Shown: piece by piece, positions 1 to 64,000 of the stretch | Layout of the letters: each line of letters starts with the position of its first letter | How positions within the stretch are numbered: position 1 is the first letter of the stretch | DNA from: Acidobacteriota bacterium | GTDB lineage: Bacteria > Acidobacteriota > Thermoanaerobaculia > Gp7-AA8 | Direction of reading: 5' to 3' | DNA: 64,000 nt | Assembly (NCBI GenBank): GCA_019244185.1 | Contig: JAFATB010000013.1 | Location: 130,438 to 194,437, forward strand | Notes under the pieces: model-generated | Seen by the model: only the letters and a program-made list of their open reading frames with translations | Told to the model about the DNA's origin: nothing | Databases searched by the model: none | Program-made: the position numbers and the translations under genes

Positions 1-1
1 C

Positions 2-541
2 GAGGCGACGAGCCCGAGCGGAGCGGTCGTCAACTACACCGTCACCGCGACAGCGGACGGCGTCGTCGCCTGCACGCCGCCTTCCGGCTCGACCTTCGCC
101 CTCGGCACGACGACCGTGAACTGCACGGCCACGAACAGCGCCGGCTCGACGAGCGGCAGCTTCACCGTGACCGTCGTCGACACGACGCCGCCGGTCGTGA
201 CGAGCACCACCGCGTCGCCGAACTCGATCTGGCCGCCGAACCACAAGATGGTCAACGTCACCGTCACCGTGAATGCGATCGACGCGGTCGACCTCACGCC
301 GACCTCGCGCATCATCGGCGTGACCTCGAATCAGCCGATCAACGGCCCCGGCGACGGCAACACGAACAGCGACTGGGTCATCACCGGCCCGCTCACGCTG
401 CAACTCCGCGCCGAGCGCGCCGGCTCGAACGACCGCGTCTACACGATCACGGTCGAGACGAAGGACGACGCCGGCAACGCCACGACGTCGACGGTGAAGG
501 TCACCGTCACGCAGGGCGGCAAGCAGCACGCCGTCCGGTAA
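2..541 (+). CDS. HYR/Ig-like domain surface protein, C-terminal part
   Basis: The reading frame is open from base 2, so the gene begins before the window and only its last 179 codons are seen. The visible part looks like beta-sandwich repeats of HYR or bacterial Ig-like type. A first module ends in 'TTTVNCTATNSAGSTSGSFTVTV', of which the short core NCTATNSAG is the HYR signature, and a second begins DTTPPVV. It is rich in Thr, Ser and Val and has no membrane anchor or sorting signal at the C-terminus. HYR modules occur in secreted and cell-surface adhesion proteins, so an extracellular role is inferred; the ligand is unknown. A strong hairpin follows the stop. It is certain as a coding frame and fairly sure as HYR-like. 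Confidence 0.8.
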   Translation, partial: EATSPSGAVVNYTVTATADGVVACTPPSGSTFALGTTTVNCTATNSAGSTSGSFTVTVVDTTPPVVTSTTASPNSIWPPNHKMVNVTVTVNAIDAVDLTPTSRIIGVTSNQPINGPGDGNTNSDWVITGPLTLQLRAERAGSNDRVYTITVETKDDAGNATTSTVKVTVTQGGKQHAVR

Positions 542-560
542 ACCGCAAGCATCACTCTTT

Positions 561-596
561 CAGCGCCGCGATCGGAATGTTCCGGTCGCGGCGCTG
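561..596 (+). terminator. Strong hairpin terminator after the HYR gene
   Basis: Arms 561-577 and 580-596 pair over about 16 positions with one G-U wobble and a tiny loop (stem begins CAGCGCCGCGA). The sequence before it is CTTT and after it TTGC. It lies 20 nt past the HYR stop and just before the metallo-beta-lactamase start at 611, so it probably ends the upstream transcript. The U-tract is weak, as is usual in high-GC genomes. Confidence 0.7.
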
Positions 597-610
597 TTGC
601 GTTCGGGCGC

Positions 611-1530
611 ATGCTGTCCGTGCGCGCATTCATCCTCGCGGGAGCGCTGCTGTTCCTCGGCGCCCGCGTCCCGTCCTTCGATCTTCCGCATCATTGCGGC
701 GGCTGCGACGCCTGGAACGCGCCGCGCGAGCCGTTCCGCATCTTCGGCAACAGCTACTTCGTCGGACCCGCGGGCCTCGGCTCGGTGCTCATCACGTCGC
801 CGCGCGGACACATCCTGCTCGACGGCGCGTTGCCGCAGTCGGCGCCGCTGATCGACGCGAACATCCGCAAGCTCGGCTTCCGCACGGAAGACATCCGCCT
901 CATCGTGAACTCGCACGCGCATTACGACCACGCCGGCGGAATCGCAGCGCTGCAGCGGATCTCGAAGGCGACCGTAGCCGCGAGTGCTGCCGGCGCACGC
1001 GCGCTCCAAGATGGCGCGCCGACGCCGACGATCCGCAGTTCGGCTTCGGACGCGAGACGAATGCGTTTCCCGCCGTGAAGCGCGTGCGCGTGGTGAACGA
1101 TGGCGAGACGCTGCGCGTCGGGCCGCTCGCGCTCACCGCGCACCTCACGCCCGGTCACACGCCGGGCAGCACGACCTGGACGTGGCGATCGTGCGAAGGA
1201 AAGCGCTGCCTCGATCTCGTGTACGCCGACAGCCTGACGTCCGTGTCCTCGGACGACTTTCGCTTCAGCGATCCCGCGCATCCGGCGCTCGCCGACACGT
1301 TCCGCCGCAGCATCGCGACGGTCGAACAGCTGCCGTGCGACATCATCATTTCCGTGCATCCGGGCTTCACCGATCTCGATGGCAAGCTCGCGCGCCGCGC
1401 GCAAACGCATGGCGGCGACGATCCGATGATCGATCCGAACGGCTGCCGCGCCTACGCTGCCGATGCGCGGCAACGGCTCGACGCGCGTCTCGCGCGCGAG
1501 CAGTACGCGAACGACCCGCCGGCGCACTGA
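611..1530 (+). pseudogene. Subclass B3-like metallo-beta-lactamase, frameshifted
   Basis: The product resembles secreted subclass B3 metallo-beta-lactamases: a signal peptide (MLSVRAFILAGALLFLG), the zinc motif HAHYDHAGG (His at about residues 102 and 104, Asp 106, His 107), a second zinc His in TPGHTPGSTTW and the late His in SVHPG. All B3 ligands can be found, but they lie in two frames. Frame 611-1078 carries the N-terminal half and the zinc motif; the frame ending at 1530 carries the rest. The switch falls near 1013-1021, where one base seems to be missing before the codons for DADDPQFG. If the lesion is real the gene is dead; if it is a sequencing indel it is an intact B3 enzyme or a related hydrolase of the same fold. 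No regulator sits directly beside it. Confidence 0.8.
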
Positions 1531-1575
1531 ACGTGCGTCATTCTGCCCATCCGTACCGCGCCCGAGTCGCGCAGA

Positions 1576-1581
1576 TATAAT
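1576..1581 (+). promoter_or_regulatory. Candidate -10 box TATAAT before the PATAN gene
   Basis: A perfect TATAAT stands in GC-rich surroundings 29 nt before the ATG at 1610. No convincing -35 box is visible 17 nt upstream. Similar isolated TATAAT boxes precede the genes at 39861 (minus) and 58960. Confidence 0.4.
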
Positions 1582-1609
1582 TGCCCGCCTTTCGTCGGCG
1601 CTCGAAGTC

Positions 1610-2776
1610 ATGGCCCTTTCCGGCAATCTCATCACGATGCTCCCCGGTGATCTCCTCCAGTGGCTCAGCCTGGGGCAGAAGACCGGTACGCTCGTCATCA
1701 GCAACAAGCGCGTGGAGAAGAAGATCTTCTTCCGCAACGGCCGCGTGATCTCGTCCGCGTCGAACGACCCGCGCGAGTACCTCGGGCAGTTCCTCATGAG
1801 CCACGGCTATCTCTCCGAGCCGGAGCTGAAGAAGGCCATGGAGGTGCAGCAGCAGTCGGGCATTCTCCTCGGCAAGATCCTGGTGATGATCGACGTCATC
1901 ACCGAGCCCGATCTGCAGCGCTTCATGCGCCTCAAAGCGGAAGAAGAGATCTACGACATCTTTCTCTGGAACGACGGCGAGTTCTACTTCGTCGACGACG
2001 AGCTGCCGCAGATGGAGATGATCCCGCTGCAGGTGGACGTCACCGGCATCATCATGGAAGGCACGCGGCGCGTCGACGAATGGGCGCGCATCCGCGAGCT
2101 CATTCCGAACGCCACCGTCATCCCGGTGCTGCTCAAGGAAGTCGACTACACCGATCTCGAGGAAGTGGAAGAGCCGATCGTGCGCGCCATCGACGGCAAG
2201 CGTCCGATCGCGGAGATCGTGCTCGAGAGCCGCTCGTCGGAGTTCACCGTGTCGTCGACCGTGCACGCGCTCGTGCGCCACGGTTTCTGCCGCCTGGTCG
2301 ATCCGAGCACGCAGAAGATGGCCAAGATCGCGGAGGAAGCCGTCGTCGCCGCGGCGCCGCCGCCCGCCGCCGTGCGCGCGGAGTTCAACGAGGACGACGA
2401 GATCTCCGCGCTGCTCACCGCCGCGCAGAACGCGCTCCGCGCGCGCGACTTCGAGAAGACGCAGCGCCTCCTCCGCGCCGCGCAAAACCTCGATCCGAAT
2501 CACCCGAAGGTCCGCACCGCGATCAAAGGCGCCGAGACCGTGATCCTCGGCGAGCTGCGCAATCAAGGCATGCTGGAAACGAAAGTCCCGCGCGTCGCCA
2601 AGCCGCTCGAAGAGATCACGCAGATGAACTTCTCGCCGAACGAAGGCTTCATCCTCTCGCGCATCAACGGCACGTGGGACATCAGCTCGCTCATCAAGAT
2701 CAGCCCGATCCGCGAGACCGACGCGATGCTGATCTTCTACAAGCTCTGGCGCGACGGGATTATCTCGCTGGACTAG
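1610..2776 (+). CDS. DUF4388 (PATAN) domain protein
   Basis: A 388-residue soluble protein. The N-terminal third matches the DUF4388/PATAN pattern (GDLLQWLSLGQKTGTLVIS, then FFRNGRVISS), a domain found with receiver and GGDEF proteins in Acidobacteriota, Deltaproteobacteria and Deinococcota and thought to take part in signalling. The middle has further helical repeats with the phrase IYDIFLWNDGEFYF typical of this family. A short TPR-like helical segment (about residues 265-310, ending NLDPNHPKV) and a final winged-helix-like stretch (ILSRINGTWDISSL) complete it. The frame is open further upstream, but the ATG at 1610 starts exactly at the conserved domain and follows a TATAAT box. A paralogue lies at 15341-16456. 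The molecular partner is unknown. Confidence 0.85.
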   Translation: MALSGNLITMLPGDLLQWLSLGQKTGTLVISNKRVEKKIFFRNGRVISSASNDPREYLGQFLMSHGYLSEPELKKAMEVQQQSGILLGKILVMIDVITEPDLQRFMRLKAEEEIYDIFLWNDGEFYFVDDELPQMEMIPLQVDVTGIIMEGTRRVDEWARIRELIPNATVIPVLLKEVDYTDLEEVEEPIVRAIDGKRPIAEIVLESRSSEFTVSSTVHALVRHGFCRLVDPSTQKMAKIAEEAVVAAAPPPAAVRAEFNEDDEISALLTAAQNALRARDFEKTQRLLRAAQNLDPNHPKVRTAIKGAETVILGELRNQGMLETKVPRVAKPLEEITQMNFSPNEGFILSRINGTWDISSLIKISPIRETDAMLIFYKLWRDGIISLD

Positions 2777-2782
2777 CGCGCG

Positions 2783-3562
2783 CTACTCGTCACCCCAGCG
2801 GCTCTGAAACACGTAACGCAGACCGTTGGAGATGCCGCCCGGGTAGACGGTGTTGTGCGTCTCGTTCTCCATGACTCTCGTGCGCAGCGCGAGCCCGTCG
2901 TACGCGTGCGCGCGCAGCTGCGCGGCGAACGCCTCGAGGTCGTCGATCATGCTGCCGTCGTCGCTGTGCTCGTGCGAGCCGACACAGAGATACGCGCGCA
3001 CCGGCAGCGCGCGGTGCGTTTTCGCGAACTCCGACTCGATGCGCAACATGAGGTGATCGTCGTACCAGAGCGACGGGCTGACGGCGATGTAGCGCTGGAA
3101 GAGGCCGGGGCGCGCGAGCATCGCCCACAGCGTGAAGAGGCCGCCGTACGAATGGCCGGAGAGCGTGCGGTCGCCGGGGAGCGTCGCGTACTCCGCATCG
3201 ATGCACGGGATGATCTCCTTCTCGATGGTCTCGAGAAACTTCGGCCCGCCGCCGGAGACTTTCTGATACTCGGGACCGTAGCCGCCGGTCGGTGAGAACA
3301 CGGGCGTGTAGTCGCGTGTGCGATTGAGCCGGTACTGCAGCGGTCCGTCGTAGGCGATGCTGACGACGATCGCCTCGCCGAGGTCGTCGCGCTCGGAGAG
3401 ATGGTCGACGATGTTGCGCACGATGAGGAACGAGTAGTCGGCGTCGAGCGTGTAGATCACCGGGAAGCGCTTGCCCTCTTCGCCGTAGTGGTGGGGGAGT
3501 GCGACGTAGAGCTTGTACGCGACGCCGTTGGCGCGCGACGTGAGCGTCAGCGTCTCCGTGCC
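2783..3562 (-). pseudogene. Alpha/beta-hydrolase esterase (IroE/esterase D-like), start lost
   Basis: About 260 residues with homology to putative esterases of the enterochelin-esterase/esterase D type: a first strand TLTSRANGVAYKLYVALP, the nucleophile elbow LSGHSYGG (catalytic Ser), and a late His in ENETHNTVYPGG. Homology begins near 3562, but no good start codon or signal peptide is present there; upstream codons in this frame are only the shadow of the deacetylase gene. The deacetylase frame runs out at 3547, so the two overlap by about 16 nt. Either the esterase was the second half of a fused deacetylase-esterase protein broken by an indel near 3560, or its start lies in the overlap. 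Family members often remove acyl or feruloyl groups or hydrolyse siderophore esters; the substrate here is unknown. Confidence 0.65.
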
Positions 3563-4531
3563 TCGACGCGCAGCGGCCGCGCGCCGCTGTCGCGCTGCTC
3601 GACCCAATGCGGCACGCGCGGCTCGCCGGCAAAGATCGCGCGATCGCGTCCCTCGGTGATCGCCCAGCGATGCAGCCACGTGATGCCGCCCGCGCCGGTG
3701 TAGCCGTCGACGGACTTGCGATACGCCGGATGCTGCACCGCTTCATCCAGCGTGAACCCATTGATAGCCGCGGCCTTCGAGCGCCGTCAGCAGCGCGTCG
3801 AGCCAGTCCGCGTTGAGCTCGTTCGCGTGAATGAGCAGCGTCTGCGGAATCAGCTCGCCGGCGATGGCGCGCGACTGCGCTTCGTAGAAGTCGATCATCG
3901 TGAGCATGTAGCGGACGTAGTCCTCGCCGAGGCTCGCGGTGCGCAGACGATCGCCGCGTGCGGAGGCGTCGGCGTACGCGGCGGCGTAGATCCACTCCTC
4001 GTTGTCGATGGTCACGGGCGCGATGCGGTAGCCGTGTTCGGCGAGGAAGGCGGCGGTGCGCTGCTGAATCTCGGGCGAGCGTCCGAGGTGCAGGAACGGA
4101 TGGCGGAACCAGCGCACGCTGCTGCCGTGCGCGGCGGCGAGCGGCTTGATCTGGCGCTCGCCGCGCAGCACGTCGGCCAGCCAGAGATCGGGATCGACGG
4201 TATGCAGGTCGAGATGCGCGTAGCCGTGATTGCCGAGCTCCTGTCCCGCGGCGAGCCACTCGTCGAGCAGGTGCAGGCGGCGCGCGTCGACCTTGCCGTC
4301 GACCTCGAGCTTCGACTCGTTCACGAACGCGACGGCCTTGACCTGATGCTTTTGCAGCGTGGCGAGCACGCGACGGGTGAGGTCTTCCTGCTGCTCCGCG
4401 CTGTACCGATCGATCTGCGCGAGCGGCAGGTCGTCCAGCGTGACCGCGATGCGGCGCGATTCGGCGGCGGGCGCGGCGCAGACGTGCGCGGCGGAGGCGG
4501 CGAGAGCGATGAGCAGCAGCAGTCGTTTCAT
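3547..4531 (-). pseudogene. Polysaccharide deacetylase family protein, frameshifted near the C-terminus
   Basis: The product begins with a signal peptide (MKRLLLLIALAASAAHVCA) and has NodB/CE4 deacetylase features: VTLDDLP (the Asp-Asp motif), ELGNHGYAHLDLH (metal-binding His residues) and RWFRHPFLHLG. It would act on acetylated sugars outside the cytoplasm; peptidoglycan or chitin-like glycans are typical substrates. The main frame stops at 3743 after GYQWV. One base too many near 3750 shifts the natural continuation TLDEAVQHPAYRKS, GITWLHRWAI into another frame that ends at 3547. ATG 4531 is chosen because it opens the signal peptide; an upstream ATG at 4543 overlaps the palindromic operator. 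The gene is divergent from the BlaI gene and probably under its control. Confidence 0.7.
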
Positions 4532-4542
4532 GGCGGCGAGCA

Positions 4543-4557
4543 TACTACATTGTAGTA
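4543..4557. promoter_or_regulatory. Palindromic operator of BlaI/MecI type
   Basis: TACTACA-T-TGTAGTA is a perfect 7-bp inverted repeat around one base. It contains TACA and TGTA half-sites like the known BlaI/MecI operator (TACA-TGTA dyad). It lies between the deacetylase start (4531, minus) and the blaI-like start (4598, plus), overlapping where both promoters should be. A candidate plus-strand -10 (TATCAT, 4575-4580) follows it. Confidence 0.7.
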
Positions 4558-4597
4558 CATCGTCTGAAATGGAGTATCATGCCGCGCGAGGGCAACG

Positions 4598-4969
4598 ATG
4601 CCGAAGACGAAACTCCCGGAGCTCGGCGAGACGGAGCTCGTGCTCATGAAGACCTTGTGGCGCGCCGAGAGCATGAGCGCGCGCGAGATCCACGATGACC
4701 TCCCGGAGGCGCTCGAGTGGGCGTACACGACCACGCGCAGCACGCTCGACCGCATGGTGGCGAAAGGGCTGGTCACGAAGACGGCCTGGCACGGGCTGTA
4801 TCTCTACCGCGCCGCGATCGCGCGGCCGGAGGGCCTCGCCGGCTACATCCGCCGCTTCGCCGCGCGCGTGCTGGAGACCGAGCCGTCGAAAGTGGTGTCG
4901 CTGTTCATCGAAAAAGAATCGCTCTCGCGCGACGAGATCCGGCGCCTGCGCGCGCTGGTGGAAGACTGA
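4598..4969 (+). CDS. BlaI/MecI-family transcriptional repressor
   Basis: A 123-residue protein of normal BlaI length. The N-terminal winged helix is clear (LPELGETELVLMKTLW, then SAREIHDDL and the recognition-helix stretch TTTRSTLDRMVAKGLV). The C-terminal half (RRFAARVLETEPSKVVSLF) is the dimerisation and cleavage region of the family, whose members are cut by an M56 protease of BlaR1/MecR1 type. Three bases separate its stop from the start of just such a protease gene, so they form an operon. A perfect palindrome at 4543-4557 is its likely operator. Known targets in the family are beta-lactamase, penicillin-binding protein and stress genes; here the nearest candidate is the divergent deacetylase. 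Confidence 0.9.
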   Translation: MPKTKLPELGETELVLMKTLWRAESMSAREIHDDLPEALEWAYTTTRSTLDRMVAKGLVTKTAWHGLYLYRAAIARPEGLAGYIRRFAARVLETEPSKVVSLFIEKESLSRDEIRRLRALVED

Positions 4970-4972
4970 CCG

Positions 4973-6355
4973 GTGCCGCTCGTCGCGTCGCTCCTCGTCA
5001 CGGCTATCCATTCAACATTGCTGTGCGGCGTGGCTTGGCTCGCCTCCGCGGCCCTCGGCGCACGCCTGCCGCATCTGCGGCTCGCGCTTTGGTTGCTCGT
5101 CCTCCTGCGTCTCGTGCTGCCTCCCGCGGTCATGTCGCCGTGGACGCCCGTCGCGATGCCGAGCGTCTTTGACGCGCCGGAGCTCACCGCGGTGGAAGGC
5201 GACGACGGCGCGGCTGCAGAACCGTCTGCGCCTCATGCCGATGTGCACGCGACGCTCTTCGCCGCCGGTTGGGCCGCCGGGGCGTTGCTCCTGTTCGCGC
5301 GCTGGCGCCTCCTGCGTGCGCGGCACGTCGCGATCGTGGCCGCGGCGGAAGACGCGAGTCCCGCGGCGCGCGCCATCGCCGACGATTGGCGCCGCCGCCT
5401 CGGCATCCGCCGTCCCGTGCGGCTGCTCGTCTCCACCGCGCACGCTACGCCGTTCACGATCGGCGTCCTCCGGCCCGCGGTCGTGCTGCCGTCGTCGTAT
5501 GACGGCGACGAGCTCTCGATCGTCATCGGCCACGAGCTCGCGCATGTGCGGCGGCTCGACGATCTCTGGTTGACGATCGAGGCCGCGCTGCGTTGTCTCT
5601 TCTTCGTTCATCCCGCGGCGTGGCTCGCCACCGCGCGGCTGCGCGACGTGCGCGAACAGCTCGCCGATGAACTGCTGCTCGATCGCGCGCGCGACGCGAG
5701 CCTCGGGCGCCGCGTCGCACGCACGTTGCTCGCCGCGGCGGCACCGGCCGGCGATTCCTTCGCGGTCGCTGCGTTCGGCACCCGCGCGAGCGCGAGTCTC
5801 GCACGCCGCATCCGCCGGCTGCTCGCGCACGCGGAGCCGCGGCGGAAGCGGCTCGGCATCGCCGCCGGAATCGCCGCGGGCGCGTTCCTCCTGCCGATGG
5901 CGTTGCCCGCGCAGCGGCCGTCCGTCGATGCCGGCGCGCTCGCGCATCCGCTTCCCGGTGCGCGGATCACGTCGCCGTTCGGCGCGCGGCAGAATCCGTG
6001 GTCAAACGCGCGCGACGTGCATCAGGGAATCGATCTCGCCGCGCCGCGCGGAACCGCCGTGCACGCGGCGGCGGATGGAAACGTCGTCGTCGCAACGGAA
6101 CGCTACGCACCGTCGCCGACGCACGGCGCGGTGGTCATCGTGCAGCACGCGAACGGCCTCACGACGTTCTACTCGCATCTCGACGCGATCGACGTGCGCG
6201 TGGGGCAGCGCGTCGCGCGCGGCGACGTCATCGGCCGCGTCGGCACGACCGGCCGCGTGACCGGACCGCATCTGCACTTCGAGCTGCGAACGCCGCGCGG
6301 ACCGATCGATCCCTCGCCGCGGATCTTCCTCAATGCTCGTCGAGTCCGCGACTGA
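4973..6355 (+). CDS. BlaR1-like M56 metalloprotease fused to an M23 peptidase domain
   Basis: A 460-residue membrane protein starting at GTG, 3 nt after blaI. Three N-terminal hydrophobic helices (about residues 5-27, 33-53, 92-110) lead into an M56 protease domain with the zinc motif HELAH at residues 187-191 and the downstream REQLADE helix. A fourth helix (about 294-312) crosses the membrane, followed by an extracytoplasmic LytM/M23 domain with all its zinc ligands: DVHQGID (His 350, Asp 354) and GPHLHFEL (His 433 and 435). Classical BlaR1 has a penicillin-binding sensor domain in this place, so here a putative peptidoglycan endopeptidase replaces it. The inference is that the M23 domain binds or cuts cell-wall material and the M56 domain relieves BlaI repression. 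Confidence 0.85.
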   Translation: MPLVASLLVTAIHSTLLCGVAWLASAALGARLPHLRLALWLLVLLRLVLPPAVMSPWTPVAMPSVFDAPELTAVEGDDGAAAEPSAPHADVHATLFAAGWAAGALLLFARWRLLRARHVAIVAAAEDASPAARAIADDWRRRLGIRRPVRLLVSTAHATPFTIGVLRPAVVLPSSYDGDELSIVIGHELAHVRRLDDLWLTIEAALRCLFFVHPAAWLATARLRDVREQLADELLLDRARDASLGRRVARTLLAAAAPAGDSFAVAAFGTRASASLARRIRRLLAHAEPRRKRLGIAAGIAAGAFLLPMALPAQRPSVDAGALAHPLPGARITSPFGARQNPWSNARDVHQGIDLAAPRGTAVHAAADGNVVVATERYAPSPTHGAVVIVQHANGLTTFYSHLDAIDVRVGQRVARGDVIGRVGTTGRVTGPHLHFELRTPRGPIDPSPRIFLNARRVRD

Positions 6356-6740
6356 TGCGGAAGACGTGGCCGTCCGGATGGCGGACGTGCATCTCGCGCA
6401 CGCCCCACGGCTGATCGCTCGGCGGCCACGTCACTTCGATTCCCTGCTCGACGCAGCGCCGGTGCACCTCGTCGACGTCTTCGACCCAGATCGACATCCA
6501 TACGCCTTTGTCCGCGGAATCGCTGCCGTCGGGACCGAACGTATGCGCGAAGTCGCTCTTGCCGCGGCCCCCCTGGCCGTTCTCGCAAAGGAAGATCTCG
6601 CACGCGCCCGAGCAGACCGCGCCGAACCTCGGCGGCTCGCCCCAGTCCCACGCCTTCGACCAGCCGAGCTTCTCGAACCAGGCGAAGCTTTCCTGAATGT
6701 TCGAGACGTTGAGGATGGGATTCAGCGCATGCGCGTGCAT
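6330..6740 (-). CDS. VOC (glyoxalase/bleomycin-resistance fold) protein
   Basis: A 136-residue single-domain protein with the vicinal-oxygen-chelate pattern: LNVSNIQESFAWFEKLGW at the start, an aromatic central strand (VWMSIWVEDVDEVHRRC) and VREMHVRHPDGHVFRI at the end. The His and Glu positions expected for metal binding are only partly recognisable. Members include glyoxalase, dioxygenases and antibiotic-binding proteins, and the exact reaction cannot be told. It is the last gene of the minus-strand ybeY-phoH-rsmD group, 9 nt after ybeY, and its 3' end overlaps the end of the convergent M56-M23 gene by 26 nt. Confidence 0.8.
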   Translation of the reverse strand: MHAHALNPILNVSNIQESFAWFEKLGWSKAWDWGEPPRFGAVCSGACEIFLCENGQGGRGKSDFAHTFGPDGSDSADKGVWMSIWVEDVDEVHRRCVEQGIEVTWPPSDQPWGVREMHVRHPDGHVFRISRGLDEH

Positions 6741-6749
6741 GCTGCCACG

Positions 6750-7205
6750 CTACTCCAACCCGATCGCCGCGCGCACCTCGACCTCGAGCGCATTCATCTC
6801 GCCGCTGTCGGTCTCATGGTCGTAGCCGAGCGCGTGGAGGATGCCGTGGAGAATCAAATAGCGGATCTCGGTCGCGAGCGAATGCTTCTCGTCCGCGGCC
6901 TGGCGGCGGGCCTGATCGACGGAGATGACGATGTCGCCGAGGGGGCGGCCTTGTGCTTTGGCGGGCTCGTTGTAGGAGTCGTCGGCGGGGAAGGTGAGGA
7001 CGTCCGTCGTGCGGTTCTTCTTGCGGAACTGGCGGTTGAGCGTCGTCATCGCGTCGTCGTCGACGAACGCGATCGAGGCTTCGGTGATCTCGTCCTTCAG
7101 CTTGTCGAGCTTCTCGAGCGTGAGCAGCACGGTTCTCGCGAACTCGGCGATCTCGCGCCGGCTGAAACGGGGGACGGCGGCCCCCGTCACCTCGATGTTG
7201 GTCAC
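6750..7205 (-). CDS. ybeY: Endoribonuclease YbeY
   Basis: YbeY matures the 3' end of 16S rRNA and helps ribosome quality control. The 151-residue sequence has the diagnostic zinc motif HGILHALGYDH near the C-terminus and the conserved RTTDVLTFP and GDIVIS stretches. Its start overlaps the end of phoH by 4 nt (ATGA), as in many bacteria where phoH-ybeY are a pair, so the two are probably translationally coupled. Length and motifs are normal. Confidence 0.95.
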   Translation of the reverse strand: MTNIEVTGAAVPRFSRREIAEFARTVLLTLEKLDKLKDEITEASIAFVDDDAMTTLNRQFRKKNRTTDVLTFPADDSYNEPAKAQGRPLGDIVISVDQARRQAADEKHSLATEIRYLILHGILHALGYDHETDSGEMNALEVEVRAAIGLE

Positions 7206-8197
7206 GACGCGGTCCCGGTGCCCTGTTGCTTCTCGCGTTCCTTGTCGGCGCGGTCGTACGCGACGACGATGCGACCGACGAGCGGATGGCGCACGACGTC
7301 GCGATCGCTGAAGTCGAAGAAGCGCAGTCCTTCGAGTCCGTCGAGGATGCGGCGCACCTCGCGCAGTCCCGACTTCTTCCCTTCCGGAAGATCGACCTGC
7401 GTGATGTCGCCGGTGACGACCGCCTTCGAGCCGAAGCCGAGGCGCGTGAGGAACATCTTCATCTGCTCGGGCGTGGTGTTCTGCGCCTCGTCGAGGATGA
7501 TGAACGAGTCGTTGAGCGTGCGGCCGCGCATGAACGCGAGCGGCGCGATCTCGATGATGCTGCGCTCCATCAGCTTCTCCACTTTCTCGAAGCCGATGAT
7601 GTCGTAGAGCGAGTCGTACAGCGGGCGGAGATACGGGTTCACTTTCTCCGCGATGTCGCCGGGGAGGAAGCCGAGGCGCTCGCCCGCTTCGACGGCGGGG
7701 CGGCAGAGGATGATGCGCTTGATCTGCTTGTCCTGCAGCGCGGCCGCGGCGGCGGCGACGGCGAGATACGTCTTGCCGGTGCCGGCGGGGCCGACGCCGA
7801 ACACGACGTCCTCGTCCTGAATGGCCTGCAGGTACATCTTCTGAGCCATGTTCCGCGGCGTGACGATGCGGCGGATGGATTGCTGCACGGCGTTGTCGGT
7901 GAAGAACTCGACGAGGTTCGTGTCGGGCACGTCGCGCACGACGCGAACGCCGGTGGAGACGTCCGACTTCTTCATCGGATAGCCCTGCTCGACGAGCTGC
8001 TGCAACTCGCCGAGGATCTTCTGCACGGGCGCGATGTTCTCGGCCGCGCCGGAGACGAAGATCTCGCTGCCGCGCGAGGAGATCTTCACCGAGAAGGCGT
8101 CTTCGATCGCGCGGAGGTTCTCGTCGTGATTGCCGAACAGCGTATGCGTCTGCTGTTCGTCGAGGGTGAGCTCAATGGTGGTCTTCTGATCGGCCAT
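7202..8197 (-). CDS. phoH: PhoH-family ATPase
   Basis: A 331-residue cytoplasmic P-loop ATPase of the PhoH type encoded next to ybeY. It has the Walker A motif GPAGTGKT, the Walker B region SFIILDEAQNTTPEQMKMFLTR and the late VTGDITQVDLP. An N-terminal KH-like region (VKISSRGSEIFVSG) is usual for the family. The family is linked to RNA metabolism and phosphate or stress responses, though its exact activity is unsettled. It begins 7 nt after rsmD ends and overlaps ybeY by 4 nt, giving a ribosome-related operon. Confidence 0.95.
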   Translation of the reverse strand: MADQKTTIELTLDEQQTHTLFGNHDENLRAIEDAFSVKISSRGSEIFVSGAAENIAPVQKILGELQQLVEQGYPMKKSDVSTGVRVVRDVPDTNLVEFFTDNAVQQSIRRIVTPRNMAQKMYLQAIQDEDVVFGVGPAGTGKTYLAVAAAAAALQDKQIKRIILCRPAVEAGERLGFLPGDIAEKVNPYLRPLYDSLYDIIGFEKVEKLMERSIIEIAPLAFMRGRTLNDSFIILDEAQNTTPEQMKMFLTRLGFGSKAVVTGDITQVDLPEGKKSGLREVRRILDGLEGLRFFDFSDRDVVRHPLVGRIVVAYDRADKEREKQQGTGTAS

Positions 8198-8203
8198 GCA
8201 ACC

Positions 8204-8749
8204 TCATGCAATGAAAAAACTGATCCATACCTCGCCGTACTCGGCGCGGCGCTGGAAGTGGAGTCGCTGAGTCTCTTTGGTCAACGGTTCGGTGTGCCTT
8301 CGATGCTCGATGGCGACGAGCGCACCGCCGGCGAGAGCGGGCGTCTGATCGAGAGCGTCGAGGAGTGCGTCGTAACGGTCGAAGGCATAGGGCGGATCGG
8401 CGTAGATCACGTCGAAAACCTCGCCGCCGAGGCGGTTAATCCCGGCGAGCGCGTCGGCAGTCATCGTGCGAACGGGGACGTCGAGCGCCTTCGCCGCGCG
8501 ATCGATTGCGGCGGTATGCGCGCGCGCGACGTCGATGGCGAGCGCCGCGGCGGCGCCGCGTGAAACGGCTTCGAACGAGAAGATGCCGCTGCCGGCGAAG
8601 AGATCGAGAAAGCGCGCGCCGGCGATCCGGTCGGCGACGATGTTGAAGAAGGCTTGCCGCGCGCGCTCGGATGTCGGACGCAGGTCGGATTTCGGCACGG
8701 CGATGCGGCGTCCGCGCAACGCGCCGCCGGTGACGCGCAGCGTGCTCAC
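8204..8749 (-). CDS. rsmD: 16S rRNA (guanine(966)-N2)-methyltransferase RsmD
   Basis: RsmD methylates the N2 of G966 in 16S rRNA using S-adenosylmethionine. The 181-residue protein shows the family opening VTGGALRGRRIAVP, the RPTSERARQAFFNIV helix, the SAM-binding loop FLDLFAGSGIFSFEA and the catalytic DPPY motif in VIYADPPYAFD. It overlaps the upstream secreted-protein gene by 4 nt and is followed by phoH and ybeY, consistent with a translation-maintenance operon. Confidence 0.95.
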   Translation of the reverse strand: MSTLRVTGGALRGRRIAVPKSDLRPTSERARQAFFNIVADRIAGARFLDLFAGSGIFSFEAVSRGAAAALAIDVARAHTAAIDRAAKALDVPVRTMTADALAGINRLGGEVFDVIYADPPYAFDRYDALLDALDQTPALAGGALVAIEHRRHTEPLTKETQRLHFQRRAEYGEVWISFFIA

Positions 8750-9525
8750 CCCTTCGGCTTCGCTCCGACGAAGAAGAGGTTGAGGTCTTTCTTGGCGACG
8801 TAGATCGTCGTCGGCGCGTCGAGGCAGCGCAGCTCGACGACGCCCGGCGGATTGACGATGCGCATGACGCGATACGTTTTCTCGTCGTCGGCCACGAGCT
8901 CGTCGCCCGGCTTCGGCTCGTAGCCCGCGACCGTGCTCGTGACGCCGCGGTCCTCCGACATCGCGCGCAGCAGATCGCGCAAAGGCGCGACGAGATCGCC
9001 GAGCTCTTTCGGCGGCACCGCGGACGGATGGAACGTGCGCTCGACGTACGAGTCGCCGCTGTAGATGCGCACGAGCGCGCGATGGCTGGCCTCGGGAGTG
9101 GAGAGCGACGCCTGGCGGATGTCGCGCAGCGTGTCCGCCTTCGCTGCGGCGAGATAGCGCTTCAGCGCGTCGGGGGGCAGGATCATCTTCTTCTGGATCG
9201 TGCCGACGCCGGTCATGCGCACGACGACGAGGCCGCCCTCGAAGATGGAGAGCCGCTGCTCCACCTGGCCGTCTTTCATGAGGTAATCGATGAGGGGCTT
9301 CGGAAGATGTCCGTCGACGAGCTGCGGCCCCAGCGCCTGGCGCGCGCCGTCGAGATCGGGGATGTCGTAGCGCCGCATGCGCCGGCCGTTCGGCAGCGGC
9401 GTCGAGCCCGCGCCGCCCGGCGGTGCCGGCGCGACCTGCGTGATGTCGTGCTGCGCGCGCGCGGGGAACGCGACGCTGCCGATGACGATCAGTGCGAGCG
9501 CGGCGAGCGGGAGGCGGGGAGGCAT
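8746..9525 (-). CDS. Secreted protein of unknown function
   Basis: A 259-residue protein with a signal peptide (MPPRLPLAALALIVIGSVAFPARAQ). The mature part has no family I recognise: a Pro/Gly-rich linker, a mixed alpha/beta region with FEGGLVVVRMTGVGTIQKK, and a final segment with PGDELVADDEKTYRVMRI that could be a small beta-barrel. The frame is open upstream to 9939, but those codons lie inside the divergent hydrolase gene and lack a signal sequence, so ATG 9525 is chosen. It overlaps rsmD by 4 nt and is probably the first gene of that operon. Confidence 0.7.
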   Translation of the reverse strand: MPPRLPLAALALIVIGSVAFPARAQHDITQVAPAPPGGAGSTPLPNGRRMRRYDIPDLDGARQALGPQLVDGHLPKPLIDYLMKDGQVEQRLSIFEGGLVVVRMTGVGTIQKKMILPPDALKRYLAAAKADTLRDIRQASLSTPEASHRALVRIYSGDSYVERTFHPSAVPPKELGDLVAPLRDLLRAMSEDRGVTSTVAGYEPKPGDELVADDEKTYRVMRIVNPPGVVELRCLDAPTTIYVAKKDLNLFFVGAKPKG

Positions 9526-9598
9526 CGTTGTGTCGTTAGTGTAGCGCCGCGTCCGGCCGCGCGCGTGACGCGCTATGCTTTTTTCGGAGGACCTGTTC

Positions 9599-10942
9599 TT
9601 GATCCGGATCGCTGCCTGGACCGCTGCCGTTCTGCTGACGTTCCCTCTTTTCGCCGGCGAGGTCGTGCCGGCATCGAACATCGTTGGTGGCCTGCCGCGC
9701 GCCGCATTTCTCGGCGCGCTGCTCGCCGGCCCCGACGGCGTTCCGACCATCAACGGCGTCATGCCCGGCGCGCCCGCGGAAGCGATCGGGCTGAAGGCGG
9801 GCGACGTGATCGTGTCGGTCGGCGGACAGCCCGTCGCCACCGGCGCGGCGTTCCTCGCGTCGATCGGAAAGAAGCGCGCCGGCGATTCCGTGACGATCGT
9901 CGTGCGCCGCGGCGAGCAGACGCTGACGAAGAGCGGCACGCTCGCGGCGCGTCCGCTCGAACAGCAGCGCGACTACGACATCGACTACGGTAGCGTCGAC
10001 GTGGCCGGCGCGAAGCGCCGCGTGATCGTCACGCGTCCGCGCACTCCGGGCTCTCATCCCGCCGTCCTGCTCCTCGGCGGCATCGGCTGCTATTCACTCG
10101 ACGGCCTCCTGCGTCCCGCGCCACTCGATCATCCGTACGCGAAGATGCTCGACGCGCTGACGCGTGCCGGCTACGTGACGATGCGCGTCGAGAAGAGCGG
10201 CATGGGCGACAGCGAAGGCGTGCGTTGCGACGATCCGCGTGCCGACTTCGATCTCGAAACGCGCGCGTTCTCCGCGGGCCTCGCGCAGCTCGAGTCGATG
10301 CCGAACGTCGACAAGCACAACGTGTTTCTCTTCGCGCACAGCATCGGGCCGCTCGTCGCCGCGCGCATCGCGTCCGAGCATCCCGTGCGCGGCATCGCCG
10401 TCGCGGAGACGGTCGGCACCGGCTGGCTCGAATACGACCTCACGAACACGCGCCGGCAGCTGCTGCTGCGCGGCATCGCGTACGACGACGTCGAGCGCGC
10501 CGTGCGCCATCACGAGGTCTGCGCGCATCACTTCTACATCGAGAAGCAGACGCCCGAGCAGATCCTCGCCGCGGACAAGACGTGCGCGTCCGACCTCGAG
10601 GCGCCGGCGCCGTACACGTACATGCAGCAGGTCGGATCGCTCGATCTCGCCGCGCTCTGGAAGAAGATCGACGCGCCGGTGCTGGTCTTCTACGGCACCG
10701 CGGACTTCGTGACCGACGACTACCAGTCGCAATACCTGCGCGACATGATCGACGCGTTCCATCCGGGACACGCGACGTACGTCAGGATCGAGGGCATGGA
10801 CCACGGGCTGCAGCTGACCGGCACGGCGAAGGCGTCGTTCGAAGGCGCGCCGAACGCGCCGTTCGCGCAGCGGCTTGCTGACGAGACGCTGCGCTTCTTC
10901 AACGGCCTGCGTGGCGAGTCGCGTAATCCCCGGGGAGCGTGA
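9599..10942 (+). CDS. PDZ domain fused to alpha/beta hydrolase, secreted
   Basis: A 447-residue exported protein. A signal peptide (IRIAAWTAAVLLTFPLFAG) is followed by a PDZ domain (about residues 35-105, GVMPGAPAEAIGLKAGDVIVSVGG) and then an alpha/beta hydrolase domain: HPAVLLLGGIGCYS, KSGMGDSEG, a Ser in the elbow FAHSIGPLVA, an Asp in LVFYGTADFVTDD and a His in GMDHGLQ. The elbow reads His-Ser-Ile-Gly, matching G/A-x-S-x-G. TTG 9599 is chosen over ATG 9575 because a GGAGG box at 9586-9590 sits 8 nt before it and it opens the signal peptide. PDZ domains usually bind C-termini; joined to a hydrolase they may dock it to a substrate. The substrate is unknown. Confidence 0.8.
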   Translation: MIRIAAWTAAVLLTFPLFAGEVVPASNIVGGLPRAAFLGALLAGPDGVPTINGVMPGAPAEAIGLKAGDVIVSVGGQPVATGAAFLASIGKKRAGDSVTIVVRRGEQTLTKSGTLAARPLEQQRDYDIDYGSVDVAGAKRRVIVTRPRTPGSHPAVLLLGGIGCYSLDGLLRPAPLDHPYAKMLDALTRAGYVTMRVEKSGMGDSEGVRCDDPRADFDLETRAFSAGLAQLESMPNVDKHNVFLFAHSIGPLVAARIASEHPVRGIAVAETVGTGWLEYDLTNTRRQLLLRGIAYDDVERAVRHHEVCAHHFYIEKQTPEQILAADKTCASDLEAPAPYTYMQQVGSLDLAALWKKIDAPVLVFYGTADFVTDDYQSQYLRDMIDAFHPGHATYVRIEGMDHGLQLTGTAKASFEGAPNAPFAQRLADETLRFFNGLRGESRNPRGA

Positions 10943-11909
10943 CGCGGGCGATCCGGTTGCTGTGCCATTCACTGAACCAGAGCGTGCCGTCGCGCCCGGC
11001 GACGAGTGAATCGGGCTCGCCTCCGGGATGCGGCAGATCGAAGCGCGTGACGACGCCTGCCGGCGTGATGCGGCCGATCTTCGCGTCTTCCGCGTGTTCC
11101 TCGAGGAACCAGATGTTGCCGTCAGCGCCTAGGGTGAGACTGCGCGTGCCGTAGAACGAATGAGGGATGGGAAACACCGTGACGGCGTGATCGTGGGCGT
11201 CGATGCGGCGAATGGTGCTCGTGCCGCTTTCGGCGATCCACGCATTGCCGTCGCGATCGAAGGCGATGCCGCGCGTGGCCCATCCGTCGAGTCCGTGGTC
11301 TTCATCCACTTTCTGCACGCGCCCATCCGGCAGCATGCGCCCGACCTGATCGGTCTCCACTTGGGTGAACCAGAGCGTGCCGTCGGGCGCGAACGCGAGC
11401 GAGTCCGCGGGGCCGTCGAGTCCTGTATCGAACTCGGTCACGCGGCCGTCGAACGTCAGCCTGCCGATGCGCGCCACGCCGTCTTCCGTGAACCAGAGCG
11501 CGCCGTCGGGACCGCTCAAAACGCGCAGCGGCGGCGCGGGCACGTTGAAGCCGGATCAATGCCCGGACGTCGTACAGCGCACGATCATCGGCTGGCTGGT
11601 GACGCTATGTCCGTTTTCCCACGAACCCCACGTGTGGCGCGCGTACCAGAGGTTGCCGTCCGCGCCGACCGTCAGCGACCGCGGTCCGTGCAACTCGCCG
11701 GGGATTCGGATTTCGTCGATCGAGCCGTCCGGCTCCACGCTGGCGATTTTGTTGGCGAGCGATTCCCCGAACCACACCGTACCGTCGCGGGCGACGACGA
11801 TGCTCGTCGGAGAGCCGTTCTCGGTCGGGACGTCGAACTCCGTGACCTCCTGCGCGTGCGCGACGCCGCACATCAGCAGCAACAGAACGGAGAGCGCGGC
11901 ATGGCGCAT
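10899..11909 (-). pseudogene. Virginiamycin B lyase (Vgb)-like beta-propeller with in-frame stop
   Basis: Successive blades carry the Vgb signature GPDGxLWFTE (GADGNLWYAR, GPDGALWFTE, APDGTLWFTQ, GADGNIWFLE, GRDGTLWFSE), and a signal peptide (MRHAALSVLLLLMCGVAHA) begins at ATG 11909 after a GGAGG box (CCTCC on the plus strand, 11918-11922). Vgb enzymes linearise streptogramin B antibiotics, but many homologues have other or unknown roles. A TGA at 11556-11558 interrupts the gene after CTTSGH; the same frame continues through NVPAPPLRVLSG to 10899 without a shift, so this is a single nonsense codon, not an indel. The 3' end overlaps the convergent PDZ-hydrolase gene by 44 nt. Confidence 0.75.
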
Positions 11910-11945
11910 CGATCGGTCCTCCAACGGCAGTGTAGGCCGGTGGAG

Positions 11946-13166
11946 CTACCGCGCGTCTTCCAGTAACCGTTTTGCCACTTTGCGCGCGTACGAGCGCGCT
12001 TCTTCGGGCGGGATCTCGCCGTTCCACACGGCCACGCGCGTGCGTTCGATCGCTTGCGCGACGTGCGGGCCGCCGGGGACTTCGAGATCGTTGCCGCGGA
12101 GCGGGAGTTTGAATTTCTCGAACTCGCGGAAGCGCTCGATGTGCACGCCTTCGCCGGCGCGTTCGGCGGCGAGGAGCGTGAGCATCTCCGCGGTCACGCC
12201 GCGATAAATGCGGAAGCGTTCCGCGTCGGTCTCCGCGGCGCCGACGCTCTCGATGACGCGCGGAAACTCGTTCGCGATCTCGACGACGGCGCGCGCGCGT
12301 TTCTGCGAGAAGCCGGAGCCTTCGAAGTCGACGGGCGACGCGTCGCCGCGCAGCAGCACGCCGGTGTAGAGCACGTAGCGATCGGCTTCGGGCTGTTGCG
12401 CGAGTTGCGCGCCGACGCGTTCCAAACGCGCGCGCAGCTCCTCGTGCTCGCGATTGCCGAAGAGCGGCGCGAGCGCGCCTTGTGCGACGAGGGTGGCGAG
12501 CACGGCCGGCGCGTCCGGCTCGTCCATCGCGAGAAACAGCTCGCGCCAGAGGCGCTCCTTTGCGACGGTGTCGAACGCGCTGCCTTCGATTGCCTCGCGC
12601 ATCAGCGACGCGGTGTGCGGCTCGATGGTGAAGCCGAGGCGCGTGGCGAGACGGATCGCGCGAAAGATGCGCGTCGGATCGTCGAGGAAGCTGCGGTCGT
12701 GCAGCACGCGGATGACGCGGCGCTCGATGTCCGCCTCGCCGTCGGCGGGATCGTGTAAGGCGCCGTTGTCGAGATCCATCGCGATCGCGTTGATGGAGAA
12801 GTCGCGGCGCAGCAGGTCGTCCTTGAGGCGTCCCGCGGTCACGGCGGGAAGCGCGCCGGGACGGCGGTAGCGTTCCTTGCGCGCGGTGGCGATGTCGATC
12901 TCGGGCAGGCCTTCGGCGGTCACCTTGTACGTGAGGAACTGCGGGAACGAGCGCACGCGGCCTTCGACGCGCTTCGCCAGCGCACGCGCGAGCGTGGAGC
13001 TGCCGTCTTCGAGAGTCAGATCGACGTCGATGGCGCTGCGGCCGAGGAGGAGGTCGCGGACCGGGCCGCCGACGAGGTACGGGTGGCAGTCCTTTTCCGC
13101 GGCGACTTCCTTGACGAGGTCGATGGCGCGCCGTTGGGGCGTCGGGAGATCGAGGAGCCGTTTCAT
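11946..13166 (-). CDS. cca: CCA tRNA nucleotidyltransferase / poly(A) polymerase family
   Basis: A 406-residue class II nucleotidyltransferase that adds or repairs the CCA end of tRNAs. Present are the head motif PYLVGGPVRDLLLGR, the metal-binding DVDLT, the RRDFSINAIAMDL motif that follows, DPTRIFRAIRLATRLGF, and the helical neck and body. The start at ATG 13166 opens the domain (MKRLLDLPTPQRRAID) and overlaps the stop of the glycosyltransferase gene by 4 nt; the longer upstream frame is a shadow of that gene. Length is normal for bacterial Cca; it could also be a poly(A) polymerase of the same family. Confidence 0.88.
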   Translation of the reverse strand: MKRLLDLPTPQRRAIDLVKEVAAEKDCHPYLVGGPVRDLLLGRSAIDVDLTLEDGSSTLARALAKRVEGRVRSFPQFLTYKVTAEGLPEIDIATARKERYRRPGALPAVTAGRLKDDLLRRDFSINAIAMDLDNGALHDPADGEADIERRVIRVLHDRSFLDDPTRIFRAIRLATRLGFTIEPHTASLMREAIEGSAFDTVAKERLWRELFLAMDEPDAPAVLATLVAQGALAPLFGNREHEELRARLERVGAQLAQQPEADRYVLYTGVLLRGDASPVDFEGSGFSQKRARAVVEIANEFPRVIESVGAAETDAERFRIYRGVTAEMLTLLAAERAGEGVHIERFREFEKFKLPLRGNDLEVPGGPHVAQAIERTRVAVWNGEIPPEEARSYARKVAKRLLEDAR

Positions 13167-13987
13167 CCGATGAGCGTCTCGTAGAGGTGCGCGAGAATGC
13201 GCAGCCGTTGCCGCGGACGGAACTTCGAAGCCGTCTGCCGCGCCGCCGTCATCTTCGCCTCTGCCACCTCTGGCTTGAACAGGGCGGCAAGTATCGCATG
13301 AGTCATTTCGTTGGGGTCGTTCAGGGGCACCAGAAACCCCGTCCGATTTTGCTCCAGCCGCAAACGGTTGAGTGACGTTTTCGCTGCCGCGACCACGATT
13401 CCCGAGACGAGCGCCTCCGCGACGAAGCCGTCGAGGTCGTCGTCGGAAAGGGCCGGATCGACCCAGAGATCCACGCTCCGTAGATCGCGCGGCGACGGCG
13501 GCTCGTGGAAGAGCGTCCACGTGACGTCGGCGCGGAAGCGCTGGATGCGCGCGAGCGTCTGCTCGACGAGATTGCGCGTGCTCGCGCGGGCGAAGCTGCC
13601 GACGACGCGGACGTCGCCACGCGGCTGCCGAACGTGCGCATCTTCAACAAAGTACGCATCTTCGACCGCCTCCGGCAGCGGTTGCAGGCGGCCGATTCCG
13701 GGCGGCTCCGTGAGCGGGGAGACGACGTACGCCGGCGCCGCCGGCTTGCGCAGTATCCAGCGCGAGCGATGGATGTCGATCGCGGCGACGTACGGAATCG
13801 GGAAGCCACGGAAGAGCGATGCTGGCAGCGCGCGTCCGGCGTAGACGTGCGCGACCTGCGCGTCGCCGACCGCATCCGCCGGCACCACGCGCACGTCGTG
13901 TTTCGCCGAGAGCGCGGCGAAGTCGACGCGCTGGCATTTCCGCTCGTATTCGGAGGCGTCCGGGAGGATGATCTGTGCGATCCGCAT
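13163..13987 (-). CDS. Glycosyltransferase-like protein
   Basis: A 274-residue soluble protein resembling the C-terminal half of GT-B (group 1) glycosyltransferases: a predicted strand-helix order, VDLWVDPALSDDDLDGFVAEALVSGIVVAAAK (the nucleotide-sugar-binding region with its acidic switch), and TGFLVPLNDPNEMTHAI. The N-terminal domain (MRIAQIILPDASEYERKCQ) is short. No membrane segment. It is coupled to cca by a 4-nt overlap. Donor and acceptor sugars are unknown; confidence in the fold is moderate. Confidence 0.65.
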   Translation of the reverse strand: MRIAQIILPDASEYERKCQRVDFAALSAKHDVRVVPADAVGDAQVAHVYAGRALPASLFRGFPIPYVAAIDIHRSRWILRKPAAPAYVVSPLTEPPGIGRLQPLPEAVEDAYFVEDAHVRQPRGDVRVVGSFARASTRNLVEQTLARIQRFRADVTWTLFHEPPSPRDLRSVDLWVDPALSDDDLDGFVAEALVSGIVVAAAKTSLNRLRLEQNRTGFLVPLNDPNEMTHAILAALFKPEVAEAKMTAARQTASKFRPRQRLRILAHLYETLIG

Positions 13988-14030
13988 CGTGGGATGCGCA
14001 TCTTGCCTTAAACTCGAAACACTTACGCGC

Positions 14031-15329
14031 ATGGAACCGCAGCGGATCGGCGTCTGGAGCGAGCGCGGCGATCTCATCGAGGTCCTGCGGGAGACCTGTC
14101 CCTCGATGCACTTCGTCATGGAAGGCGACGAGCGGCGCACCGCGCGCATCGCCATCGTCGACGCCGGTGCGGAACGTCCCTCCGTCAAGAGCGTCGTCCG
14201 GATTTTTCTCTGTGCGGAAGAGCCGGTGCCCGACGGCCGTCGTAGTGGCGAGCTGCACGTCGCCCGCGACGCGTTCCTCCGCAACCCCGCCGAGTACCTC
14301 GGATTCGCCGGCGATCTCGCATTCGCCGTCGTTCACGCGGCGAAGCTCGAGCACGAGTCGGTCTACCTCAAGCACATCCACGAGCTGATGACGATGACCG
14401 ATGCCGAGGCGGTGTCGGAGCGGATCACGTCGACCGTGCTCGATTTTCTGGGATTGCCGCACGGCACGCTCTTCCTGCACGACCCGCGGCTGGAGCGCTA
14501 CGTCGTCAGCTACAGCAACGATCCGGGGTACCGCGAGACCGGCGAGTTTCTGCCCGGGATTCGCCCGGACGTGCTGCAGCAGGCGCTCGCGTCGTCGCAG
14601 CTCTTCGCGGTGTCACGCGACGCGGACGGCAGCGGAATCATGGTCATGCCGCTGCAGGTGCGCGAGGATCTCATCGGCGTGATCCGCGTGCCGCTGCACG
14701 CGAGCGACACGTTCGACGATGACGCGGCGTCGAACGTCACCAGCTATCTCACCGCCGTCGCGCAGGTGCTGAGCAACATCTACCAGCTGACGCGCAGCCG
14801 CGACCTCGCCATGCGCGACGATCTGACGAAGGCGTACAACCGGCGCTTCTTCGACATCTCGCTCGACGAGGAGATGGAGCGCTCGCGCCGCTACGGCACG
14901 ATCTTCAGCATCATCTTCCTCGACCTCGACGACCTGAAGCTCGTCAACAATCTCTACGGTCACCTCAGCGGCTCGCGCACGCTGCAGGAAGTAGCGAAGC
15001 GGATCCTGAGCGCCGTGCGCGGCATCGACAAGGTCGTGCGCTTCGGCGGCGACGAGTTCTGCATCATCCTGCCGCAGACCGATCCCGAGCAGGCCATCGC
15101 GGTCGCGAACCGCGTCGCGCGTTCGATGGGCGCGAGCCCGCTGCGGCTCGACGCGAACGTGGAAGTGTCGATCACGGCGAGCTTCGGCATCGCCACGTAT
15201 CCGACGCACGCGATCACGAAGGAAGGGCTGATCCGCCAGGCCGACGCGGCGATGTACCGCGTGAAGTCGACGACGAAGAACTCCGTCGGCATCGCCACCG
15301 TCGAGGACGCGACGCGGCCCGTGCATTAA
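14031..15329 (+). CDS. GAF-GGDEF diguanylate cyclase
   Basis: A 432-residue cytoplasmic protein. The first about 100 residues look like a receiver-like alpha/beta fold without phosphorylation residues, then a GAF-type domain (about 115-255), then a GGDEF domain with the intact active site RFGGDEFCIIL. An inhibitory I-site RGID sits five residues before it, so product inhibition by c-di-GMP is expected. DDLTKAYNRRFF marks the start of the cyclase. ATG 14031 is preferred to the ATG at 13968, which lies inside the divergent glycosyltransferase gene. Followed after 11 nt by a PATAN protein, suggesting a shared signalling operon. Confidence 0.88.
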   Translation: MEPQRIGVWSERGDLIEVLRETCPSMHFVMEGDERRTARIAIVDAGAERPSVKSVVRIFLCAEEPVPDGRRSGELHVARDAFLRNPAEYLGFAGDLAFAVVHAAKLEHESVYLKHIHELMTMTDAEAVSERITSTVLDFLGLPHGTLFLHDPRLERYVVSYSNDPGYRETGEFLPGIRPDVLQQALASSQLFAVSRDADGSGIMVMPLQVREDLIGVIRVPLHASDTFDDDAASNVTSYLTAVAQVLSNIYQLTRSRDLAMRDDLTKAYNRRFFDISLDEEMERSRRYGTIFSIIFLDLDDLKLVNNLYGHLSGSRTLQEVAKRILSAVRGIDKVVRFGGDEFCIILPQTDPEQAIAVANRVARSMGASPLRLDANVEVSITASFGIATYPTHAITKEGLIRQADAAMYRVKSTTKNSVGIATVEDATRPVH

Positions 15330-15340
15330 TCTTCGTCTCC

Positions 15341-16456
15341 ATGTCCTCCGACGAGAATCTCTCGATTCAGGGCGCGCTCGCCGAGACGACCGTGCCCGAT
15401 CTCATCCGCTCGATCGTGCGCAGCAGCGAGACGGCGATTCTCTCGCTCGACGCCATCGGCCGCTCGGACACGCTCTTCTTCTCTGAAGGACGCCTCGTCA
15501 ATGCCGTCAGCACCGACCCCGACATGGGGCTCGCGGAGACGCTGCTCCGCTCCGGTGAGCTGAACATCCAGCAGTACGACCACGCGATGGAGCGGCTCGT
15601 CGTCGCGCGCCGCCTCGGCGGACTGCTCTGCGAACTCGGCTACCTCGCGCCGGAGGACCTCACTCGCGCGGTGGAGCGGCAGGCCAGCGCGATCGTGCTG
15701 AATGCGATCGCGTACCGCACCGGCAGCTACACGATCGAGTTCGCGCCGTCGCTGCCGGACGGCATCATTCCGCTGCCGCTCATGACCGAGCGCCTCATCC
15801 TCGACGGCGTGCGGCGCCTCGAATACTGGTCGCTCATCACGCGCGGCATCGGCCGGCTCGACCGCATGCTGAGACAGGTGCCGGGCGCCGACACGCGCGC
15901 GTTCCAGCTCGAGCTGAACGACGACGAGAGCCACGTGCTGTCGCTGCTCGCCGAAGATCCGCAGTCGATCGAGCAGCTCTGCGCGCGCAGCTATCTCTCG
16001 AACTTCCAGACCCTGCGCACGATCTGGGGACTGCTCGCGGTGAACCTCGTCACGGAAGCGGAGACGAGCGGCGCGGACGAGAAGCGCGCGGCGATGGAGA
16101 CGGAGTACGAGCTCGAGGCGATGGTCGAAAAGTACAACACCGTCTTCCAGCGCATCTTCGGCCTCGCGTTCCACGCCATCGGCGATCACGTCTACGACTT
16201 CATGGATCGCGTCGTCCTGCATCTCTCGCCCGAGACGCTGCCGTATCTCTCCGGGATGAGCTTCATCAACGAGGGGCGCGTCGACTTCGATCAGCTGCTC
16301 AACAATCTCTACGCGTCCGGCTCGCAGAACCACGGCGCCGTCGTGCACGACGTGCTCAACGAGCTGCTGTACGGCTGGATTTACGAGACGAAGGCGGAGT
16401 TCGGCCCGGCCATGGAGTCGGAGATCGTGAAGCTCGCGGAATCGCTGCGGCGATGA
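15341..16456 (+). CDS. DUF4388 (PATAN) domain protein, paralogue
   Basis: A 371-residue soluble protein with the PATAN pattern at the N-terminus (IQGALAETTVPDLIRSIVRS, LFFSEGRLVNAVS) followed by the same helical middle as the 1610-2776 protein (LIRSG-like, NAIAYRTGSYTIEF). The C-terminal 120 residues (MSFINEGRVDFDQLLNNLY) form a helical bundle I do not recognise. It sits between a diguanylate cyclase (11 nt upstream) and an acetyltransferase (4-nt overlap), which suggests a role in the same c-di-GMP-linked signalling group. No catalytic motif is seen. Confidence 0.8.
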   Translation: MSSDENLSIQGALAETTVPDLIRSIVRSSETAILSLDAIGRSDTLFFSEGRLVNAVSTDPDMGLAETLLRSGELNIQQYDHAMERLVVARRLGGLLCELGYLAPEDLTRAVERQASAIVLNAIAYRTGSYTIEFAPSLPDGIIPLPLMTERLILDGVRRLEYWSLITRGIGRLDRMLRQVPGADTRAFQLELNDDESHVLSLLAEDPQSIEQLCARSYLSNFQTLRTIWGLLAVNLVTEAETSGADEKRAAMETEYELEAMVEKYNTVFQRIFGLAFHAIGDHVYDFMDRVVLHLSPETLPYLSGMSFINEGRVDFDQLLNNLYASGSQNHGAVVHDVLNELLYGWIYETKAEFGPAMESEIVKLAESLRR

Positions 16457-16998
16457 AGATCCGCGTCGCCACCGCCTCCGATCTCTCCGCCATCGATCGC
16501 GTGATGCGCGCCTCCATGCAGTCCCTCGGCGCCGCCTTCTACGACGAGCGCCAGCTCGCCAGCGCCGTCGCCTACATCGCGCAGCCCGATCACCACCTCG
16601 TCGACGACGGCACGTTCTACGTCGTGGAAGACGAAGACGGAACGATCGTCGCGTGCGGCGGCTGGAGCGCGCGCAGGAAACTCTTCACCGGTACCGACGC
16701 GCAGGCCGCGACCTCAGGCATGCTCAATCCCGCCACCGATCCCGCGCGCATCCGCGCGATGTTCGTCCACCCCGCCGCCGCCCGCCGCGGCCTCGGCCGC
16801 CTCATCCTCGAGACCGCCGAACGCGCCGCCCACGCCGCCGGCTTCACGCGCTGCGAGCTCATGGCCACGCTGCCCGGCGTCCCGCTGTATCGCGCCTGCG
16901 GCTACGAAGAGCTCGAGCCCACCGTCATTCGCCTGCCGGACGGGGTGGAGCTGGAGACGGTGCGGATGGGGAAGGGCGCGACGTCAGCAGGTACGTGA
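16453..16998 (+). CDS. GNAT-family N-acetyltransferase
   Basis: A 181-residue GNAT acetyltransferase. It has the conserved opening IRVATASDLSAIDRVM and the acetyl-CoA-binding motif A (AMFVHPAAARRGLGRLILE, with the R-x-x-G-x-G/A pattern), then PLYRACGYEE near the end. The start overlaps the stop of the PATAN gene by 4 nt, so it is translationally coupled. The acceptor is unknown. The 3' end overlaps the convergent small membrane protein gene by about 74 nt. Confidence 0.85.
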   Translation: MKIRVATASDLSAIDRVMRASMQSLGAAFYDERQLASAVAYIAQPDHHLVDDGTFYVVEDEDGTIVACGGWSARRKLFTGTDAQAATSGMLNPATDPARIRAMFVHPAAARRGLGRLILETAERAAHAAGFTRCELMATLPGVPLYRACGYEELEPTVIRLPDGVELETVRMGKGATSAGT

Positions 16999-17338
16999 AG
17001 ATCCCGAATCCGACACCGATCGGGACGTAGCCAAAGAGCGCTTCATCGATGCGGCGGAAGCCGATCCCGGCCAGCACGCCGACGCCGCCGAGGAGGAGCA
17101 CCCAGGCGATCGCGCGCAGCGTGTCGCGGCGCCGTGCGATGTCGTTGGCTTCCTGCCACCGCAGCCACGCGAAAACCCGGTCGCGATCGTCCGCGTATTT
17201 GTCCAGCATCAGCCGCGACAACTCGTAGCGGTAAAACGACTCGCGCTCCTTGCGCCGCTGCGACGCCCACCAGATCACGGAGAACGCGAGACACGACGAG
17301 ACGATCGAGGAGATGGGAATCAGAACCTGCCACCGCAT
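16925..17338 (-). CDS. Small membrane protein under an ECF-type promoter
   Basis: A 137-residue protein with three hydrophobic segments: residues about 3-22 (VLIPISSIVSSCLAFSVIWW), 72-92 and 98-116. Between the first and second is a charged helical stretch (QRRKERESFYRYELSRLML, DKYADDRDRVFAWLRWQ). No named family is recognised with certainty. ATG 17338 is chosen because AAAGGAAA stands 8 nt before it and it opens the first membrane helix. The gene is divergent from the ECF sigma gene and is preceded by a promoter (17363-17389, minus) identical in form to that of the sigma gene, so it is likely a target of that sigma factor. Confidence 0.7.
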   Translation of the reverse strand: MRWQVLIPISSIVSSCLAFSVIWWASQRRKERESFYRYELSRLMLDKYADDRDRVFAWLRWQEANDIARRRDTLRAIAWVLLLGGVGVLAGIGFRRIDEALFGYVPIGVGFGIFTYLLTSRPSPSAPSPAPPRPAGE

Positions 17339-17362
17339 GGGCGATTTCCTTTCGAGCGGTGA

Positions 17363-17389
17363 GACGCCGCCGCGCGCGATCGGGTTGCA
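17363..17389 (-). promoter_or_regulatory. ECF-sigma promoter for the small membrane protein
   Basis: On the minus strand TGCAACC (plus 17383-17389) is followed after exactly 16 nt by CGTC (plus 17363-17366). The -10 is 25 nt before the ATG at 17338. Same -35, same -10 and same spacing as the promoters at 17400 and 18290. Confidence 0.75.
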
Positions 17390-17399
17390 CGGGCGGCGA

Positions 17400-17426
17400 T
17401 GCAACCACTTCGCGGCGTGCGGCGTC
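17400..17426 (+). promoter_or_regulatory. ECF-sigma promoter for the sigma factor operon
   Basis: TGCAACC (17400-17406) and CGTC (17423-17426) are separated by 16 nt. The -10 ends 18 nt before the sigma ATG at 17445. This suggests autoregulation by the encoded ECF factor. Confidence 0.75.
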
Positions 17427-17444
17427 CAACCGGAACGCTAAATC

Positions 17445-17969
17445 ATGAACGCCGACGAGCAGGATGTTGCGGCCGTCCTCGCCGGCGACGTGGAGCGCTT
17501 CGAGGGAATCGTCGAACGCTGGCAGCGGCCGCTGGTGAACCTCGCGTACCGCTTCGTGCATGACGAGGCGCGCGCCGAGGATCTGGCGCAGGAGGCGTTT
17601 CTGAAGTGCTTTCGTTCACTCGCGCAGTGGCGGCGCGACGCGGCGTTCTCGACGTGGCTGTTCTCGGTCGCGCTGAGCGTCTACCGCTCGAAGCTGCGGC
17701 GGCTCGAGCCGTTGCGCGTGGCGCTCGCGGAACTGGAGATCGACGATCGCATCGACGAGCGGCTGTACGAACGGCAGCGCGCGGAGCGCGTCCGGCGCGC
17801 GGTGGACGCGCTGCCGCCGCTCTTTCGCGAGCCGCTGATCGTGTTCTATTTTCAGGAGCAGGACCTCGCGTCGACCGCACGCGTGCTCGGTCTGCGCGAG
17901 GGCACGCTCAAGGCGCGGCTGCATCGCGCGCGCGAGGCGCTGCGGGAGCGCCTGCGGGAGGTGTTGTGA
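17445..17969 (+). CDS. ECF RNA polymerase sigma factor
   Basis: A 174-residue sigma-70-family protein with only regions 2 and 4. Region 2 reads ARAEDLAQEAFLKCFRSLAQW with the -10-reading helix RRDAAFSTWLFSVA; region 4 reads LPPLFREPLIVFYFQEQDL and LGLREGTLKARLHRAREAL (helix-turn-helix for the -35). No extra C-terminal domain. The next gene, overlapping by 4 nt, encodes a small membrane protein placed like an anti-sigma factor. Its own promoter and two others nearby share TGCAACC-N16-CGTC, so a local regulon is proposed. The inducing signal is probably at the envelope, since two of the three units read from these promoters encode membrane or exported proteins. Confidence 0.95.
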   Translation: MNADEQDVAAVLAGDVERFEGIVERWQRPLVNLAYRFVHDEARAEDLAQEAFLKCFRSLAQWRRDAAFSTWLFSVALSVYRSKLRRLEPLRVALAELEIDDRIDERLYERQRAERVRRAVDALPPLFREPLIVFYFQEQDLASTARVLGLREGTLKARLHRAREALRERLREVL

Positions 17970-18289
17970 ACGACGAGATCGAACAGCTCATCGAGGACGT
18001 CCTCTCCGCGCCGCGCGCGATCGAGCCGTCGCCGGCGTTTGCGAAACGCGTGATAATCGCGGTGCAGCGCGAAGCAGCGCTGCCGCCGCTCGCATTTCCG
18101 TGGAAGCGCTTCGTCGCCGCGGTCGTGGCGTTCGTGCTCGGCATGGTGCTCGCGCTCGTCGGCGGTGATGCCGCGTCCGCGGCCGTGACGTCGCACCACG
18201 CGTGGCTGGGGCTCTTCGCGGCGGTGTCATGTTGCAGTCTCTTCGCGACGTTCTCCACCGCGATGCCGGCTCGCCGCGGCGCGCGCTGA
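17966..18289 (+). CDS. Putative membrane anti-sigma factor
   Basis: A 107-residue protein starting at GTG that overlaps the sigma stop by 4 nt. The first 45 residues are cytoplasmic and charged (NDEIEQLIEDVLSAPRA), followed by two hydrophobic segments (about 49-70 and 76-96). The position and architecture fit an anti-sigma factor, but the HxxxCxxC zinc motif of the ZAS class is absent and I see no sequence signature of a known class. The role is therefore inferred from context alone. Confidence 0.65.
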   Translation: MNDEIEQLIEDVLSAPRAIEPSPAFAKRVIIAVQREAALPPLAFPWKRFVAAVVAFVLGMVLALVGGDAASAAVTSHHAWLGLFAAVSCCSLFATFSTAMPARRGAR

Positions 18290-18316
18290 TGCAACCGCTT
18301 CGCGCAAGGCGGCGTC
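18290..18316 (+). promoter_or_regulatory. ECF-sigma promoter for the serine hydrolase
   Basis: TGCAACC (18290-18296), 16 nt, CGTC (18313-18316). Flanking bases also match the 17400 promoter (GATGCAACC, CTTCGCG, GGCGTC). The -10 ends 10 nt before the ATG at 18327, which implies an almost leaderless mRNA. Confidence 0.75.
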
Positions 18317-18326
18317 TCACGGCGCG

Positions 18327-19709
18327 ATGAAAACAATGCTCGCGCTCCTGCTGTTCGCTTGTTCACTTCGCGCCGCCGCACAACCATGGCGGCACTCGAC
18401 GAAGGCGGCCGATGCCGGCTACGACGCCGCCGCGCTCGCGGAGACGCGTGCCGTCGCGGACGAGGCGCATTCGGCCGCGGTCTTCGCGGTCGCGGACGGA
18501 CGCGTGATCGCCGCGTGGGGCGGGGTCGACCGCAAGCTCGAACTGCATTCGATGCGCAAAAGCATCTACGCCGCGTTGTGGGGTATCGCGGAAGCGCGCG
18601 GTCTCGTGCGGCTCGACGCGACGCTCGCGGAGCTCGGCGTCGACGATCTGCAGGCGCTGACGGACGAAGAGAAACGCGCACGCCTCATCGACCTGCTGCA
18701 CGCCCGGTCCGGCGTCTATCATCCCGCCGCGTACGCGACCGCCGATCAGGAAGAAGCGCGGCCCGCGCGCGGCAGCCACGCCCGCGACACGTTCTGGTTC
18801 TACAACAACTGGGACTTCAACGTCGCCGGCGCGCTGCTCGAGCGCGTCACCGGCAAGCCGCTCGGCATCGTCATCGACGAATGGCTGGCGAAGCCGCTCG
18901 GCATGCAGGACTACGCGCCGTCCGACGTCTTCGCCGCGCTCGAGCCGCACGTGTCGCGCTGGCCGGCGCTCACGATCCGGATGTCCGCGCGTGACCTCGC
19001 GCGCTTCGGCGAGCTGTGGCTGAACGAAGGGCGCTGGAACGGACGCCAGCTCGTTCCGGCGGCGTACATCGCGCGCGCGTCGGCGCCGGCGTCGAGCACG
19101 GGCGCGCCCGGACAGGGCTACGCAATGATGTGGTGGACTTACGATGCCGGCTCGGTCGATGCGAAGCAGTATCCGAACGCTTCCCGCGTGCGCCTCCTGC
19201 TCGCGCGCGGCCTCGGCGGACACGTGCTCGCCATCGTGCCGGACGCGCACCTCGTCATCGTTCATCGCGCAGACACCGATCACGGTCGTCGCGTCCCCGG
19301 CGCCGCGGTCTGGACGATCATCGACCGCATTCTCGGCGCGCGCCGCGGCGTCCCCATCCGCCGCGCGCGTGCGTCCGCGGTGCGCATCGAACCGTTCGCG
19401 AGCCAGCTCGCGCCGTTCGTCTGGCCGCACGCCGTCGCGATTTCTCCGCGTGCAATGCAGAACGTCGCGGGCGACTACGAGCTGCGCCCCGGCGTTGTCG
19501 CGCACGTCTTCATCGAAGACGGCCGGCTCTTTGCCTCGATGCCGGGACGCGGCGAGGCCGAGCTTTTCGCGACCTCGCCCACGGATTTTTTCGTGCGCGT
19601 CGACGCGGGGACCACCATCCACTTCGATCTCGACGACGCCGGCGTCGCGGCACGCGTGCGCGTCACGATCGGCGGGAAGGAACTCGTGGCGCGCCGTATC
19701 CCTGTGTAA
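18327..19709 (+). CDS. Exported serine hydrolase, class C beta-lactamase fold
   Basis: A 460-residue protein with a signal peptide (MKTMLALLLFACSLRAAA) and the serine-hydrolase motifs of the class C beta-lactamase/DD-peptidase fold: SMRK (nucleophile Ser and Lys) and YNN in FWFYNNWDFN. The third motif is less clear, around ARGLGGHVLAIVP. After the catalytic domain (to about residue 345) there is a C-terminal beta-rich part (MQNVAGDYELRPG, FFVRVDAGTTIHF) typical of esterase EstB-like relatives. It would act outside the cytoplasm; substrates could be peptides, esters or beta-lactams. It is preceded by a promoter matching the ECF sigma factor's own. Confidence 0.88.
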   Translation: MKTMLALLLFACSLRAAAQPWRHSTKAADAGYDAAALAETRAVADEAHSAAVFAVADGRVIAAWGGVDRKLELHSMRKSIYAALWGIAEARGLVRLDATLAELGVDDLQALTDEEKRARLIDLLHARSGVYHPAAYATADQEEARPARGSHARDTFWFYNNWDFNVAGALLERVTGKPLGIVIDEWLAKPLGMQDYAPSDVFAALEPHVSRWPALTIRMSARDLARFGELWLNEGRWNGRQLVPAAYIARASAPASSTGAPGQGYAMMWWTYDAGSVDAKQYPNASRVRLLLARGLGGHVLAIVPDAHLVIVHRADTDHGRRVPGAAVWTIIDRILGARRGVPIRRARASAVRIEPFASQLAPFVWPHAVAISPRAMQNVAGDYELRPGVVAHVFIEDGRLFASMPGRGEAELFATSPTDFFVRVDAGTTIHFDLDDAGVAARVRVTIGGKELVARRIPV

Positions 19710-19724
19710 AATAACTGCCTGTCC

Positions 19725-20408
19725 ATGCGGAAATTCATCGTCCCGTTGTTGCTCCTCCTCACGTCTGCCGTCTTCGCGTCTCCGGCGGCCTCGACGCGTC
19801 CCAACGATCGCGAGTGGTCGCTGATCGCGGCGGACTTTCAGTGGATCCAGACGCTGCGCGCGGCGCAGAAGCAGCCGGCGCCGAATTCGACGCGGAAGGA
19901 GCAGATCGAGCTGCTGCTCGAGAACCATCGCAAGATCGAGCCGACGTACGTCGCCTTCGTCGACAAGGTGCGCGACTACTGGGAGCGCACGGGCGATCCG
20001 CGCGCGGCCACGTTGCTCGCGAACGAGAAGATCGCGCTCGGCGACGAATACATGAACGTTCTCTCGCGTTACGACAAAGCCATCGCGCTCTACCGCGCGG
20101 CGCTCGAGTTCGACGCGGCGAACAGCATCGCGCAGCAGCGCATCGCGCTGGCCGAGCAGAAGCGGTACGTGTCGATGAGCTCCTTCGCCACCGTGAAGAC
20201 GGGGATGAAGGAAGAAGAAGTACGGAAGCTGGTCGGGTTGCCGCGCGAGGACTGGATCAAGCAGGTCGTCCAGAACAACCGCGTGTACTCGGTCTGGATT
20301 TACCCGAAGTCGGACGGCGGCGCCTCGGCGATCTACTTTGACAACGGCGTCGTCTATCACACAAACTGGAACGCTGCCGCGCCGCCGGCGCCAGCGACGT
20401 CGAAGTAG
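19725..20408 (+). CDS. Exported TPR-like protein with BamE/SmpA-like C-terminus
   Basis: A 227-residue protein with a signal peptide (MRKFIVPLLLLLTSAVFA). The middle is a TPR-like helical pair (RYDKAIALYRAALEFDAAN, QQRIALAEQKRY). The C-terminal part SFATVKTGMKEEEVRKLVGLP, then VYSVWIYPKSDGGASAIYFDNG resembles the SmpA/OmlA (BamE) fold, which recognises outer-membrane partners. It starts 15 nt after the serine hydrolase stop; the gap contains an A/T-rich TAAAATAA stretch. The role is unknown, envelope-located by signal peptide. It is adjacent to a SPOR protein gene. Confidence 0.7.
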   Translation: MRKFIVPLLLLLTSAVFASPAASTRPNDREWSLIAADFQWIQTLRAAQKQPAPNSTRKEQIELLLENHRKIEPTYVAFVDKVRDYWERTGDPRAATLLANEKIALGDEYMNVLSRYDKAIALYRAALEFDAANSIAQQRIALAEQKRYVSMSSFATVKTGMKEEEVRKLVGLPREDWIKQVVQNNRVYSVWIYPKSDGGASAIYFDNGVVYHTNWNAAAPPAPATSK

Positions 20409-20431
20409 TGATGTTCCGGGAGGACGAGAGG

Positions 20432-21148
20432 ATGGAAGAACAGCACACCGCCGACGATCAGTCGCACTACGAAATCTCGCTCACCGCCGGACAGGCGTTC
20501 ATCGCCTTCGTCCTGCTGCTGCTCTCGCTCGCCGCGTCGTTCGCGTTCGGGCTGATGATCGGCAAGGGACAGGCCGACGAGCGGCTGGTGGTGCGCAAGG
20601 AAGCGCCGCCCGCCGTGACGGAGGCGAGCGTGCTGCCGAAGAAAAGCAGCGACGGCCACATCGTCGAGCTCGGCGTTGGCGACGACGACTTCCGCGCGCC
20701 GGCCACCAGCAGCACCGACACGTCTAACACCGACGCGAACGCCGCGACGGACAGCTCCGCAACCGCGGCCGTGATCGAAGAGCCGTCCGCGACGACGACC
20801 GCGGCGCCTGCGCCGTCCACGAACACGCCTCCGGCGACGACGCCCGCGAGCACGACGCCGGCCACGACGCCCGCGTCCCCGACGCCCGCTCCCGCGGCGG
20901 CCACACCGTCATCCGCGTCGACGCCGGTCTTCGCGCAGTTGCTCTCGACGTCCGACCAGAAGACGGCGGAAGCGCTCGCCGCGAGGCTCATCAACCGCGG
21001 CTTCACGAGCGCGTACGTCGTGCGCGGCGCGACGGACAAAGGTTCCGTGTTCCGCGTGCGCGTGCGGTTCGGATCGGACGCGGAGGCGCGTGCGGCGGAG
21101 ACGAAGCTGCACGAGTTCTCCAGCGACGTCTGGATCACGACGAAGTAG
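20432..21148 (+). CDS. Membrane-anchored SPOR domain protein
   Basis: A 238-residue protein with one membrane helix (about residues 20-40, FIAFVLLLLSLAASFAFGLMIG), a long low-complexity Thr/Ala/Pro/Ser linker (about 85-165) and a C-terminal SPOR domain (FAQLLSTSDQKTAEALAARLINRGF, VRVRFGSDAEARA). SPOR domains bind peptidoglycan lacking stem peptides at division sites, so a cell-division or envelope role is likely. ATG 20432 is chosen because GGGAGG (20418-20423) lies 8 nt before it; ATG 20411 is an alternative only 3 nt past the previous stop. A hairpin terminator follows. Confidence 0.85.
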   Translation: MEEQHTADDQSHYEISLTAGQAFIAFVLLLLSLAASFAFGLMIGKGQADERLVVRKEAPPAVTEASVLPKKSSDGHIVELGVGDDDFRAPATSSTDTSNTDANAATDSSATAAVIEEPSATTTAAPAPSTNTPPATTPASTTPATTPASPTPAPAAATPSSASTPVFAQLLSTSDQKTAEALAARLINRGFTSAYVVRGATDKGSVFRVRVRFGSDAEARAAETKLHEFSSDVWITTK

Positions 21149-21166
21149 CGCGGGCAAGAAATGATG

Positions 21167-21187
21167 CGCCGTCCGTTGCGGACGGCG
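21167..21187 (+). terminator. Hairpin terminator after the SPOR gene
   Basis: CGCCGTCCG-TTG-CGGACGGCG is a perfect 9-bp stem with a 3-nt loop, 18 nt after the SPOR stop, followed by TTAAACT. It separates the envelope genes from the damaged DUF4157/AraC segment. Confidence 0.6.
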
Positions 21188-21202
21188 TTAAACTGTTCCG
21201 GA

Positions 21203-21485
21203 ATGATGTCCGGCGTGATCCAGGGCTCGTTCCCTCACGGATTGCCCCGTCCGGCGCGGCCGCCGGTTCAGCGCAGCGCTGCGCCGATGCCGCCGCATGC
21301 GATGCCGCTTCCGCCGCAGCTGTCGACGCTGGTCGTGCGCGACGGCGGTCAGCCGCTACCGCCGCAGGTCCGGCAGCGCATGGAAGCGGCGTTCTCCGCG
21401 AGGTTCGACGACGTTCGCGTGCACATCTCGCCGCAGACGCAGGCCCTCGGCGCGGTCGCCCTTACGCACGGCTCGCACATTCACG
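21203..21485 (+). pseudogene. DUF4157 (eCIS core-type) domain, truncated
   Basis: From ATG 21203 or 21206 about 94 residues read as the first half of a DUF4157 domain: a Pro-rich lead, then GQPLPPQVRQRMEAAF, FDDVRVHISPQTQALG and LTHGSHIH. This domain marks toxins and accessory proteins of extracellular contractile injection systems and normally continues into a zinc-protease motif of the form HELTHV. That motif is missing here. The frame stays open to 21898, but after GSHIH it becomes Arg/Ala-rich shadow sequence, and the real downstream coding is AraC-like in another frame. No other eCIS gene (sheath, tube, baseplate) is present in the window. Confidence 0.65.
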
Positions 21486-21489
21486 CACG

Positions 21490-22166
21490 ACGCACGACAG
21501 CACGCGCGGCCACGTGCTCGCCATCAATCCCGGCGACGCGCACGACGGCCGCTCCGGCGCCGCGGGCGGCTTCGCGTATCGCATGCTCTACATCACGCCC
21601 GAACGCATGCGCTCCATCGCCGGCGACTTCGCCACGCGCACGCCGCTCGTGCGCGATCGCACGCTCGCGTGCGCCGTCGACGACGCATGGCGTGCCATGC
21701 ATCACGACCCGCGGACGCTCGCCGCGGACGAGCTTCTCGAGCGCGCGCTCGTGCAGCTCGTGTCGAGCCACGGCGGCCTCGCGCCGTGCGTGTCGTCGCG
21801 TCTCGATCAAGCCGCGCTCACGCGCGTGCGCGAGCACCTCCACGCGCACCTCGGTGATCGCGTGCGTCTCGGCGAGCTCGCCGCGCTCGCGTCGATGAGC
21901 CGCTTCCAGCTGACGCGCCAGTCCAGCGCGCGTACGGCGTGCCGCTGCACGCGTATCACCTGCACGTGCGTCTGCTCGAAGCGAAGCGGCGGCTGCGCGA
22001 CGGCGCGCGCGTCGCGGCCGTCGCGGCGGAGCTCGGCTTCAGCGATCAGAGTCATCTCCATCGCCGTTTCAAAGGAACGTTCGGCGTGACGCCGGGAGAG
22101 TGGCGCCGCGCGACGGCGTCTGCCGGACTCGGCACGACCCTCGCTGGCATTGACGCTCATGGCTGA
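21490..22166 (+). pseudogene. AraC-family regulator, N-terminus missing and frameshifted
   Basis: Homology starts in the middle of an AraC-type cupin sensor domain (RGHVLAINPGDAHDG, GGFAYRMLYITPERM) and continues to two helix-turn-helix units (RLGELAALASMSRFQLTRQ; then AAVAAELGFSDQSHLHRRF, KGTFGVTPGEW). The first 40-50 residues of the cupin, with its metal His residues, are absent, replaced by the DUF4157 fragment. A second lesion is a missing T near 21923 (CAGTCC for an expected CAGTTCC), which moves the natural continuation QRAYGVPLHAYH into another frame. The gene cannot make a full regulator unless both lesions are sequence errors. Its targets are unknown. Confidence 0.75.
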
Positions 22167-22941
22167 CACATCCGATCCACTGCGCTCGAAGACGACCACG
22201 CCGGAGCTCGAACAGCTCCGCAGCGCGCAGGCGGCGAAGAAACGCCCCTCCGTCGATCCGACGCACATCCTCGACAAGGCGATCTACCAACTCTGGGAGA
22301 CGATCAACGACCTCGATCAGATCCAGCCCGAGCGCGTGGAGCATTACCGCGTCTCGATCTTCGGCAGCTCGCGCATCCGCCGCGGCGATCCGATCTACGA
22401 AGAGGTCAAGAAGCTGAGCTTCGAGCTCGCGCGCCTGGGCGTCGACATCGTCACCGGCGGCGGTCCCGGTCTCATGGAAGCGGCGAACTCCGGCGCGCGC
22501 GAAGGACAGTCGGGCACGAACGCGCGCTCGTTCGGCCTGGCCATTCACCTGCCGACGGAAGAGTCGGCGAATCCATTCGTCGACAAGGTGTTCCGTCACC
22601 GCACGTTCTTCTCGCGGCTCCATCACTTCATCCGGCTCTCGTCCGCGTTCATCGTCGTGCCGGGCGGCATCGGCACGGCGCTCGAGCTCTTCATGGTGTG
22701 GCAGCTGCTGCAGGTCAAGCACATGAAGCAGCATCCGCTGATCCTCGTCGGTACAATGTGGCCCGGACTGATCGACTGGATCCGCGGGACGATGCTCGAA
22801 CGCGGCCTCGTCAGTCCATCCGACTTCGACGTGATCAAGGTCGTCGGCTCCTCCGAAGAAGCCATTCCGATCATCCGCGAGTCGTACGAACGATGGCAGC
22901 AGGAGGAACGAGGAAATGCCAACCCAGGAGCAGGTTCTTGA
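22159..22941 (+). CDS. LOG-family (lysine decarboxylase-like) protein
   Basis: A 260-residue Rossmann-type protein of the LOG family. The diagnostic PGGIGTALE motif and the SIFGSSRI, GGGPGLMEAAN stretches are present. Characterised members are phosphoribohydrolases that release cytokinin-type bases or cleave nucleoside monophosphates; many bacterial copies are uncharacterised. ATG 22159 (MADTSD) is preferred over TTG 22150. The start overlaps the end of the AraC remnant, and the 3' end overlaps mrp by 26 nt, so LOG-mrp is probably one transcript. Confidence 0.88.
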   Translation: MADTSDPLRSKTTTPELEQLRSAQAAKKRPSVDPTHILDKAIYQLWETINDLDQIQPERVEHYRVSIFGSSRIRRGDPIYEEVKKLSFELARLGVDIVTGGGPGLMEAANSGAREGQSGTNARSFGLAIHLPTEESANPFVDKVFRHRTFFSRLHHFIRLSSAFIVVPGGIGTALELFMVWQLLQVKHMKQHPLILVGTMWPGLIDWIRGTMLERGLVSPSDFDVIKVVGSSEEAIPIIRESYERWQQEERGNANPGAGS

Positions 22942-24049
22942 CGCGCTGAAGAAGGTCCGCTTTCCGGGCCTGTCGCGCGACATCGTGTCATTCGGATTCG
23001 TGCGCGACGCCGTGGTCGACGGCGGCGCGGTCTCTTTCACGATCCACTTTCAAACTGAGAATCCGACTGTCGGCCAGCAGATCGCGCGCGACGCGGAAGC
23101 CGCGGTGCGCGCGCTCGACGGCGTCACGGACGTCCGCGTGAACCTCGAGATCGGCGCGCGCCAGAGCGCCGCGACCGCCGGCCCGATGCCGGCCGGCCCG
23201 AATGCGCTCGAAGGCGTGAAGTACCGCATCGCCGTCGCGTCGGGCAAAGGCGGCGTCGGCAAGTCCACCGTGTCGACGAACCTCGCGCTCTCGCTGCGCG
23301 CGCTCGGCTTCACCGTCGGTTTGCTCGATGCGGATATTTACGGGCCGTCGCAGCAGATGATGCTCGGCATCAGCGGCAAGCCGCAGATCGACGAGACCGA
23401 CGAGAAGATCCTGCCGATGGAGCGCCACGGCATCAAGACGATGTCCCTCGGCCTCATCACCGAAGCCGACACGCCGGTGATCTGGCGCGGGCCGATGGTC
23501 ATGAAGGCCATCGATCAGTTCCTCACCGACGTGAAGTGGGGGACGCTCGACTTTCTCGTCATCGATCTGCCGCCCGGCACCGGCGACGCGCAGCTGACGC
23601 TGACGCAGAAGGCCGGCCTCACCGGCGCCGTCGTCGTCACGACGCCGCAGGACGTCGCGCTCATCGACGCGCGCAAAGGCCTGGCGATGTTCCGCAAGGT
23701 GAATGTCCCCGTGCTCGGCATCGTCGAGAACATGAGCTACTTCATCTGCCGCCACTGCGGCGAGCGCGAAGAGATCTTCGGCCACGGCGGCGGGAAGAAG
23801 ACCGCGGCCATGCTCGGCGTGCCTTTCCTCGGCGAAGTCCCGATCGATCCGAAGGTCGTCGTCGGCGGCGACACCGGCGAGCCGATCGTCGCGTCCGATC
23901 CCGACGCGCCCGCGGCGCAGGCGTTCCGCGAGCTCGCGCGTCAGGTCGTCGAGCAGCTCGAGTCAGGAATGGCCGGACATACGCACGGCCACGACCACGA
24001 GCACGACCATCATCACCACCACGATCACGACCACGCGCACACGCACTGA
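22916..24049 (+). CDS. mrp: Mrp/ApbC Fe-S cluster carrier ATPase with His-rich tail
   Basis: A 377-residue Mrp/NBP35 family protein. An N-terminal MIP18/DUF59 domain (residues about 1-85) precedes the deviant Walker A motif SGKGGVGKST, the ATPase core (DADIYGPSQQMML, LVIDLPPGTGD), and the cluster-binding pair in FICRHCGE. It carries and inserts Fe-S clusters. The last about 25 residues are almost only His, Asp, Gly and Glu (beginning AGHTHGHDHEHD), an unusually strong metal-binding tail for this family. The start overlaps the LOG gene by 26 nt. Confidence 0.95.
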   Translation: MPTQEQVLDALKKVRFPGLSRDIVSFGFVRDAVVDGGAVSFTIHFQTENPTVGQQIARDAEAAVRALDGVTDVRVNLEIGARQSAATAGPMPAGPNALEGVKYRIAVASGKGGVGKSTVSTNLALSLRALGFTVGLLDADIYGPSQQMMLGISGKPQIDETDEKILPMERHGIKTMSLGLITEADTPVIWRGPMVMKAIDQFLTDVKWGTLDFLVIDLPPGTGDAQLTLTQKAGLTGAVVVTTPQDVALIDARKGLAMFRKVNVPVLGIVENMSYFICRHCGEREEIFGHGGGKKTAAMLGVPFLGEVPIDPKVVVGGDTGEPIVASDPDAPAAQAFRELARQVVEQLESGMAGHTHGHDHEHDHHHHHDHDHAHTH

Positions 24050-24061
24050 CGCCGCGCGCGT

Positions 24062-24583
24062 TTACTTCCGCGCTTTCGCCGCACGCAGCGCGCTCACGAA
24101 GCGCGCCGCGTCGGCGGGCGCGAAGTTGCGCAGCTCATCGACGTGGTTGACCTTCAGCTCCTCGAAGACGCGCTCGTTCTTGTCGTTGAGCAACCGCAGC
24201 TCGTCGTTCGTGTAGTCGACGCTGCGGATCGACGCGATCGGGAACTCGAGCGACTTGCCGGTCGCGAATTTCACGCCGCCCATCACCGCCGCCTCGATGA
24301 GCCCTTCGAGAAAGCCTTTCTCTTCGCCGTCTTTCTTCTTCTCTTCCGACTTCATCTGCGCGAGCGCGCGATCGGTGAGCTGCACGGCCACGCTGTTCTC
24401 GAGCAACATGAGCGCGGTCATGCCGTCGCGCGAGACGATGGTGAGGCGCGCGTCGCGCAGCTCGCGGTGCGGTCCGACGCTCGTGCGCGAGTCCTTGACG
24501 CTGACGGACAGCGACAGGCCGTCCGCGTAGGCGACGCCGAGACATCCGAGGGAGACGAGCGCAACCGCGAGGAACCGTTTCAT
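24062..24583 (-). CDS. Secreted protein of unknown function
   Basis: A 173-residue protein with a signal peptide ([20 protein letters not shown]). The mature part contains a beta-rich section ([29 protein letters not shown]) and a helical, Lys/Glu-rich region ([14 protein letters not shown]), then [17 protein letters not shown], which resembles a PH-like or bacterial 'conserved charged pocket' fold. No family is recognised. The frame is open upstream to 25282, but that part is antisense to the CoA-transferase gene; ATG 24583 opens the signal peptide. It is convergent with mrp. Confidence 0.6.
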
Positions 24584-24646
24584 GAGTCGGTATACGACTC
24601 CGCCGCGTGCTGGTTGCAGCGGCACTTTGATATCTTGCGCGCCGCC

Positions 24647-25342
24647 ATGATCAACAAAGTCGTCGCTTCCGCCGCCGAAGCGGTGCAGGACGTCACCGAT
24701 GGTTCGACGCTCGTCGTCGGCGGCTTCGGGCTCTGCGGCATTCCGGAAAACCTGATCAACGCGCTCGTCGAGAAGGGCGTCCGCGGCCTGACGTGCGTCT
24801 CGAACAACGCCGGCGTCGACGACTGGGGACTCGGCCTGCTCCTGCAGACGAAGCAGATCCGCAAGATGGTCTCGTCGTACGTCGGCGAAAACGCGGAGTT
24901 CGAGCGGCAATACCTCGCCGGCGAGCTCGAAGTGGAGTTCGTTCCGCAGGGCACGCTCGCCGAGCGCATGCGCGCGGGCGGCGCCGGCATCCCGGCCTTC
25001 TACACGCCCGCGGGCTACGGCACGATCGTCGCCGAAGGCAAAGAAACGCGCACATTCGACGGCCGGCCGTACGTCATGGAACGCGGCATCGTCGGCGACT
25101 TCTCGCTCGTCGCCGCCTGGCGCGGCGATCGCCTCGGCAATCTCGTCTACCGCAAGACCGCGCGCAACTTCAATCCGATGGCCGCGACCGCGGGAAAGAT
25201 CTGCGTCGCCGAAGTCGAGGAGCTCGTCGAGCCGGGCGAGCTCGAGCCCGACGGCATTCACACGCCGGGCATCTTCGTCCATCGCGTGGTCGTCGCGCCG
25301 CGCCAGAAACGCATCGAGCAGCGCACCGTCAGGAAGGGATAA
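24647..25342 (+). CDS. 3-oxoacid CoA-transferase, subunit A
   Basis: A 231-residue alpha subunit of the family I CoA-transferases (succinyl-CoA:3-ketoacid, acetoacetate or 3-oxoadipate type). Features are [19 protein letters not shown], the [16 protein letters not shown] motif and [17 protein letters not shown]. It moves CoA between acyl groups together with the B subunit encoded 5 nt downstream. The exact acid cannot be read from sequence; acetoacetate is the most common, but 3-oxoadipate would fit with the benzoate genes at 57-63 kb. ATG 24647 opens the domain. Confidence 0.92.
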
Positions 25343-25347
25343 CGCCG

Positions 25348-26004
25348 ATGCCTCTTAATCGCGAACAGATCGTCCGCCGCGCCGCACAGGAGTTGCGCGA
25401 CGGCTACTACGTCAACCTCGGCATCGGCATGCCCACGCTCGTCGCGAACAACATTCCCGCCGGTATGGAAGTGATCCTCCAGTCCGAAAACGGCATCCTC
25501 GGACTGGGACCGTTCCCGACGGACGATGAGGTGGACCCCGATCTCATCAACGCCGGCAAGCAGACCGTGACCGTGCTTCCCGGCGCGGCGTTCTTCTCCA
25601 GCGCCGACTCGTTCTCCATGATCCGCGGCGGCAAGGTCGATCTCTCCATCCTCGGCGCGATGCAGGTCTCCGCGAAGGGCGACATCGCCAACTGGATGGT
25701 GCCCGGCGCGATGGTGAAAGGCATGGGCGGCGCGATGGATCTCGTCGCCGGCGCGAAACGCCTCATCGTGACCATGGAGCACGTCACGAAGAAGGGCGAG
25801 AAGAAGATCCTCGACGCGTGCAATCTGCCGCTGACGGGCGTCGGCTGCGTGAACCGCATCATCACCGACTACTGCGTGCTCGACGTGACGGACGAAGGCC
25901 TGCGTCTCATCGAAGTCGCACCGGGCGTGACGCCGGAACAAGTGCAGTCGATGACCGAGCCGCGGCTCATCGTGGCCGAGAACGTGAAAGAGATCGCCGT
26001 GTGA
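25348..26004 (+). CDS. 3-oxoacid CoA-transferase, subunit B
   Basis: A 218-residue beta subunit partner of the gene just upstream. It contains [15 protein letters not shown] and the catalytic glutamate motif SENGILGLG, then [15 protein letters not shown] and [12 protein letters not shown], all typical of ScoB/AtoA/PcaJ. The Glu forms the enzyme-CoA thioester in this family. The ATG at 25348 is 5 nt after subunit A. The gene overlaps the next, a small lipoprotein-like gene, by 4 nt. Confidence 0.93.
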
Positions 26005-26498
26005 AACCGGCGTTCGCACTCGTTCTCGCACTGACCACCGTTCGCTGCGCCACGATCGCGCATGGCCGCATGCAGAACGTGCCCGTGAACTCGAATCCCG
26101 CGGGCGCCGCCGTCCGCGTCACCTGCGACGGCGCTCCTGCCGTCGACGCGGGCGTGACGCCGGCGACCGTGCGCCTACGGCGCGGCGCATCCGCATGTTC
26201 GCTGACGCTGGCAAAGGACGGCTATCGCACCGAGAGCGTGTCGTTCCAGCGCGCGCGCTCCGGCGTCTTCTACGCGAACGTCGTTCCGGGCGTCGTCGTC
26301 GGATCCGCCGCGGGCGCCGGTGCCGCGGTCGGCTCGCTGCTCGAGAGCGACAGCAACGACAACTCCGGCAACGCCGCATTCGCCGCCGGCTTCGTCCTCG
26401 GCACCGCGATTCCGATGTTCATCGATCACGCGACCGGCGCGATGTACGTGCAGCGCCCGGAGCGCGTCGATGTGACGCTGACGCCGGCTACGCCGTGA
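26001..26498 (+). CDS. Putative lipoprotein with PEGA-like domain
   Basis: A 165-residue protein starting at GTG that overlaps the CoA-transferase stop by 4 nt. The N-terminus ([21 protein letters not shown]) has a hydrophobic stretch ending in Cys 16, a weak lipobox. The next 60 residues ([46 protein letters not shown]) have the PEGA pattern of surface layers and lipoproteins. A Gly/Ala-rich hydrophobic segment follows ([32 protein letters not shown]). It appears unrelated to the transferase and may only share its transcript. Confidence 0.65.
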
Positions 26499-26509
26499 GC
26501 TTACGCCCG

Positions 26510-27004
26510 CTACGCCGTAACGGCGTCGCTCTCGGTTTCCGGCTTCTTCCTCATGTCGAGGAACAGCAGGCCGATGCCGATGCAGATCGCGGAGTCGGCG
26601 ACGTTGAACGCCGGCCAGTGATGCACGCCGACGTACGCGTCGAAGAAGTCGACGACGTAGCCGAAGCGGAAGCGGTCGAGGAGGTTGCCGATCGCGCCGC
26701 CGAGAATGAGATGCAATCCCGTCTGCAGCAGGCGATCGGTGACGGCGGAGCGGAGCGCGTACACGACCACGACGCAGAAGACCGCGATGGCGCCGGCGTT
26801 GAGCAGGATCGGCACGATGCGCGACGCGGCGTTCGCGCCGATGCCGAATGCGGCGCCGGTGTTGCGCACGTGCACGAGCTGAAAGAGGCCGGGGATCACG
26901 GACACCGCTTCATGCAGTTCGATGCGTTGCATGACCAGCCACTTGGTCCAGACGTCGAGAACGATGACGGCGGCGGAGATGCTCAGGTAGTACGCGCGTT
27001 TCAA
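26510..27004 (-). CDS. lspA: Lipoprotein signal peptidase (signal peptidase II)
   Basis: LspA cleaves prolipoproteins before the lipid-modified Cys. The 164-residue protein has four membrane helices and the family boxes: [27 protein letters not shown] and [11 protein letters not shown], with the two catalytic Asp residues in NLLDR and NVADS. Its start overlaps ispG's end by 4 nt. A 6-bp inverted repeat covers its stop but is too weak to call a terminator. Confidence 0.95.
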
Positions 27005-28152
27005 CGGGTCGCTCCTGCGAGTTGGCGCTCTTCGATCAGCTTGTCGAGCTCGGCGCGCAAGCGGCCGAGAATCTCATCGTACGTATAGTGCCCGAGGGAC
27101 TCCGGTCCGCGCTTGAGGTTCACGTAACTCGGCGCGCACCACATGCCGAGGTCCGCGTCGTCGGTTTCGCCCGGACCATTCACGCGACAGCCCATGACAG
27201 CGATGGTGATGTCGTGTGCCTTCGCATACTCGGTCATCTCCCGCACGTTCTGAGCCAGATCGATGAAGGCCTCGTTCTCGACGCGCGAGCACGACGGGCA
27301 GCTGATGATGTTCAGCCCTTTGTGCTCGAAGCGCGGCACGGAGCGGAAGCGTCCCGCGGCGATGTCGTCGAGGATCGCGCGGCCGACCGTGATCTCTTCG
27401 CCCTTGCGCTCGAACGGCAGCGTGAGCGAGACGCGGATCGTGTCGCCGATGCCGCGCGTGAGGAGCTGTTCAAACGCGATGCGCGTCTTGATGATGCCGT
27501 CCGGCGGCATGCCCGCCTCGGTCACGCCGAGGTGCAGCGGCACGTCGGGACGCGCCTCCGCGAAACGGAGGTTCGAGTCGATGACTTTGTTCGGATCGGA
27601 GTCCTTGATCGAGACGCAGTACTGATCGAAGCCGAGGTCGTCGAGCATCGTGCAATGCTCGATCGCGGACTCGAGCATCGGCGTGATGTTGTCGTCGCGG
27701 TCGTACTTCGAGAGCTTGTCGGGATCGACGGAACCGGCGTTGACGCCGATGCGCATCGCGCAGCCGTACGCGCGCGCGACGTCGACGAGATAGGCGACCT
27801 TTTCGCGCACCGGCTTCTCGCGCTCGAGGTGATAGAGGTGGCCGGGGTTGTAGCGCAGCTTCTGGACGTACGGGGCGACCTTCTCGGCGAGGCGGTAGTT
27901 TTCCTGGAGGTCGATGGAGAGGTTCGCGTTGGGACGCGCGGCGCGGATCTCGGCGAGGGCGACGACGTCTTTCGGGTTGTCGACGGCGATGCGGATGACG
28001 TCGGCTCCGGCGGCCTCGAGCAGCTCGACCTGGCGGATGGTGGCGGCGATGTCCTGCGTGCGCGTGGCGGTCATCGACTGCACGGCGACGGGGTTGCTCC
28101 CGCCGATCTTCACGTTGCCGATGCGGATCTCGCGCGTCTGTCGAGTCGTCAC
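27001..28152 (-). CDS. ispG: 4-hydroxy-3-methylbut-2-enyl diphosphate synthase (flavodoxin/ferredoxin)
   Basis: IspG (GcpE) is the 4Fe-4S enzyme of the MEP isoprenoid pathway. The 383-residue protein has [11 protein letters not shown], the barrel motifs DLQENYRL and LRYNPGHL, and the cluster ligands in SCPSCSR and GCRVNGPGE. The length is that of the normal bacterial form without the plant insert. It shows that the host uses the MEP pathway. Coupled to lspA by a 4-nt overlap. Confidence 0.96.
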
Positions 28153-28217
28153 GCGGCTTCTTAACGCGCGGCCCGGGCAAAGATTCCGTATGATCGCTCC
28201 CGTTGCGAGAGGCGAGC

Positions 28218-31200
28218 GTGCAAAATCGGGCGATTCTGACGGCGCTCCGCGCCGCCGCGATCGTCATCATCGCCACCGGCCTCAATGACGTGATCGCCGG
28301 CGCCGCCGCCGGCTACGAGCCGCTCTTCCTCTTCCTCGCCGCCGTCGCCCTGGTCTCTCTCCTCGACGGCGCGATCCTCGGCATCGCCACCGCCGTCGCC
28401 GTGGCCGCCCTCGACGTCCTGCTGTTCGTCCCCCGCGGCACGCCGCTGGCCCGCGCGCTCGCGACGCCGCTGCTCTCGGCGCTGGCCGTGGCCGCGGTGA
28501 TGACGGTGGTGCGCGCGCTCGTCCGCGCCCGGCGGCGCCAGCGCATGCCGGACATCTTTTCCGAGACGATCCCGCTCATCGAGGCGGAGGAGATGGAGTC
28601 GCCCGAAACGCTCCTCGCCGCCATCGACGCGCTGCGCCTCGAGCTCCGCCGCCGCGCCGAGCAGGAGGAGTCGCTCCGCACGCACATCGAGGCGCTGATG
28701 CAGGCGCGCGCGACCGAGTACGAGCGCGAGCTCGCCGCCGCCCGCACCGCTCGTCCCGCCGACTCGGAAACCGCCGCGCAACTCGCGCGCGCCGAGGAGG
28801 AGCTGTCCGCCGCCCGCACCGCGCTCGAAGCGTCGCGCGCCGATACGCAGCGCGCGATGAACGAGCTGGCGCGAGCCGAGGAAGAACTCGAGACCGCGAC
28901 CGGCGCGCTCGCGCGCGAGCGCGGAAACGCGGTGGCGTTCGCGACGAGCGTCGATACGACCACGCGCGAACGCGACGCAGCGCGCGCGGAGTTCGAGCGC
29001 ATGGCCGGAGAGGTGGTGCGCGAACGCGCGATCGGCACCGCCCTCGCGGCACGCGTCGCGGAGCTCGAACGCGCGCTTGCCGACGCGGCCGATGGCTCCG
29101 CCCGCGAGCGCGAGACCGCGCGCGCGGACGCCGAGCGCATCGCCGACGAGCTGACCCGCGAACGCGCCAGCGCCGCGACGATGGCTACGCGCGTCGCCGC
29201 GATGGAAGGCGCCCTCGCCGCCGCGGAAGACGCCGCGCGCGAACGAGACGAAGCGCAGGCGCGCGCCGCTACCCTCACCACGCGCATCGCGGAGCTCGAA
29301 CGCGGTTTGACAGAAGCGGCGAACGTTTCCCGCGAGCGCGACGCGCTGCAAACACGTCTCGCGGAATCCGAGACGCTCCGCACACAAGCAACAGAAGCGG
29401 CGCGCGCACGCGATGAGGCGGAGGCACGGGCCGCCGCACTGACCGCCCGCGTCGCGGAGCTCGAACGCGCCGCCGCGGATGCCTCCGACGCCGCCTACGA
29501 CCGCAACGCCTTCCGCGCCCGCGCCGAGCAGATCGCGAACGAGCTCACCGCCGCCCAGGTGCGCCTCGCCGCGCTCGAGCCGCGCGCCGCGGAGGCCGAC
29601 GCCTTGCGCGATCAGGTCGCGGAGCTGGCGGAGACGACCCGCGAGCGGGATGAAGTGCGCGCGCGAGCGGAGCGGCTCGCGAGCGAGATGGAGACGTTGC
29701 GCGCGCAGGTGGCCGCATCCGCGGACGTGACGCGCGAGCGCGACGAGCTACGCACGCGAGCGGAGCAACTCGCGAGCGAGCTCGCCGAAGCGCGCGCACG
29801 AGCGAGCGAGGCGGAGACGCTGCACGCGCAAGCCACGGCTGCATCCGCGGACGCAACGCGCGCACGGGATGAAGCCCTCGCGCAAGTCGCGGCATCGGGC
29901 GGGCGGGTGGCGGAGCTGGAGCGCGAGCTCACGAACGCGTCGGACGCCAGGCGCGAGCGGGACGAACTGCGCGCGCGAGCGGAGCAGCTTGCGAGCGAGG
30001 TGGAGACGCTGCATGCGCAAGCCACAGCTGCATCCGCGGACGCAACGAGCGCACGGGATGAAGCGCTCGCGAAGGCCTCGGCATTGGGCCGACGGATGGC
30101 GGAGCTGGAGCGCGAGCTTGCGAACGCGTCGGAAGCAACACGCGAGCGCGACGAACTGCGCGCGAGAGCGGAACAACTCGCGAGCGAGCTTGCGGACGCA
30201 CGCGGCCGAGCGCGCGAAGCGGAGACGCTGCACGTGCAGACGACGACCGCGTCGACGGACGCGACGCGCGCGCGGGATGAAGCGCTTGCACAGGCCGCGA
30301 CATTGGGCGTGCGGGTGGCGGAGCTGGAGCGAGCGCTCGCGAATGCATCCGACGCGACGCGCGAGCGCGAGGAACTGCGCGCGCGTGCCGAGCAACTCGC
30401 GAGCGAGCTTACTGACGCCCGCGCACGAGCGAGCGAGGCGGAGACGCTGCACGCGCAGGCGACGACCGCATCCTCCGACGCCACTCGCGCGCGGGATGAA
30501 GCGCTCGCGCAAGTCGCGGCGTCGAGCGTGCGGGTGGCGGAGCTGGAGCGCGCGCTCGCGAACGTATCTGACGCGACTCGCGAGCGCGACGAGCTGCGCG
30601 CGCGCGCGGACCAACTCGAGAGCGAGCTCGCGGACGCGCGTGCTCATGTCAGCGAAGTGGAGACGCTGCGCGTGCGGATGGCGACGACGTACGCGGACGC
30701 GAGTCGCGCGCGGGATGAAGCGCTCGCCGAAGTCGCGCAGATGGAACAGGCGCTCGCGACGCGCGCGGAGGACGCCGCACGCGAGCTCGCGGACGCGCAG
30801 CGGCGCGGCGAGACGCTCGCGGCGCGCGTGGCGGAGCTCGAGGAGGCGCTCGCCGAGGCGGCGGGAGCACTGCGCGAGCGCGACGACGCGCGGGCGGAGG
30901 TGGAGCGCGTTGCGAAAGACGCCGCGCGGGCGGTGGCGGATCGGGCGGCGGCGGAGGCGGTGCAATCCGCGGAGCGCGACCGGCTGCAGCGTCAGCTCGA
31001 CGAGCAGCAGCGGCAGGCCGGCGAGCGGCAACAGCAAGTCGCCGCGCTGCAACACCAATTCGACGAGTCGCAGCGGCAACTCCGCGACCTCGAACAACAA
31101 CGCGCGGAAGCGCAGCGCGAGCGCGAAGCGGCGCGGGCGGAGGCAAAGCACGCGATGGACGCGGTCGCGCGTCTGCGCGAACGCGCGGATGCGCTGACGG

Positions 31201-31820
31201 CGGACGCGGCGCAGGCCGCCCACGAACGCGAACGCGCCGAGGCGCTCGCGCTGCGCGTCTCCGAGCTCGAAGCGGCGGCGCTCGCGTTCGACGATCGGCT
31301 GCAGACGATCGTCGGGCATCTCGCGTCCGACCACGAGGCCGACCTCGGGCGCGCGCTCGAAGAGAAAGAAGAAGCGCGCGCGGAAGTGCGCAGTCTCACC
31401 ACGCGTCTCGCGGCGCTGCAGAAGCGCTTCGATGAACTGCGCGAGGTGCAGCCGTCCGCGGCGCGGCGGCGGCGCATCCTCGTCGTCCATCCGGACGGCA
31501 ACATTCGCACGACCGCGCGCACGACCATCGAGCGCTACGGCTACGACGTCCTCGTCGCGGCGGACGGCCTCGAGGCGCTGCGCGTCGCCATGGCGGAGCA
31601 GCCGGACATCGTCATCGCGGACCTGGCCATGCCGAAGATGGATGGCCGCGAGCTCTGTCAGTTCCTCAAATCGCAGGAGAAGACGTCCGCGATCCGCGTG
31701 GTGCTGCTCACGCGCGCGACGGAGGCGATCCCTGCGGGCGCGATTCAGCCGGATCAGGTGCTGCAGAAGCCGGTGCCGGCGGAGATGTTGCGCTCGACGC
31801 TGGCGAACCTCCTCGGGTGA
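28218..31820 (+). CDS. Membrane-anchored giant coiled-coil protein with C-terminal receiver-like domain
   Basis: A 1200-residue protein. The N-terminus has about four membrane helices (residues 5-95, [30 protein letters not shown]), like the DUF4118 sensor part of KdpD. Residues about 130-1070 are an almost unbroken Ala/Glu/Arg coiled coil (over 130 nm if extended) with near-identical 73-residue repeats. The end is a receiver fold: [26 protein letters not shown] (phospho-acceptor-like Asp), VVLLTRA and LQKPVP. The usual acidic pair after the first strand is replaced by His-Pro, so it may be a pseudo-receiver. There is no kinase domain. GTG 28218 is chosen behind GAGAGGCGAG; TTG 28203 is possible. 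Myxococcal FrzS and AglZ pair a receiver with a coiled coil in the opposite order, so a polarity or scaffolding role is a guess. Confidence 0.85.
29814..30728 (+). repeat. In-frame 219-bp direct repeats within the coiled coil
   Basis: Units start (at the codons for ETLH/ETLR) at 29814, 30003, 30222, 30441 and, decayed, at 30660. Three spacings are exactly 219 bp and the first is 189 bp, lacking a 30-bp piece. Each unit encodes [12 protein letters not shown], a VAELER core, [13 protein letters not shown] and ASEL. High identity suggests recent duplication or gene conversion and copy-number instability. Confidence 0.85.
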
Positions 31821-32214
31821 GCAGCATCATATGCCGCTCCGGCGCATCGAGCGGCGTGAAGCCGAACTGCGCGTAGAGCGCGTGCGCGTCGCGCGTGACG
31901 AGGTGCCACCGCCGCAACTCCTGCAGCTCGGGATGCGCGCGGATCGCGGCCATCAGCTGCTTCGAGACGCCGCGTCCGCGATGCGACGGCAGCACGAAGA
32001 CGTCCGCGAGATACGCGAACGTGGCGTAGTCGGTGATGACGCGCGCGAAGCCGACCTGCGCCTCGCCGTCGTACGCGCCGAAGCAGTGCGAGTGTGCGAT
32101 CGAGCGCTCGACCCGCTCGCGCGCGATGCCGCGCGCCCAATACGACTCCTCGGATAAGTAGCGATGGATCATCGCCACGTCGAGCCGCGTGCGGTCGTCA
32201 TCGATGGATATCAA
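31708..32214 (-). CDS. GNAT-family N-acetyltransferase
   Basis: A 168-residue acetyltransferase with the opening YLSEESYWARGI, VGFARVITDYATFAYLADVFV and the acetyl-CoA loop LPSHRGRGVSKQLM, then ALYAQFGFTPL, the usual end of this subgroup. TTG 32214 is chosen because it forms a TTGA overlap with the stop of the MocR gene and starts ISIDDDRTR; the next ATG would cut into the domain. The last 25 residues are Pro/Ser/Ala-rich and lie antisense to the end of the coiled-coil gene (113-nt overlap), so the natural end may be degenerate. Acceptor unknown. Confidence 0.75.
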   Translation of the reverse strand: MISIDDDRTRLDVAMIHRYLSEESYWARGIARERVERSIAHSHCFGAYDGEAQVGFARVITDYATFAYLADVFVLPSHRGRGVSKQLMAAIRAHPELQELRRWHLVTRDAHALYAQFGFTPLDAPERHMMLLTRGGSPASSATSPPAPASAAPDPAESRPQGSPPSRA

Positions 32215-33542
32215 ACGACCGGCTCCTCGACGCGCTCGTCTTCGATGCTGGCCACGATCTGGAGCGCCGTCTCGAGCTCGGCCAGCGTCGGCGCGGCACC
32301 GACGCTCACGCGCACCGCGCGCGGCACGTCGCGGCCGACGGCGAACGAGCTCGCGCTGGCGAGGCGCACGCGGCGTCGTCGCGCCTCTTCCGTGAACGCA
32401 TCGGCGGTCCAGCGTTTCGGCAGCTCGAGCCACAGATGCGGCGAGCGCGGGTCGCCGCTGACGTGCGGGCCGAGGATGCGGCGGGCGGCGGCGTTGCGCC
32501 GCGTGATTTCGAGTCGTTTCTGCGCGATGAGGCGCGCGGCGGTGCCGTCCTCGATCCACGTCGCGGCGAGCTCGGCGACGATCGGCGTCGCGAAAAGAAT
32601 GCTCGCCGCCAGCGCGCCATGCACGCGTGGCAGCAGCGCCTCGGGTGCGGCGAGAAAGCCGACGCGCACGGCCGGCGCGAGCGCCTTGCCGAGGCCGGTG
32701 ATCGAGATCGTGCGGTCGGGCGCGAACGTCGCGAGGGGAGGCGGTGTTTTCTCGAGCAGGAAACCGCAGATGTCGTCTTCGATGAGGGTGAGTCCGTGTT
32801 TCGCCGCGACGGCTGCGAGGTCGCGGCGGCGCTTCTCGGGCATCGTGACGCCGGTGGGATTATGCAGCGACGGAATGAGGTAGACGACGCGGCCGGAGCG
32901 CGCGCGTGCTGCGCGTTCGAGCGCGGCCGGCACGAGGCCGAAGCGGTCGATGGCGACTGGCTCGAGGCGCAGGCCGAGGAGCGCGGCGGCGGCTTTCGCG
33001 CCGTGATAAGTCACCGATTCGCAGAGGATCGTCTCGCCCGCGCGCGCGGTCGCGGCGAAGGCGAGGAGCAGCGCGTGCTGCGTGCCGGCGGTGACGACGA
33101 CGCGCGACGGATCGACGCCGCCGCCGAGCCACTTCGCGCCGGCGGCGCGGTGGCGCTCCGTGCCGGCGCCGGTGCCGTAGGTCGTGGCGAGCATCGACGC
33201 CGCGCGTTGCAGCGCGGCGGACGAGGGCGGCGGGAAGGGGACGCTGATGTGATTCGTGGCGAGATCGATCTCGGCGGACGGCGGCGCGGCGTCGCGGCGC
33301 ACCGCGCGCACGAACGTGCCGCGTCCCGTGGACGACTCGACCAGGCCGCGGCGCGCGCTCTCGCTGTAGGCGCGCGTCACCGTGACCGCCGTGATGCCGA
33401 GCGTGCGCGCCAGGTCGCGGTGCGTCGGCAGCTGCGAGCCGGGCATCAGCACGCCGGCGCGGATGTCGCGTTCCAGCACGTCGGCGATGCGGCGGTAGAT
33501 CGGTTCGGGGGAGTCGGGCAGGCGCGGCGACCAGATTGTCAT
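32211..33542 (-). CDS. MocR-type regulator (GntR helix-turn-helix plus aminotransferase domain)
   Basis: A 443-residue MocR/PdxR/GabR-family protein. A GntR winged helix (residues about 14-80: PIYRRIADVLERDIRAG, LPTHRDLARTLGITAVTVTRAY) is joined to a class I aminotransferase fold (from about 115: VVVTAGTQHALLLAF, YLIPSLHNPTG, TLIEDDICGF, SITGLGKALAPAVRVGF with the PLP lysine). These proteins sense PLP or amino-acid aldimines. ATG 33542 opens the HTH; the longer upstream frame is antisense to the decarboxylase. The gene is divergent from a PLP decarboxylase, with a direct-repeat operator across its start codon, so it probably controls that enzyme and itself. Confidence 0.92.
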   Translation of the reverse strand: MTIWSPRLPDSPEPIYRRIADVLERDIRAGVLMPGSQLPTHRDLARTLGITAVTVTRAYSESARRGLVESSTGRGTFVRAVRRDAAPPSAEIDLATNHISVPFPPPSSAALQRAASMLATTYGTGAGTERHRAAGAKWLGGGVDPSRVVVTAGTQHALLLAFAATARAGETILCESVTYHGAKAAAALLGLRLEPVAIDRFGLVPAALERAARARSGRVVYLIPSLHNPTGVTMPEKRRRDLAAVAAKHGLTLIEDDICGFLLEKTPPPLATFAPDRTISITGLGKALAPAVRVGFLAAPEALLPRVHGALAASILFATPIVAELAATWIEDGTAARLIAQKRLEITRRNAAARRILGPHVSGDPRSPHLWLELPKRWTADAFTEEARRRRVRLASASSFAVGRDVPRAVRVSVGAAPTLAELETALQIVASIEDERVEEPVV

Positions 33543-33559
33543 AGTGTCACTGTCATAGT
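33537..33559. promoter_or_regulatory. Direct-repeat operator for the MocR regulator
   Basis: TGTCATAGT occurs at 33537-33545 and again at 33551-33559, one and a third helical turns apart (14-bp period). The first copy covers the MocR start codon; the second lies in the 45-bp divergent spacer. MocR proteins typically bind direct repeats. Confidence 0.65.
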
Positions 33560-33587
33560 TGAATGGAGAGGAGTGTAGCATAGCGCC

Positions 33588-35012
33588 ATGAGCCGCACGA
33601 CGATTCTCGACGACGCCCTTCTCCGCCGCGCCCACGAGCATGCCGCCGCGTATCTGAACGAAATGCCGGACCGCCACGTCGGCGCGCGGGCCACGCGCGA
33701 GGAACTGCTGGCCGCGCTCGAGGTGCCGCTCACCGACGACGGCGAAGAGCCCGCCGCCGTCGTCGACGCGCTGGCGGCACAGGGCGCGCGCGGCGCGGTC
33801 GCGAACACCGGTCCGCGCTACTTCGGCTTCGTCATCGGCGGCAACCTGCCGGTCGCGCTCGCGTCCGACTGGCTCGTGTCGACGTGGGACCAGAACCCCG
33901 GCATCTACGCAACGTCGCCGCTGGTCTCCGTCGTCGAAGAGATCGCGCGCGGGTATCTGCTCGACCTCTTCGATCTGCCGCGCGAGTCGGGCGTCGGCTT
34001 CGTCACCGGCGGGCAGATGGCGAACTTCACCTGTCTCGCCGCCGCGCGTCACGGCGTGCTGCGCCGCGCGGGGTGGAACGTCGAGGAAGACGGTCTCGCA
34101 GGCGCGCCGCGCGTGCATCTCGTCACCAGCGCGGAGTCGCACGTCACCATCGACCTCTCGATGCGCTACCTCGGCTTCGGCACGCGCGCACTGCTGCGCG
34201 TCGAGAGCGACGATCAGGGCCGCATGCGTCCCGATCGCCTGCGCCGCCTGCTCGGCAACTTCAGCGGACCGACCATCATCTGCGCGCAGGCCGGCAACGT
34301 GAACACGGGCGCCTTCGATCCGCTGCGCGAGATCGCCGAGATCGCGCACGAGCACGGCGCGTGGCTGCACGTCGACAGCGCGTTCGGCTTGTGGGCGCGC
34401 ACGAGCGAGACGTTGCGCGAGCTCGCGGACGGCGCGGAGCTCGCCGACTCGTGGGGCGTCGACGCGCACAAGTGGCTCAACGTCCCGCAGGACTGCGGCC
34501 TCGCCATCGTGAAACACGCCGCCGACCACCGCGCGTCGATGACGTCGACCGCCGCGTATCTCGTGCAGACCAGCGGCGTCGAGCGTGATTCCGTCGATTG
34601 GGTGCCGGAGTTCTCGCGGCGCGCGCGCGGCGTGCCGGTGTACGCGGCGTTGCGCGCGCTCGGACGCCGCGGCGTCGCGCAGCTCGTCGAGCGTTGTTGC
34701 GCGCGCGCGAAACAGATGGCGGAGCTGCTGCGCCGCGACGAGCGCGTCACGATCCTCAACGACGTGCGCCTCAATCAGGTGCTCGTGCGCTTCGGCGACA
34801 GCGACGATCTCACGCGCCGCGTGATCGCGGGCGTGCAGCGCGAGGGCTCGTGCTGGCTGGGAGGAACGACGTGGCACGACCTCGCGGCGATGCGCGTGTC
34901 GGTGTCGCACTGGGCGACGAGCGAGGAAGACATCGCGCGCAGCGCGGAGGCGATCCTGCGCGCGCTCGCGAACGAATCAGCGACGGTCGCTACGCCGTCA
35001 GCACGCGCGTGA
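33588..35012 (+). CDS. PLP-dependent group II amino-acid decarboxylase
   Basis: A 474-residue enzyme of the aromatic-L-amino-acid/glutamate decarboxylase family. Key stretches are NTGPRYFGFVIGG, GVGFVTGGQMANFTCLAAAR, ICAQAGNVNTGAFDP, WLHVDSAFGLWAR (Asp contacting the PLP ring N) and the PLP lysine in SWGVDAHKWLNVPQD. The substrate is not clear; some members act as aspartate, diaminobutyrate or aromatic decarboxylases or lyases. The N-terminus carries the 'EMPDRHVGA' pattern seen in the tyrosine/phenylalanine-like group. Divergent MocR regulation fits PLP or amino-acid sensing. The RBS GAGAGGAG lies upstream of ATG 33588. Confidence 0.88.
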   Translation: MSRTTILDDALLRRAHEHAAAYLNEMPDRHVGARATREELLAALEVPLTDDGEEPAAVVDALAAQGARGAVANTGPRYFGFVIGGNLPVALASDWLVSTWDQNPGIYATSPLVSVVEEIARGYLLDLFDLPRESGVGFVTGGQMANFTCLAAARHGVLRRAGWNVEEDGLAGAPRVHLVTSAESHVTIDLSMRYLGFGTRALLRVESDDQGRMRPDRLRRLLGNFSGPTIICAQAGNVNTGAFDPLREIAEIAHEHGAWLHVDSAFGLWARTSETLRELADGAELADSWGVDAHKWLNVPQDCGLAIVKHAADHRASMTSTAAYLVQTSGVERDSVDWVPEFSRRARGVPVYAALRALGRRGVAQLVERCCARAKQMAELLRRDERVTILNDVRLNQVLVRFGDSDDLTRRVIAGVQREGSCWLGGTTWHDLAAMRVSVSHWATSEEDIARSAEAILRALANESATVATPSARA

Positions 35013-35331
35013 TCTCGTCGACCGCGTCGGCTTTGTCGACGACGTTCAGCTTGCGGCCGACGCGGCGCCGCACGGCGTCGCGGTCGGAGCTGGTCATCAG
35101 GATTACGTGGCCGAGGTCTTCGCCGACTTCCTCGCGGAGATAGGTGAGGACGCCGTAGCCGCTCTGATTCGGCACGTCCGCGTCGATGAGGATCGCCGCG
35201 TAGTCCTCGGTCTCCAGTTTCTCGATCGCATCCCAACCGTCGGATGCGCAGTCGCAGTTGAACTGCTCTTCCATCGCGCGGCAGATGGTGGGATTGTCTT
35301 CGACGACCAGGATCTTGTCCTCTCGAGCCAT
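34990..35331 (-). CDS. Single-domain response regulator
   Basis: A 113-residue receiver with no output domain. It has the acidic pair in ILVVEDNP, the phospho-acceptor Asp in AILIDADVPNQSGYG, the Thr/Ser in VILMTSSD and the Lys in VVDKADAV, so it should be phosphorylatable. ATG 35331 opens the domain; the frame extends upstream but without homology. No kinase gene is next to it. The 3' end overlaps the decarboxylase gene by 23 nt. The 132-bp spacer to the next gene is less GC-rich and contains no clear promoter. Confidence 0.88.
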   Translation of the reverse strand: MAREDKILVVEDNPTICRAMEEQFNCDCASDGWDAIEKLETEDYAAILIDADVPNQSGYGVLTYLREEVGEDLGHVILMTSSDRDAVRRRVGRKLNVVDKADAVDEITRVLTA

Positions 35332-35463
35332 GCCTGCACTGTAGGTTCCCGCCTGCCGCAGAAGCAAGCACGACCGCAGCGCGATTGTTATTGGCACCTG
35401 CGATGCACTGTGCGCTCGTCGAGATAGTGACGCGAAAAATGTCGATGAGGATGGGATCACACC

Positions 35464-38400
35464 ATGATACCGAGCCGAAGAGTTGCAATACTCTTCGTGA
35501 CTACGCTCCTCTCCACGCGGCACCTCTACGCTCGCGAAGTACGATTGAGCCAACTGTCCGCGACACCAGCGGTGAGCGCGGCATCGATCCCAGAGCGCAC
35601 GAGGGTCCAGCGGAGCGCTGAGTCACGCACAGTTGTTGCGAACGCACACGACGACCATTGCCCGAAAGACAAGCCCGCGCTGATCGGCCCGGGAGACAAG
35701 AAGGCCAAACCGGTCGTGACCTCGCCCGCGCACTTCCAGTGGCGCACGGTGAAGGACGCGAAGCATTACACGGTCACGTACGTCCTGAACGGCCACGACA
35801 ACCAGGAGACCCCGCTCGGCACGACGGACGGCACGGACCTCGTCGCCGCCGTCCCCGCGGGCGAGATCAAGTGGCGTGTGATGGCCACGAGCGACAACTG
35901 CGCGACCGTCGGACCGACGTCGGACTGGTTCCAGTTCACGGTGAACGCGCCGCCGCCGCCGCCCCCGCACGATCCGCCTCCGCCTCCTCCGCCTCACGAT
36001 CCCCCTCCGCCTCCTCCGCCGCACGATCCTCCGCCGCCCGCGTGCAATCCCGCGATCGCGATCAGCCCGGCGTCCTCCTCGATTCTCTCGGGCCAGACCG
36101 TCACGCTGCTCGCGACGGTGACCGGCTCGAGCAGCGATGACATCACGTGGTACGAAGGCGCCGCGGGCGATCGCTCGAAGACGAGCGGTCACGGCGAGCG
36201 CTTCACCTCGCGCGAGCTCATGCAGTCGACGCGCTTCTGGGCCGAGGCGAGCACGAGCTGCGGCAAAGTCTCGAGCAACGTTGCGGTCGTGAACGTCTGC
36301 ACGCCGCCGTCGATCACGACGACGTCCGCGGACGCGAACATCAATGCAGGTCAGACCACGACGCTCAGCGTGACCGCGGGCGGAGACGGTCCGTTCACCT
36401 ATCAATGGTACGAAGGCGCGGTGGGCACGCGCACGAAGCCGGTTGGCGGCAACGCCTCGAGCTTCACGACGCCCGCGCTCAGCGGTCCGACCACGTACTG
36501 GGTCGAGGTGACGGGACACTGCGGCGACGCCGCGTCCTCGCGCGCGATCCGCGTGAACGTCGCGCAGAGCAACCCCGCCACGTGCGACCGTCCCTCGGCG
36601 ACGAGCGCGTCGTCGGTGGCGACGATCACCAGCGGCGTCGACTACGTGCTGCGCTGGACGCGCGTCGACAACGCCTCGCGCTATCGCGTCGAGGAAGCGA
36701 CGGACGCCAGCTTCAGCAACGCATCGTCGCAGACGGTGCAGGACGTCAGCGCCACCTTCCGTCACACGGTCACGACTTCGACGGCGTACTTTTACCGCGT
36801 CCGCGCGGTCGCCGACTGCGATGCCTCGATTCTCGGCGATGCGTCGCGCGTGGTGCGCGTCGCGGTCGTGCCGCCGCCCGCGCATGCATCCAAGACGACC
36901 GATCTCGTCGCGCCGTACGGCGCCGGCAAGGTCGTCGTCGCCGACGTCGACGTCCGCTTCGACGCGGGCGTCACCAGCTTCACCGCTTCCGCGTCCGAGT
37001 CGTGGCTTACGGTGACACCCGCCTCGGGCGGCGTTCCTCCGGCCGGCTTCGTGACGTTCACGCTTAGCGCCGATCCCCGCGCGCTGCCGCACGGCACGAG
37101 CACCGCGTCGCTGCGCGTCAACACCGTCAGCGCGTCGGCGTCGGGTGTCGCGACGAACGGCGGCACGACGATGACCGTGCCGATCAGCGTCTCTCTTGTC
37201 ACGCCGGTGACGCCGGCCATGCCGACGAACGGCGGCGAAGTGATGATCATCCCCGCCGTCGCGCATGCGGCCGGCGCGGCCTCGCAGTGGCAGTCCGACG
37301 TGCGCATCTCGCACACGTACACGGGCGATGTGAAGTACCGCCTGACGTTCACGCCGACGGGCTCGGACGCGACGTCCGCCGTGCAGACCGACATCACGGT
37401 TCGCGAAGGCGAGACCGTCGCGCTCGACGACATCCTCGGACACTGGTTCGGCGCGGGCATGGCCAACGACGGCGCGGCCGGCGTGCTGGAGATCCGCACG
37501 CTCGACGCGATTCCGGGCAGCGGCCGCACCTACGCCACGAGCCGCCTCTTCAACGTCGCCGCGGAAGGCACGTTCGGTCAGTTCATCTCCGCGGTTCCTC
37601 TGCAGAAGTTCCTCGGCATGTCGCTCCAGGGCGATCGCCAGACGCTCGTGTCGCTCGCGCAGTCCAGCGCGTTCCGCACGAACCTCGGCGTCGTCGAAGG
37701 CAGCGGCCACGGCGCCGACGTCGTGCTCGAAGTCTTCGACGGCGCGGGCACGAAACTCTTCGACATGCCGATGACGCTCAAGGGCGGCGAGCATCGCCAG
37801 ATCGGTTCCGCGCTCGCCGCGAGCGGCGTCGACCTCACCAACGCGCGCGTCGATCTGCGCGTCGTCTCGCCGGTCGGCAGCGCGTACGCGTACGCGTCCG
37901 TCATCGACAACACCACCGGCGATCCGTCGTTCGTGCCGCCGGTCGACGTCGACGGCCCGCGCGCGCGCCGCTACACGATCGCCGGCGTCGCGAACCTGCC
38001 GGTCGGCGACGGCCTGTGGCAGACCGACGTCCGTCTCTACAACGGCGACAACGCCAGCGCCGAGGCCACGATCGAGTTCTACGCGCAGGGATCGTCGGAG
38101 CCGACGGCGACGCGCACGGTGACCGTCAACGCGGGCGAGACGCTCGCGCTCGACGACGTGCTGCCGTCGCTCTTCGGCCTCTCCGGCGTGGGCGGCGCGC
38201 TGCGCATCACGACGCCGACCGCGTCCGCGCTCGTGCCCGCCGCGCGCACCTATCACCGCCACGACAGCTCGACGTACGGCCAGTTCATCTCGGCCGCGAC
38301 GGACGAAAACGCCGCGGGCCTCGGCGACGAGCCGCTGCGCATCCTGCAGATCGAAGAATCGGATCGCTTCCGCACGAACGTCGGCATCGCCGAAGTCAGC

Positions 38401-38646
38401 GGCCATGTCGCGACGATCGAGGTGACGGCGAGCGTGCCCGACCACAAGATCGCCGCGGTGACGCAGCTCGACCTGCAGCCGAACGAGTTCGTGCAGATGA
38501 ACGGCCTGCTGCGCTCGATGGGCGTCGACGACGCGTACAACGCCTCCGTGACGTTGCGCGTGATCGGCGGCGACGGACGCGTGATCGGCTACGCGTCGGT
38601 CATCGACAACCGCACGCAGGACCCGACGTACGTGATGGCGCAGTAA
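35464..38646 (+). CDS. Large secreted Ig-like protein with Pro-rich linker and duplicated C-terminal module
   Basis: A 1060-residue exported protein. The N-terminus (PSRRVAILFVTTLLSTRHLYA) is a signal peptide. After a fibronectin-like domain (about 65-160) come three Pro7-His-Asp repeats (about 160-190), two Ig-like domains (about 195-370; both have TWYEGA or QWYEGA), a fibronectin-like domain (about 375-465) and a BACON-like segment (ASESWLTVTPASGGVPPAG). The last 470 residues are two copies of one module: SQWQSDVRISHTYTGD and LWQTDVRLYNGDNAS begin them, and YASVIDNTTGDPSFV and YASVIDNRTQDPTYV end them. Adhesion or a surface structural role is inferred. The 5' end has lower GC than the rest. 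The final codons are tandemly repeated past the stop. Confidence 0.85.
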   Translation: MIPSRRVAILFVTTLLSTRHLYAREVRLSQLSATPAVSAASIPERTRVQRSAESRTVVANAHDDHCPKDKPALIGPGDKKAKPVVTSPAHFQWRTVKDAKHYTVTYVLNGHDNQETPLGTTDGTDLVAAVPAGEIKWRVMATSDNCATVGPTSDWFQFTVNAPPPPPPHDPPPPPPPHDPPPPPPPHDPPPPACNPAIAISPASSSILSGQTVTLLATVTGSSSDDITWYEGAAGDRSKTSGHGERFTSRELMQSTRFWAEASTSCGKVSSNVAVVNVCTPPSITTTSADANINAGQTTTLSVTAGGDGPFTYQWYEGAVGTRTKPVGGNASSFTTPALSGPTTYWVEVTGHCGDAASSRAIRVNVAQSNPATCDRPSATSASSVATITSGVDYVLRWTRVDNASRYRVEEATDASFSNASSQTVQDVSATFRHTVTTSTAYFYRVRAVADCDASILGDASRVVRVAVVPPPAHASKTTDLVAPYGAGKVVVADVDVRFDAGVTSFTASASESWLTVTPASGGVPPAGFVTFTLSADPRALPHGTSTASLRVNTVSASASGVATNGGTTMTVPISVSLVTPVTPAMPTNGGEVMIIPAVAHAAGAASQWQSDVRISHTYTGDVKYRLTFTPTGSDATSAVQTDITVREGETVALDDILGHWFGAGMANDGAAGVLEIRTLDAIPGSGRTYATSRLFNVAAEGTFGQFISAVPLQKFLGMSLQGDRQTLVSLAQSSAFRTNLGVVEGSGHGADVVLEVFDGAGTKLFDMPMTLKGGEHRQIGSALAASGVDLTNARVDLRVVSPVGSAYAYASVIDNTTGDPSFVPPVDVDGPRARRYTIAGVANLPVGDGLWQTDVRLYNGDNASAEATIEFYAQGSSEPTATRTVTVNAGETLALDDVLPSLFGLSGVGGALRITTPTASALVPAARTYHRHDSSTYGQFISAATDENAAGLGDEPLRILQIEESDRFRTNVGIAEVSGHVATIEVTASVPDHKIAAVTQLDLQPNEFVQMNGLLRSMGVDDAYNASVTLRVIGGDGRVIGYASVIDNRTQDPTYVMAQ

Positions 38647-38695
38647 CTGCGCCGCGTGATGGCGCAGTAACTCCGCCGCGTGATGGCGCAGTAAC
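38632..38695 (+). repeat. 24-bp tandem repeat copying the gene's end and stop codon
   Basis: Units 38632-38655, 38656-38679 and 38680-38695 (partial) each begin GTGATGGCGCAGTAAC, i.e. the codons for Val-Met-Ala-Gln-stop plus spacer. Units 1 and 2 differ by one base (TGC versus TCC). The first unit's first 15 bases are the end of the adhesin-like gene, so the stop codon exists in three copies. Confidence 0.85.
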
Positions 38696-38770
38696 GAAGA
38701 ACAGCAATCGCCGGGTCGCGAAGGTCACTTCAGGACTTTCGCGACCCGCGCGAGCAGCACGCTGTTCTTC
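38696..38770. terminator. Long interrupted inverted repeat between convergent genes
   Basis: Outer arms GAAGAACAGC (38696-38705) and GCTGTTCTTC (38761-38770) and inner arms CGGGTCGCGAA (38712-38722) and TTCGCGACCCG (38738-38748) are perfect matches of 10 and 11 bp. The right arms lie in the last codons of the minus-strand regulator gene; the left arms are an inverted, partly decayed copy of them. It could act as a bidirectional terminator. Confidence 0.6.
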
Positions 38771-39861
38771 ACCGGCTTGCGGATGAAGTCCGCCGCGCCG
38801 ATCTCGAATGCGCGCACTTCCGGCTCTTCACCAGGCAAGCCGGAGACGAAGATCGTCGGCACGTCGATGCCTTTCTCGCGCAGCGCCTCGAGCACTTTGT
38901 GGCCGTCGATGAACGGCAGGTCGACGTCGAGCAGCATGAGGTCGACGCGTTCGTGCCCGAGGATCATCAGCGCCTCGGCGCCGTCCTTCGCGAGCAGCAC
39001 GTGATAGCCGGCCGCTTTCAGCAGCGCGTTGGTGAGCTCGCGATTGAGCACGTTGTCTTCGACGACCAGCACGGACTTGCGCGGATCGCGCTGCGCGGTT
39101 TCCTGCGGCGGCAGAATGTGCCGGCGGCTGCGCAGCACGACGATCTCCTGCTGCAACCCTTTCGTCTCCGCGTCGGGCTCGACGTTGAGCTCGCGCCGCA
39201 GGACCTTCGCGCAGTTGTCGAACTGCTGCAGCGCGTTCGTGAGGTCGCCGCTCTTCACGAAGAGGCGCATCAGCGTGCGGTGCATCGACTCCTGCAGCGG
39301 ATCGAGCCGCAGCGACTGCTGCGCGACGCCGATCGCTTCGTCGATCGCGTCCGCGCGTGCGAGCTGTTCGACGAGCTGCGCGTGCGCTTTCAATGCGAGA
39401 CGATGCAGGCGGTCGCGTTCCGCGATCACCCACTGATCGAACTTTTCCTCGTCGATCTGAAACCCGTCCATGAAGTCGCCGTTGTAGAGCCGCGTGGCCG
39501 GATCGAGTGCCTCGGCACTCCCGGCGTTGATGAGCGACTCGAACTCGGCCACGTCGACGTAGACGAGCGAGCTGTCGAGCGCGAGGAAGTCGCCATCCTC
39601 GATCAGCACTTTCTGCGGCGAGAGCTGCGCGAGCTCCTTGCGAAGCGTGGAGAGCGTCTGCCGCAGGCTCTGCCGCGCCTGTTCCGGGGCGGTGCTGCTC
39701 CAGAGGAGGGACGCCATCTTGTCGCGCGAGACCAGCTGCGACGGCTTGACGCCGAGATACGCGAGCATCGCCTGCGACTTCTTCGCGGAGATGTTGGCAA
39801 GAGCGCCGGACTCGGAGCGGAGGCGGAAGTCCCCGAGCAACTCGAGGTGAAGAACGTACAT
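38725..39861 (-). CDS. Winged-helix/BTAD regulator with C-terminal receiver domain
   Basis: A 378-residue regulator. An OmpR/SARP-like winged helix (about 1-95, LELLGDFRL, ARQSLRQTLSTLRKEL) is followed by the bacterial transcriptional activator domain (about 100-245; AEFESLINAG, LYNGDFMDGFQIDEEKFDQWV, helical TPR-like end) and then a receiver (about 260-378) with SVLVVEDN, the Asp in LMLLDVDLPFIDG, SG in FVSGLPG and the Lys in FIRKPV. Receivers normally come first, so the order is reversed. ATG 39861 lies 13 nt after a TATAAT box, which suggests a short or absent leader. No partner kinase is adjacent. Confidence 0.87.
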   Translation of the reverse strand: MYVLHLELLGDFRLRSESGALANISAKKSQAMLAYLGVKPSQLVSRDKMASLLWSSTAPEQARQSLRQTLSTLRKELAQLSPQKVLIEDGDFLALDSSLVYVDVAEFESLINAGSAEALDPATRLYNGDFMDGFQIDEEKFDQWVIAERDRLHRLALKAHAQLVEQLARADAIDEAIGVAQQSLRLDPLQESMHRTLMRLFVKSGDLTNALQQFDNCAKVLRRELNVEPDAETKGLQQEIVVLRSRRHILPPQETAQRDPRKSVLVVEDNVLNRELTNALLKAAGYHVLLAKDGAEALMILGHERVDLMLLDVDLPFIDGHKVLEALREKGIDVPTIFVSGLPGEEPEVRAFEIGAADFIRKPVKNSVLLARVAKVLK

Positions 39862-39873
39862 CGTGCGCGAGGA

Positions 39874-39879
39874 ATTATA
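39874..39879 (-). promoter_or_regulatory. -10 box TATAAT before the BTAD-receiver gene
   Basis: Perfect TATAAT on the minus strand, 12 nt before the ATG at 39861, also inside the spacer to the upstream patatin gene. Transcription would start near 39867, leaving almost no leader. Confidence 0.5.
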
Positions 39880-39883
39880 AGGG

Positions 39884-41089
39884 TCAGCGCGCCGCGACGA
39901 GCCGCGTGACGTCTTCGCCGAGGAATGTGCGGATCTCGGGGAGGCGCGCGTCGACGTCCGCTTCGCCGATGTCGATGATGTGCCGCGTGTACGACGGCTC
40001 GAACATCAGCATCGAGATGAAGTCGGGAGAGTCGGTTTCCTTCGCGCCGAGCGCGCGCACGAGGAGCTTGAGCTTACGCGGCAGATAGCGCTCGTATTCG
40101 GCGGCGAGCTTGCCGAGATCGACGGACGGACGCAGCACGAGCAGATCGATCGGCTTGAGACCGTTGCGCTCGTGCGGCGCCATCTTGCTCAGCAGATCGT
40201 TCATCCGCTCCATGCGCGCGACGTCTTCGTCGATGGCGTCGAGGAAGATCGCGTTCACGAGCTGGCTGAGGATCTGCGCCGCGGGCGGATAGCCGCTGAC
40301 GAGCGGCGTCGACGCTTCGTCCGGCGTGCGCTGGTAACCCGTGGACATTGCGATGATGCGGCGCGCGCCGAGGTGGACGGCGGGGGAGAGCGGCGCGGCG
40401 AGACGGATGCCGCCGTCGCCGTGCCATTCGTTTCCGATGCGCACGGCGGGAAACACGAACGGCAATGCCGCGGATGCGAGCACGTGATCGATGGTGAAGC
40501 GCGTGCTCGTCGTGCGGCGGTTCGGACCTTCGTAGACTTCGAACGCGCGGCCCTGCACCCAGCGCACGGTTTGGCCGGTCGAGTAGTCGAGCGTCATCAG
40601 CGCGAGCGCGTTCAGCTCGCCCGCGGCGATGTTGCGTTCGATGTCGAGGATCGGACAGTGCGGCGGCGTGTTCAGCACGCGGCAGAGCAGGTTGCGCAGC
40701 GGCGTGGTGTCGACCATTCCGTGCGGCCGCGAGCGCGTCCATTTGTTCTTCTTCGGCGAGATCGACGCGATCGCCGAACGAAACGGCAACAACATCTTCC
40801 AATCGAACTGGTAGATCGAATCGCAATTCAGCTCGCACCACATGCCTTCGAGGGCGCGCGCTTTTTCCGGCAGCGTTCCGCGGCGCGCGGCGAGGTAGAC
40901 CGCGTTGATCGCGCCCGCCGAGACGCCGGTGACGATCTGGAAGCGGAGGCGCGGGAAGTGCTTCGCGATCCCTTTGATCAGGCCGACCTGGTACGCGGCG
41001 CGCGCGCCGCCTCCGGTGAGCATGACGGCGAGGTCGCCGCCGGCGGTGTCGTCGGTCGGGGCGGCCTCGAGCAGCTCGGGAACGCTCAT
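39884..41089 (-). CDS. Patatin-like phospholipase
   Basis: A 401-residue lipid acyl hydrolase. It has the oxyanion hole GGGARAAYQVG, the nucleophile elbow GVSAGA (Ser) and the catalytic Asp in DGGIR, the Ser-Asp dyad of patatins. The C-terminal 150 residues (FISMLMFEPSYTRHIIDIGEADV) match the long bacterial patatin subgroup. No signal peptide, so it is likely cytoplasmic or type-secreted. It is divergent from the glycerol-3-phosphate dehydrogenase gene, 50 nt apart, which could link lipid breakdown and glycerol phosphate use. Confidence 0.92.
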   Translation of the reverse strand: MSVPELLEAAPTDDTAGGDLAVMLTGGGARAAYQVGLIKGIAKHFPRLRFQIVTGVSAGAINAVYLAARRGTLPEKARALEGMWCELNCDSIYQFDWKMLLPFRSAIASISPKKNKWTRSRPHGMVDTTPLRNLLCRVLNTPPHCPILDIERNIAAGELNALALMTLDYSTGQTVRWVQGRAFEVYEGPNRRTTSTRFTIDHVLASAALPFVFPAVRIGNEWHGDGGIRLAAPLSPAVHLGARRIIAMSTGYQRTPDEASTPLVSGYPPAAQILSQLVNAIFLDAIDEDVARMERMNDLLSKMAPHERNGLKPIDLLVLRPSVDLGKLAAEYERYLPRKLKLLVRALGAKETDSPDFISMLMFEPSYTRHIIDIGEADVDARLPEIRTFLGEDVTRLVAAR

Positions 41090-41139
41090 ATGGATGAGCT
41101 ATTGCAGAGGAACTGCCAAATGCTTGCAGAAGGCGCAAC

Positions 41140-42300
41140 GTGATCGCGACGGAACCGCGCGTCGCGGTCATCGGCGGCGGGATCAACGGCGCGGGCGCGG
41201 CGTGGGAGCTCGCGCGCCGCGGCTACGAGGTCGTGCTGTTCGACAAAGGCATCTGCGGCGCGCAGACCTCGTCCGCCACGACGAAGATGATCCACGGCGG
41301 TCTGCGCTATCTCGAACGAATGCACGTGGCGCTCGTGCGCGAATCGCTGCGCGAGCGCGCGTGGCTGCTCGAACATCTGCCGCAACTCGTCCATCCGCTC
41401 GAGATTCTGCTGCCGCTGTACGACGATAGTCCGCGCCGCCGCACGACCATCGCGACCGGACTCGTGCTCTATGACCGCCTTGCAGGTCGTGCAAAAATTG
41501 CCGCGCACCAGTTTCTTCCGGCTGCAACGGTTGCCGCGCGTGCGCCGCTGCGCAGCGACGGCCTGCGCGGCGGCTTCGTCTACTGGGACGCGCAGGTCGA
41601 CGACTTCGCGCTCGTGCGCAGCGTTGTTGCGTCTGCCGCGCGCGACGGCGCGACGATCCGCGAGGAGACGCGTGTCGATGCGCTGCGCCGCGACGGCGAC
41701 GCGTGGATCGTGCAAACGAATCGCGGTGATGCGTCGCGCTTCGACCTCATCGTCAACGCCGCGGGGCCGTGGATGAACGAGTTGCTGCGCGCGAACGGAC
41801 TCGCCGCGCGTTACGTGCTGTCGCTCGTGCGCGGCGGCCATCTCGTGCTGACGCGCCGCATCAGCGACACGGGACTGCTGCTCCAGTCGACGACGGATCG
41901 CCGCGTCTTCTTCGTGCTGCCGTGGAAGGAGACGACGCTCGTCGGGACGACCGAGGTCGTGCAGCGCGAGTCGCCGGACGGCGTGCACGCGAGCGAGGAG
42001 GAGATCGAGTATCTCATCGCGCGCTACAACCGCTACTTTCGCGAGCCGCTGCCGCGAGCGGACGTCGCGTCGACGTTCGCCGGCGTTCGCCCGCTCGTCG
42101 GCCGTGCCGCGAATCCGAGCGCGATCGGCCGCGACTTTCGCGTGGTGCGCGACGGCAACATGGTCAACGTGTTCGGCGGCAAGATGACGACGTTCATGGC
42201 GCTGGCGCGCAAGGTCGCACTGCGCGTCGACAACTACTTCGGCCGCACGCGCGTCGCGCGCGAGCCGGTGTTCGCGGTTTCGCTAGAATCGCGCGCATGA
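41140..42300 (+). CDS. glpD: Glycerol-3-phosphate dehydrogenase (FAD-dependent)
   Basis: A 386-residue FAD oxidoreductase starting at GTG. The dinucleotide motif VAVIGGGINGAGAAWELARRG, the GlpD-typical SSATTKMIHGGLRYLE, VNAAGPWMNELL, FVLPWKETTLVGTTE and the end FAGVRPLVGRA, VFGGKMTTFMALAR are all present. The C-terminal about 120-residue domain of E. coli GlpD is missing, so this is a short form. It converts glycerol 3-phosphate to dihydroxyacetone phosphate with electrons to quinone. The end overlaps the YceH gene by 4 nt. Confidence 0.85.
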   Translation: MIATEPRVAVIGGGINGAGAAWELARRGYEVVLFDKGICGAQTSSATTKMIHGGLRYLERMHVALVRESLRERAWLLEHLPQLVHPLEILLPLYDDSPRRRTTIATGLVLYDRLAGRAKIAAHQFLPAATVAARAPLRSDGLRGGFVYWDAQVDDFALVRSVVASAARDGATIREETRVDALRRDGDAWIVQTNRGDASRFDLIVNAAGPWMNELLRANGLAARYVLSLVRGGHLVLTRRISDTGLLLQSTTDRRVFFVLPWKETTLVGTTEVVQRESPDGVHASEEEIEYLIARYNRYFREPLPRADVASTFAGVRPLVGRAANPSAIGRDFRVVRDGNMVNVFGGKMTTFMALARKVALRVDNYFGRTRVAREPVFAVSLESRA

Positions 42301-42983
42301 CGTTCATCCCCACGCTCGACACCACCTCGAAGCAGCGCCCGCGCATCCCGCGCACGCTCGATCCCGTCGAGATCCGCATCCTCGGATCGCTGATGGAGAA
42401 GCAGCTCGCCACGCCCGAGTACTACCCGCTGACGCTGAACGCGCTCGTCGCCGCCTGCAATCAGAAGTCGAACCGCGAGCCGGTGATGGAGCTCGGCGAG
42501 AGCGAAGTCGAGCGCGCGCTCGATCGCCTGCAGGATGAGAAGCTCGTCTGGCGCGTGATGGGCGGCCGCGCCGTCCGCTTCGACCACAACCTCGACAACG
42601 TCTGGCACCTCAACCGCCGCGAGAAAGCGCTGCTCACCCTGCTCTTCCTCCGCGGCCCGCAAACGTCGGGCGAACTCCGCGGCCGCAGCGACCGCCTGCA
42701 GTCGTTCGAAACCGTCGCGGAAGTCGAGGAAACCCTCCGCGACATGGCCACGCACAGCGAGCCGCTCGTCCGCGAACTGACCCGCCGCCCCGGCCAGAAG
42801 GAAGAACGCTGGGCGCACCTCGTCGGCGGCGCGATCGTCGAAGACGCCCCTGCCCCCGCCGCCGCTCCCGAGTCGTCACGCGCCACGAGCGAGCCCCTCT
42901 CCGCCCGCGTTCTACACCTTGAAGAACAAGTCGCCGAGCTCGCCCGCGAACTGCGGGAGTTGAAGGCAAAACTGGGCGAGTAG
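42297..42983 (+). CDS. YceH/DUF480 family protein
   Basis: A 228-residue protein with the DUF480 pattern of two winged helices: LDPVEIRILGSLMEKQLATPEYYPLTLNAL in the first, KSNREPVMELGESEVERALD, then LLFLRGPQTSGELRGRSDRL in the second. The C-terminus is a short helical coil (LHLEEQVAELARELRELKAKL) after a Pro/Ala linker. The function of the family is unknown. The start overlaps glpD by 4 nt. The gene is followed after 47 nt by the first of two coiled-coil genes. Confidence 0.9.
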   Translation: MTFIPTLDTTSKQRPRIPRTLDPVEIRILGSLMEKQLATPEYYPLTLNALVAACNQKSNREPVMELGESEVERALDRLQDEKLVWRVMGGRAVRFDHNLDNVWHLNRREKALLTLLFLRGPQTSGELRGRSDRLQSFETVAEVEETLRDMATHSEPLVRELTRRPGQKEERWAHLVGGAIVEDAPAPAAAPESSRATSEPLSARVLHLEEQVAELARELRELKAKLGE

Positions 42984-43029
42984 ACCGTCTTCGGCGCCGA
43001 GTCGTGGTAAGCCGAGGTACCATCGTTCC

Positions 43030-43614
43030 ATGAGCGACGAAGAGCTCAGGACGATGTTCCAGACCCTGCGCGAGGAGAACGCCGCGGCGCATGTGGAGAC
43101 ACGGCGGTATGTCGATGGGACTGCGGGTGAATTGCGGCAGTCGATCGAGCAGAGCGCGGCGGAGACGCGGGAGTACACGGACCGAAGCGTCGCGCAAAGT
43201 GCTGCGGAACTGCGGCAGTCGATCGAGCAGAGCGCGGCCGAGACGCGAGCGTACGTAAATCGAAGCATCGCGGAGAGCGCGGCCGAGACGCGACAGTATG
43301 TCGACGAACGCATCGGCGCGAGCGCCGCTGAGACACGCCAGTACACCGACCAAAGCGTTGCGCAAGCCACAGCCGAACTGCGACGCACCATCGAAGCTAG
43401 CGCCGCGGAAACGCGCCAGTATGTCGATGCGCGTGGCGAGAAGACGGAACGCTACTTCGACATCGTCGCGGAGCGCCTGTACAGCCGGATCGATCTTCTG
43501 ACCGAGACCGTCCTCGGATTCAAGGACGGTCTCGACCGGCGGGATGAGGAGATCGCCGGCGAGGTCGCCGCGCTGGATGTCCGTGTCACGCGGCTTGAAG
43601 CGAAACGGCGCTGA
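43030..43614 (+). CDS. Coiled-coil protein with SAAETR repeats
   Basis: A 194-residue soluble protein. A conserved lead MSDEELRTMFQTLREEN is followed by repeats of 15 residues (SAAETRxYxDxSVAQ) alternating with 11-residue ones (SAAELRQSIEQ), about residues 40-135, which give an 11/15 periodicity of long helical rods, then a final helix (FDIVAERLYSRIDLLTETVLG) and a basic end. No family is recognised. Repeats at the DNA level are strong, so copy number may vary. It has a shorter paralogue 20 nt downstream with the same lead. Confidence 0.75.
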   Translation: MSDEELRTMFQTLREENAAAHVETRRYVDGTAGELRQSIEQSAAETREYTDRSVAQSAAELRQSIEQSAAETRAYVNRSIAESAAETRQYVDERIGASAAETRQYTDQSVAQATAELRRTIEASAAETRQYVDARGEKTERYFDIVAERLYSRIDLLTETVLGFKDGLDRRDEEIAGEVAALDVRVTRLEAKRR

Positions 43615-43634
43615 TCGGCTTTTGAGGAGTTGCG

Positions 43635-43898
43635 ATGGACGAAGAACTTCGGAGGATGTTTGAGACCTTGCGGGAGGATGGCGCGGCGACGTGCCGCCAT
43701 TTCGACATCACCGTCGAACGGATGGAGCGTCGTTTCGACCTCCTCGCCGACCTCGTACGCGGTCTGGACGAGAAGTTCGACCGCAGGCTCAACGACCTCG
43801 AGAATCGCGTGAACGGCGGGTTCGACGATCTGCGGCTCTTCACGCGTCTCACCTACAGCGACATCGACCGCCGCGTCCGCGCTCTCGAAGTGAAGTAG
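43635..43898 (+). CDS. Short coiled-coil protein, paralogue of the previous gene
   Basis: An 87-residue helical protein. Its lead MDEELRRMFETLRED is nearly the same as that of the gene 20 nt upstream, but the SAAETR rod is absent; instead there is a short helix with ITVERMERRFDLLADLVRGLDEKFDRRL and a C-terminal LTYSDIDRRVRALEVK. Both end with a helix that resembles the other's (VTRLEAKRR and VRALEVK). An assembly or cap role for the longer protein is only a guess. GAGG lies 8 nt before the ATG. Confidence 0.7.
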   Translation: MDEELRRMFETLREDGAATCRHFDITVERMERRFDLLADLVRGLDEKFDRRLNDLENRVNGGFDDLRLFTRLTYSDIDRRVRALEVK

Positions 43899-43902
43899 CC
43901 GC

Positions 43903-45084
43903 TTACAGCCTCCCGCTCCGCACGCGCACGAACGCGTACACCGACTGCGGTTTGTGGCCGTACTCCGCGGGCAGTTCGTGCGATTGCGTGTGGTAGTCGG
44001 CGTTGACGCCGACGCCGAAGCGGAAGGTGGGGCGGGCGACGAGGTCGAAGATGTAGCCGGCGGTTGCGTGCGTCGTGCGCTCGACGGCCAGGTCGTTGAC
44101 GATCACGGGAAAGCCGGACGGGCGGTCGACCCACTCCGCGCGCGCGAGGAAGGTGTTGCGCGTGCCGCGCAGCGCGAGCTCGACGCTGTAGGCGGTCTGC
44201 GGCGCGAGCGCGGACAGCGAGTCTTTCTGCTCGCGGCGCGTCCAGAGCGCGGTGACCGCGACCTTGGGAACGCCGTACGTGATCGACGCCGACGTGACTG
44301 TCCGCTCGTTCGCGTCGCCGAGCTGTCCGCGCGAGACCTGCAGCGCGACGTTCGGCGATGGCGTGAGCGTCACGCGCGCGGACTGCGAGTCGATGTCGCC
44401 GTCTTCGATGGAGGTGTGCCGGCCCGACGTCACCGCATCGTGAAAGACGCTCGCCTCGAGCGTGAGCCAGCGCGTGCCGAAGCCCGCGGTCACCACGCGC
44501 GTCGAGTCGTGCGTCGTCTCCTGCAGGTCATACGCGAACGGCGCGTTCGCGAAGTCGACGCCCGACATCCGCAGCTCCGCCGGCGCTGCTCCTAGCGCCG
44601 GATCGCCGACCGCCGCCGCGTACACGCTCAGCAGCGTCGACGCGCTCGGACGAAACCCGAGTTGCACCGCCGCCTCACCCCAGAAATCGTGCGCGCGCAT
44701 GCGCCCGACCGTCGGTCCGCCGCCTTCCGCGGAGACGTACTGCAGCAGCTCCGGATAGCCTTCTTCCGGGACCGTGTACGGTTCGAGCGACACGCGCCCG
44801 CGCGCGAGCACGAAGCCGCGCGTGCCGAAGTTCTTCTCCACGCCCGCGGCGAACCAGTTCGTCGAAAACGTGTCGGACCGCGGATTGTCCGGACCACTCT
44901 CACCGACGTGCGTGGCATGCGCGTCGAACCCGTGAAAGACGGTCCAGCCTCCGCTCGACGACGTCACCCACGGCGACTCGCCGGGATTCGGCGTCGTGCC
45001 GGAGACATTGCGCAGCGGATCGAGCTGCGCTTGCGCGGCGACGGTGGCGAACGACAGCACGACGAGCAGAACGCGACATTTCAT
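43903..45084 (-). CDS. Outer-membrane beta-barrel-like protein
   Basis: A 393-residue protein with a signal peptide (MKCRVLLVVLSFATVAAQAQ). The mature part alternates polar and hydrophobic residues in many strands and ends with YAFVRVRSGRL, a pattern seen in outer-membrane barrels; an aromatic near the last strand (Tyr) fits. No porin or TonB family is recognised and no plug domain is seen. ATG 45084 is preferred over TTG 45102. A hairpin lies directly before the start. The gene follows the M14 carboxypeptidase gene, 40 nt away on the same strand. Confidence 0.7.
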   Translation of the reverse strand: MKCRVLLVVLSFATVAAQAQLDPLRNVSGTTPNPGESPWVTSSSGGWTVFHGFDAHATHVGESGPDNPRSDTFSTNWFAAGVEKNFGTRGFVLARGRVSLEPYTVPEEGYPELLQYVSAEGGGPTVGRMRAHDFWGEAAVQLGFRPSASTLLSVYAAAVGDPALGAAPAELRMSGVDFANAPFAYDLQETTHDSTRVVTAGFGTRWLTLEASVFHDAVTSGRHTSIEDGDIDSQSARVTLTPSPNVALQVSRGQLGDANERTVTSASITYGVPKVAVTALWTRREQKDSLSALAPQTAYSVELALRGTRNTFLARAEWVDRPSGFPVIVNDLAVERTTHATAGYIFDLVARPTFRFGVGVNADYHTQSHELPAEYGHKPQSVYAFVRVRSGRL

Positions 45085-45087
45085 GCG

Positions 45088-45113
45088 CGGCGCATTCTGC
45101 AACAGATGCGCCG
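45088..45113 (-). promoter_or_regulatory. Hairpin directly before the barrel gene start
   Basis: CGGCGCAT (45088-45095) and ATGCGCCG (45106-45113) pair perfectly over 8 bp with a 10-nt loop. It fills the spacer between the M14 stop and the barrel ATG and would cover the ribosome-binding region, or end the M14 message. Confidence 0.4.
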
Positions 45114-45123
45114 GGCAGAAGCG

Positions 45124-46893
45124 TTACTCGCGTCCGACCGGATACAACCGCGCCCGCTCGTCGTACCACGGCGTGCGCTCGTACAGCCACTGCAGCCGCG
45201 CGCGCGCGTCGCCGCGGAACTTCTCGTCGCTCTCGATCTTCGCGCGGAACTCGTCCGCGAGCTTCGGATCCTCGGCCAGCATGCGCTCGGCCATCGGCTC
45301 CATGATGTAGCTCTCGACGTACTCCGTCGGCGCGAGAATCGAGTTGAAGAAGCCCCACTGAAAGAGTGAGTCCGGCGATGACGGCTCGAGCAACAGGACG
45401 GCCAGCGTGCCGAGCGGCTGATCGGTCGGGACGCGCACGGAGCCGGCGAGGTAGTGCTCGCGCCGTTTCTCCGGCGTCGCATTCGCGGTCACGCGCACGC
45501 GTCCTTCGAACTGCTGCGCGGCATACTTCGGCTCATCGAACCGGTCCATCGTCACATCGACATCGCGCGGCGCGGCCAGTCGCTCGTACTGAATGCCATG
45601 CAGGTCCAGCATCGCAACCACCTCGCGCCACGCCGCGGGAATCCAGTACGCCTTCGGCCGCGGCGCGCTGGTGACGATCGCCGTTTGCTGGCGGTACGGC
45701 GCGCGGTTCGTGACCGGCTTGCCGAGCCACTCCGTGCGCACGCCACCGCTGATCGGCGAGAGCGTTTTGCGCGAGGCGATGCCGAGAACGTCGATGATCG
45801 GTGACGTCGCATTCGGATCTTCCTTCCACGCCATCGCGACGGGATCTTCGCGCCGCGCGCGATCCGACGCGATTGCGTTGCGCAGTCCCTGCGGATCGGC
45901 GCCGATCGCACGGAGCGCGTGCTCGAGGAAGACGTACGTGCCGAGGACGCGCTGATCGTAGGGCTTGAGGGAGTGGTTCTCGACGAGGATCGAGGGGAGC
46001 TGGCGCGCGTCGCCGTAGCCGTTCGACAGGCGCGGATCGGTGATGCCGCCGGCGAGTCCCGCGAGCGGATCATCGGTGAAGACGAGCGGACCGGGGACGT
46101 GCCCCATCTGCTGCAGGCCGCGGTCGACGTTCGGACGGAACTTCGCGTCGAGCCACGACGCGATCGCGGGCGAATGCCCTTCCTTCGGATTCCAGCCGTA
46201 TGTCACGTCGTACTGGTAGTCGGCGCCGTCGGTGACGTGCAGGTCGATGTAGAGGTCGGGCTGCCACGTGACGAGCGCGTGCAGCATGGCGCGCATCTCT
46301 TCCGTGTCCGCCTTCACATAATCGCGGTTGAGGTTGTAGTTGCGCGCGTTCGTGCGCCAGCCGCTTTCCTCGGGGCCGCGCTGGTTGATGCGGCTGTAGC
46401 GCGTGAAGCGCTCGTGCCCGTCAACGTTGAAGATGGGGACGAAGAGCAGGTTCGCCCGATCGAGCAGCTCGCGCTTCGTGCCGCGCACCGTCATGTCGCG
46501 GAGCAGCATGAGGCCCGCGTCCTTGCCGTCGATCTCGCCCGCGTGAATGCCGCCTTGCGCGAAGAGCGTCGGCCTGCCGTTGCGGCGCAGCGCGTCGCGA
46601 GTCGACGCGCCTTCTTTCGACGCGACGACGAGCCACAGATCGCGTCCTTCCGCCGACTTGCCGAGCGACAACATCTTCAACTGCGGCGCCGCCGCGACGA
46701 GCCTGCGCAGATACGCGACCGTCTCGTCATAGCGCGGCGTCGTGCGGAACTGCGTCGCCTCGGATGGCGTGACCCAGCGGTCCGTCGCCGGCAGCATCAG
46801 CGCGCGGCTCGCGCCGTTCCACGGAATCAGCGGCGGAAGGACGGGAGTCTGTGCGGAAGTGAGCGTCGCGGAAAGAAGAAGCGCCGTCAGCAT
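45124..46893 (-). CDS. M14 zinc carboxypeptidase, exported
   Basis: A 589-residue protein with a signal peptide (MLTALLLSATLTSAQ). The peptidase M14 motif HAGEIDGKDAG (His and Glu zinc ligands), LLFVPIFNVDGHERF, RNYNLNRDY and the second His zinc ligand in YIDLHVTDG are present, with the catalytic Glu region ILVENHSLKPYDQRV. A long C-terminal region has no further domain. It would trim C-terminal residues of peptides outside the cytoplasm. The chosen ATG at 46893 opens the signal peptide; a TTG at 46929 is an in-frame alternative. The ATG sits in the loop of a 14-bp hairpin. The gene follows the M16 gene on the same strand. Confidence 0.85.
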   Translation of the reverse strand: MLTALLLSATLTSAQTPVLPPLIPWNGASRALMLPATDRWVTPSEATQFRTTPRYDETVAYLRRLVAAAPQLKMLSLGKSAEGRDLWLVVASKEGASTRDALRRNGRPTLFAQGGIHAGEIDGKDAGLMLLRDMTVRGTKRELLDRANLLFVPIFNVDGHERFTRYSRINQRGPEESGWRTNARNYNLNRDYVKADTEEMRAMLHALVTWQPDLYIDLHVTDGADYQYDVTYGWNPKEGHSPAIASWLDAKFRPNVDRGLQQMGHVPGPLVFTDDPLAGLAGGITDPRLSNGYGDARQLPSILVENHSLKPYDQRVLGTYVFLEHALRAIGADPQGLRNAIASDRARREDPVAMAWKEDPNATSPIIDVLGIASRKTLSPISGGVRTEWLGKPVTNRAPYRQQTAIVTSAPRPKAYWIPAAWREVVAMLDLHGIQYERLAAPRDVDVTMDRFDEPKYAAQQFEGRVRVTANATPEKRREHYLAGSVRVPTDQPLGTLAVLLLEPSSPDSLFQWGFFNSILAPTEYVESYIMEPMAERMLAEDPKLADEFRAKIESDEKFRGDARARLQWLYERTPWYDERARLYPVGRE

Positions 46894-46906
46894 GACGGCG
46901 CTTCTT
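46876..46906 (-). promoter_or_regulatory. Perfect 14-bp hairpin holding the M14 start codon
   Basis: On the minus strand AAGAAGCGCCGTCA (46906-46893) and TGACGGCGCTTCTT (46889-46876) pair without mismatch around the 3-nt loop TGC, and the sequence continues TTTCC. It begins 27 nt past the M16 stop. It looks like a terminator for the M16 gene and also holds the ATG of the M14 gene (last base of the arm plus the first two of the loop). Confidence 0.7.
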
Positions 46907-46932
46907 AGCACAAACGCGAGAGAAACCAAGCC

Positions 46933-49785
46933 TTACTTCGCGAACACCTCGTCCACGCTGACGATGCGCACGTTCTCGGGTTTGAGGTTCAGCTTGTAGC
47001 TGCCGATCACCTTGTCTTCTTCGGCGAGCTCCGGCTTCGGCGCGTCGTACTTGATCGAGGTCGGGGCGTCGGAGAGCAGCGCGTCGCGGAGGCCTTCCGC
47101 GTCCTTGGTCACGATCACGATCTGCAGGTTTTTCGCGGAGAAGTACTTCTTGATCGCGCGGTTCACCTGGTCGCGCGTGAGCTTGGCGTACTGCGCGCGC
47201 ATGTAGTCGGTGTACTCCGGCGTGCCGTACCACCACGAGTCGAGCGCGTAGCCGAGACTCTGGTTCTGGGTCGACGTCAGCAGGAAGACGTTCTTCATCA
47301 CGTAGTCGCGCGTTTTGTCGAAGTCTTCCTGCGAGAGGCCGTTGTCGATCATCTTCTGCGTCTCGTAGAGCGCGATGCGCAGCGCCATCTGCGCGTTGAC
47401 CGGCACGACGGGACGGATCCACACCTCGAAGAGCTGCGAGCGGCGGGCGATGTTCGGGCTGGGGAAGAACTGCTGGCCCGGACGATTGAAGAACTCGACG
47501 TACGCGTAGTCGCCGTAGTTGAGGCCGCGTGTTTCGCGGATGCGGTCATAGAGGCGGCCGGACGACGCGCGATGTTCGCCGAGCCACACGCGCGCGAGAT
47601 TGAGCGCGGCGAAGTCGGAGTCCTCGCGCGTCACCGGGATCGGAGTTCCGAGCGAGATCGCGGTCGCGCGCGTGTCCTTCTTCACGATCTGGATCTGCAG
47701 ACCCTGCGGCTGCTTCGCGACGATGGCGGGCAGCGACGCGATGGTGGTCGTCGTCGCGCCGGCACCGAGCTGCCCGAGGTCCGTCTTGAGGCGCTGCACG
47801 AGCGAATCGGGGAAGTCGCCGGAGAGGCCGACCACCACGTTCGTGGCCTTGTAGTTGTCGGCGATGAACTTCTTCACGTCGTCGAGCGTGATCGACTGCA
47901 GGCCGGCGATGGTGCCGAGCGGCGTGTGGCCGTACGGCGTGCCGTCGAAGAGCACGTTCTGCAACTGCTCCTTGCCGAGCTCCTCGTCGTTCGCGGAGCG
48001 GAGGTCGGTCTGCAGTTCGTTGAGCTGCTGATCCTTGAGGCGCTGGAAGTCTTCGTCGCGGAAGCCGGGCGTGAGCAACTGCGGCAGCACGACGTCGAGG
48101 AACTTGCCGAGGTTGTCCTTGTGGACGACGCCGGTCAGCGTGGTCATTTCCTTGTCGACCTGGCTGCCGAACGAGCCGGCGATCGGGAAGAGGGCCTTCT
48201 GGATCTCGTCGACGCGCATCGACTTCGACCCCGCCTCGGTGATCATCGACGCGGCGAGCTGCGCGAGACCTTCCTTGCCTTTCGGATCGTTCGCCGAGCC
48301 GACCGTGAAGAGGAGCTTGAACATCACGTTCGGCAGCACCGACTTCTGCTGGATGAAGCGGATTTGCACTTCCTGTCCGTTGGCCATCGCCGGCGCGGCC
48401 GACGTCATCGCATCGACCGACGGCAGCTTCGCCTCCGCTTCCGGCATCGGCTGCGTGGAGAGGTCGGTGATGACCATGTTCGCGTCGGTGACGTACTTGC
48501 GCGCGGCGGCCTGGATGTCGTCCGGCGTCGTCTGCGAGTAGACGTTGTAGAACTTGTTGATCGTGTCGAACGAGCGCTCGAAGTACGCGAAGCGGGCGAT
48601 GGTCGACGCGATCGCTTCGGTGTTGTCGAGACGGCGCACGAAGCCGTAGCGCGTGCTCGACTTCGCATCTTCGACGCGCTGCGCGTCGAGCTTGCGGTCA
48701 CGCGCGGCGGCGAAAGTCTTGAGGATTTCATCGCGGACGTACGGCGCGTCTTTCACGTCCTTGATGCGTGCGTAAACGGTGATGAGGCCCGGATCGAAGT
48801 TCGGGCCGGCGTCGGCGAACATCGCGTCGACCTTCTGTTCGTCCTGCACGAGGCGCTTGTAGAGATCGGAGGTCTCGCCGAACTGCAGGTCGAGCATCGT
48901 GTCGATGGCGGCGTAGTCCTTCATCTGGAAGAACGACGGGCCGTGGAACGCGACCGTGACCCACGGCAGCGTCGGCGTCTGCCACGCGACGTGCTCGTAG
49001 ACGGGACCTTTCGCCTGCGGCTCCTGCGGGATGTCGACGCTGAACGTGCCGCGCTGCCAGTCGCCCCAGTACTTCTGCACGAGCGCGATGACGCGGTTCG
49101 GATCGACGTCGCCGGCCACGATGATGGTGACCTTCTCCGGCCGGTACCAGCGGCTGAAGAACGTCTTCGAGTACTCGTACTGATTGGGCATGTCCTCGAT
49201 GTCTTTGATGAAGCCCATCGTGGTGTGCTTGTACGTGTGCGTCGTGTAGGCAGCCTCGTGCTGCGCCTCGTCGAGCTTCTGGATGGGGTTCGCGGAGTTC
49301 TTGTTGTACTCGCCGAGGACCGCGCGCGCTTCGGTCTTGAACGCGGCCTCCGAGTACGAGAGATTCTTGAACCGGTCCGCTTCGATCTCGAGGATCTTCT
49401 CGAGATCCTCTTTCGCGAACGTCACGTGGAAGTTCGTCAGATCGTTCGAGGTGAAGGCGTTCTGGCGCGCGCCCGCCTTCGTGATGATGCTGTTGTAGAC
49501 GTCCGGCGGATACGCCTTCGTCCCTCGGAACATCATGTGCTCGAAGAAATGCGCGAAGCCCGATTTGCCCGGCTCGACTTCGTTGCGCGAGCCGGTCTGC
49601 ACCGGGATCTGGACGGAGACGATGTTCGGGAAGCCGGTCGGCACCACGATCACCTTCAGCCCGTTGTCGAGCGTCTTCTCCGTCACGTTGAACGGAAGAA
49701 TGCTGTTGGCGGCCGGCTGCTGCGCGAAGCCGGTCATGGCCGCGACGACGCAGAGCGCCGCCATGAGAATGCGTTGACGAACCAT
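46933..49785 (-). CDS. M16 (insulinase/pitrilysin) metallopeptidase, double-length
   Basis: A 950-residue exported zinc peptidase with two M16 halves. The signal peptide is MVRQRILMAALCVVAAMTGFA; the first half has the inverted zinc motif HFFEH with GTKAYPPDVYNS and the distal Glu in EARAVLGEYN; the second half (from about residue 500, QIRFIQQKSVLPNVMFKLLF) lacks the motif, as usual for the inactive partner half. ATG 49785 follows AAGGAG 8 nt upstream; the longer frame to 50448 is antisense to other genes. It degrades peptides in the periplasm. It precedes the M14 gene, so a peptide-use role is likely. Confidence 0.93.
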   Translation of the reverse strand: MVRQRILMAALCVVAAMTGFAQQPAANSILPFNVTEKTLDNGLKVIVVPTGFPNIVSVQIPVQTGSRNEVEPGKSGFAHFFEHMMFRGTKAYPPDVYNSIITKAGARQNAFTSNDLTNFHVTFAKEDLEKILEIEADRFKNLSYSEAAFKTEARAVLGEYNKNSANPIQKLDEAQHEAAYTTHTYKHTTMGFIKDIEDMPNQYEYSKTFFSRWYRPEKVTIIVAGDVDPNRVIALVQKYWGDWQRGTFSVDIPQEPQAKGPVYEHVAWQTPTLPWVTVAFHGPSFFQMKDYAAIDTMLDLQFGETSDLYKRLVQDEQKVDAMFADAGPNFDPGLITVYARIKDVKDAPYVRDEILKTFAAARDRKLDAQRVEDAKSSTRYGFVRRLDNTEAIASTIARFAYFERSFDTINKFYNVYSQTTPDDIQAAARKYVTDANMVITDLSTQPMPEAEAKLPSVDAMTSAAPAMANGQEVQIRFIQQKSVLPNVMFKLLFTVGSANDPKGKEGLAQLAASMITEAGSKSMRVDEIQKALFPIAGSFGSQVDKEMTTLTGVVHKDNLGKFLDVVLPQLLTPGFRDEDFQRLKDQQLNELQTDLRSANDEELGKEQLQNVLFDGTPYGHTPLGTIAGLQSITLDDVKKFIADNYKATNVVVGLSGDFPDSLVQRLKTDLGQLGAGATTTTIASLPAIVAKQPQGLQIQIVKKDTRATAISLGTPIPVTREDSDFAALNLARVWLGEHRASSGRLYDRIRETRGLNYGDYAYVEFFNRPGQQFFPSPNIARRSQLFEVWIRPVVPVNAQMALRIALYETQKMIDNGLSQEDFDKTRDYVMKNVFLLTSTQNQSLGYALDSWWYGTPEYTDYMRAQYAKLTRDQVNRAIKKYFSAKNLQIVIVTKDAEGLRDALLSDAPTSIKYDAPKPELAEEDKVIGSYKLNLKPENVRIVSVDEVFAK

Positions 49786-49867
49786 CGAGAAATCTCCTTC
49801 ATGAGGTGGGGGTGAACACCCGGCGCCGCGCATCTTATCGAAGCGGGCGTGTTGCAGTCTTGTGAAT

Positions 49868-49886
49868 GCTGCGCTTACGGCGCAGC
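49868..49886 (-). terminator. Hairpin at the end of the small membrane gene
   Basis: GCTGCGC (49868-49874) and GCGCAGC (49880-49886) pair around the TTACG that contains the stop codon of the minus-strand gene. A 7-bp stem without a U-tract, modest support. Confidence 0.45.
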
Positions 49887-50168
49887 CTGCTCGCCGGACG
49901 TCTCGTCGGGAATCTCGATCGGTCCTTCCTTGAGATCTTCCTTGATGATGAGGTCGAGGAACATCTCGCGGACGCCGTTCTGGCCGCGCTCGCGATAGAC
50001 GCGGCGCACGTCGGACGGGCGCAGCTGGATGCCGGTCATCGTCTGGAGGTATTGGCAGAAGACGACGGCGCGCGAGCGGAAGGAGATGATCAGGATGACC
50101 AGCAGGACCGCCGCGAAGATCAGCGGCATGGCCGCGGCCATCGATTTGAGCTCGAACAGATTCTCCAT
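49875..50168 (-). CDS. Small membrane-anchored protein, unknown
   Basis: A 97-residue protein with one N-terminal membrane helix (about 11-31, AMPLIFAAVLLVILIISF) and a charged cytoplasmic or periplasmic domain (VYRERGQNGVREMFLDLIIKED, DETSGEQAAP). No family is recognised. It lies upstream of the M16 gene on the same strand with 89 nt between them, and 67 nt from the divergent rof. Coding is supported by the strong helix, normal ATG and codon use. Confidence 0.65.
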   Translation of the reverse strand: MENLFELKSMAAAMPLIFAAVLLVILIISFRSRAVVFCQYLQTMTGIQLRPSDVRRVYRERGQNGVREMFLDLIIKEDLKEGPIEIPDETSGEQAAP

Positions 50169-50235
50169 CGGACCGTGCGCATCCTAGCAGAATCTCCCGG
50201 CATCGAACGTGTATCAGGCGGGGCGGGAGGTATGC

Positions 50236-50481
50236 ATGTCTGAGGAACGATACGAGCCTGTGTCGTGCGATTACCACGACGAGCTCGAGGCCGCGGCGAT
50301 GCACAAGAACGAGGTCGAGATCGAGTTCGATCTCGAGGGCGTGACGCAGAAGGAACGCGGCCGCGTCGAGGACGTTTACACGGCGAACGGCGCGGAGTTC
50401 ATCCGCTTCGCATCGGACGGCGGCGCGCTGGAAATCCGTCTCGACCACATCATTTCCATGAAGTCCGAAACGCAGGGCTGA
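50236..50481 (+). CDS. rof: Rho-binding antiterminator (Rof family)
   Basis: An 81-residue protein with the Rof pattern: YEPVSCDYHDELEAAAMH at the start, a second beta-strand part VEIEFDLEG, and AEFIRFASDGGALEIRLDHIISMKS at the end. Rof (YaeO) of enterobacteria binds Rho and lowers transcription termination; the family is small and mostly proteobacterial. ATG 50236 is chosen because GGGAGG lies 5 nt before it (50225-50230); the ATG at 50232 is out of frame. Family match is by sequence pattern only; binding to Rho in this host is inference. Confidence 0.8.
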   Translation: MSEERYEPVSCDYHDELEAAAMHKNEVEIEFDLEGVTQKERGRVEDVYTANGAEFIRFASDGGALEIRLDHIISMKSETQG

Positions 50482-50511
50482 CGCCGCCAGCCTCTGCTAC
50501 CATCGGGAGCG

Positions 50512-51216
50512 ATGCCCAAGGTCCTCTTCTACGCGGGCACGGCGTTCTGCCTTTTCCTCGCGCTGACCAGCGCCGCCGAGGCGGTGCGCGAGCTCGATCG
50601 CGGAGTGCTCGCGTTCGTCGCGCTGCCGCAGCCGGCGGCCGCGGTCTCCGCGATCGCGGTCGCGCTCGTGGCCTCGCTGGCGATCGCCGCGCTCTTCCTG
50701 CGCATGGCCGCGCTGCTCGCGGCGCGGAATCTGTTCGCCTCGTTCGTGGCGCTGCTCTGCGTCGCCGCGTCGACGGCCTCGCTCGCGGGCCTGCTCTTTC
50801 TGCAGTGGCGCATGGCCACGGTCGCCACGCATCAGCTGGATGAAGTGCACTTCGCCGCGATCATGGCCGTCGGCTTCTTCGTGTCGCTGAGCCTTCTCTC
50901 GCTGCGTCCGTACTTCAGCATCCAGGCGAGCCGCTTTCTCTCCGCGCTCGTGTTCTTCCCGCTGCCGCTGTTCGTGCTGATGCTGGCGCAGGAGATGTTC
51001 GTCTCCGCCTCGGCCGCGCCGCTGCCGGCCGCGACGCCGGCGTCGCGCGTCTACTTCGCGACGCTGGCGCTGCTCTTCTTCTCCATCGCCGTGCACTGCA
51101 TCCGCCACCGCCATCTCTTCATCGAGATGACGAACCTCCGCGAACTGCTCGACCCGCGCGTCGATCCGGCGTCGCGCCATGGCCGACCGATCGGCGGCGT
51201 GGCGTTCGACACGTAG
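50512..51216 (+). CDS. Multi-pass membrane protein of unknown function
   Basis: A 234-residue protein with about six membrane helices (residues about 5-22, 33-60, 64-88, 101-122, 133-152, 168-190), with the loop THQLDEVHFAAIMAVG after the third. No family is recognised. It begins 30 nt after rof with a GGGAGC box (50507-50512) close by. The end is convergent with the DUF4173 gene, 3 nt apart. Function unknown. Confidence 0.65.
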   Translation: MPKVLFYAGTAFCLFLALTSAAEAVRELDRGVLAFVALPQPAAAVSAIAVALVASLAIAALFLRMAALLAARNLFASFVALLCVAASTASLAGLLFLQWRMATVATHQLDEVHFAAIMAVGFFVSLSLLSLRPYFSIQASRFLSALVFFPLPLFVLMLAQEMFVSASAAPLPAATPASRVYFATLALLFFSIAVHCIRHRHLFIEMTNLRELLDPRVDPASRHGRPIGGVAFDT

Positions 51217-51219
51217 CGG

Positions 51220-52635
51220 TCATCGTCGCAGCAGTTCGAGCGCCCGCGCGCGCGACGCGTTCCACGTTCTCCAGCCGAACGGCCGCGGGCGCTGCTCGTA
51301 CTTTGCCAGCGTCTCCGGTGCGAAACGCGACGGATTCGAGAGGATCACTTCCGCCGCGTCGTCGCTGAGCGTGACGACGTACTTGTCGTCGAACGGCCGC
51401 TGCGTGCGCGCGAGGTTGGTCCGCACGATGAGCGCGTCGGGATTGATCGCGTGCAGCGTGACGACGGCGAGGACGCCGCTGGCGAGCACGCCGATCGCGA
51501 AGCGGCCGCGATGCCCGGTGAGCACCGTGGCGATGAACCACACCAATAGCGCCCCGAGCCAGCACATGAACGCGGTCGTGTAGAAGCGATCCTCGGTGAG
51601 GCCGTACGCGTCGCGATAGAGCTGCATCCGCTGATACGCCGAGACCGCGATGATGAAGACCAGCGCGATCTGAACGACGGCGAGGATGCGGAACGTGCGC
51701 AGTCCGCGCGCGTCGTCTTTGCGGATCAGCCACTCCGCCGCGAGGAGCATCGGCAGCGTCAGCGTCACGACCCACACGAGCTCGAAGAAGCCGCGCCGCG
51801 CGTACTCGCTCCACGTCAGATTGCCGACGCGCACCAGATGCGCGCCGCCGAAGAAGTAGCGGAACTGCACGCCGACGAAGGTCGCGAAGAGCAGGTTGAT
51901 GAGACCGATGGCGATGTTCGTCTCGGCTGCGCCGAGGGCGAGGAAGTCGGGACGCGAGACGCGCGGCATCGCGCCGCTGAAGAGGAGGCTGCGCAGGAAT
52001 CCGGCGCAGATCGCCGCGACGATCGCGGTCACGACGAGATGCTGGATCGCGGCCTTGAGGTCGAAGGTGATCAGATCGCTGATGAGCTTCGCGAACGCGG
52101 CGTCGGCGGAGGCGAGCAGCGCGCCGAAGAGCAGCAGCGCCGGCAGCGCGATGACGACGCCGCGAAACACGACGCCGCCGGTACGCAGCGTGCCACCGCG
52201 CGGCGCCTGCCACGTGAGGTCGGAGAGGACGAGCTGCGGGAAGCCGGCCGCGGCCTGGAGGCCCGTGGTGACCGACGAACCGGCGAGCTCGGTGAGCCCC
52301 GCGTTCGCGAGCCGTACGCCGCGCGCACCGGCGGCGAGCATCGGCAGAAAGATCAGGAGCATGAAGATGTCGAGCGCCTCGAGTCGCGGCGAGTCGCGCC
52401 AGACGAGGCACGCGGAGGCGACGAGCGCGCACGCGGCGGGGAAGGCGAGCTGCAGCGGCGGCGCGCCTTCGGCCCGCTCGCGGCGGCGCGCGACGGTGGC
52501 GGCGGCGACGACGGCGAGGAGGGTCCAGAGAAACGCGTTGAGTCCCCATGGGATGTAGCGGAGCAGGAGGTCGGCGGCGAGGCCGAGGAGGAGCGCGAGG
52601 AGGGCGGCGGTGAGAGCGGCGCGATGTCGGTTCAT
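51220..52635 (-). CDS. DUF4173/DUF4153-type integral membrane protein
   Basis: A 471-residue membrane protein with about eleven hydrophobic segments. The pattern of a central cluster with FLRSLLFSG, FATFVGVQFRYFFGG, YARRGFFELVWVVTLTLPML and the C-terminal LHAINPDALIVRTNLAR matches the DUF4173/DUF4153 family. Function unknown; relatives are often next to HTH regulators. ATG 52635 opens the first helix region (MNRHRAALTAALLALLLG) and is preceded by GGAG; the frame continues upstream but in the operator region. An interrupted palindrome at 52651-52681 is the likely control site. Confidence 0.75.
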   Translation of the reverse strand: MNRHRAALTAALLALLLGLAADLLLRYIPWGLNAFLWTLLAVVAAATVARRRERAEGAPPLQLAFPAACALVASACLVWRDSPRLEALDIFMLLIFLPMLAAGARGVRLANAGLTELAGSSVTTGLQAAAGFPQLVLSDLTWQAPRGGTLRTGGVVFRGVVIALPALLLFGALLASADAAFAKLISDLITFDLKAAIQHLVVTAIVAAICAGFLRSLLFSGAMPRVSRPDFLALGAAETNIAIGLINLLFATFVGVQFRYFFGGAHLVRVGNLTWSEYARRGFFELVWVVTLTLPMLLAAEWLIRKDDARGLRTFRILAVVQIALVFIIAVSAYQRMQLYRDAYGLTEDRFYTTAFMCWLGALLVWFIATVLTGHRGRFAIGVLASGVLAVVTLHAINPDALIVRTNLARTQRPFDDKYVVTLSDDAAEVILSNPSRFAPETLAKYEQRPRPFGWRTWNASRARALELLRR

Positions 52636-52650
52636 TGTCGTCTCCAAGTT

Positions 52651-52681
52651 CTTTGCATTGTAAAGCAGAATCCATGCAAAG
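52651..52681. promoter_or_regulatory. Palindromic operator before the DUF4173 gene
   Basis: CTTTGCATTGTAAAG (52651-52665) is a 15-bp palindrome (6 of 7 pairs). ATGCAAAG (52674-52681) repeats one half-site and is also the inverted match of CTTTGCAT. The site is unusually A/T-rich for this region, 16 nt before the DUF4173 start on the minus strand. The regulator is not in the window. Confidence 0.5.
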
Positions 52682-52760
52682 CGCCGCCTCATCGAAAACT
52701 CATCGAGAACTCACCTCCGCTGCATGGAGCGAACGTGCTGCATCGGCGACGGTTGCGCGC

Positions 52761-54236
52761 ATGATCCGCGCTCTTGTCGTGCTGCTTCTCTCGAACGTTG
52801 TTGCGCATGGGTATGCGGCGGATGCTCCGCGTCTTCTTCCCGCCGCCGCGTCGCCATCCACTCCTCGCGCCGCCGCCTACGACATCCCGTCCCGCATCCT
52901 CGGGCAGACGCGGCGCGTCATCGTGCGGCTTCCGCCGTCGTTCGCGACGAGTGCACCGTCGCGCCGCTATCCGCTCGCGATCGTCCTCGACGGCGACTGG
53001 CTCCTCCAGTCCGTCGCCACCGCGAGCGAGCCGCTCGTCGAGCACGGGCAGATCCCGGAGCTCGTCCTCGTTGCGATCGCGAACACCGACGACGGCGACG
53101 GCCGCGTGCACGACCTCACGCCGCCGGGACTCTCCGTCAGCGGCAGCAGCCTCTCCGAAGGCGGCGATCGCTTTCTCGACTTCATCGAACGCGAGCTCGT
53201 GCCCGCGCTCGACGCGCAGTTCCGCACCGCCGCGCCGCGTCTGCTCATCGGCACGTCGTCCGGCGGCATCCTCACGACCTACGCGGCCGCGACGCGCAAC
53301 ACCTTCCGCCTCGCGCTCGCACTCGACACGCCGATCCACCTCGGCGATCGCTGGCTCGCGAAGAAACTCGCCGCGCGCGCGAAAGCCGCCGGCGCGCCGC
53401 CGCTACATTACGCGTCCATCGACGCGCGCTTCGGCTGGGACGACGCATCGTGGTCCGCCGTGACATCGAGCGCGCCGCCGTCGTGGGTTCTCTATCGCGA
53501 AAAACTCCAGCACGAGTCGCACACGTCGATGCAGTTCCTCGGCGCATACCTCGGCCTGCGCGAGCTCTTTCGCGACTACTCGGCGCTCGCCGCGCCGCCG
53601 TCGCCGACCACGAGCATCGTTCCGTACTACGACCGGCTCGCCGAGAGTTACGGCGAGCCGCTCGTGCCGCCGCAGTCGCTGCTGCGTACCGTCATCGACG
53701 ATCTGCTGATGGAAGGACGCGGCGCGAACGCGCACGCCGTGCTCGACACGCTCGTCGCGTCGTACGGCGCACCGCGCGATGTCGTGACGCTGCGCGAGCA
53801 GGTCGCGTCCGTCGAGCGTCTGCCGCCGCCGACCGAGTCCGTCGAGTCACTGCTCGCGACGCCGTTCCCGACGCCCGACGAACTGCGCGATTACCTCGGC
53901 GAATGGGAAGGGGAGATGTGGCTCAATCCCGACGCGAAGACGCCGGTGTTGCTGCGGCTGACAGTCGAAGATGGCCACGTGCGCGGCGCGTTCCTGTCGT
54001 GGCCCGAGCCGCAGGTGAAAGACGAACAACCGCTGCAGTACCTCGCGCGCACGCCCGATGGACTCGCGTTCGGCTTCATGAACGGCATGCGCCCGCGCGG
54101 CGTGCTGCTGCACGAAGCGAAGCGCGACGGCGACACGCTGACGGGCACCGTGCGTTTCGGCGGGATCAACTTCGTGCGTCCGGACGGCGAGCGTCCGCCG
54201 ACGATTCACTTCGTGTTGCGCAAGAAACGTCAGTGA
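52761..54236 (+). CDS. Exported esterase-like alpha/beta hydrolase
   Basis: A 491-residue protein with a signal peptide (MIRALVVLLLSNVVAHGYA). It belongs to the putative esterase (enterochelin-esterase-like) fold: GQTRRVIVRLPPSF, a YPLAIVLDGDW strand, GLSVSGSSLSEGGDRF and the nucleophile elbow LLIGTSSGGILT. The His is probably in EKLQHESHTSM. The C-terminal 120 residues (LREYLGEWEG-like, MWLNPDAKTPVLLRLT) form a beta-rich domain. Substrate unknown. ATG 52761 opens the signal peptide; the longer upstream frame is not coding-like. The end overlaps the convergent regulator by 7 nt. Confidence 0.78.
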   Translation: MIRALVVLLLSNVVAHGYAADAPRLLPAAASPSTPRAAAYDIPSRILGQTRRVIVRLPPSFATSAPSRRYPLAIVLDGDWLLQSVATASEPLVEHGQIPELVLVAIANTDDGDGRVHDLTPPGLSVSGSSLSEGGDRFLDFIERELVPALDAQFRTAAPRLLIGTSSGGILTTYAAATRNTFRLALALDTPIHLGDRWLAKKLAARAKAAGAPPLHYASIDARFGWDDASWSAVTSSAPPSWVLYREKLQHESHTSMQFLGAYLGLRELFRDYSALAAPPSPTTSIVPYYDRLAESYGEPLVPPQSLLRTVIDDLLMEGRGANAHAVLDTLVASYGAPRDVVTLREQVASVERLPPPTESVESLLATPFPTPDELRDYLGEWEGEMWLNPDAKTPVLLRLTVEDGHVRGAFLSWPEPQVKDEQPLQYLARTPDGLAFGFMNGMRPRGVLLHEAKRDGDTLTGTVRFGGINFVRPDGERPPTIHFVLRKKRQ

Positions 54237-55099
54237 TGCAGCGTCATGCCGCGCGACGGCGGCAGAAACGCGCGCCGCTTCGGCAAGCCCGCCGACGGAC
54301 CTTCGAGGTGATAGCGGATCGCTTCCGTCATGCGATCCGCCATCGCGCTCTGCGCGTCGATCCATTCGCCCGGTGCGCCGGCGAAGACGTCGGACCACTG
54401 GATCGAGTGGTCGCGCGCGTCGCGCATCATCAGCGTGACGCGGTACTGCTCGGCGCTGCGGTCGACGCGCGCGTCAATCTGCCAGCGCGGCGGCGCGCCG
54501 TCGACGGGTCCGGCGAGGTCGATGACCGGTGTGCGCGACGCGCTCGCGAGACGGCTGAGGATCTGCGCGCGCAGCGCATCGCTCCACGCGCGCTCGGACG
54601 CGGGAGTCGCGAAAGCCGCGACGCCGATCGCGTTGCGCACTTCGACCCCGCCGGAGCGCTTCGCGCGCACGATGAAGAATGCGAGCGTCAGCACGGCTGC
54701 CGTGGCCGCGGCGATCGCGATCCAGCGCGGACGCGCGTTGCGCGCGGCGCGCTCGGGTTGGGCGTCAACCGCCGCGGGCTGCGCGACGAAGCGATACCCG
54801 CGGCCGCGCAGCGTCTCGAGATAGACCGGCGCCTCGGCGGTGTCGCCGAGGGCCGCGCGAATCTGGCGGATGCAGTAGTTGAGGCCGCGGTCGAAGTCGA
54901 CGAACGTGTCGTCGTCCCAGATCGCCTTGCGCAGAGTCTCGCGTTCCACGAGCTCGCCCGCGCGCTCGACGAGCAGCACGAGCACGCGCGCCGGCTGCTG
55001 CTGCAGCTTCACCGCGACGCCGCCGCGGCGCAGCTCGAGCGTGCGGCGGTCGAGCGTAAAGTCGCCGAAGCGCAACAGCGGATCGTGGCCGTCGGACAT
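54230..55099 (-). CDS. CadC-like membrane-bound winged-helix regulator
   Basis: A 289-residue protein. An OmpR/PhoB-type winged helix (about 8-105; LRFGDFTLDRRTLELRRG, LNYCIRQIRAALGD, YLETLRGRGYRFVA) is followed by a single membrane helix (about 126-145, WIAIAAATAAVLTLAFFIV) and a periplasmic domain of about 140 residues. This is the CadC/ToxR layout: no receiver, a direct sensor-regulator. The periplasmic part has no recognised motif. It is divergent from the FMN reductase gene (31 nt) and convergent with an esterase gene; either could be a target. Confidence 0.87.
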   Translation of the reverse strand: MSDGHDPLLRFGDFTLDRRTLELRRGGVAVKLQQQPARVLVLLVERAGELVERETLRKAIWDDDTFVDFDRGLNYCIRQIRAALGDTAEAPVYLETLRGRGYRFVAQPAAVDAQPERAARNARPRWIAIAAATAAVLTLAFFIVRAKRSGGVEVRNAIGVAAFATPASERAWSDALRAQILSRLASASRTPVIDLAGPVDGAPPRWQIDARVDRSAEQYRVTLMMRDARDHSIQWSDVFAGAPGEWIDAQSAMADRMTEAIRYHLEGPSAGLPKRRAFLPPSRGMTLHH

Positions 55100-55130
55100 C
55101 GTTCCGGTGGATTATGACAGCCGCGCTCCC

Positions 55131-55667
55131 ATGAACGTTTCGCAGCTCATCGTCGGCATCAACGGCAGCCTCCGCGCGGCGTCCTCGAACGCCGCGCTTC
55201 TCCGCGCCGTCGCGCGCGTGCTGCCCGACGGCGTCGGCTTCGAGATCTATGACGGCATGGACACGTTGCCGCACTTCAATCCCGACCTCGACGCGGAAGG
55301 GATGGAGCCGCCACCGCCCGTCCGCGCGCTGCGCGAGCTGCTCGCACGCGCAGACGCCATCGTGATCTCGTCGCCCGAATACGCGCACGGCATTCCCGGC
55401 GCGCTCAAGAACCTCCTCGACTGGCTCGTCTCCGACGGCGCGCTCGTCGACAAGCCGGTCGCGCTCCTCAACGCTGCGCCCGCGGGTGGTCATTACGCGC
55501 AGGCCGCGCTCGCCGAAACGCTGCGCACGATGAACTGGCGGCTCATCGACGAGGCTTCGCGCATGGAGCCGTTCGTCCGCCGCAAGATCGCCGGCGAGTT
55601 GACGGACGACGACGCGCTCGCGGTGCTGCGCGGTGCGTTGGATGCGCTGCTGCGCGCGGCGACGTAA
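55131..55667 (+). CDS. NAD(P)H-dependent FMN reductase
   Basis: A 178-residue flavodoxin-fold protein. It has the FMN phosphate loop GINGSLRAASSN, the FMN-contacting SPEYAHGIPGALKNLLDWLV and NAAPAGGHYA. Family members reduce quinones, chromate or azo dyes or supply FMNH2 to monooxygenases. ATG 55131 opens the domain, and the wider frame upstream is antisense to the regulator. It may be controlled by the divergent CadC-like protein. Confidence 0.92.
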   Translation: MNVSQLIVGINGSLRAASSNAALLRAVARVLPDGVGFEIYDGMDTLPHFNPDLDAEGMEPPPPVRALRELLARADAIVISSPEYAHGIPGALKNLLDWLVSDGALVDKPVALLNAAPAGGHYAQAALAETLRTMNWRLIDEASRMEPFVRRKIAGELTDDDALAVLRGALDALLRAAT

Positions 55668-55706
55668 GCGGACGCAATCGCCCCGCGTGCGACAATCCCG
55701 CTCCTC

Positions 55707-56576
55707 GTGGTGGTCTGGAACCTCATCTTCTCGGCGATTCTTTTGCCCCTCGTCGCAATCGCGCTGCTGGCGCGGCGTCCGCGCCGTCCGCGCGCGGGGT
55801 GGCTGGCGACGCTCGTGCTGAGCGGCGGCATCGTCGGCTTCAGTGTCTTCGTCGTCCCGTGGGGAAACCTCGGCGTGCCGTTGCGCTACGGCGTCGGCAC
55901 GCTGTTCCTCGTCGCGGTCGTGGTGTCGCTGCGGCGGAATGCGGAGGCGCCAGCAGACGAGTCGCCGGTGCGCCACATTCTGAAAGTGCTGATCGGACTC
56001 TTCTTCGGCGGCGTCGCGTTCGCGGCGATCGAGGCGCGGATCGCGCCGGCGGGAACGCTCGACGTCGGCGTGCCGCTCGCGGCGGGAACGTACCTCGTCG
56101 CGCATGGCGGCTCGACTCCGGCCGCGAACATTCATGCGGCCGATCCCGCGCAGCAATACGGCGTCGACTTCGTGAAGCTGAACGCCCTCGGCTTCCGCGC
56201 GCGCGGCATCTATCCCGCCGATCCCCATCATTACTTCATGTTCGATGCGAACGTCGTCAGCCCGTGCGATGCGACCGTGCTCGCGGCAAGCGACGGCGTG
56301 CGCGACACGCCCGATCCGAAGCGCGGCCTCGGCAACACGATCCGTCTGCGCTGCGATCACAGCGACGCCGACGTCATCCTCGGCCACCTGCGTCGCGGCA
56401 GCATCGTCGTCCGCGCGAACACGCGCGTCGCGCGCGGCGCAGCGCTCGCGCACGCGGGCGACTCCGGCGAGACACCCGAGCCGCAGCTGCACGTGCACGC
56501 CGAGCGCAACGGCGCCGCCGTGCCGCTCACGTTCGGCGGACGCTGGCTCGTGCGGAACGACGTCGTGCGGCGGTAG
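55707..56576 (+). CDS. Membrane-anchored LytM (M23)-like protein, degenerate zinc site
   Basis: A 289-residue protein with about four hydrophobic segments (residues 2-20, 32-48, 57-72, 92-110), then a LytM/M23-like fold. The second zinc motif HVHAE and the VILGHLRRGSI strand are present, but the first motif, normally H-x-G-x-D, reads QYGVD, so one zinc His is Gln. Such domains are usually inactive and bind or regulate amidases, as in EnvC and NlpD. The GTG at 55707 precedes the first helix. Low similarity to the M23 domain of the 4973 protein. Confidence 0.72.
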   Translation: MVVWNLIFSAILLPLVAIALLARRPRRPRAGWLATLVLSGGIVGFSVFVVPWGNLGVPLRYGVGTLFLVAVVVSLRRNAEAPADESPVRHILKVLIGLFFGGVAFAAIEARIAPAGTLDVGVPLAAGTYLVAHGGSTPAANIHAADPAQQYGVDFVKLNALGFRARGIYPADPHHYFMFDANVVSPCDATVLAASDGVRDTPDPKRGLGNTIRLRCDHSDADVILGHLRRGSIVVRANTRVARGAALAHAGDSGETPEPQLHVHAERNGAAVPLTFGGRWLVRNDVVRR

Positions 56577-56676
56577 CTCACGGAGCTGAACTCCATGCGC
56601 ACGTCTGTTCGCGCCGACCCGGGTTGACAACTCACAACACCGGCCGCACATTCATGCGATATGGATGGGGGGAATT

Positions 56677-57303
56677 ATGACGTTCAGGCGCGTTGTGCTC
56701 GTTGCCGCGGCCCTTGCTGTGTTCAGTCTCACGTCGCCGGCTGAAGCGCAGCCGATCGTGCAGGGCCCGGTGGTCGTCAACTATCCGGACGCACCGTTTG
56801 CTGCTCAGCTGGTCGGCACGCAGATGGGGCCGGACAGCATGACCGTGGCGCTGGATGTCGAAAGCGAAACCGTAGTCACGCAGCCAGCCGTTCGCTTTCG
56901 TATATTCGCTGCAGACGGTTCATGCAAAGGTGCTCGGACATTTGCGCGCCGTGGCCAGCTTACCGACGGCAGCGTGGACACTTGGACGATTACGCTCAAC
57001 GACGTCGCCGCCTCCGACCTCGTGGTCATCGTTCCTTACGAACGACGGACGTCCGTAGACGAATTTTCGCAACGCCCGGACATCTACAATCGAGTCGCAA
57101 AACTCTTCAAAAACCAAGCGCTCCGTATGGACGACTGGCAGTGCCGAAGCGAATGTCTGCACTTCGCTCAGGAGTGTTTTGCCTATTGTGGCAGTCTCAC
57201 GCCCGTCCACGGTTACTGTACGAGTTGTTCATCACCGGGGTTCGAGTGCGGAGACGAGATGGTGTGCGAGTGCATTCCGAATGGTGGTTCCTGCTCGTTG
57301 TGA
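56677..57303 (+). CDS. Secreted cysteine-rich protein, unknown
   Basis: A 208-residue protein with a signal peptide (FRRVVLVAAALAVFSLTSPAEA). The first 130 residues are a beta-rich domain with one Cys; the last 55 contain ten Cys in a tight pattern (QCRSEC, ECFAYC, YCTSC, ECGDEMVCEC, GSC), suggesting disulfides or metal binding. GC content is clearly lower than the neighbours. GGGGGG lies just before ATG 56677; ATG 56665 is an alternative. There is no homologue I recognise. The 100 nt before it and 68 nt after the stop hold no other gene. Confidence 0.7.
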   Translation: MTFRRVVLVAAALAVFSLTSPAEAQPIVQGPVVVNYPDAPFAAQLVGTQMGPDSMTVALDVESETVVTQPAVRFRIFAADGSCKGARTFARRGQLTDGSVDTWTITLNDVAASDLVVIVPYERRTSVDEFSQRPDIYNRVAKLFKNQALRMDDWQCRSECLHFAQECFAYCGSLTPVHGYCTSCSSPGFECGDEMVCECIPNGGSCSL

Positions 57304-57371
57304 TCGAGCCACCCCGATGCCCGTCGGTAAAAATGCAGCCGGACCCCTGCTGACTGGCGAGCGGAGCGGCG

Positions 57372-58919
57372 TCAACTAAGCGCCGCGCTGCTCGCGGCGA
57401 GCGCGCGCACGTACGACTCCGGACCCTGCACCGCGGTGCGCTGCAGGTAGAACCAGAGGCCGCGGAGGCCGCCGAGCTCTTCGCCGGCGCCGGCGCGGCC
57501 GGGGCCGCCGTGGATGCAACTCGGCATCACCGTGCCGTGTCCCGGGTTCGCGGCCCGAACGCTTTCGTTGAGGATCATGACGCGGCCGTTGGTCTGCGCG
57601 AGGCGCAGCGCGGCGTCGCGCGCGAGCGTCTCGTCGGACGTGACGACCGAGGTCACGAGCGAGCCGCGGCCGCGCGCGGCGAGCGCGAACGCGTCTTCGA
57701 TCGAGTCGTACGGAAGCAGCGTGGCGACGGGGCCGAAGACTTCGATGTCGTGCACCGCGCTCGCGGCGCCGGGATCGCGCGCCTCGAGCAGCATCGGCGC
57801 GACGAACGCGCCGCGCGACGGATCGTCGGCGTCGATGGCGGCGTTGCTGCCGTCGAACACCGGGCTCGTCTCGCGCGCGAGCTGCGCGAGTCCGTCGCGC
57901 ACGCTCTGCTGTTGCCGCTTCGACACGACCGGTCCCATCTGCACGTCTGCCTTGCGCGGATCGCCGACCCGCACGTTCGCGAGCGCGGCGCGCAGCGCCT
58001 CGGTCACCTCGGTCGCTTTCGCGCGCGGAATGAGCGCGCGGCGAATGGCCGTGCATTTCTGCCCGGTGCGCAGCGTCATCTCGCGCACGGTCTCGCTGAC
58101 GAAAAGGTCAACGTCGGTACTATCCGGTCCGAGGATGATCGCGTTGAGGCTGTCGGCCTCGCAGTTGACGCGCACCGCGCGCGCGATGACGCGCTGGTGG
58201 CCGCGCACGCGCGCGGCGGTGTCGGCGGAGCCGGTGAAGGCGATGACGTCGGCGGAGTCGACGTGATCGAGGAGATCGCGCACGCCGCCGGCGAGGAGCG
58301 TCAGCGCGCCGGCGGGAAGCAGGTTCGCGTCGACGACGTCGCGCACCATCTGCCAGGCGAGGAGCGCGGTCGACGACGCGGGTTTCGTCACGACCGGCAC
58401 GCCGGCGAGCAGTGACACGGCGGCTTTCTCCCACGTGCCCCACGCGGGGAAGTTGAAGGCGTTGATGTGGATCGCGGCGCCGGTGCGCGGCGTGGCGAGG
58501 TGCACGGCCTGCAGCGACGCGTCGCGGCCAAGGGGGAACGGCTCGCCGTCGCGGACATGGTTCGTGTCGCCGAGGCCGGAGCCGAGCTTTGCGTAGTAGC
58601 GCAGCGTGCCGATCGCGCCGTCGATGTCGAACGAGGCGTCGCGTTCGGTGTTGCCGGAGTTCGCGCGGGCGATCTCCATGTACGCGGGGCGGCGGCTGAT
58701 GAAGAGCTTCGCGATGGCGTCGAGCATCTTCGCGCGCGCGGCGAAGGTGAGCTCGCGGAGCGCGGGACCGCCGGTGTTGCGCGCGTAGGCGAGGGCGGCG
58801 CCGAGGTCGAGGCCTTCGGTCGAGACGCGCGCGAGCTCCTCGCCGGTGACGGGATCGGTGAGCGGCTCACCCTCTCCGGTTCCTGCGATCCAGCGGCATT
58901 CCACGTAGTTCTCGAGCAT
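57372..58919 (-). CDS. boxD: 3,4-dehydroadipyl-CoA semialdehyde dehydrogenase
   Basis: A 515-residue aldehyde dehydrogenase. The catalytic Cys is in TGQKCTAIRR and the general base Glu in VNCEADSLNA; the NAD-binding Rossmann region is AFTGSADTAARVRG. The FNFPAWGTWEKAAVSLLAGVPVV stretch and the C-terminal tail RGLWFYLQRTAVQG match the BoxD/PaaZ-type branch. It oxidises 3,4-dehydroadipyl-CoA semialdehyde, the product of BoxC, to the acid. It is divergent from boxR with only 40 bp between; GGAGG lies 8 nt before the ATG. The box context makes this assignment strong. Confidence 0.9.
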   Translation of the reverse strand: MLENYVECRWIAGTGEGEPLTDPVTGEELARVSTEGLDLGAALAYARNTGGPALRELTFAARAKMLDAIAKLFISRRPAYMEIARANSGNTERDASFDIDGAIGTLRYYAKLGSGLGDTNHVRDGEPFPLGRDASLQAVHLATPRTGAAIHINAFNFPAWGTWEKAAVSLLAGVPVVTKPASSTALLAWQMVRDVVDANLLPAGALTLLAGGVRDLLDHVDSADVIAFTGSADTAARVRGHQRVIARAVRVNCEADSLNAIILGPDSTDVDLFVSETVREMTLRTGQKCTAIRRALIPRAKATEVTEALRAALANVRVGDPRKADVQMGPVVSKRQQQSVRDGLAQLARETSPVFDGSNAAIDADDPSRGAFVAPMLLEARDPGAASAVHDIEVFGPVATLLPYDSIEDAFALAARGRGSLVTSVVTSDETLARDAALRLAQTNGRVMILNESVRAANPGHGTVMPSCIHGGPGRAGAGEELGGLRGLWFYLQRTAVQGPESYVRALAASSAALS

Positions 58920-58939
58920 CGGGCGTCCTCCGGCGGCGA

Positions 58940-58954
58940 ACTATAATTCCGAAT
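58940..58954. promoter_or_regulatory. Divergent boxD/boxR promoter with candidate BoxR site
   Basis: Overlapping -10 boxes face both ways: TATAAT (58942-58947, plus) and TATAGT (58945-58940, minus). ATTCCGAAT (58946-58954) overlaps them, and TTCCG-N3-CGG (58947-58957) resembles the element before boxC (59847-59860). Confidence 0.55.
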
Positions 58955-58959
58955 CGGTC

Positions 58960-59835
58960 ATGACAGAAGTCTCGGACGACGCATTCCTGCGCACCTTCGG
59001 CGAGCGCATCCGCGCGGAGCGCGCGCGGCGCGGCATGAGCCGCAAGCTGCTGGCCGATCACGCGCGGATGTCCGAGCGCTACATCACGCAGATCGAGTCG
59101 GGGAAGGGGAACATCTCGATCCTGCTGCTGCGGCAGGTCGCGGCGGCGCTCGGGCTGCCGCTCTCGCGGCTGGTGGAGGACGAGAGCCCGTCGGCAGAGC
59201 TGACGCTCGTGCGGCAGTTCCTCGCGAGGTTGACGCCGGCGCAGCTGAAGGAAGCGCACGCCTCGCTCGCCGCGCGTTTCGCATCGGATGCGACGGTGCT
59301 GCGCACGCAACGCATCGCGCTCGTCGGCCTGCGCGGCGCGGGGAAGACGACGCTCGGCGCGGCGCTGGCGAAGGCGCGAAACGTCCCGTTTTTCGAGCTC
59401 GACCGGCAGATCGAGCGGCTCGCGGGGACATCGCTCGGCGTCATTCTCGAGATGTACGGACAGCCCGCATACCGGCGGTACGAACTGCAGGCGTTGCACG
59501 AGCTGCTCGAAGCGCATCCGCGCTTCGTCGTCGCGACGGGCGGCGGACTCGTCTCCGAGCCGGCGACGTACGAGCTGCTGCTGCGGCACTGCTTCACGGT
59601 GTGGGTGCGCGCGACGCCGGAGGAGCACATGGAGCGCGTCATCGCGCAGGGCGACCGCCGTCCGATGGCAGGCTCGGCGCAGGCGATGGATGACCTGCGT
59701 AGAATCCTTGACGAGCGGACGCCGCTGTATGCGCGCGCGGACGTGACGATCGAGACCGCGGGGAAGAGTGTGGAGAAGACGTTGCGGGAGCTGAAGGCGC
59801 GGCTGCCGCGTTCTCGTGGCGGTCGAGAGAAATAA
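58960..59835 (+). CDS. boxR: BoxR-type repressor with shikimate-kinase-like domain
   Basis: A 291-residue BoxR. The N-terminal HTH_XRE domain (about 10-70: FGERIRAERARRGMSRKLLADH, RYITQIESGKGN) is joined by a linker to a P-loop domain (GLRGAGKTTLGAAL) resembling shikimate kinase. In studied BoxR proteins this domain binds benzoyl-CoA and releases DNA. The protein is full length with all parts. ATG 58960 is preceded by TATAAT 12 nt upstream, so it has a very short leader. It likely represses boxD and the boxC-boxB unit. Confidence 0.95.
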   Translation: MTEVSDDAFLRTFGERIRAERARRGMSRKLLADHARMSERYITQIESGKGNISILLLRQVAAALGLPLSRLVEDESPSAELTLVRQFLARLTPAQLKEAHASLAARFASDATVLRTQRIALVGLRGAGKTTLGAALAKARNVPFFELDRQIERLAGTSLGVILEMYGQPAYRRYELQALHELLEAHPRFVVATGGGLVSEPATYELLLRHCFTVWVRATPEEHMERVIAQGDRRPMAGSAQAMDDLRRILDERTPLYARADVTIETAGKSVEKTLRELKARLPRSRGGREK

Positions 59836-59846
59836 TTCGGCACCGG

Positions 59847-59867
59847 TTCCGCATTCGGAACTATACT
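59847..59867 (+). promoter_or_regulatory. boxC promoter with candidate BoxR site
   Basis: TTCCG-N4-CGGAA (59847-59860) is an inverted repeat, directly followed by TATACT (59862-59867), a -10-like box. The half TTCCG and the neighbouring ATTCGGAA are shared with the boxD/boxR promoter. Confidence 0.55.
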
Positions 59868-59889
59868 GCCGGACATTGCGGAGGTGCTT

Positions 59890-61524
59890 TTGATCACATT
59901 CGACCGTGAACCCAACTCGTACCAGCACTGGCGGCTCACGTTCGACGGGCCGGTGGCGACGCTGCTGCTCGACGTCAACGAAGACTCGGGCATCGAGCCG
60001 GGCTACAAGCTGAAGCTCAACTCCTACGACCTCGGCGTCGACATCGAGCTGCGCGACGCGCTGGAGCGCATCCGCTTCGAGCATCCGGAAGTCGGCGCGG
60101 TGGTCATCGGCAGCGCGAAGGAGCGCATGTTCTGCGCCGGCGCGAACATCTACATGCTCGGCAAGTCGAGCCACGCGTGGAAGGTGAACTTCTGCAAGTT
60201 CACGAACGAGACGCGCAACTCGATCGAAGACTCGAGCGAAACGTCGGGACTCAAGTTCCTCGCTGCGGTCAACGGCACGGCGGCGGGCGGCGGGTACGAG
60301 CTCGCGCTGGCGGCGGACGAGATCGTGCTCGTCGACGACCGGTCGAGCACGGTCAGCTTCCCCGAGGTGCCGCTGCTGGCGGTGCTGCCGGGTACGGGCG
60401 GGCTCACGCGGCTCGTCGACAAGCGGAAGATCCGCCGCGATCTCGCGGATGTTTTTTGTACGACCGCGGAAGGCATCGGCGGCGCGAAGGCGAAAACGTG
60501 GGGGCTGGTCGATGAAGTCGCGCCGCCGCGCACCTTCGCGGACAAAGTGAACGAACGCGCCCAGGCGCTCGCGGCGCAGACCGATCGTCCGAAGGACGCG
60601 CAGGGCATTGCGCTCACGCCGCTCGAACGCGTCATCGACGAGCAGGGCGTGCACTACCGCTACGTCGACGTCGCGATCGATGACGGCGCGCGGACGATCA
60701 CCATCACCGTCAACGCGCCGGCGGTGGACGAAGCGGACGAGCTCGACGCGATCGTCGCGAAAGGCGCGCAGTGGTGGCCGCTGGCGATGGCGCGCGAGCT
60801 CGACGACGCGATTCTCCATCTGCGCACGAACGTGCGCGAAGGCGGCATCTGGGTGTTCAAGACGCGCGGCGACAGCGACGCCGTGCTGCGCATCGACGCG
60901 GCGCTGGAGCGTCACGCGAACCACTGGCTCGTGCGCGAGGTGACGAATCTCATCCGCCGCACGTTCGCGCGGCTCGAAGTCTCGTCGCGCAGCATCTACG
61001 CGGTCATCGACGAAGGCTCGGCGTTCGCGGGCACGCTCTTCGAGCTCGCGCTCGCGGCGGATCGCTCGTACATGCTCGCGGCGGAGAACGGCCCGAGCAT
61101 CGTGCTCAGTTCGATGAACTTCGGCCCGTATCGCATGCCGAATCGCATGACGCGGCTCGAGACGCGTTTCGGCGGCGACGCCGCGGAGCAAGTGGAAGCG
61201 CTGCGCGCGCGCGTCGGCGAGCGGCTCGATGCGGAGGCCGCGCTCGACGCGGGGCTCATCACGTTCGCGCCGGACGATCTCGACTGGGACGACGAGCTGC
61301 GGCTGGCGATCGAGGAGCGTTCGAGTCTGTCGCCCGACGCGCTCACCGGCATGGAAGCGAGCCTGCGCTTCGGCGGACGCGAAACGACGGCGACGAAAAT
61401 CTTCGGCCGGCTCTCGGCCTGGCAGAACTGGATCTTCATCCGGCCGAACGCGGTCGGCGACGAAGGCGCGCTGAAGCTGTTCGGCAGCGGCACCAAGCCA
61501 CGATTCTCGTGGGAAAGGGTCTGA
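59890..61524 (+). CDS. boxC: 2,3-epoxybenzoyl-CoA dihydrolase
   Basis: A 544-residue crotonase-fold enzyme (two related halves). Marks are VVIGSAKERMFCAGANIYMLG in the first half with the oxyanion segment NGTAAGGGYELALAADEI, and IDEGSAFAGTLFELALAAD in the second. BoxC hydrolyses the ring epoxide of 2,3-epoxybenzoyl-CoA to 3,4-dehydroadipyl-CoA semialdehyde and formate. TTG 59890 is chosen because GGAGG (59880-59884) is 5 nt before it; GTG 59884 overlaps that box. boxB follows after 5 nt. Confidence 0.95.
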   Translation: MITFDREPNSYQHWRLTFDGPVATLLLDVNEDSGIEPGYKLKLNSYDLGVDIELRDALERIRFEHPEVGAVVIGSAKERMFCAGANIYMLGKSSHAWKVNFCKFTNETRNSIEDSSETSGLKFLAAVNGTAAGGGYELALAADEIVLVDDRSSTVSFPEVPLLAVLPGTGGLTRLVDKRKIRRDLADVFCTTAEGIGGAKAKTWGLVDEVAPPRTFADKVNERAQALAAQTDRPKDAQGIALTPLERVIDEQGVHYRYVDVAIDDGARTITITVNAPAVDEADELDAIVAKGAQWWPLAMARELDDAILHLRTNVREGGIWVFKTRGDSDAVLRIDAALERHANHWLVREVTNLIRRTFARLEVSSRSIYAVIDEGSAFAGTLFELALAADRSYMLAAENGPSIVLSSMNFGPYRMPNRMTRLETRFGGDAAEQVEALRARVGERLDAEAALDAGLITFAPDDLDWDDELRLAIEERSSLSPDALTGMEASLRFGGRETTATKIFGRLSAWQNWIFIRPNAVGDEGALKLFGSGTKPRFSWERV

Positions 61525-61529
61525 TCATC

Positions 61530-62954
61530 ATGGGCGGCATCAATTACGACGAGCGGATTCCGAACAATGTCGAGCTCTCGACGAACAAGACGCTGCAGCG
61601 CGCGCTGGAGCACTGGCAGCCGCGTTTTCTCGACTGGTGGAAAGACCTCGGCCCCGAGGTCTTCCAGAACAACGACGTGTATCTGCGCACGGCGACGTCG
61701 GTCGACGCGCAAGGGTGGGCGACGTTCGGAATGGTGCGCATGCCGGAGTATCGCTGGGGCATCTTCCTCGCCGATCCGAAGGCGAACCGCACGATCGGCT
61801 TCGGCGACAACATCGGCGCGCCGGCGTGGCAGGTCGTGCCGGGCGAGCATCGCTCGACGCTGCGCCGCCTCATCGTGACGCAGGGCGACACCGAGCCCGC
61901 GTCGGTCGAGCAGCAGCGCGCGCTCGGCAAGACCGCGCCGTCGCTCTACGACCTGCGCAACCTCTTTCAGGTGAACGTCGAGGAAGGCCGCCATCTGTGG
62001 GCGATGGTGTATCTGCTCCACGCGTACTTTGGGCGCGACGGCCGCGAGGAAGCGGAAGGGCTGCTCGAGCGCCACGCCGGCGACGCCGACAAGCCGCGCA
62101 TCCTGACGACGTTCAACGAGCCGATCCGTGACTGGCTGTCGTTCTACATGTTTGCCTATTTCACCGACCGCGACGGCAAGTTCCAGCTCAAGGCGCTCGC
62201 GGAAAGCGGCTTCGATCCGCTCGCGCGGACCTGCCAGTTCATGCTCACTGAAGAAGCGCATCACATGTTCGTCGGCGACAGCGGCATCGGCCGCGTCGTG
62301 CGGCGCACCGTCGAAGTGATGAATGAGCTGAAGACCGAAGACCCGCAGAAGATCCGCGCGGCGGGCGCGATCGATCTGCAGACGATTCAGAAGTACATGA
62401 ACTTCTGGTTCAGCTCCGCGCTGGATTTGTTCGGCTCCGAAGTCTCGTCGAACGCGGCGAGCTACTTCGCGAACGGACTCAAAGGTCGTCCCGACGAGTC
62501 GCTGTACGACGACCACGTCGCGAACGGCGACTACACGCTCGACCTGCCCGACGGCCGCGGCGGCGTGAAGGCGGAGACGGTCTCGATGCGCAACGCGATG
62601 AACGAAGTCATGCGCGCGGCGTACATCCGCGACTGCGAGAACGGCGTGAAGCGCTGGAACAAGATCATCGAGAAGGGCGGCGTCGACTTCGAGCTGCGTC
62701 TGCCGAGCGCGCGTTTCCGGCGCACGGTCGGCGCGTGGTCGAACGTCCCGACCGATCCCGCGGGCAACCCGATCGCGCCGGAGGCGTTCGCGGCTGGCAT
62801 GCCGTCGTGGATTCCGACGCCGGACGATCAGGAGTTTGTGCAGTCGATGATGCAGCCGGTGCTCGAGCCGGGCAAAGTCGCGAGCTGGATCGCGGCGCCG
62901 GAGCGCGGCATCAACAACCTGCCGGTCGATTACGAGTACGTGCGCGTCGCGTAG
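61530..62954 (+). CDS. boxB: Benzoyl-CoA 2,3-epoxidase, oxygenase component
   Basis: A 474-residue ferritin-like di-iron oxygenase of normal BoxB length. Iron ligands are in NVEEGRHLW and TEEAHHMF (both EExxH). Other marks are YRWGIFLADPKANRTIGFG and KYMNFWFSSALDLFG. BoxB with the reductase BoxA adds O2 to benzoyl-CoA. BoxA is not in this window. The end overlaps the convergent GGDEF-EAL gene by 25 nt. Certain on motif and context. Confidence 0.96.
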   Translation: MGGINYDERIPNNVELSTNKTLQRALEHWQPRFLDWWKDLGPEVFQNNDVYLRTATSVDAQGWATFGMVRMPEYRWGIFLADPKANRTIGFGDNIGAPAWQVVPGEHRSTLRRLIVTQGDTEPASVEQQRALGKTAPSLYDLRNLFQVNVEEGRHLWAMVYLLHAYFGRDGREEAEGLLERHAGDADKPRILTTFNEPIRDWLSFYMFAYFTDRDGKFQLKALAESGFDPLARTCQFMLTEEAHHMFVGDSGIGRVVRRTVEVMNELKTEDPQKIRAAGAIDLQTIQKYMNFWFSSALDLFGSEVSSNAASYFANGLKGRPDESLYDDHVANGDYTLDLPDGRGGVKAETVSMRNAMNEVMRAAYIRDCENGVKRWNKIIEKGGVDFELRLPSARFRRTVGAWSNVPTDPAGNPIAPEAFAAGMPSWIPTPDDQEFVQSMMQPVLEPGKVASWIAAPERGINNLPVDYEYVRVA

Positions 62955-64000
62955 CGGCGCGCATCGTCGGGCGGGAGCGGCCGGGCGAAGTAGAAGCCTT
63001 GCGCGAAATCGACGGCGAGGTCGCGCATGCGCGCGGCCTGCTCGGTCGTCTCCAGTCCTTCGACCGTGACCTGCATGCCGAGGAGGCGCGCGAGCGAGGC
63101 GATGGTGCGCACGATGTCGTCGCCGCGCCGCGCGTCGGCGTCGAGCAGGAACGAGCGATCGATCTTCAGCACGTCGAACGGAAACTGGCGCAGCGAGCTC
63201 AGTGACGAGTAGCCGGTGCCGAAGTCGTCGAGGCTGAGGCCGACGCCGAGCGCGCGCAGATCGCCGAGCAACGCAGCGGCCGCGTCGGCGCTTTCGATGA
63301 GCACGCTCTCGGTGACTTCGAGATGCAAGCGGCGCGGCGCGATGCCGCTTTCGTCCAGCGCCGCGCGCACGCGTTCGACCACGTCCGGCTGCAGCAGCTG
63401 ACGCGCGGAGAGGTTCACGTGGATGGCGAGCTCGCCGCCGCCGGCGTGCGTGTCGTCCCAGTCGCGCAGCTGACGCAGCGCCTCGCGCAGCACCCAGTCG
63501 CCGATCGGCAGGATGAGGCCCGTCTCTTCCGCGAGCGGAACGATCTTGTCCGCGCCGACGAGCTCCGCGCCGCGCTGCCAGCGCACGAGCGCCTCGAAGC
63601 CGCACACTTTGGCCGTCCGCAGCGAGACGATTGGCTGGTAGTGCACGCGCAGCTCGCCGCGGTCGATGGCGCGCCGCAGATCGGTCTCGAACTGCAGCAG
63701 GTCGACGACGCGCGCGTGCATCGCGGCGTCGAACAGCTCGTGCCGCGCTTTCCCCTGCGCCTTCGCGCGGTACATGGCGATGTCCGCGTCGCGCAGCACA
63801 TCCTCGGAACGCTCGTAGCCGGTCGTGCTGACGGCGATGCCGGTGCTGACCGTCGTGAAGATCTCGTGCGAGCCGATCGTGAACGGCACGAGCAGCGCGT
63901 CGTGGATGCGGCGCGCGGTGCGCACCGCGCCGCCCGCGTCGTGGATCTCCTCGACCAGCACGGCGAACTCGTCGCCGCCGAGGCGCGCGACGACGTCGCC
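62930..64000 (-). CDS. GGDEF-EAL c-di-GMP protein, N-terminus beyond the window
   Basis: The frame runs to the last base, so the start is not seen; 356 codons are visible. The end of a GGDEF domain (RLGGDEFAVLVEE at about 63963-63996, intact) is followed by an EAL phosphodiesterase domain: FEALVRW, EVTESVLIE, LDDFGTGYSSLSSL and KIDRSF, all with the metal and catalytic residues. Both activities may be present; the EAL site looks complete. It ends 25 nt inside the boxB 3' end. Partial, but identity is secure. Confidence 0.9.
   Translation of the reverse strand, partial: GDVVARLGGDEFAVLVEEIHDAGGAVRTARRIHDALLVPFTIGSHEIFTTVSTGIAVSTTGYERSEDVLRDADIAMYRAKAQGKARHELFDAAMHARVVDLLQFETDLRRAIDRGELRVHYQPIVSLRTAKVCGFEALVRWQRGAELVGADKIVPLAEETGLILPIGDWVLREALRQLRDWDDTHAGGGELAIHVNLSARQLLQPDVVERVRAALDESGIAPRRLHLEVTESVLIESADAAAALLGDLRALGVGLSLDDFGTGYSSLSSLRQFPFDVLKIDRSFLLDADARRGDDIVRTIASLARLLGMQVTVEGLETTEQAARMRDLAVDFAQGFYFARPLPPDDARRYATRTYS

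Follow-up and report, generated by a model that had tools for sequence, protein, structure and literature searches.

Does a single ECF sigma factor control its own operon, a membrane protein and a serine hydrolase from one shared promoter sequence? The question is raised by a locus in which TGCAACC-N16-CGTC stands once ahead of each of three units: the gene pair for an ECF sigma and its anti-sigma candidate, the divergent gene of a three-helix membrane protein, and a serine-hydrolase gene (Table 1). A preliminary description had reported three identical promoters less than 1 kb apart, with N16 in each, and a scan of the window (the whole stretch of 64 kb that was analysed) confirms them: it holds exactly three exact matches, all within 954 bases. 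Shuffled versions of the window contain 0.04 such sequences on average, and three were reached in none of 100 shuffles. The absence of a fourth exact copy, originally judged by eye, holds for the 64 kb window, the whole genome having seven in all.

Table 1. Positions of genes and predicted promoters in window coordinates
Feature	Position	Strand	Characteristics
Three-helix membrane protein, 137 aa	16925..17338	-	ORF; family A1; putative divergent DUF6249 relative
Promoter 1	17363..17389	-	TGCAACC-N16-CGTC, then TCAC
Promoter 2	17400..17426	+	TGCAACC-N16-CGTC, then CAAC
ECF sigma factor, 174 aa	17445..17969	+	Regions 2 and 4 (Pfam PF04542 and PF08281)
Anti-sigma candidate, 107 aa	17966..18289	+	GTG start; sequence, family A2
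Promoter 3	18290..18316	+	TGCAACC-N16-CGTC, then TCAC
Serine hydrolase, beta-lactamase (PF00144) family, 460 aa	18327..19709	+	PF00144, E 1e-22

From the end of the -10 box to the ATG there are 24 bases for the membrane protein (Promoter 1), 18 for the sigma factor (Promoter 2) and 10 for the hydrolase (Promoter 3), the last promoter starting directly 3′ of the stop codon of the anti-sigma candidate. In the window, the -35 boxes of the two divergent promoters are arranged as an inverted repeat. Most relatives carry an A-rich stretch 5′ of the -35 box, which the window promoters do not have.

Conservation of the module and its promoters

The sigma factor has the composition of the ECF group, with Pfam regions 2 and 4 and no region 3, a predicted promoter of the AAC/CGT type 5′ of its own operon, and ECF sigmas as the nearest solved chains. 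Together with the three-helix membrane protein and a short anti-sigma candidate devoid of zinc motifs, it forms a module that recurs in at least 20 other genomes of the phylum. Such genome counts are lower bounds, since only the best sigma candidates of each genome (at most 8 or 23) were scored. The initial search gave at least 19 genomes besides that of the window; four loci, L074-L077 (37-42% identity), were left out because no DUF6249-like neighbour was seen, three of them having neighbours of the Hx3Cx2C type. These four fall outside the module group in the sigma tree and none carries the exact motif, L074 having a one-mismatch site with N15 spacing. In that tree, from which one of the 32 outgroup loci was omitted, the sigmas of the three-gene modules all lie on one side of a branch with support 99/98. 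Three remote loci returned by the search for related loci were not used.

Across 20 orthologous modules, the promoter is found within one mismatch at 25 of the 32 expected positions, as against 0.32% of 23,579 random regions, and 17 of the 20 have at least one such promoter. In the other three (L063, L072 and L073), the -35 box is changed in the same way in both divergent promoters. Placement follows gene order: promoters lie on both sides where the genes diverge and at the head of the operon where they are co-directional, and none of eight internal sigma starts within operons has a promoter at N16 spacing. In the 12 divergent modules, as in the window, a separate sigma-type promoter precedes the DUF6249-like gene. 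The extended motif GCAACC-N17-GTC-NN-AC occurs at all seven positions in the five genomes examined after it had been fixed, which are not all independent, as L162 and L164 share a family with L061. Around other ECF sigmas, TGCAAC-N17-CGTC is found at 0 of 28 loci. The comparison thus gives strong support to the earlier proposal that a single sigma drives both its own operon and the membrane-protein gene. With a conserved promoter beside the sigma, membrane-protein and candidate-inhibitor genes, this sigma likely switches on its own operon, the membrane partner and, here, the hydrolase, and we infer that it reads all three promoters.

Two odd sites were noted among the relatives. In L072, TGCAACC-N16-CGTT, one mismatch away from the motif, lies just 3′ of the anti-sigma gene, though the module's own promoters have GGAACC; in L061, a site with one mismatch and N15 spacing lies near the sigma start.

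Breadth of the regulon

A genome-wide scan for the motif had been suggested as a test, occurrence at chance frequency speaking against the proposed regulon. Outside the module the motif does occur at close to the control level; the module sites themselves stand, and the outcome fits a local regulon. In the window's genome, the exact motif gives seven sites and the reversed-pattern control one, while with one mismatch the numbers are 156 and 148. Of the four additional exact copies, predicted genes contain two (C6 and C12); the other two (C4 and C26) are outside the retained ORFs, with no predicted gene start close downstream according to a crude gene caller that misses short genes and drew some ORFs too long, so that they took in module promoters. 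Across 15 module genomes, 46 exact sites compare with 49 for the reversed control, and five of the 46 are in modules. The extended motif has 54 sites against 26 for the control in 16 genomes (∼76 Mb), 18 of them in modules, which leaves 36. Among 18 non-module sites checked, 14 are inside predicted genes; the other four are L143, L155, L159 and L161. In the module genome G075, the site L159 lies 38 bases 5′ of an ORF of 227 aa that has membrane-like segments, and could mark a further sigma target. Since the motif outside the module is near control level, a wider regulon is not supported by sequence, and the regulon looks local.

The anti-sigma candidate and its membrane partner

The GTG start of the anti-sigma candidate (position 17966) overlaps the sigma stop by four bases, and this overlap of a conserved short membrane protein with the sigma gene marks it as a co-encoded anti-sigma candidate, its inhibitory role being a prediction. 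As the preliminary description had stated, it has no zinc motif: Hx3Cx2C (the class I anti-sigma motif), CxxC and HxxC are all absent from its sequence. Its model (mean pLDDT 82, pTM 0.39) has helices at residues 2-14, 23-37, 46-66 and 69-99, laid out as two short cytoplasmic helices followed by two membrane helices. Two modelled helices before the membrane differ from the four-helix cytoplasmic domain of class I and agree with the two-helix domain of fewer than 50 residues of class II (CnrY), so that the candidate looks like a two-helix, class II-like protein. A Pfam search gave no family above its cut-off, Foldseek gave no match to the model at E<=0.001, and the family profile (alignment A2, without the anti-sigma of L069, which was found separately) matched neither CnrY nor any other anti-sigma among solved structures; the members of class II are very divergent.

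In its AlphaFold2 model (mean pLDDT 89) the membrane protein folds into three long helices, and Foldseek gave no match at E<=0.001. In its aligned family A1, 20 of 21 members match PF19762 (DUF6249) at E<=0.1, with a best value of 4.7e-10; the window's own protein has no match at that threshold, and aligns with the family as a putative divergent DUF6249 relative. DUF6249 lies within ∼1.5 kb of an ECF sigma at eight of ten above-cut-off loci, in six of which the sigma is only 31-38% identical to the module sigmas. A literature search found no paper linking DUF6249 to sigma factors.

The hydrolase

The hydrolase combines a PF00144 profile with the motifs S75-M-R-K78 (SxxK) and Y159-N-N161 (YxN), appears by eye to have a signal peptide, and partially matches 6-aminohexanoate-dimer hydrolase. 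It is the predicted third sigma target, in this genome only. A sigma-controlled beta-lactamase-fold hydrolase is known in the SigW-PbpE system, which is similar in that an ECF sigma stands before a PF00144-type serine hydrolase; here, the phylum is different and the hydrolase is another one.

Alternative readings

The sigma might have just two targets, its own operon and the DUF6249-like gene, the third site being due to chance or vestigial and the hydrolase being expressed by read-through or from another promoter. No other module has a strict third site beside it (15 whole genomes, and 3.5 kb loci for the other five), and the hydrolase homologues found in three of 39 other relatives are unlinked to the module; one of the module genomes, G022, has a 39% homologue on another contig, without the motif. 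The third site has, however, the full core, the N16 spacing and the downstream AC that was derived from other genomes, and chance alone would place such a site within 60 bases of any one gene start about once in 100,000, an estimate that follows from the 26 control matches to the extended motif. This restriction to two targets is rather unlikely. Far less probable is that another sigma factor reads the boxes or that a separate regulator uses them as its operator. The genome does encode 17 sigma matches (E<=1e-10) and the inverted repeat of the window would suit such a regulator, but the boxes travel with this sigma and are absent from the 28 other ECF loci, and operons, like the hydrolase, are served by a lone copy. 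Where the promoters diverge, their -35 boxes are 10 to 121 bases apart depending on the module, so these boxes are not one fixed operator; a dyad operator was rejected given this variation and the single copies.

The role of the DUF6249-like protein is more evenly balanced. The chance that it is a regulated output, for example one protecting the membrane, with no part in restraining the sigma, comes close to even. Its own sigma-type promoter, in the window and in the 12 divergent modules, is what a target would have, but its gene has stayed next to that of the sigma in each of the 20 other modules found, and the proximity of DUF6249 to ECF sigmas, including distant ones, is what a regulator might show, without being decisive.

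Proposed mechanism and relation to known systems

The locus is probably a self-amplifying ECF sigma switch that acts on its own operon, the DUF6249-like membrane protein and the serine hydrolase. At rest, the short anti-sigma candidate from the adjacent gene would keep the sigma at the membrane and may inhibit it through its two short helices as CnrY does CnrH, with the DUF6249-like protein as a putative second membrane regulator, as YhdK is with YhdL. Once released, the sigma would activate the three promoter copies; synthesis of the hydrolase for as long as the sigma stays free would be an output particular to this genome. Production of the sigma, its inhibitor and the membrane partner from one promoter type would allow fast switch-on and automatic switch-off once the signal ends.

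The best working parallel is SigM-YhdL-YhdK of Bacillus subtilis, in which YhdL binds the sigma, YhdK is needed for full inhibition, and an autoregulated ECF sigma has both membrane proteins in its operon (PMC6827917). The present module differs in that its second membrane protein is DUF6249-like and is frequently encoded on the opposite strand, behind a promoter of its own; the comparison is one of function. In the case of CnrH-CnrY (class II; PMC7406223), the likeness lies in a membrane-bound inhibitor without zinc motif whose two-helix cytoplasmic part has fewer than 50 residues, whereas here there is no sequence or fold match, the model has two membrane helices and a DUF6249-like partner is present. 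Canonical autoregulated ECF sigmas (PMC8103513) share a -35 box with AAC, a -10 box with CGT, a co-encoded anti-sigma and the predicted self-activation; here, the conserved -35 box is longer (GCAACC), a conserved AC follows the -10 box, and a conserved DUF6249 partner and a local third target are added.

More speculatively, DUF6249 proteins may be a general class of small, three-helix membrane co-regulators of ECF sigmas, which here would make up a two-part membrane sensor together with an anti-sigma reduced to two helices, and such modules may recruit nearby output genes, the hydrolase for example, by gaining a promoter copy; we regard this as possible but doubtful. Across a phylum, presumably Acidobacteriota, one ECF-sigma group can now be given a proposed promoter sequence, inhibitor and membrane partner, and a role for DUF6249 becomes testable. 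Comparison by eye of the -35 variants with sigma residues yields no clear residue-to-base code: L072/L073 have KT/KS and most modules KA, but L165 has KS with a normal box. The modules in which both -35 boxes are changed provide natural pairs of sigma and promoter with which specificity can be studied in laboratory hosts.

Promoter motif in the window and its genome

The motif TGCAACC-N16-CGTC, which the preliminary description had placed three times within 1 kb, is present in exactly three copies in the window, spanning 954 bases (shuffled sequences give a mean of 0.04, and three in none), each with AC downstream of the -10 box. The same description saw no exact fourth copy by eye, which holds for the window; in the genome, seven exact copies are found against one for the reversed pattern. 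Of the four beyond the window, those on C6 and C12 fall within predicted genes, and no predicted gene start is near downstream of those on C4 and C26; AC follows the -10 box at just one of the four, that on C12. With one mismatch allowed, the genome count is at control level (156 sites vs 148). At the present sequence level, the motif thus marks a local set rather than a large regulon.

Coordinates of the features discussed
Feature	Position	Strand	Remark
Window	G000:C13:130438-194437		genome of 5.3 Mb, 26 contigs
Membrane protein	16925-17338	-	DUF6249-like
Promoter copy	17363-17389	-	ahead of leftward membrane protein
Promoter copy	17400-17426	+	ahead of rightward ECF sigma/anti-sigma pair
ECF sigma	17445-17969	+	
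Anti-sigma candidate	17966-18289	+	
Promoter copy	18290-18316	+	ahead of serine hydrolase
Hydrolase	18327-19709	+	
ORF pair	21161-22089		overlapping in different frames
Compositional region	28001-32000		GC 0.72-0.74, AT skew 0.16-0.26
L159 site	G075:C46:8377-8406	-	extended motif outside a module

Conservation of the module and its promoters

As a principle, an ECF sigma that controls its own expression and is paired with a membrane anti-sigma is ordinary; the form seen here is distinct and conserved, and of its three genes one belongs to an unstudied membrane family. At a cut-off of E<=1e-28, and with only the best candidates per genome scored, the sigma is matched in at least 20 of 396 phylum genomes and at least 8 of 148 class genomes, the window's own genome being counted in both. 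The trio, composed of a membrane protein with three helices, the sigma and a short membrane protein (the anti-sigma candidate), is present in 15 of the 19 other phylum matches and in all five additional class matches, giving 20 other modules; the remaining four phylum matches are more distant sigmas that lack the DUF6249-like neighbour. A tree branch separates the 21 trio sigmas from 31 other ECFs (support 99/98, bootstrap unsettled). Close relatives have no sigma orthologue, since the best match among 17 genus and family members, with all candidates scored, is only 6.2e-24.

Twelve of the 20 modules have a divergent membrane-protein gene; in the other eight this gene stands first in an operon with the sigma. 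Sites within one mismatch of the window motif occur at 25 of the 32 expected promoter positions (start codons picked by the author), against 0.32% of 23,579 random regions of equal length drawn from the same loci, and at least one is found in 17 modules; no N16-spaced site lies at the internal sigma starts of the eight operons. The three modules lacking such a site are informative. Both L063 promoters read GCATCC; L072 and L073, which have the most distant trio sigmas, carry GGAACC-N16-TGTC on both sides. If a single protein recognises the two promoters of a module, a change common to both is the trace to be expected. For a case argued from sequence, the promoter assignment is firm. The proposed control of the sigma's own operon and of the membrane protein is strongly supported by these positions; for the hydrolase, the motif link is confined to this genome. 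Just 5′ of the -35 box, most relatives have an A-rich stretch, absent from the window's three promoters.

When the first set is aligned, most sites share an AC two bases past the -10 box, from which the extended motif GCAACC-N17-GTC-NN-AC was built. Fixed after inspection of the first 15 modules, it is strictly matched in 10 of them; in held-out class genomes, fetched later, it is found in five of five, at seven of seven expected positions, two of the five sharing the family of locus L061. The pattern TGCAAC-N17-CGTC occurs at none of 28 control loci around other ECF sigmas (29 loci lack it, including L009, itself a module with the box TGTC). Across 15 module genomes the exact motif is at control level overall (46 vs 49), and the extended motif occurs 54 times in 16 genomes against 26 for the control, 18 of the 54 being module sites. 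Fourteen of 18 non-module sites checked lie inside predicted genes. The L159 site lies 38 bases 5′ of a 227-aa membrane-like ORF, a possible further target.

Anti-sigma candidate and DUF6249-like protein

The sigma comprises regions 2 and 4 only (Pfam). The anti-sigma candidate has 107 residues, and its GTG start falls in a four-base overlap with the sigma stop; it has no Pfam family above cut-off, and a sequence search found no zinc motif, in agreement with the earlier reading. Its aligned family (106-141 residues) has an invariant FPW ahead of the first membrane helix, and the structural model predicts helices at 2-14 and 23-37, then two membrane helices (mean pLDDT 82, pTM 0.39). Passages of PMC7406223 give class I anti-sigma domains four helices and, in roughly half of them, a zinc motif; class II CnrY has two helices, and domains below 50 residues are there kept apart as potential members of class II. 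A profile search gave 207 homologues among the candidates scored, and the named ones among the 120 listed are all 'hypothetical protein'. In L066, L067 and L068, modules of one genus, two long co-directional ORFs 3′ of the anti-sigma look by eye like exported amidohydrolases and may be operon outputs.

PF19762 (DUF6249) is matched by 20 of 21 aligned membrane proteins at E<=0.1, the window's own member being the one that is not. In 60 phylum genomes, 10 loci score above the DUF6249 cut-off, and eight of these have an ECF sigma within ~1.5 kb: two are the present module, and six (L172-L175, L177 and L179) have sigmas 31-38% identical to the module's. Over all 26 DUF6249 loci, a sigma match, in some cases weak, is found at 16. 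An association of DUF6249 with several groups of ECF sigmas is therefore possible; a literature search found no paper connecting it with sigma factors. For the module's DUF6249-like protein, a role as regulator of the sigma is slightly favoured over one as its output.

The SigM operon, which is autoregulated, is described in PMC6827917 as encoding two membrane proteins that jointly restrain SigM. By analogy, the module sigma is predicted to be membrane-restrained and self-amplifying. It would be held at the membrane until released by a signal, and the free sigma would then raise its own level and those of its inhibitor and of the DUF6249-like protein, and here the hydrolase too.

The hydrolase and the third promoter

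The earlier call of a serine hydrolase is borne out by a PF00144 match with SxxK and YxN motifs; the best solved-structure match is part of 6-aminohexanoate-dimer hydrolase, and the signal peptide was read by eye. No strict third site adjoins the other modules in the extended-motif listing; L072 has a one-mismatch site 3′ of its anti-sigma. Homologues at E<=1e-20 occur in three of 39 other relatives, the best (54%) in G018, a genome without the module, and another (39%) in the module genome G022, on a contig other than the module's; none of the three loci has the motif. The hydrolase-module link is thus confined to this genome among those compared. The promoter ahead of the hydrolase matches throughout its core, its spacing and the AC; its -10 box ends 10 bases 5′ of the ATG, so that the message would be nearly leaderless given the usual -10-to-start distance. 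The 16-base spacer is identical at 11 of 16 positions to that of each other window promoter (chance 0.2% per pair), a likeness that may hint at promoter copying. The hydrolase has probably been captured by the module in this genome.

Elsewhere in the window, one region is distinct in composition, and the overlapping ORF pair is perhaps a frameshift; by eye, its first ORF looks like a DUF4157-type start and its second like an AraC-type regulator.
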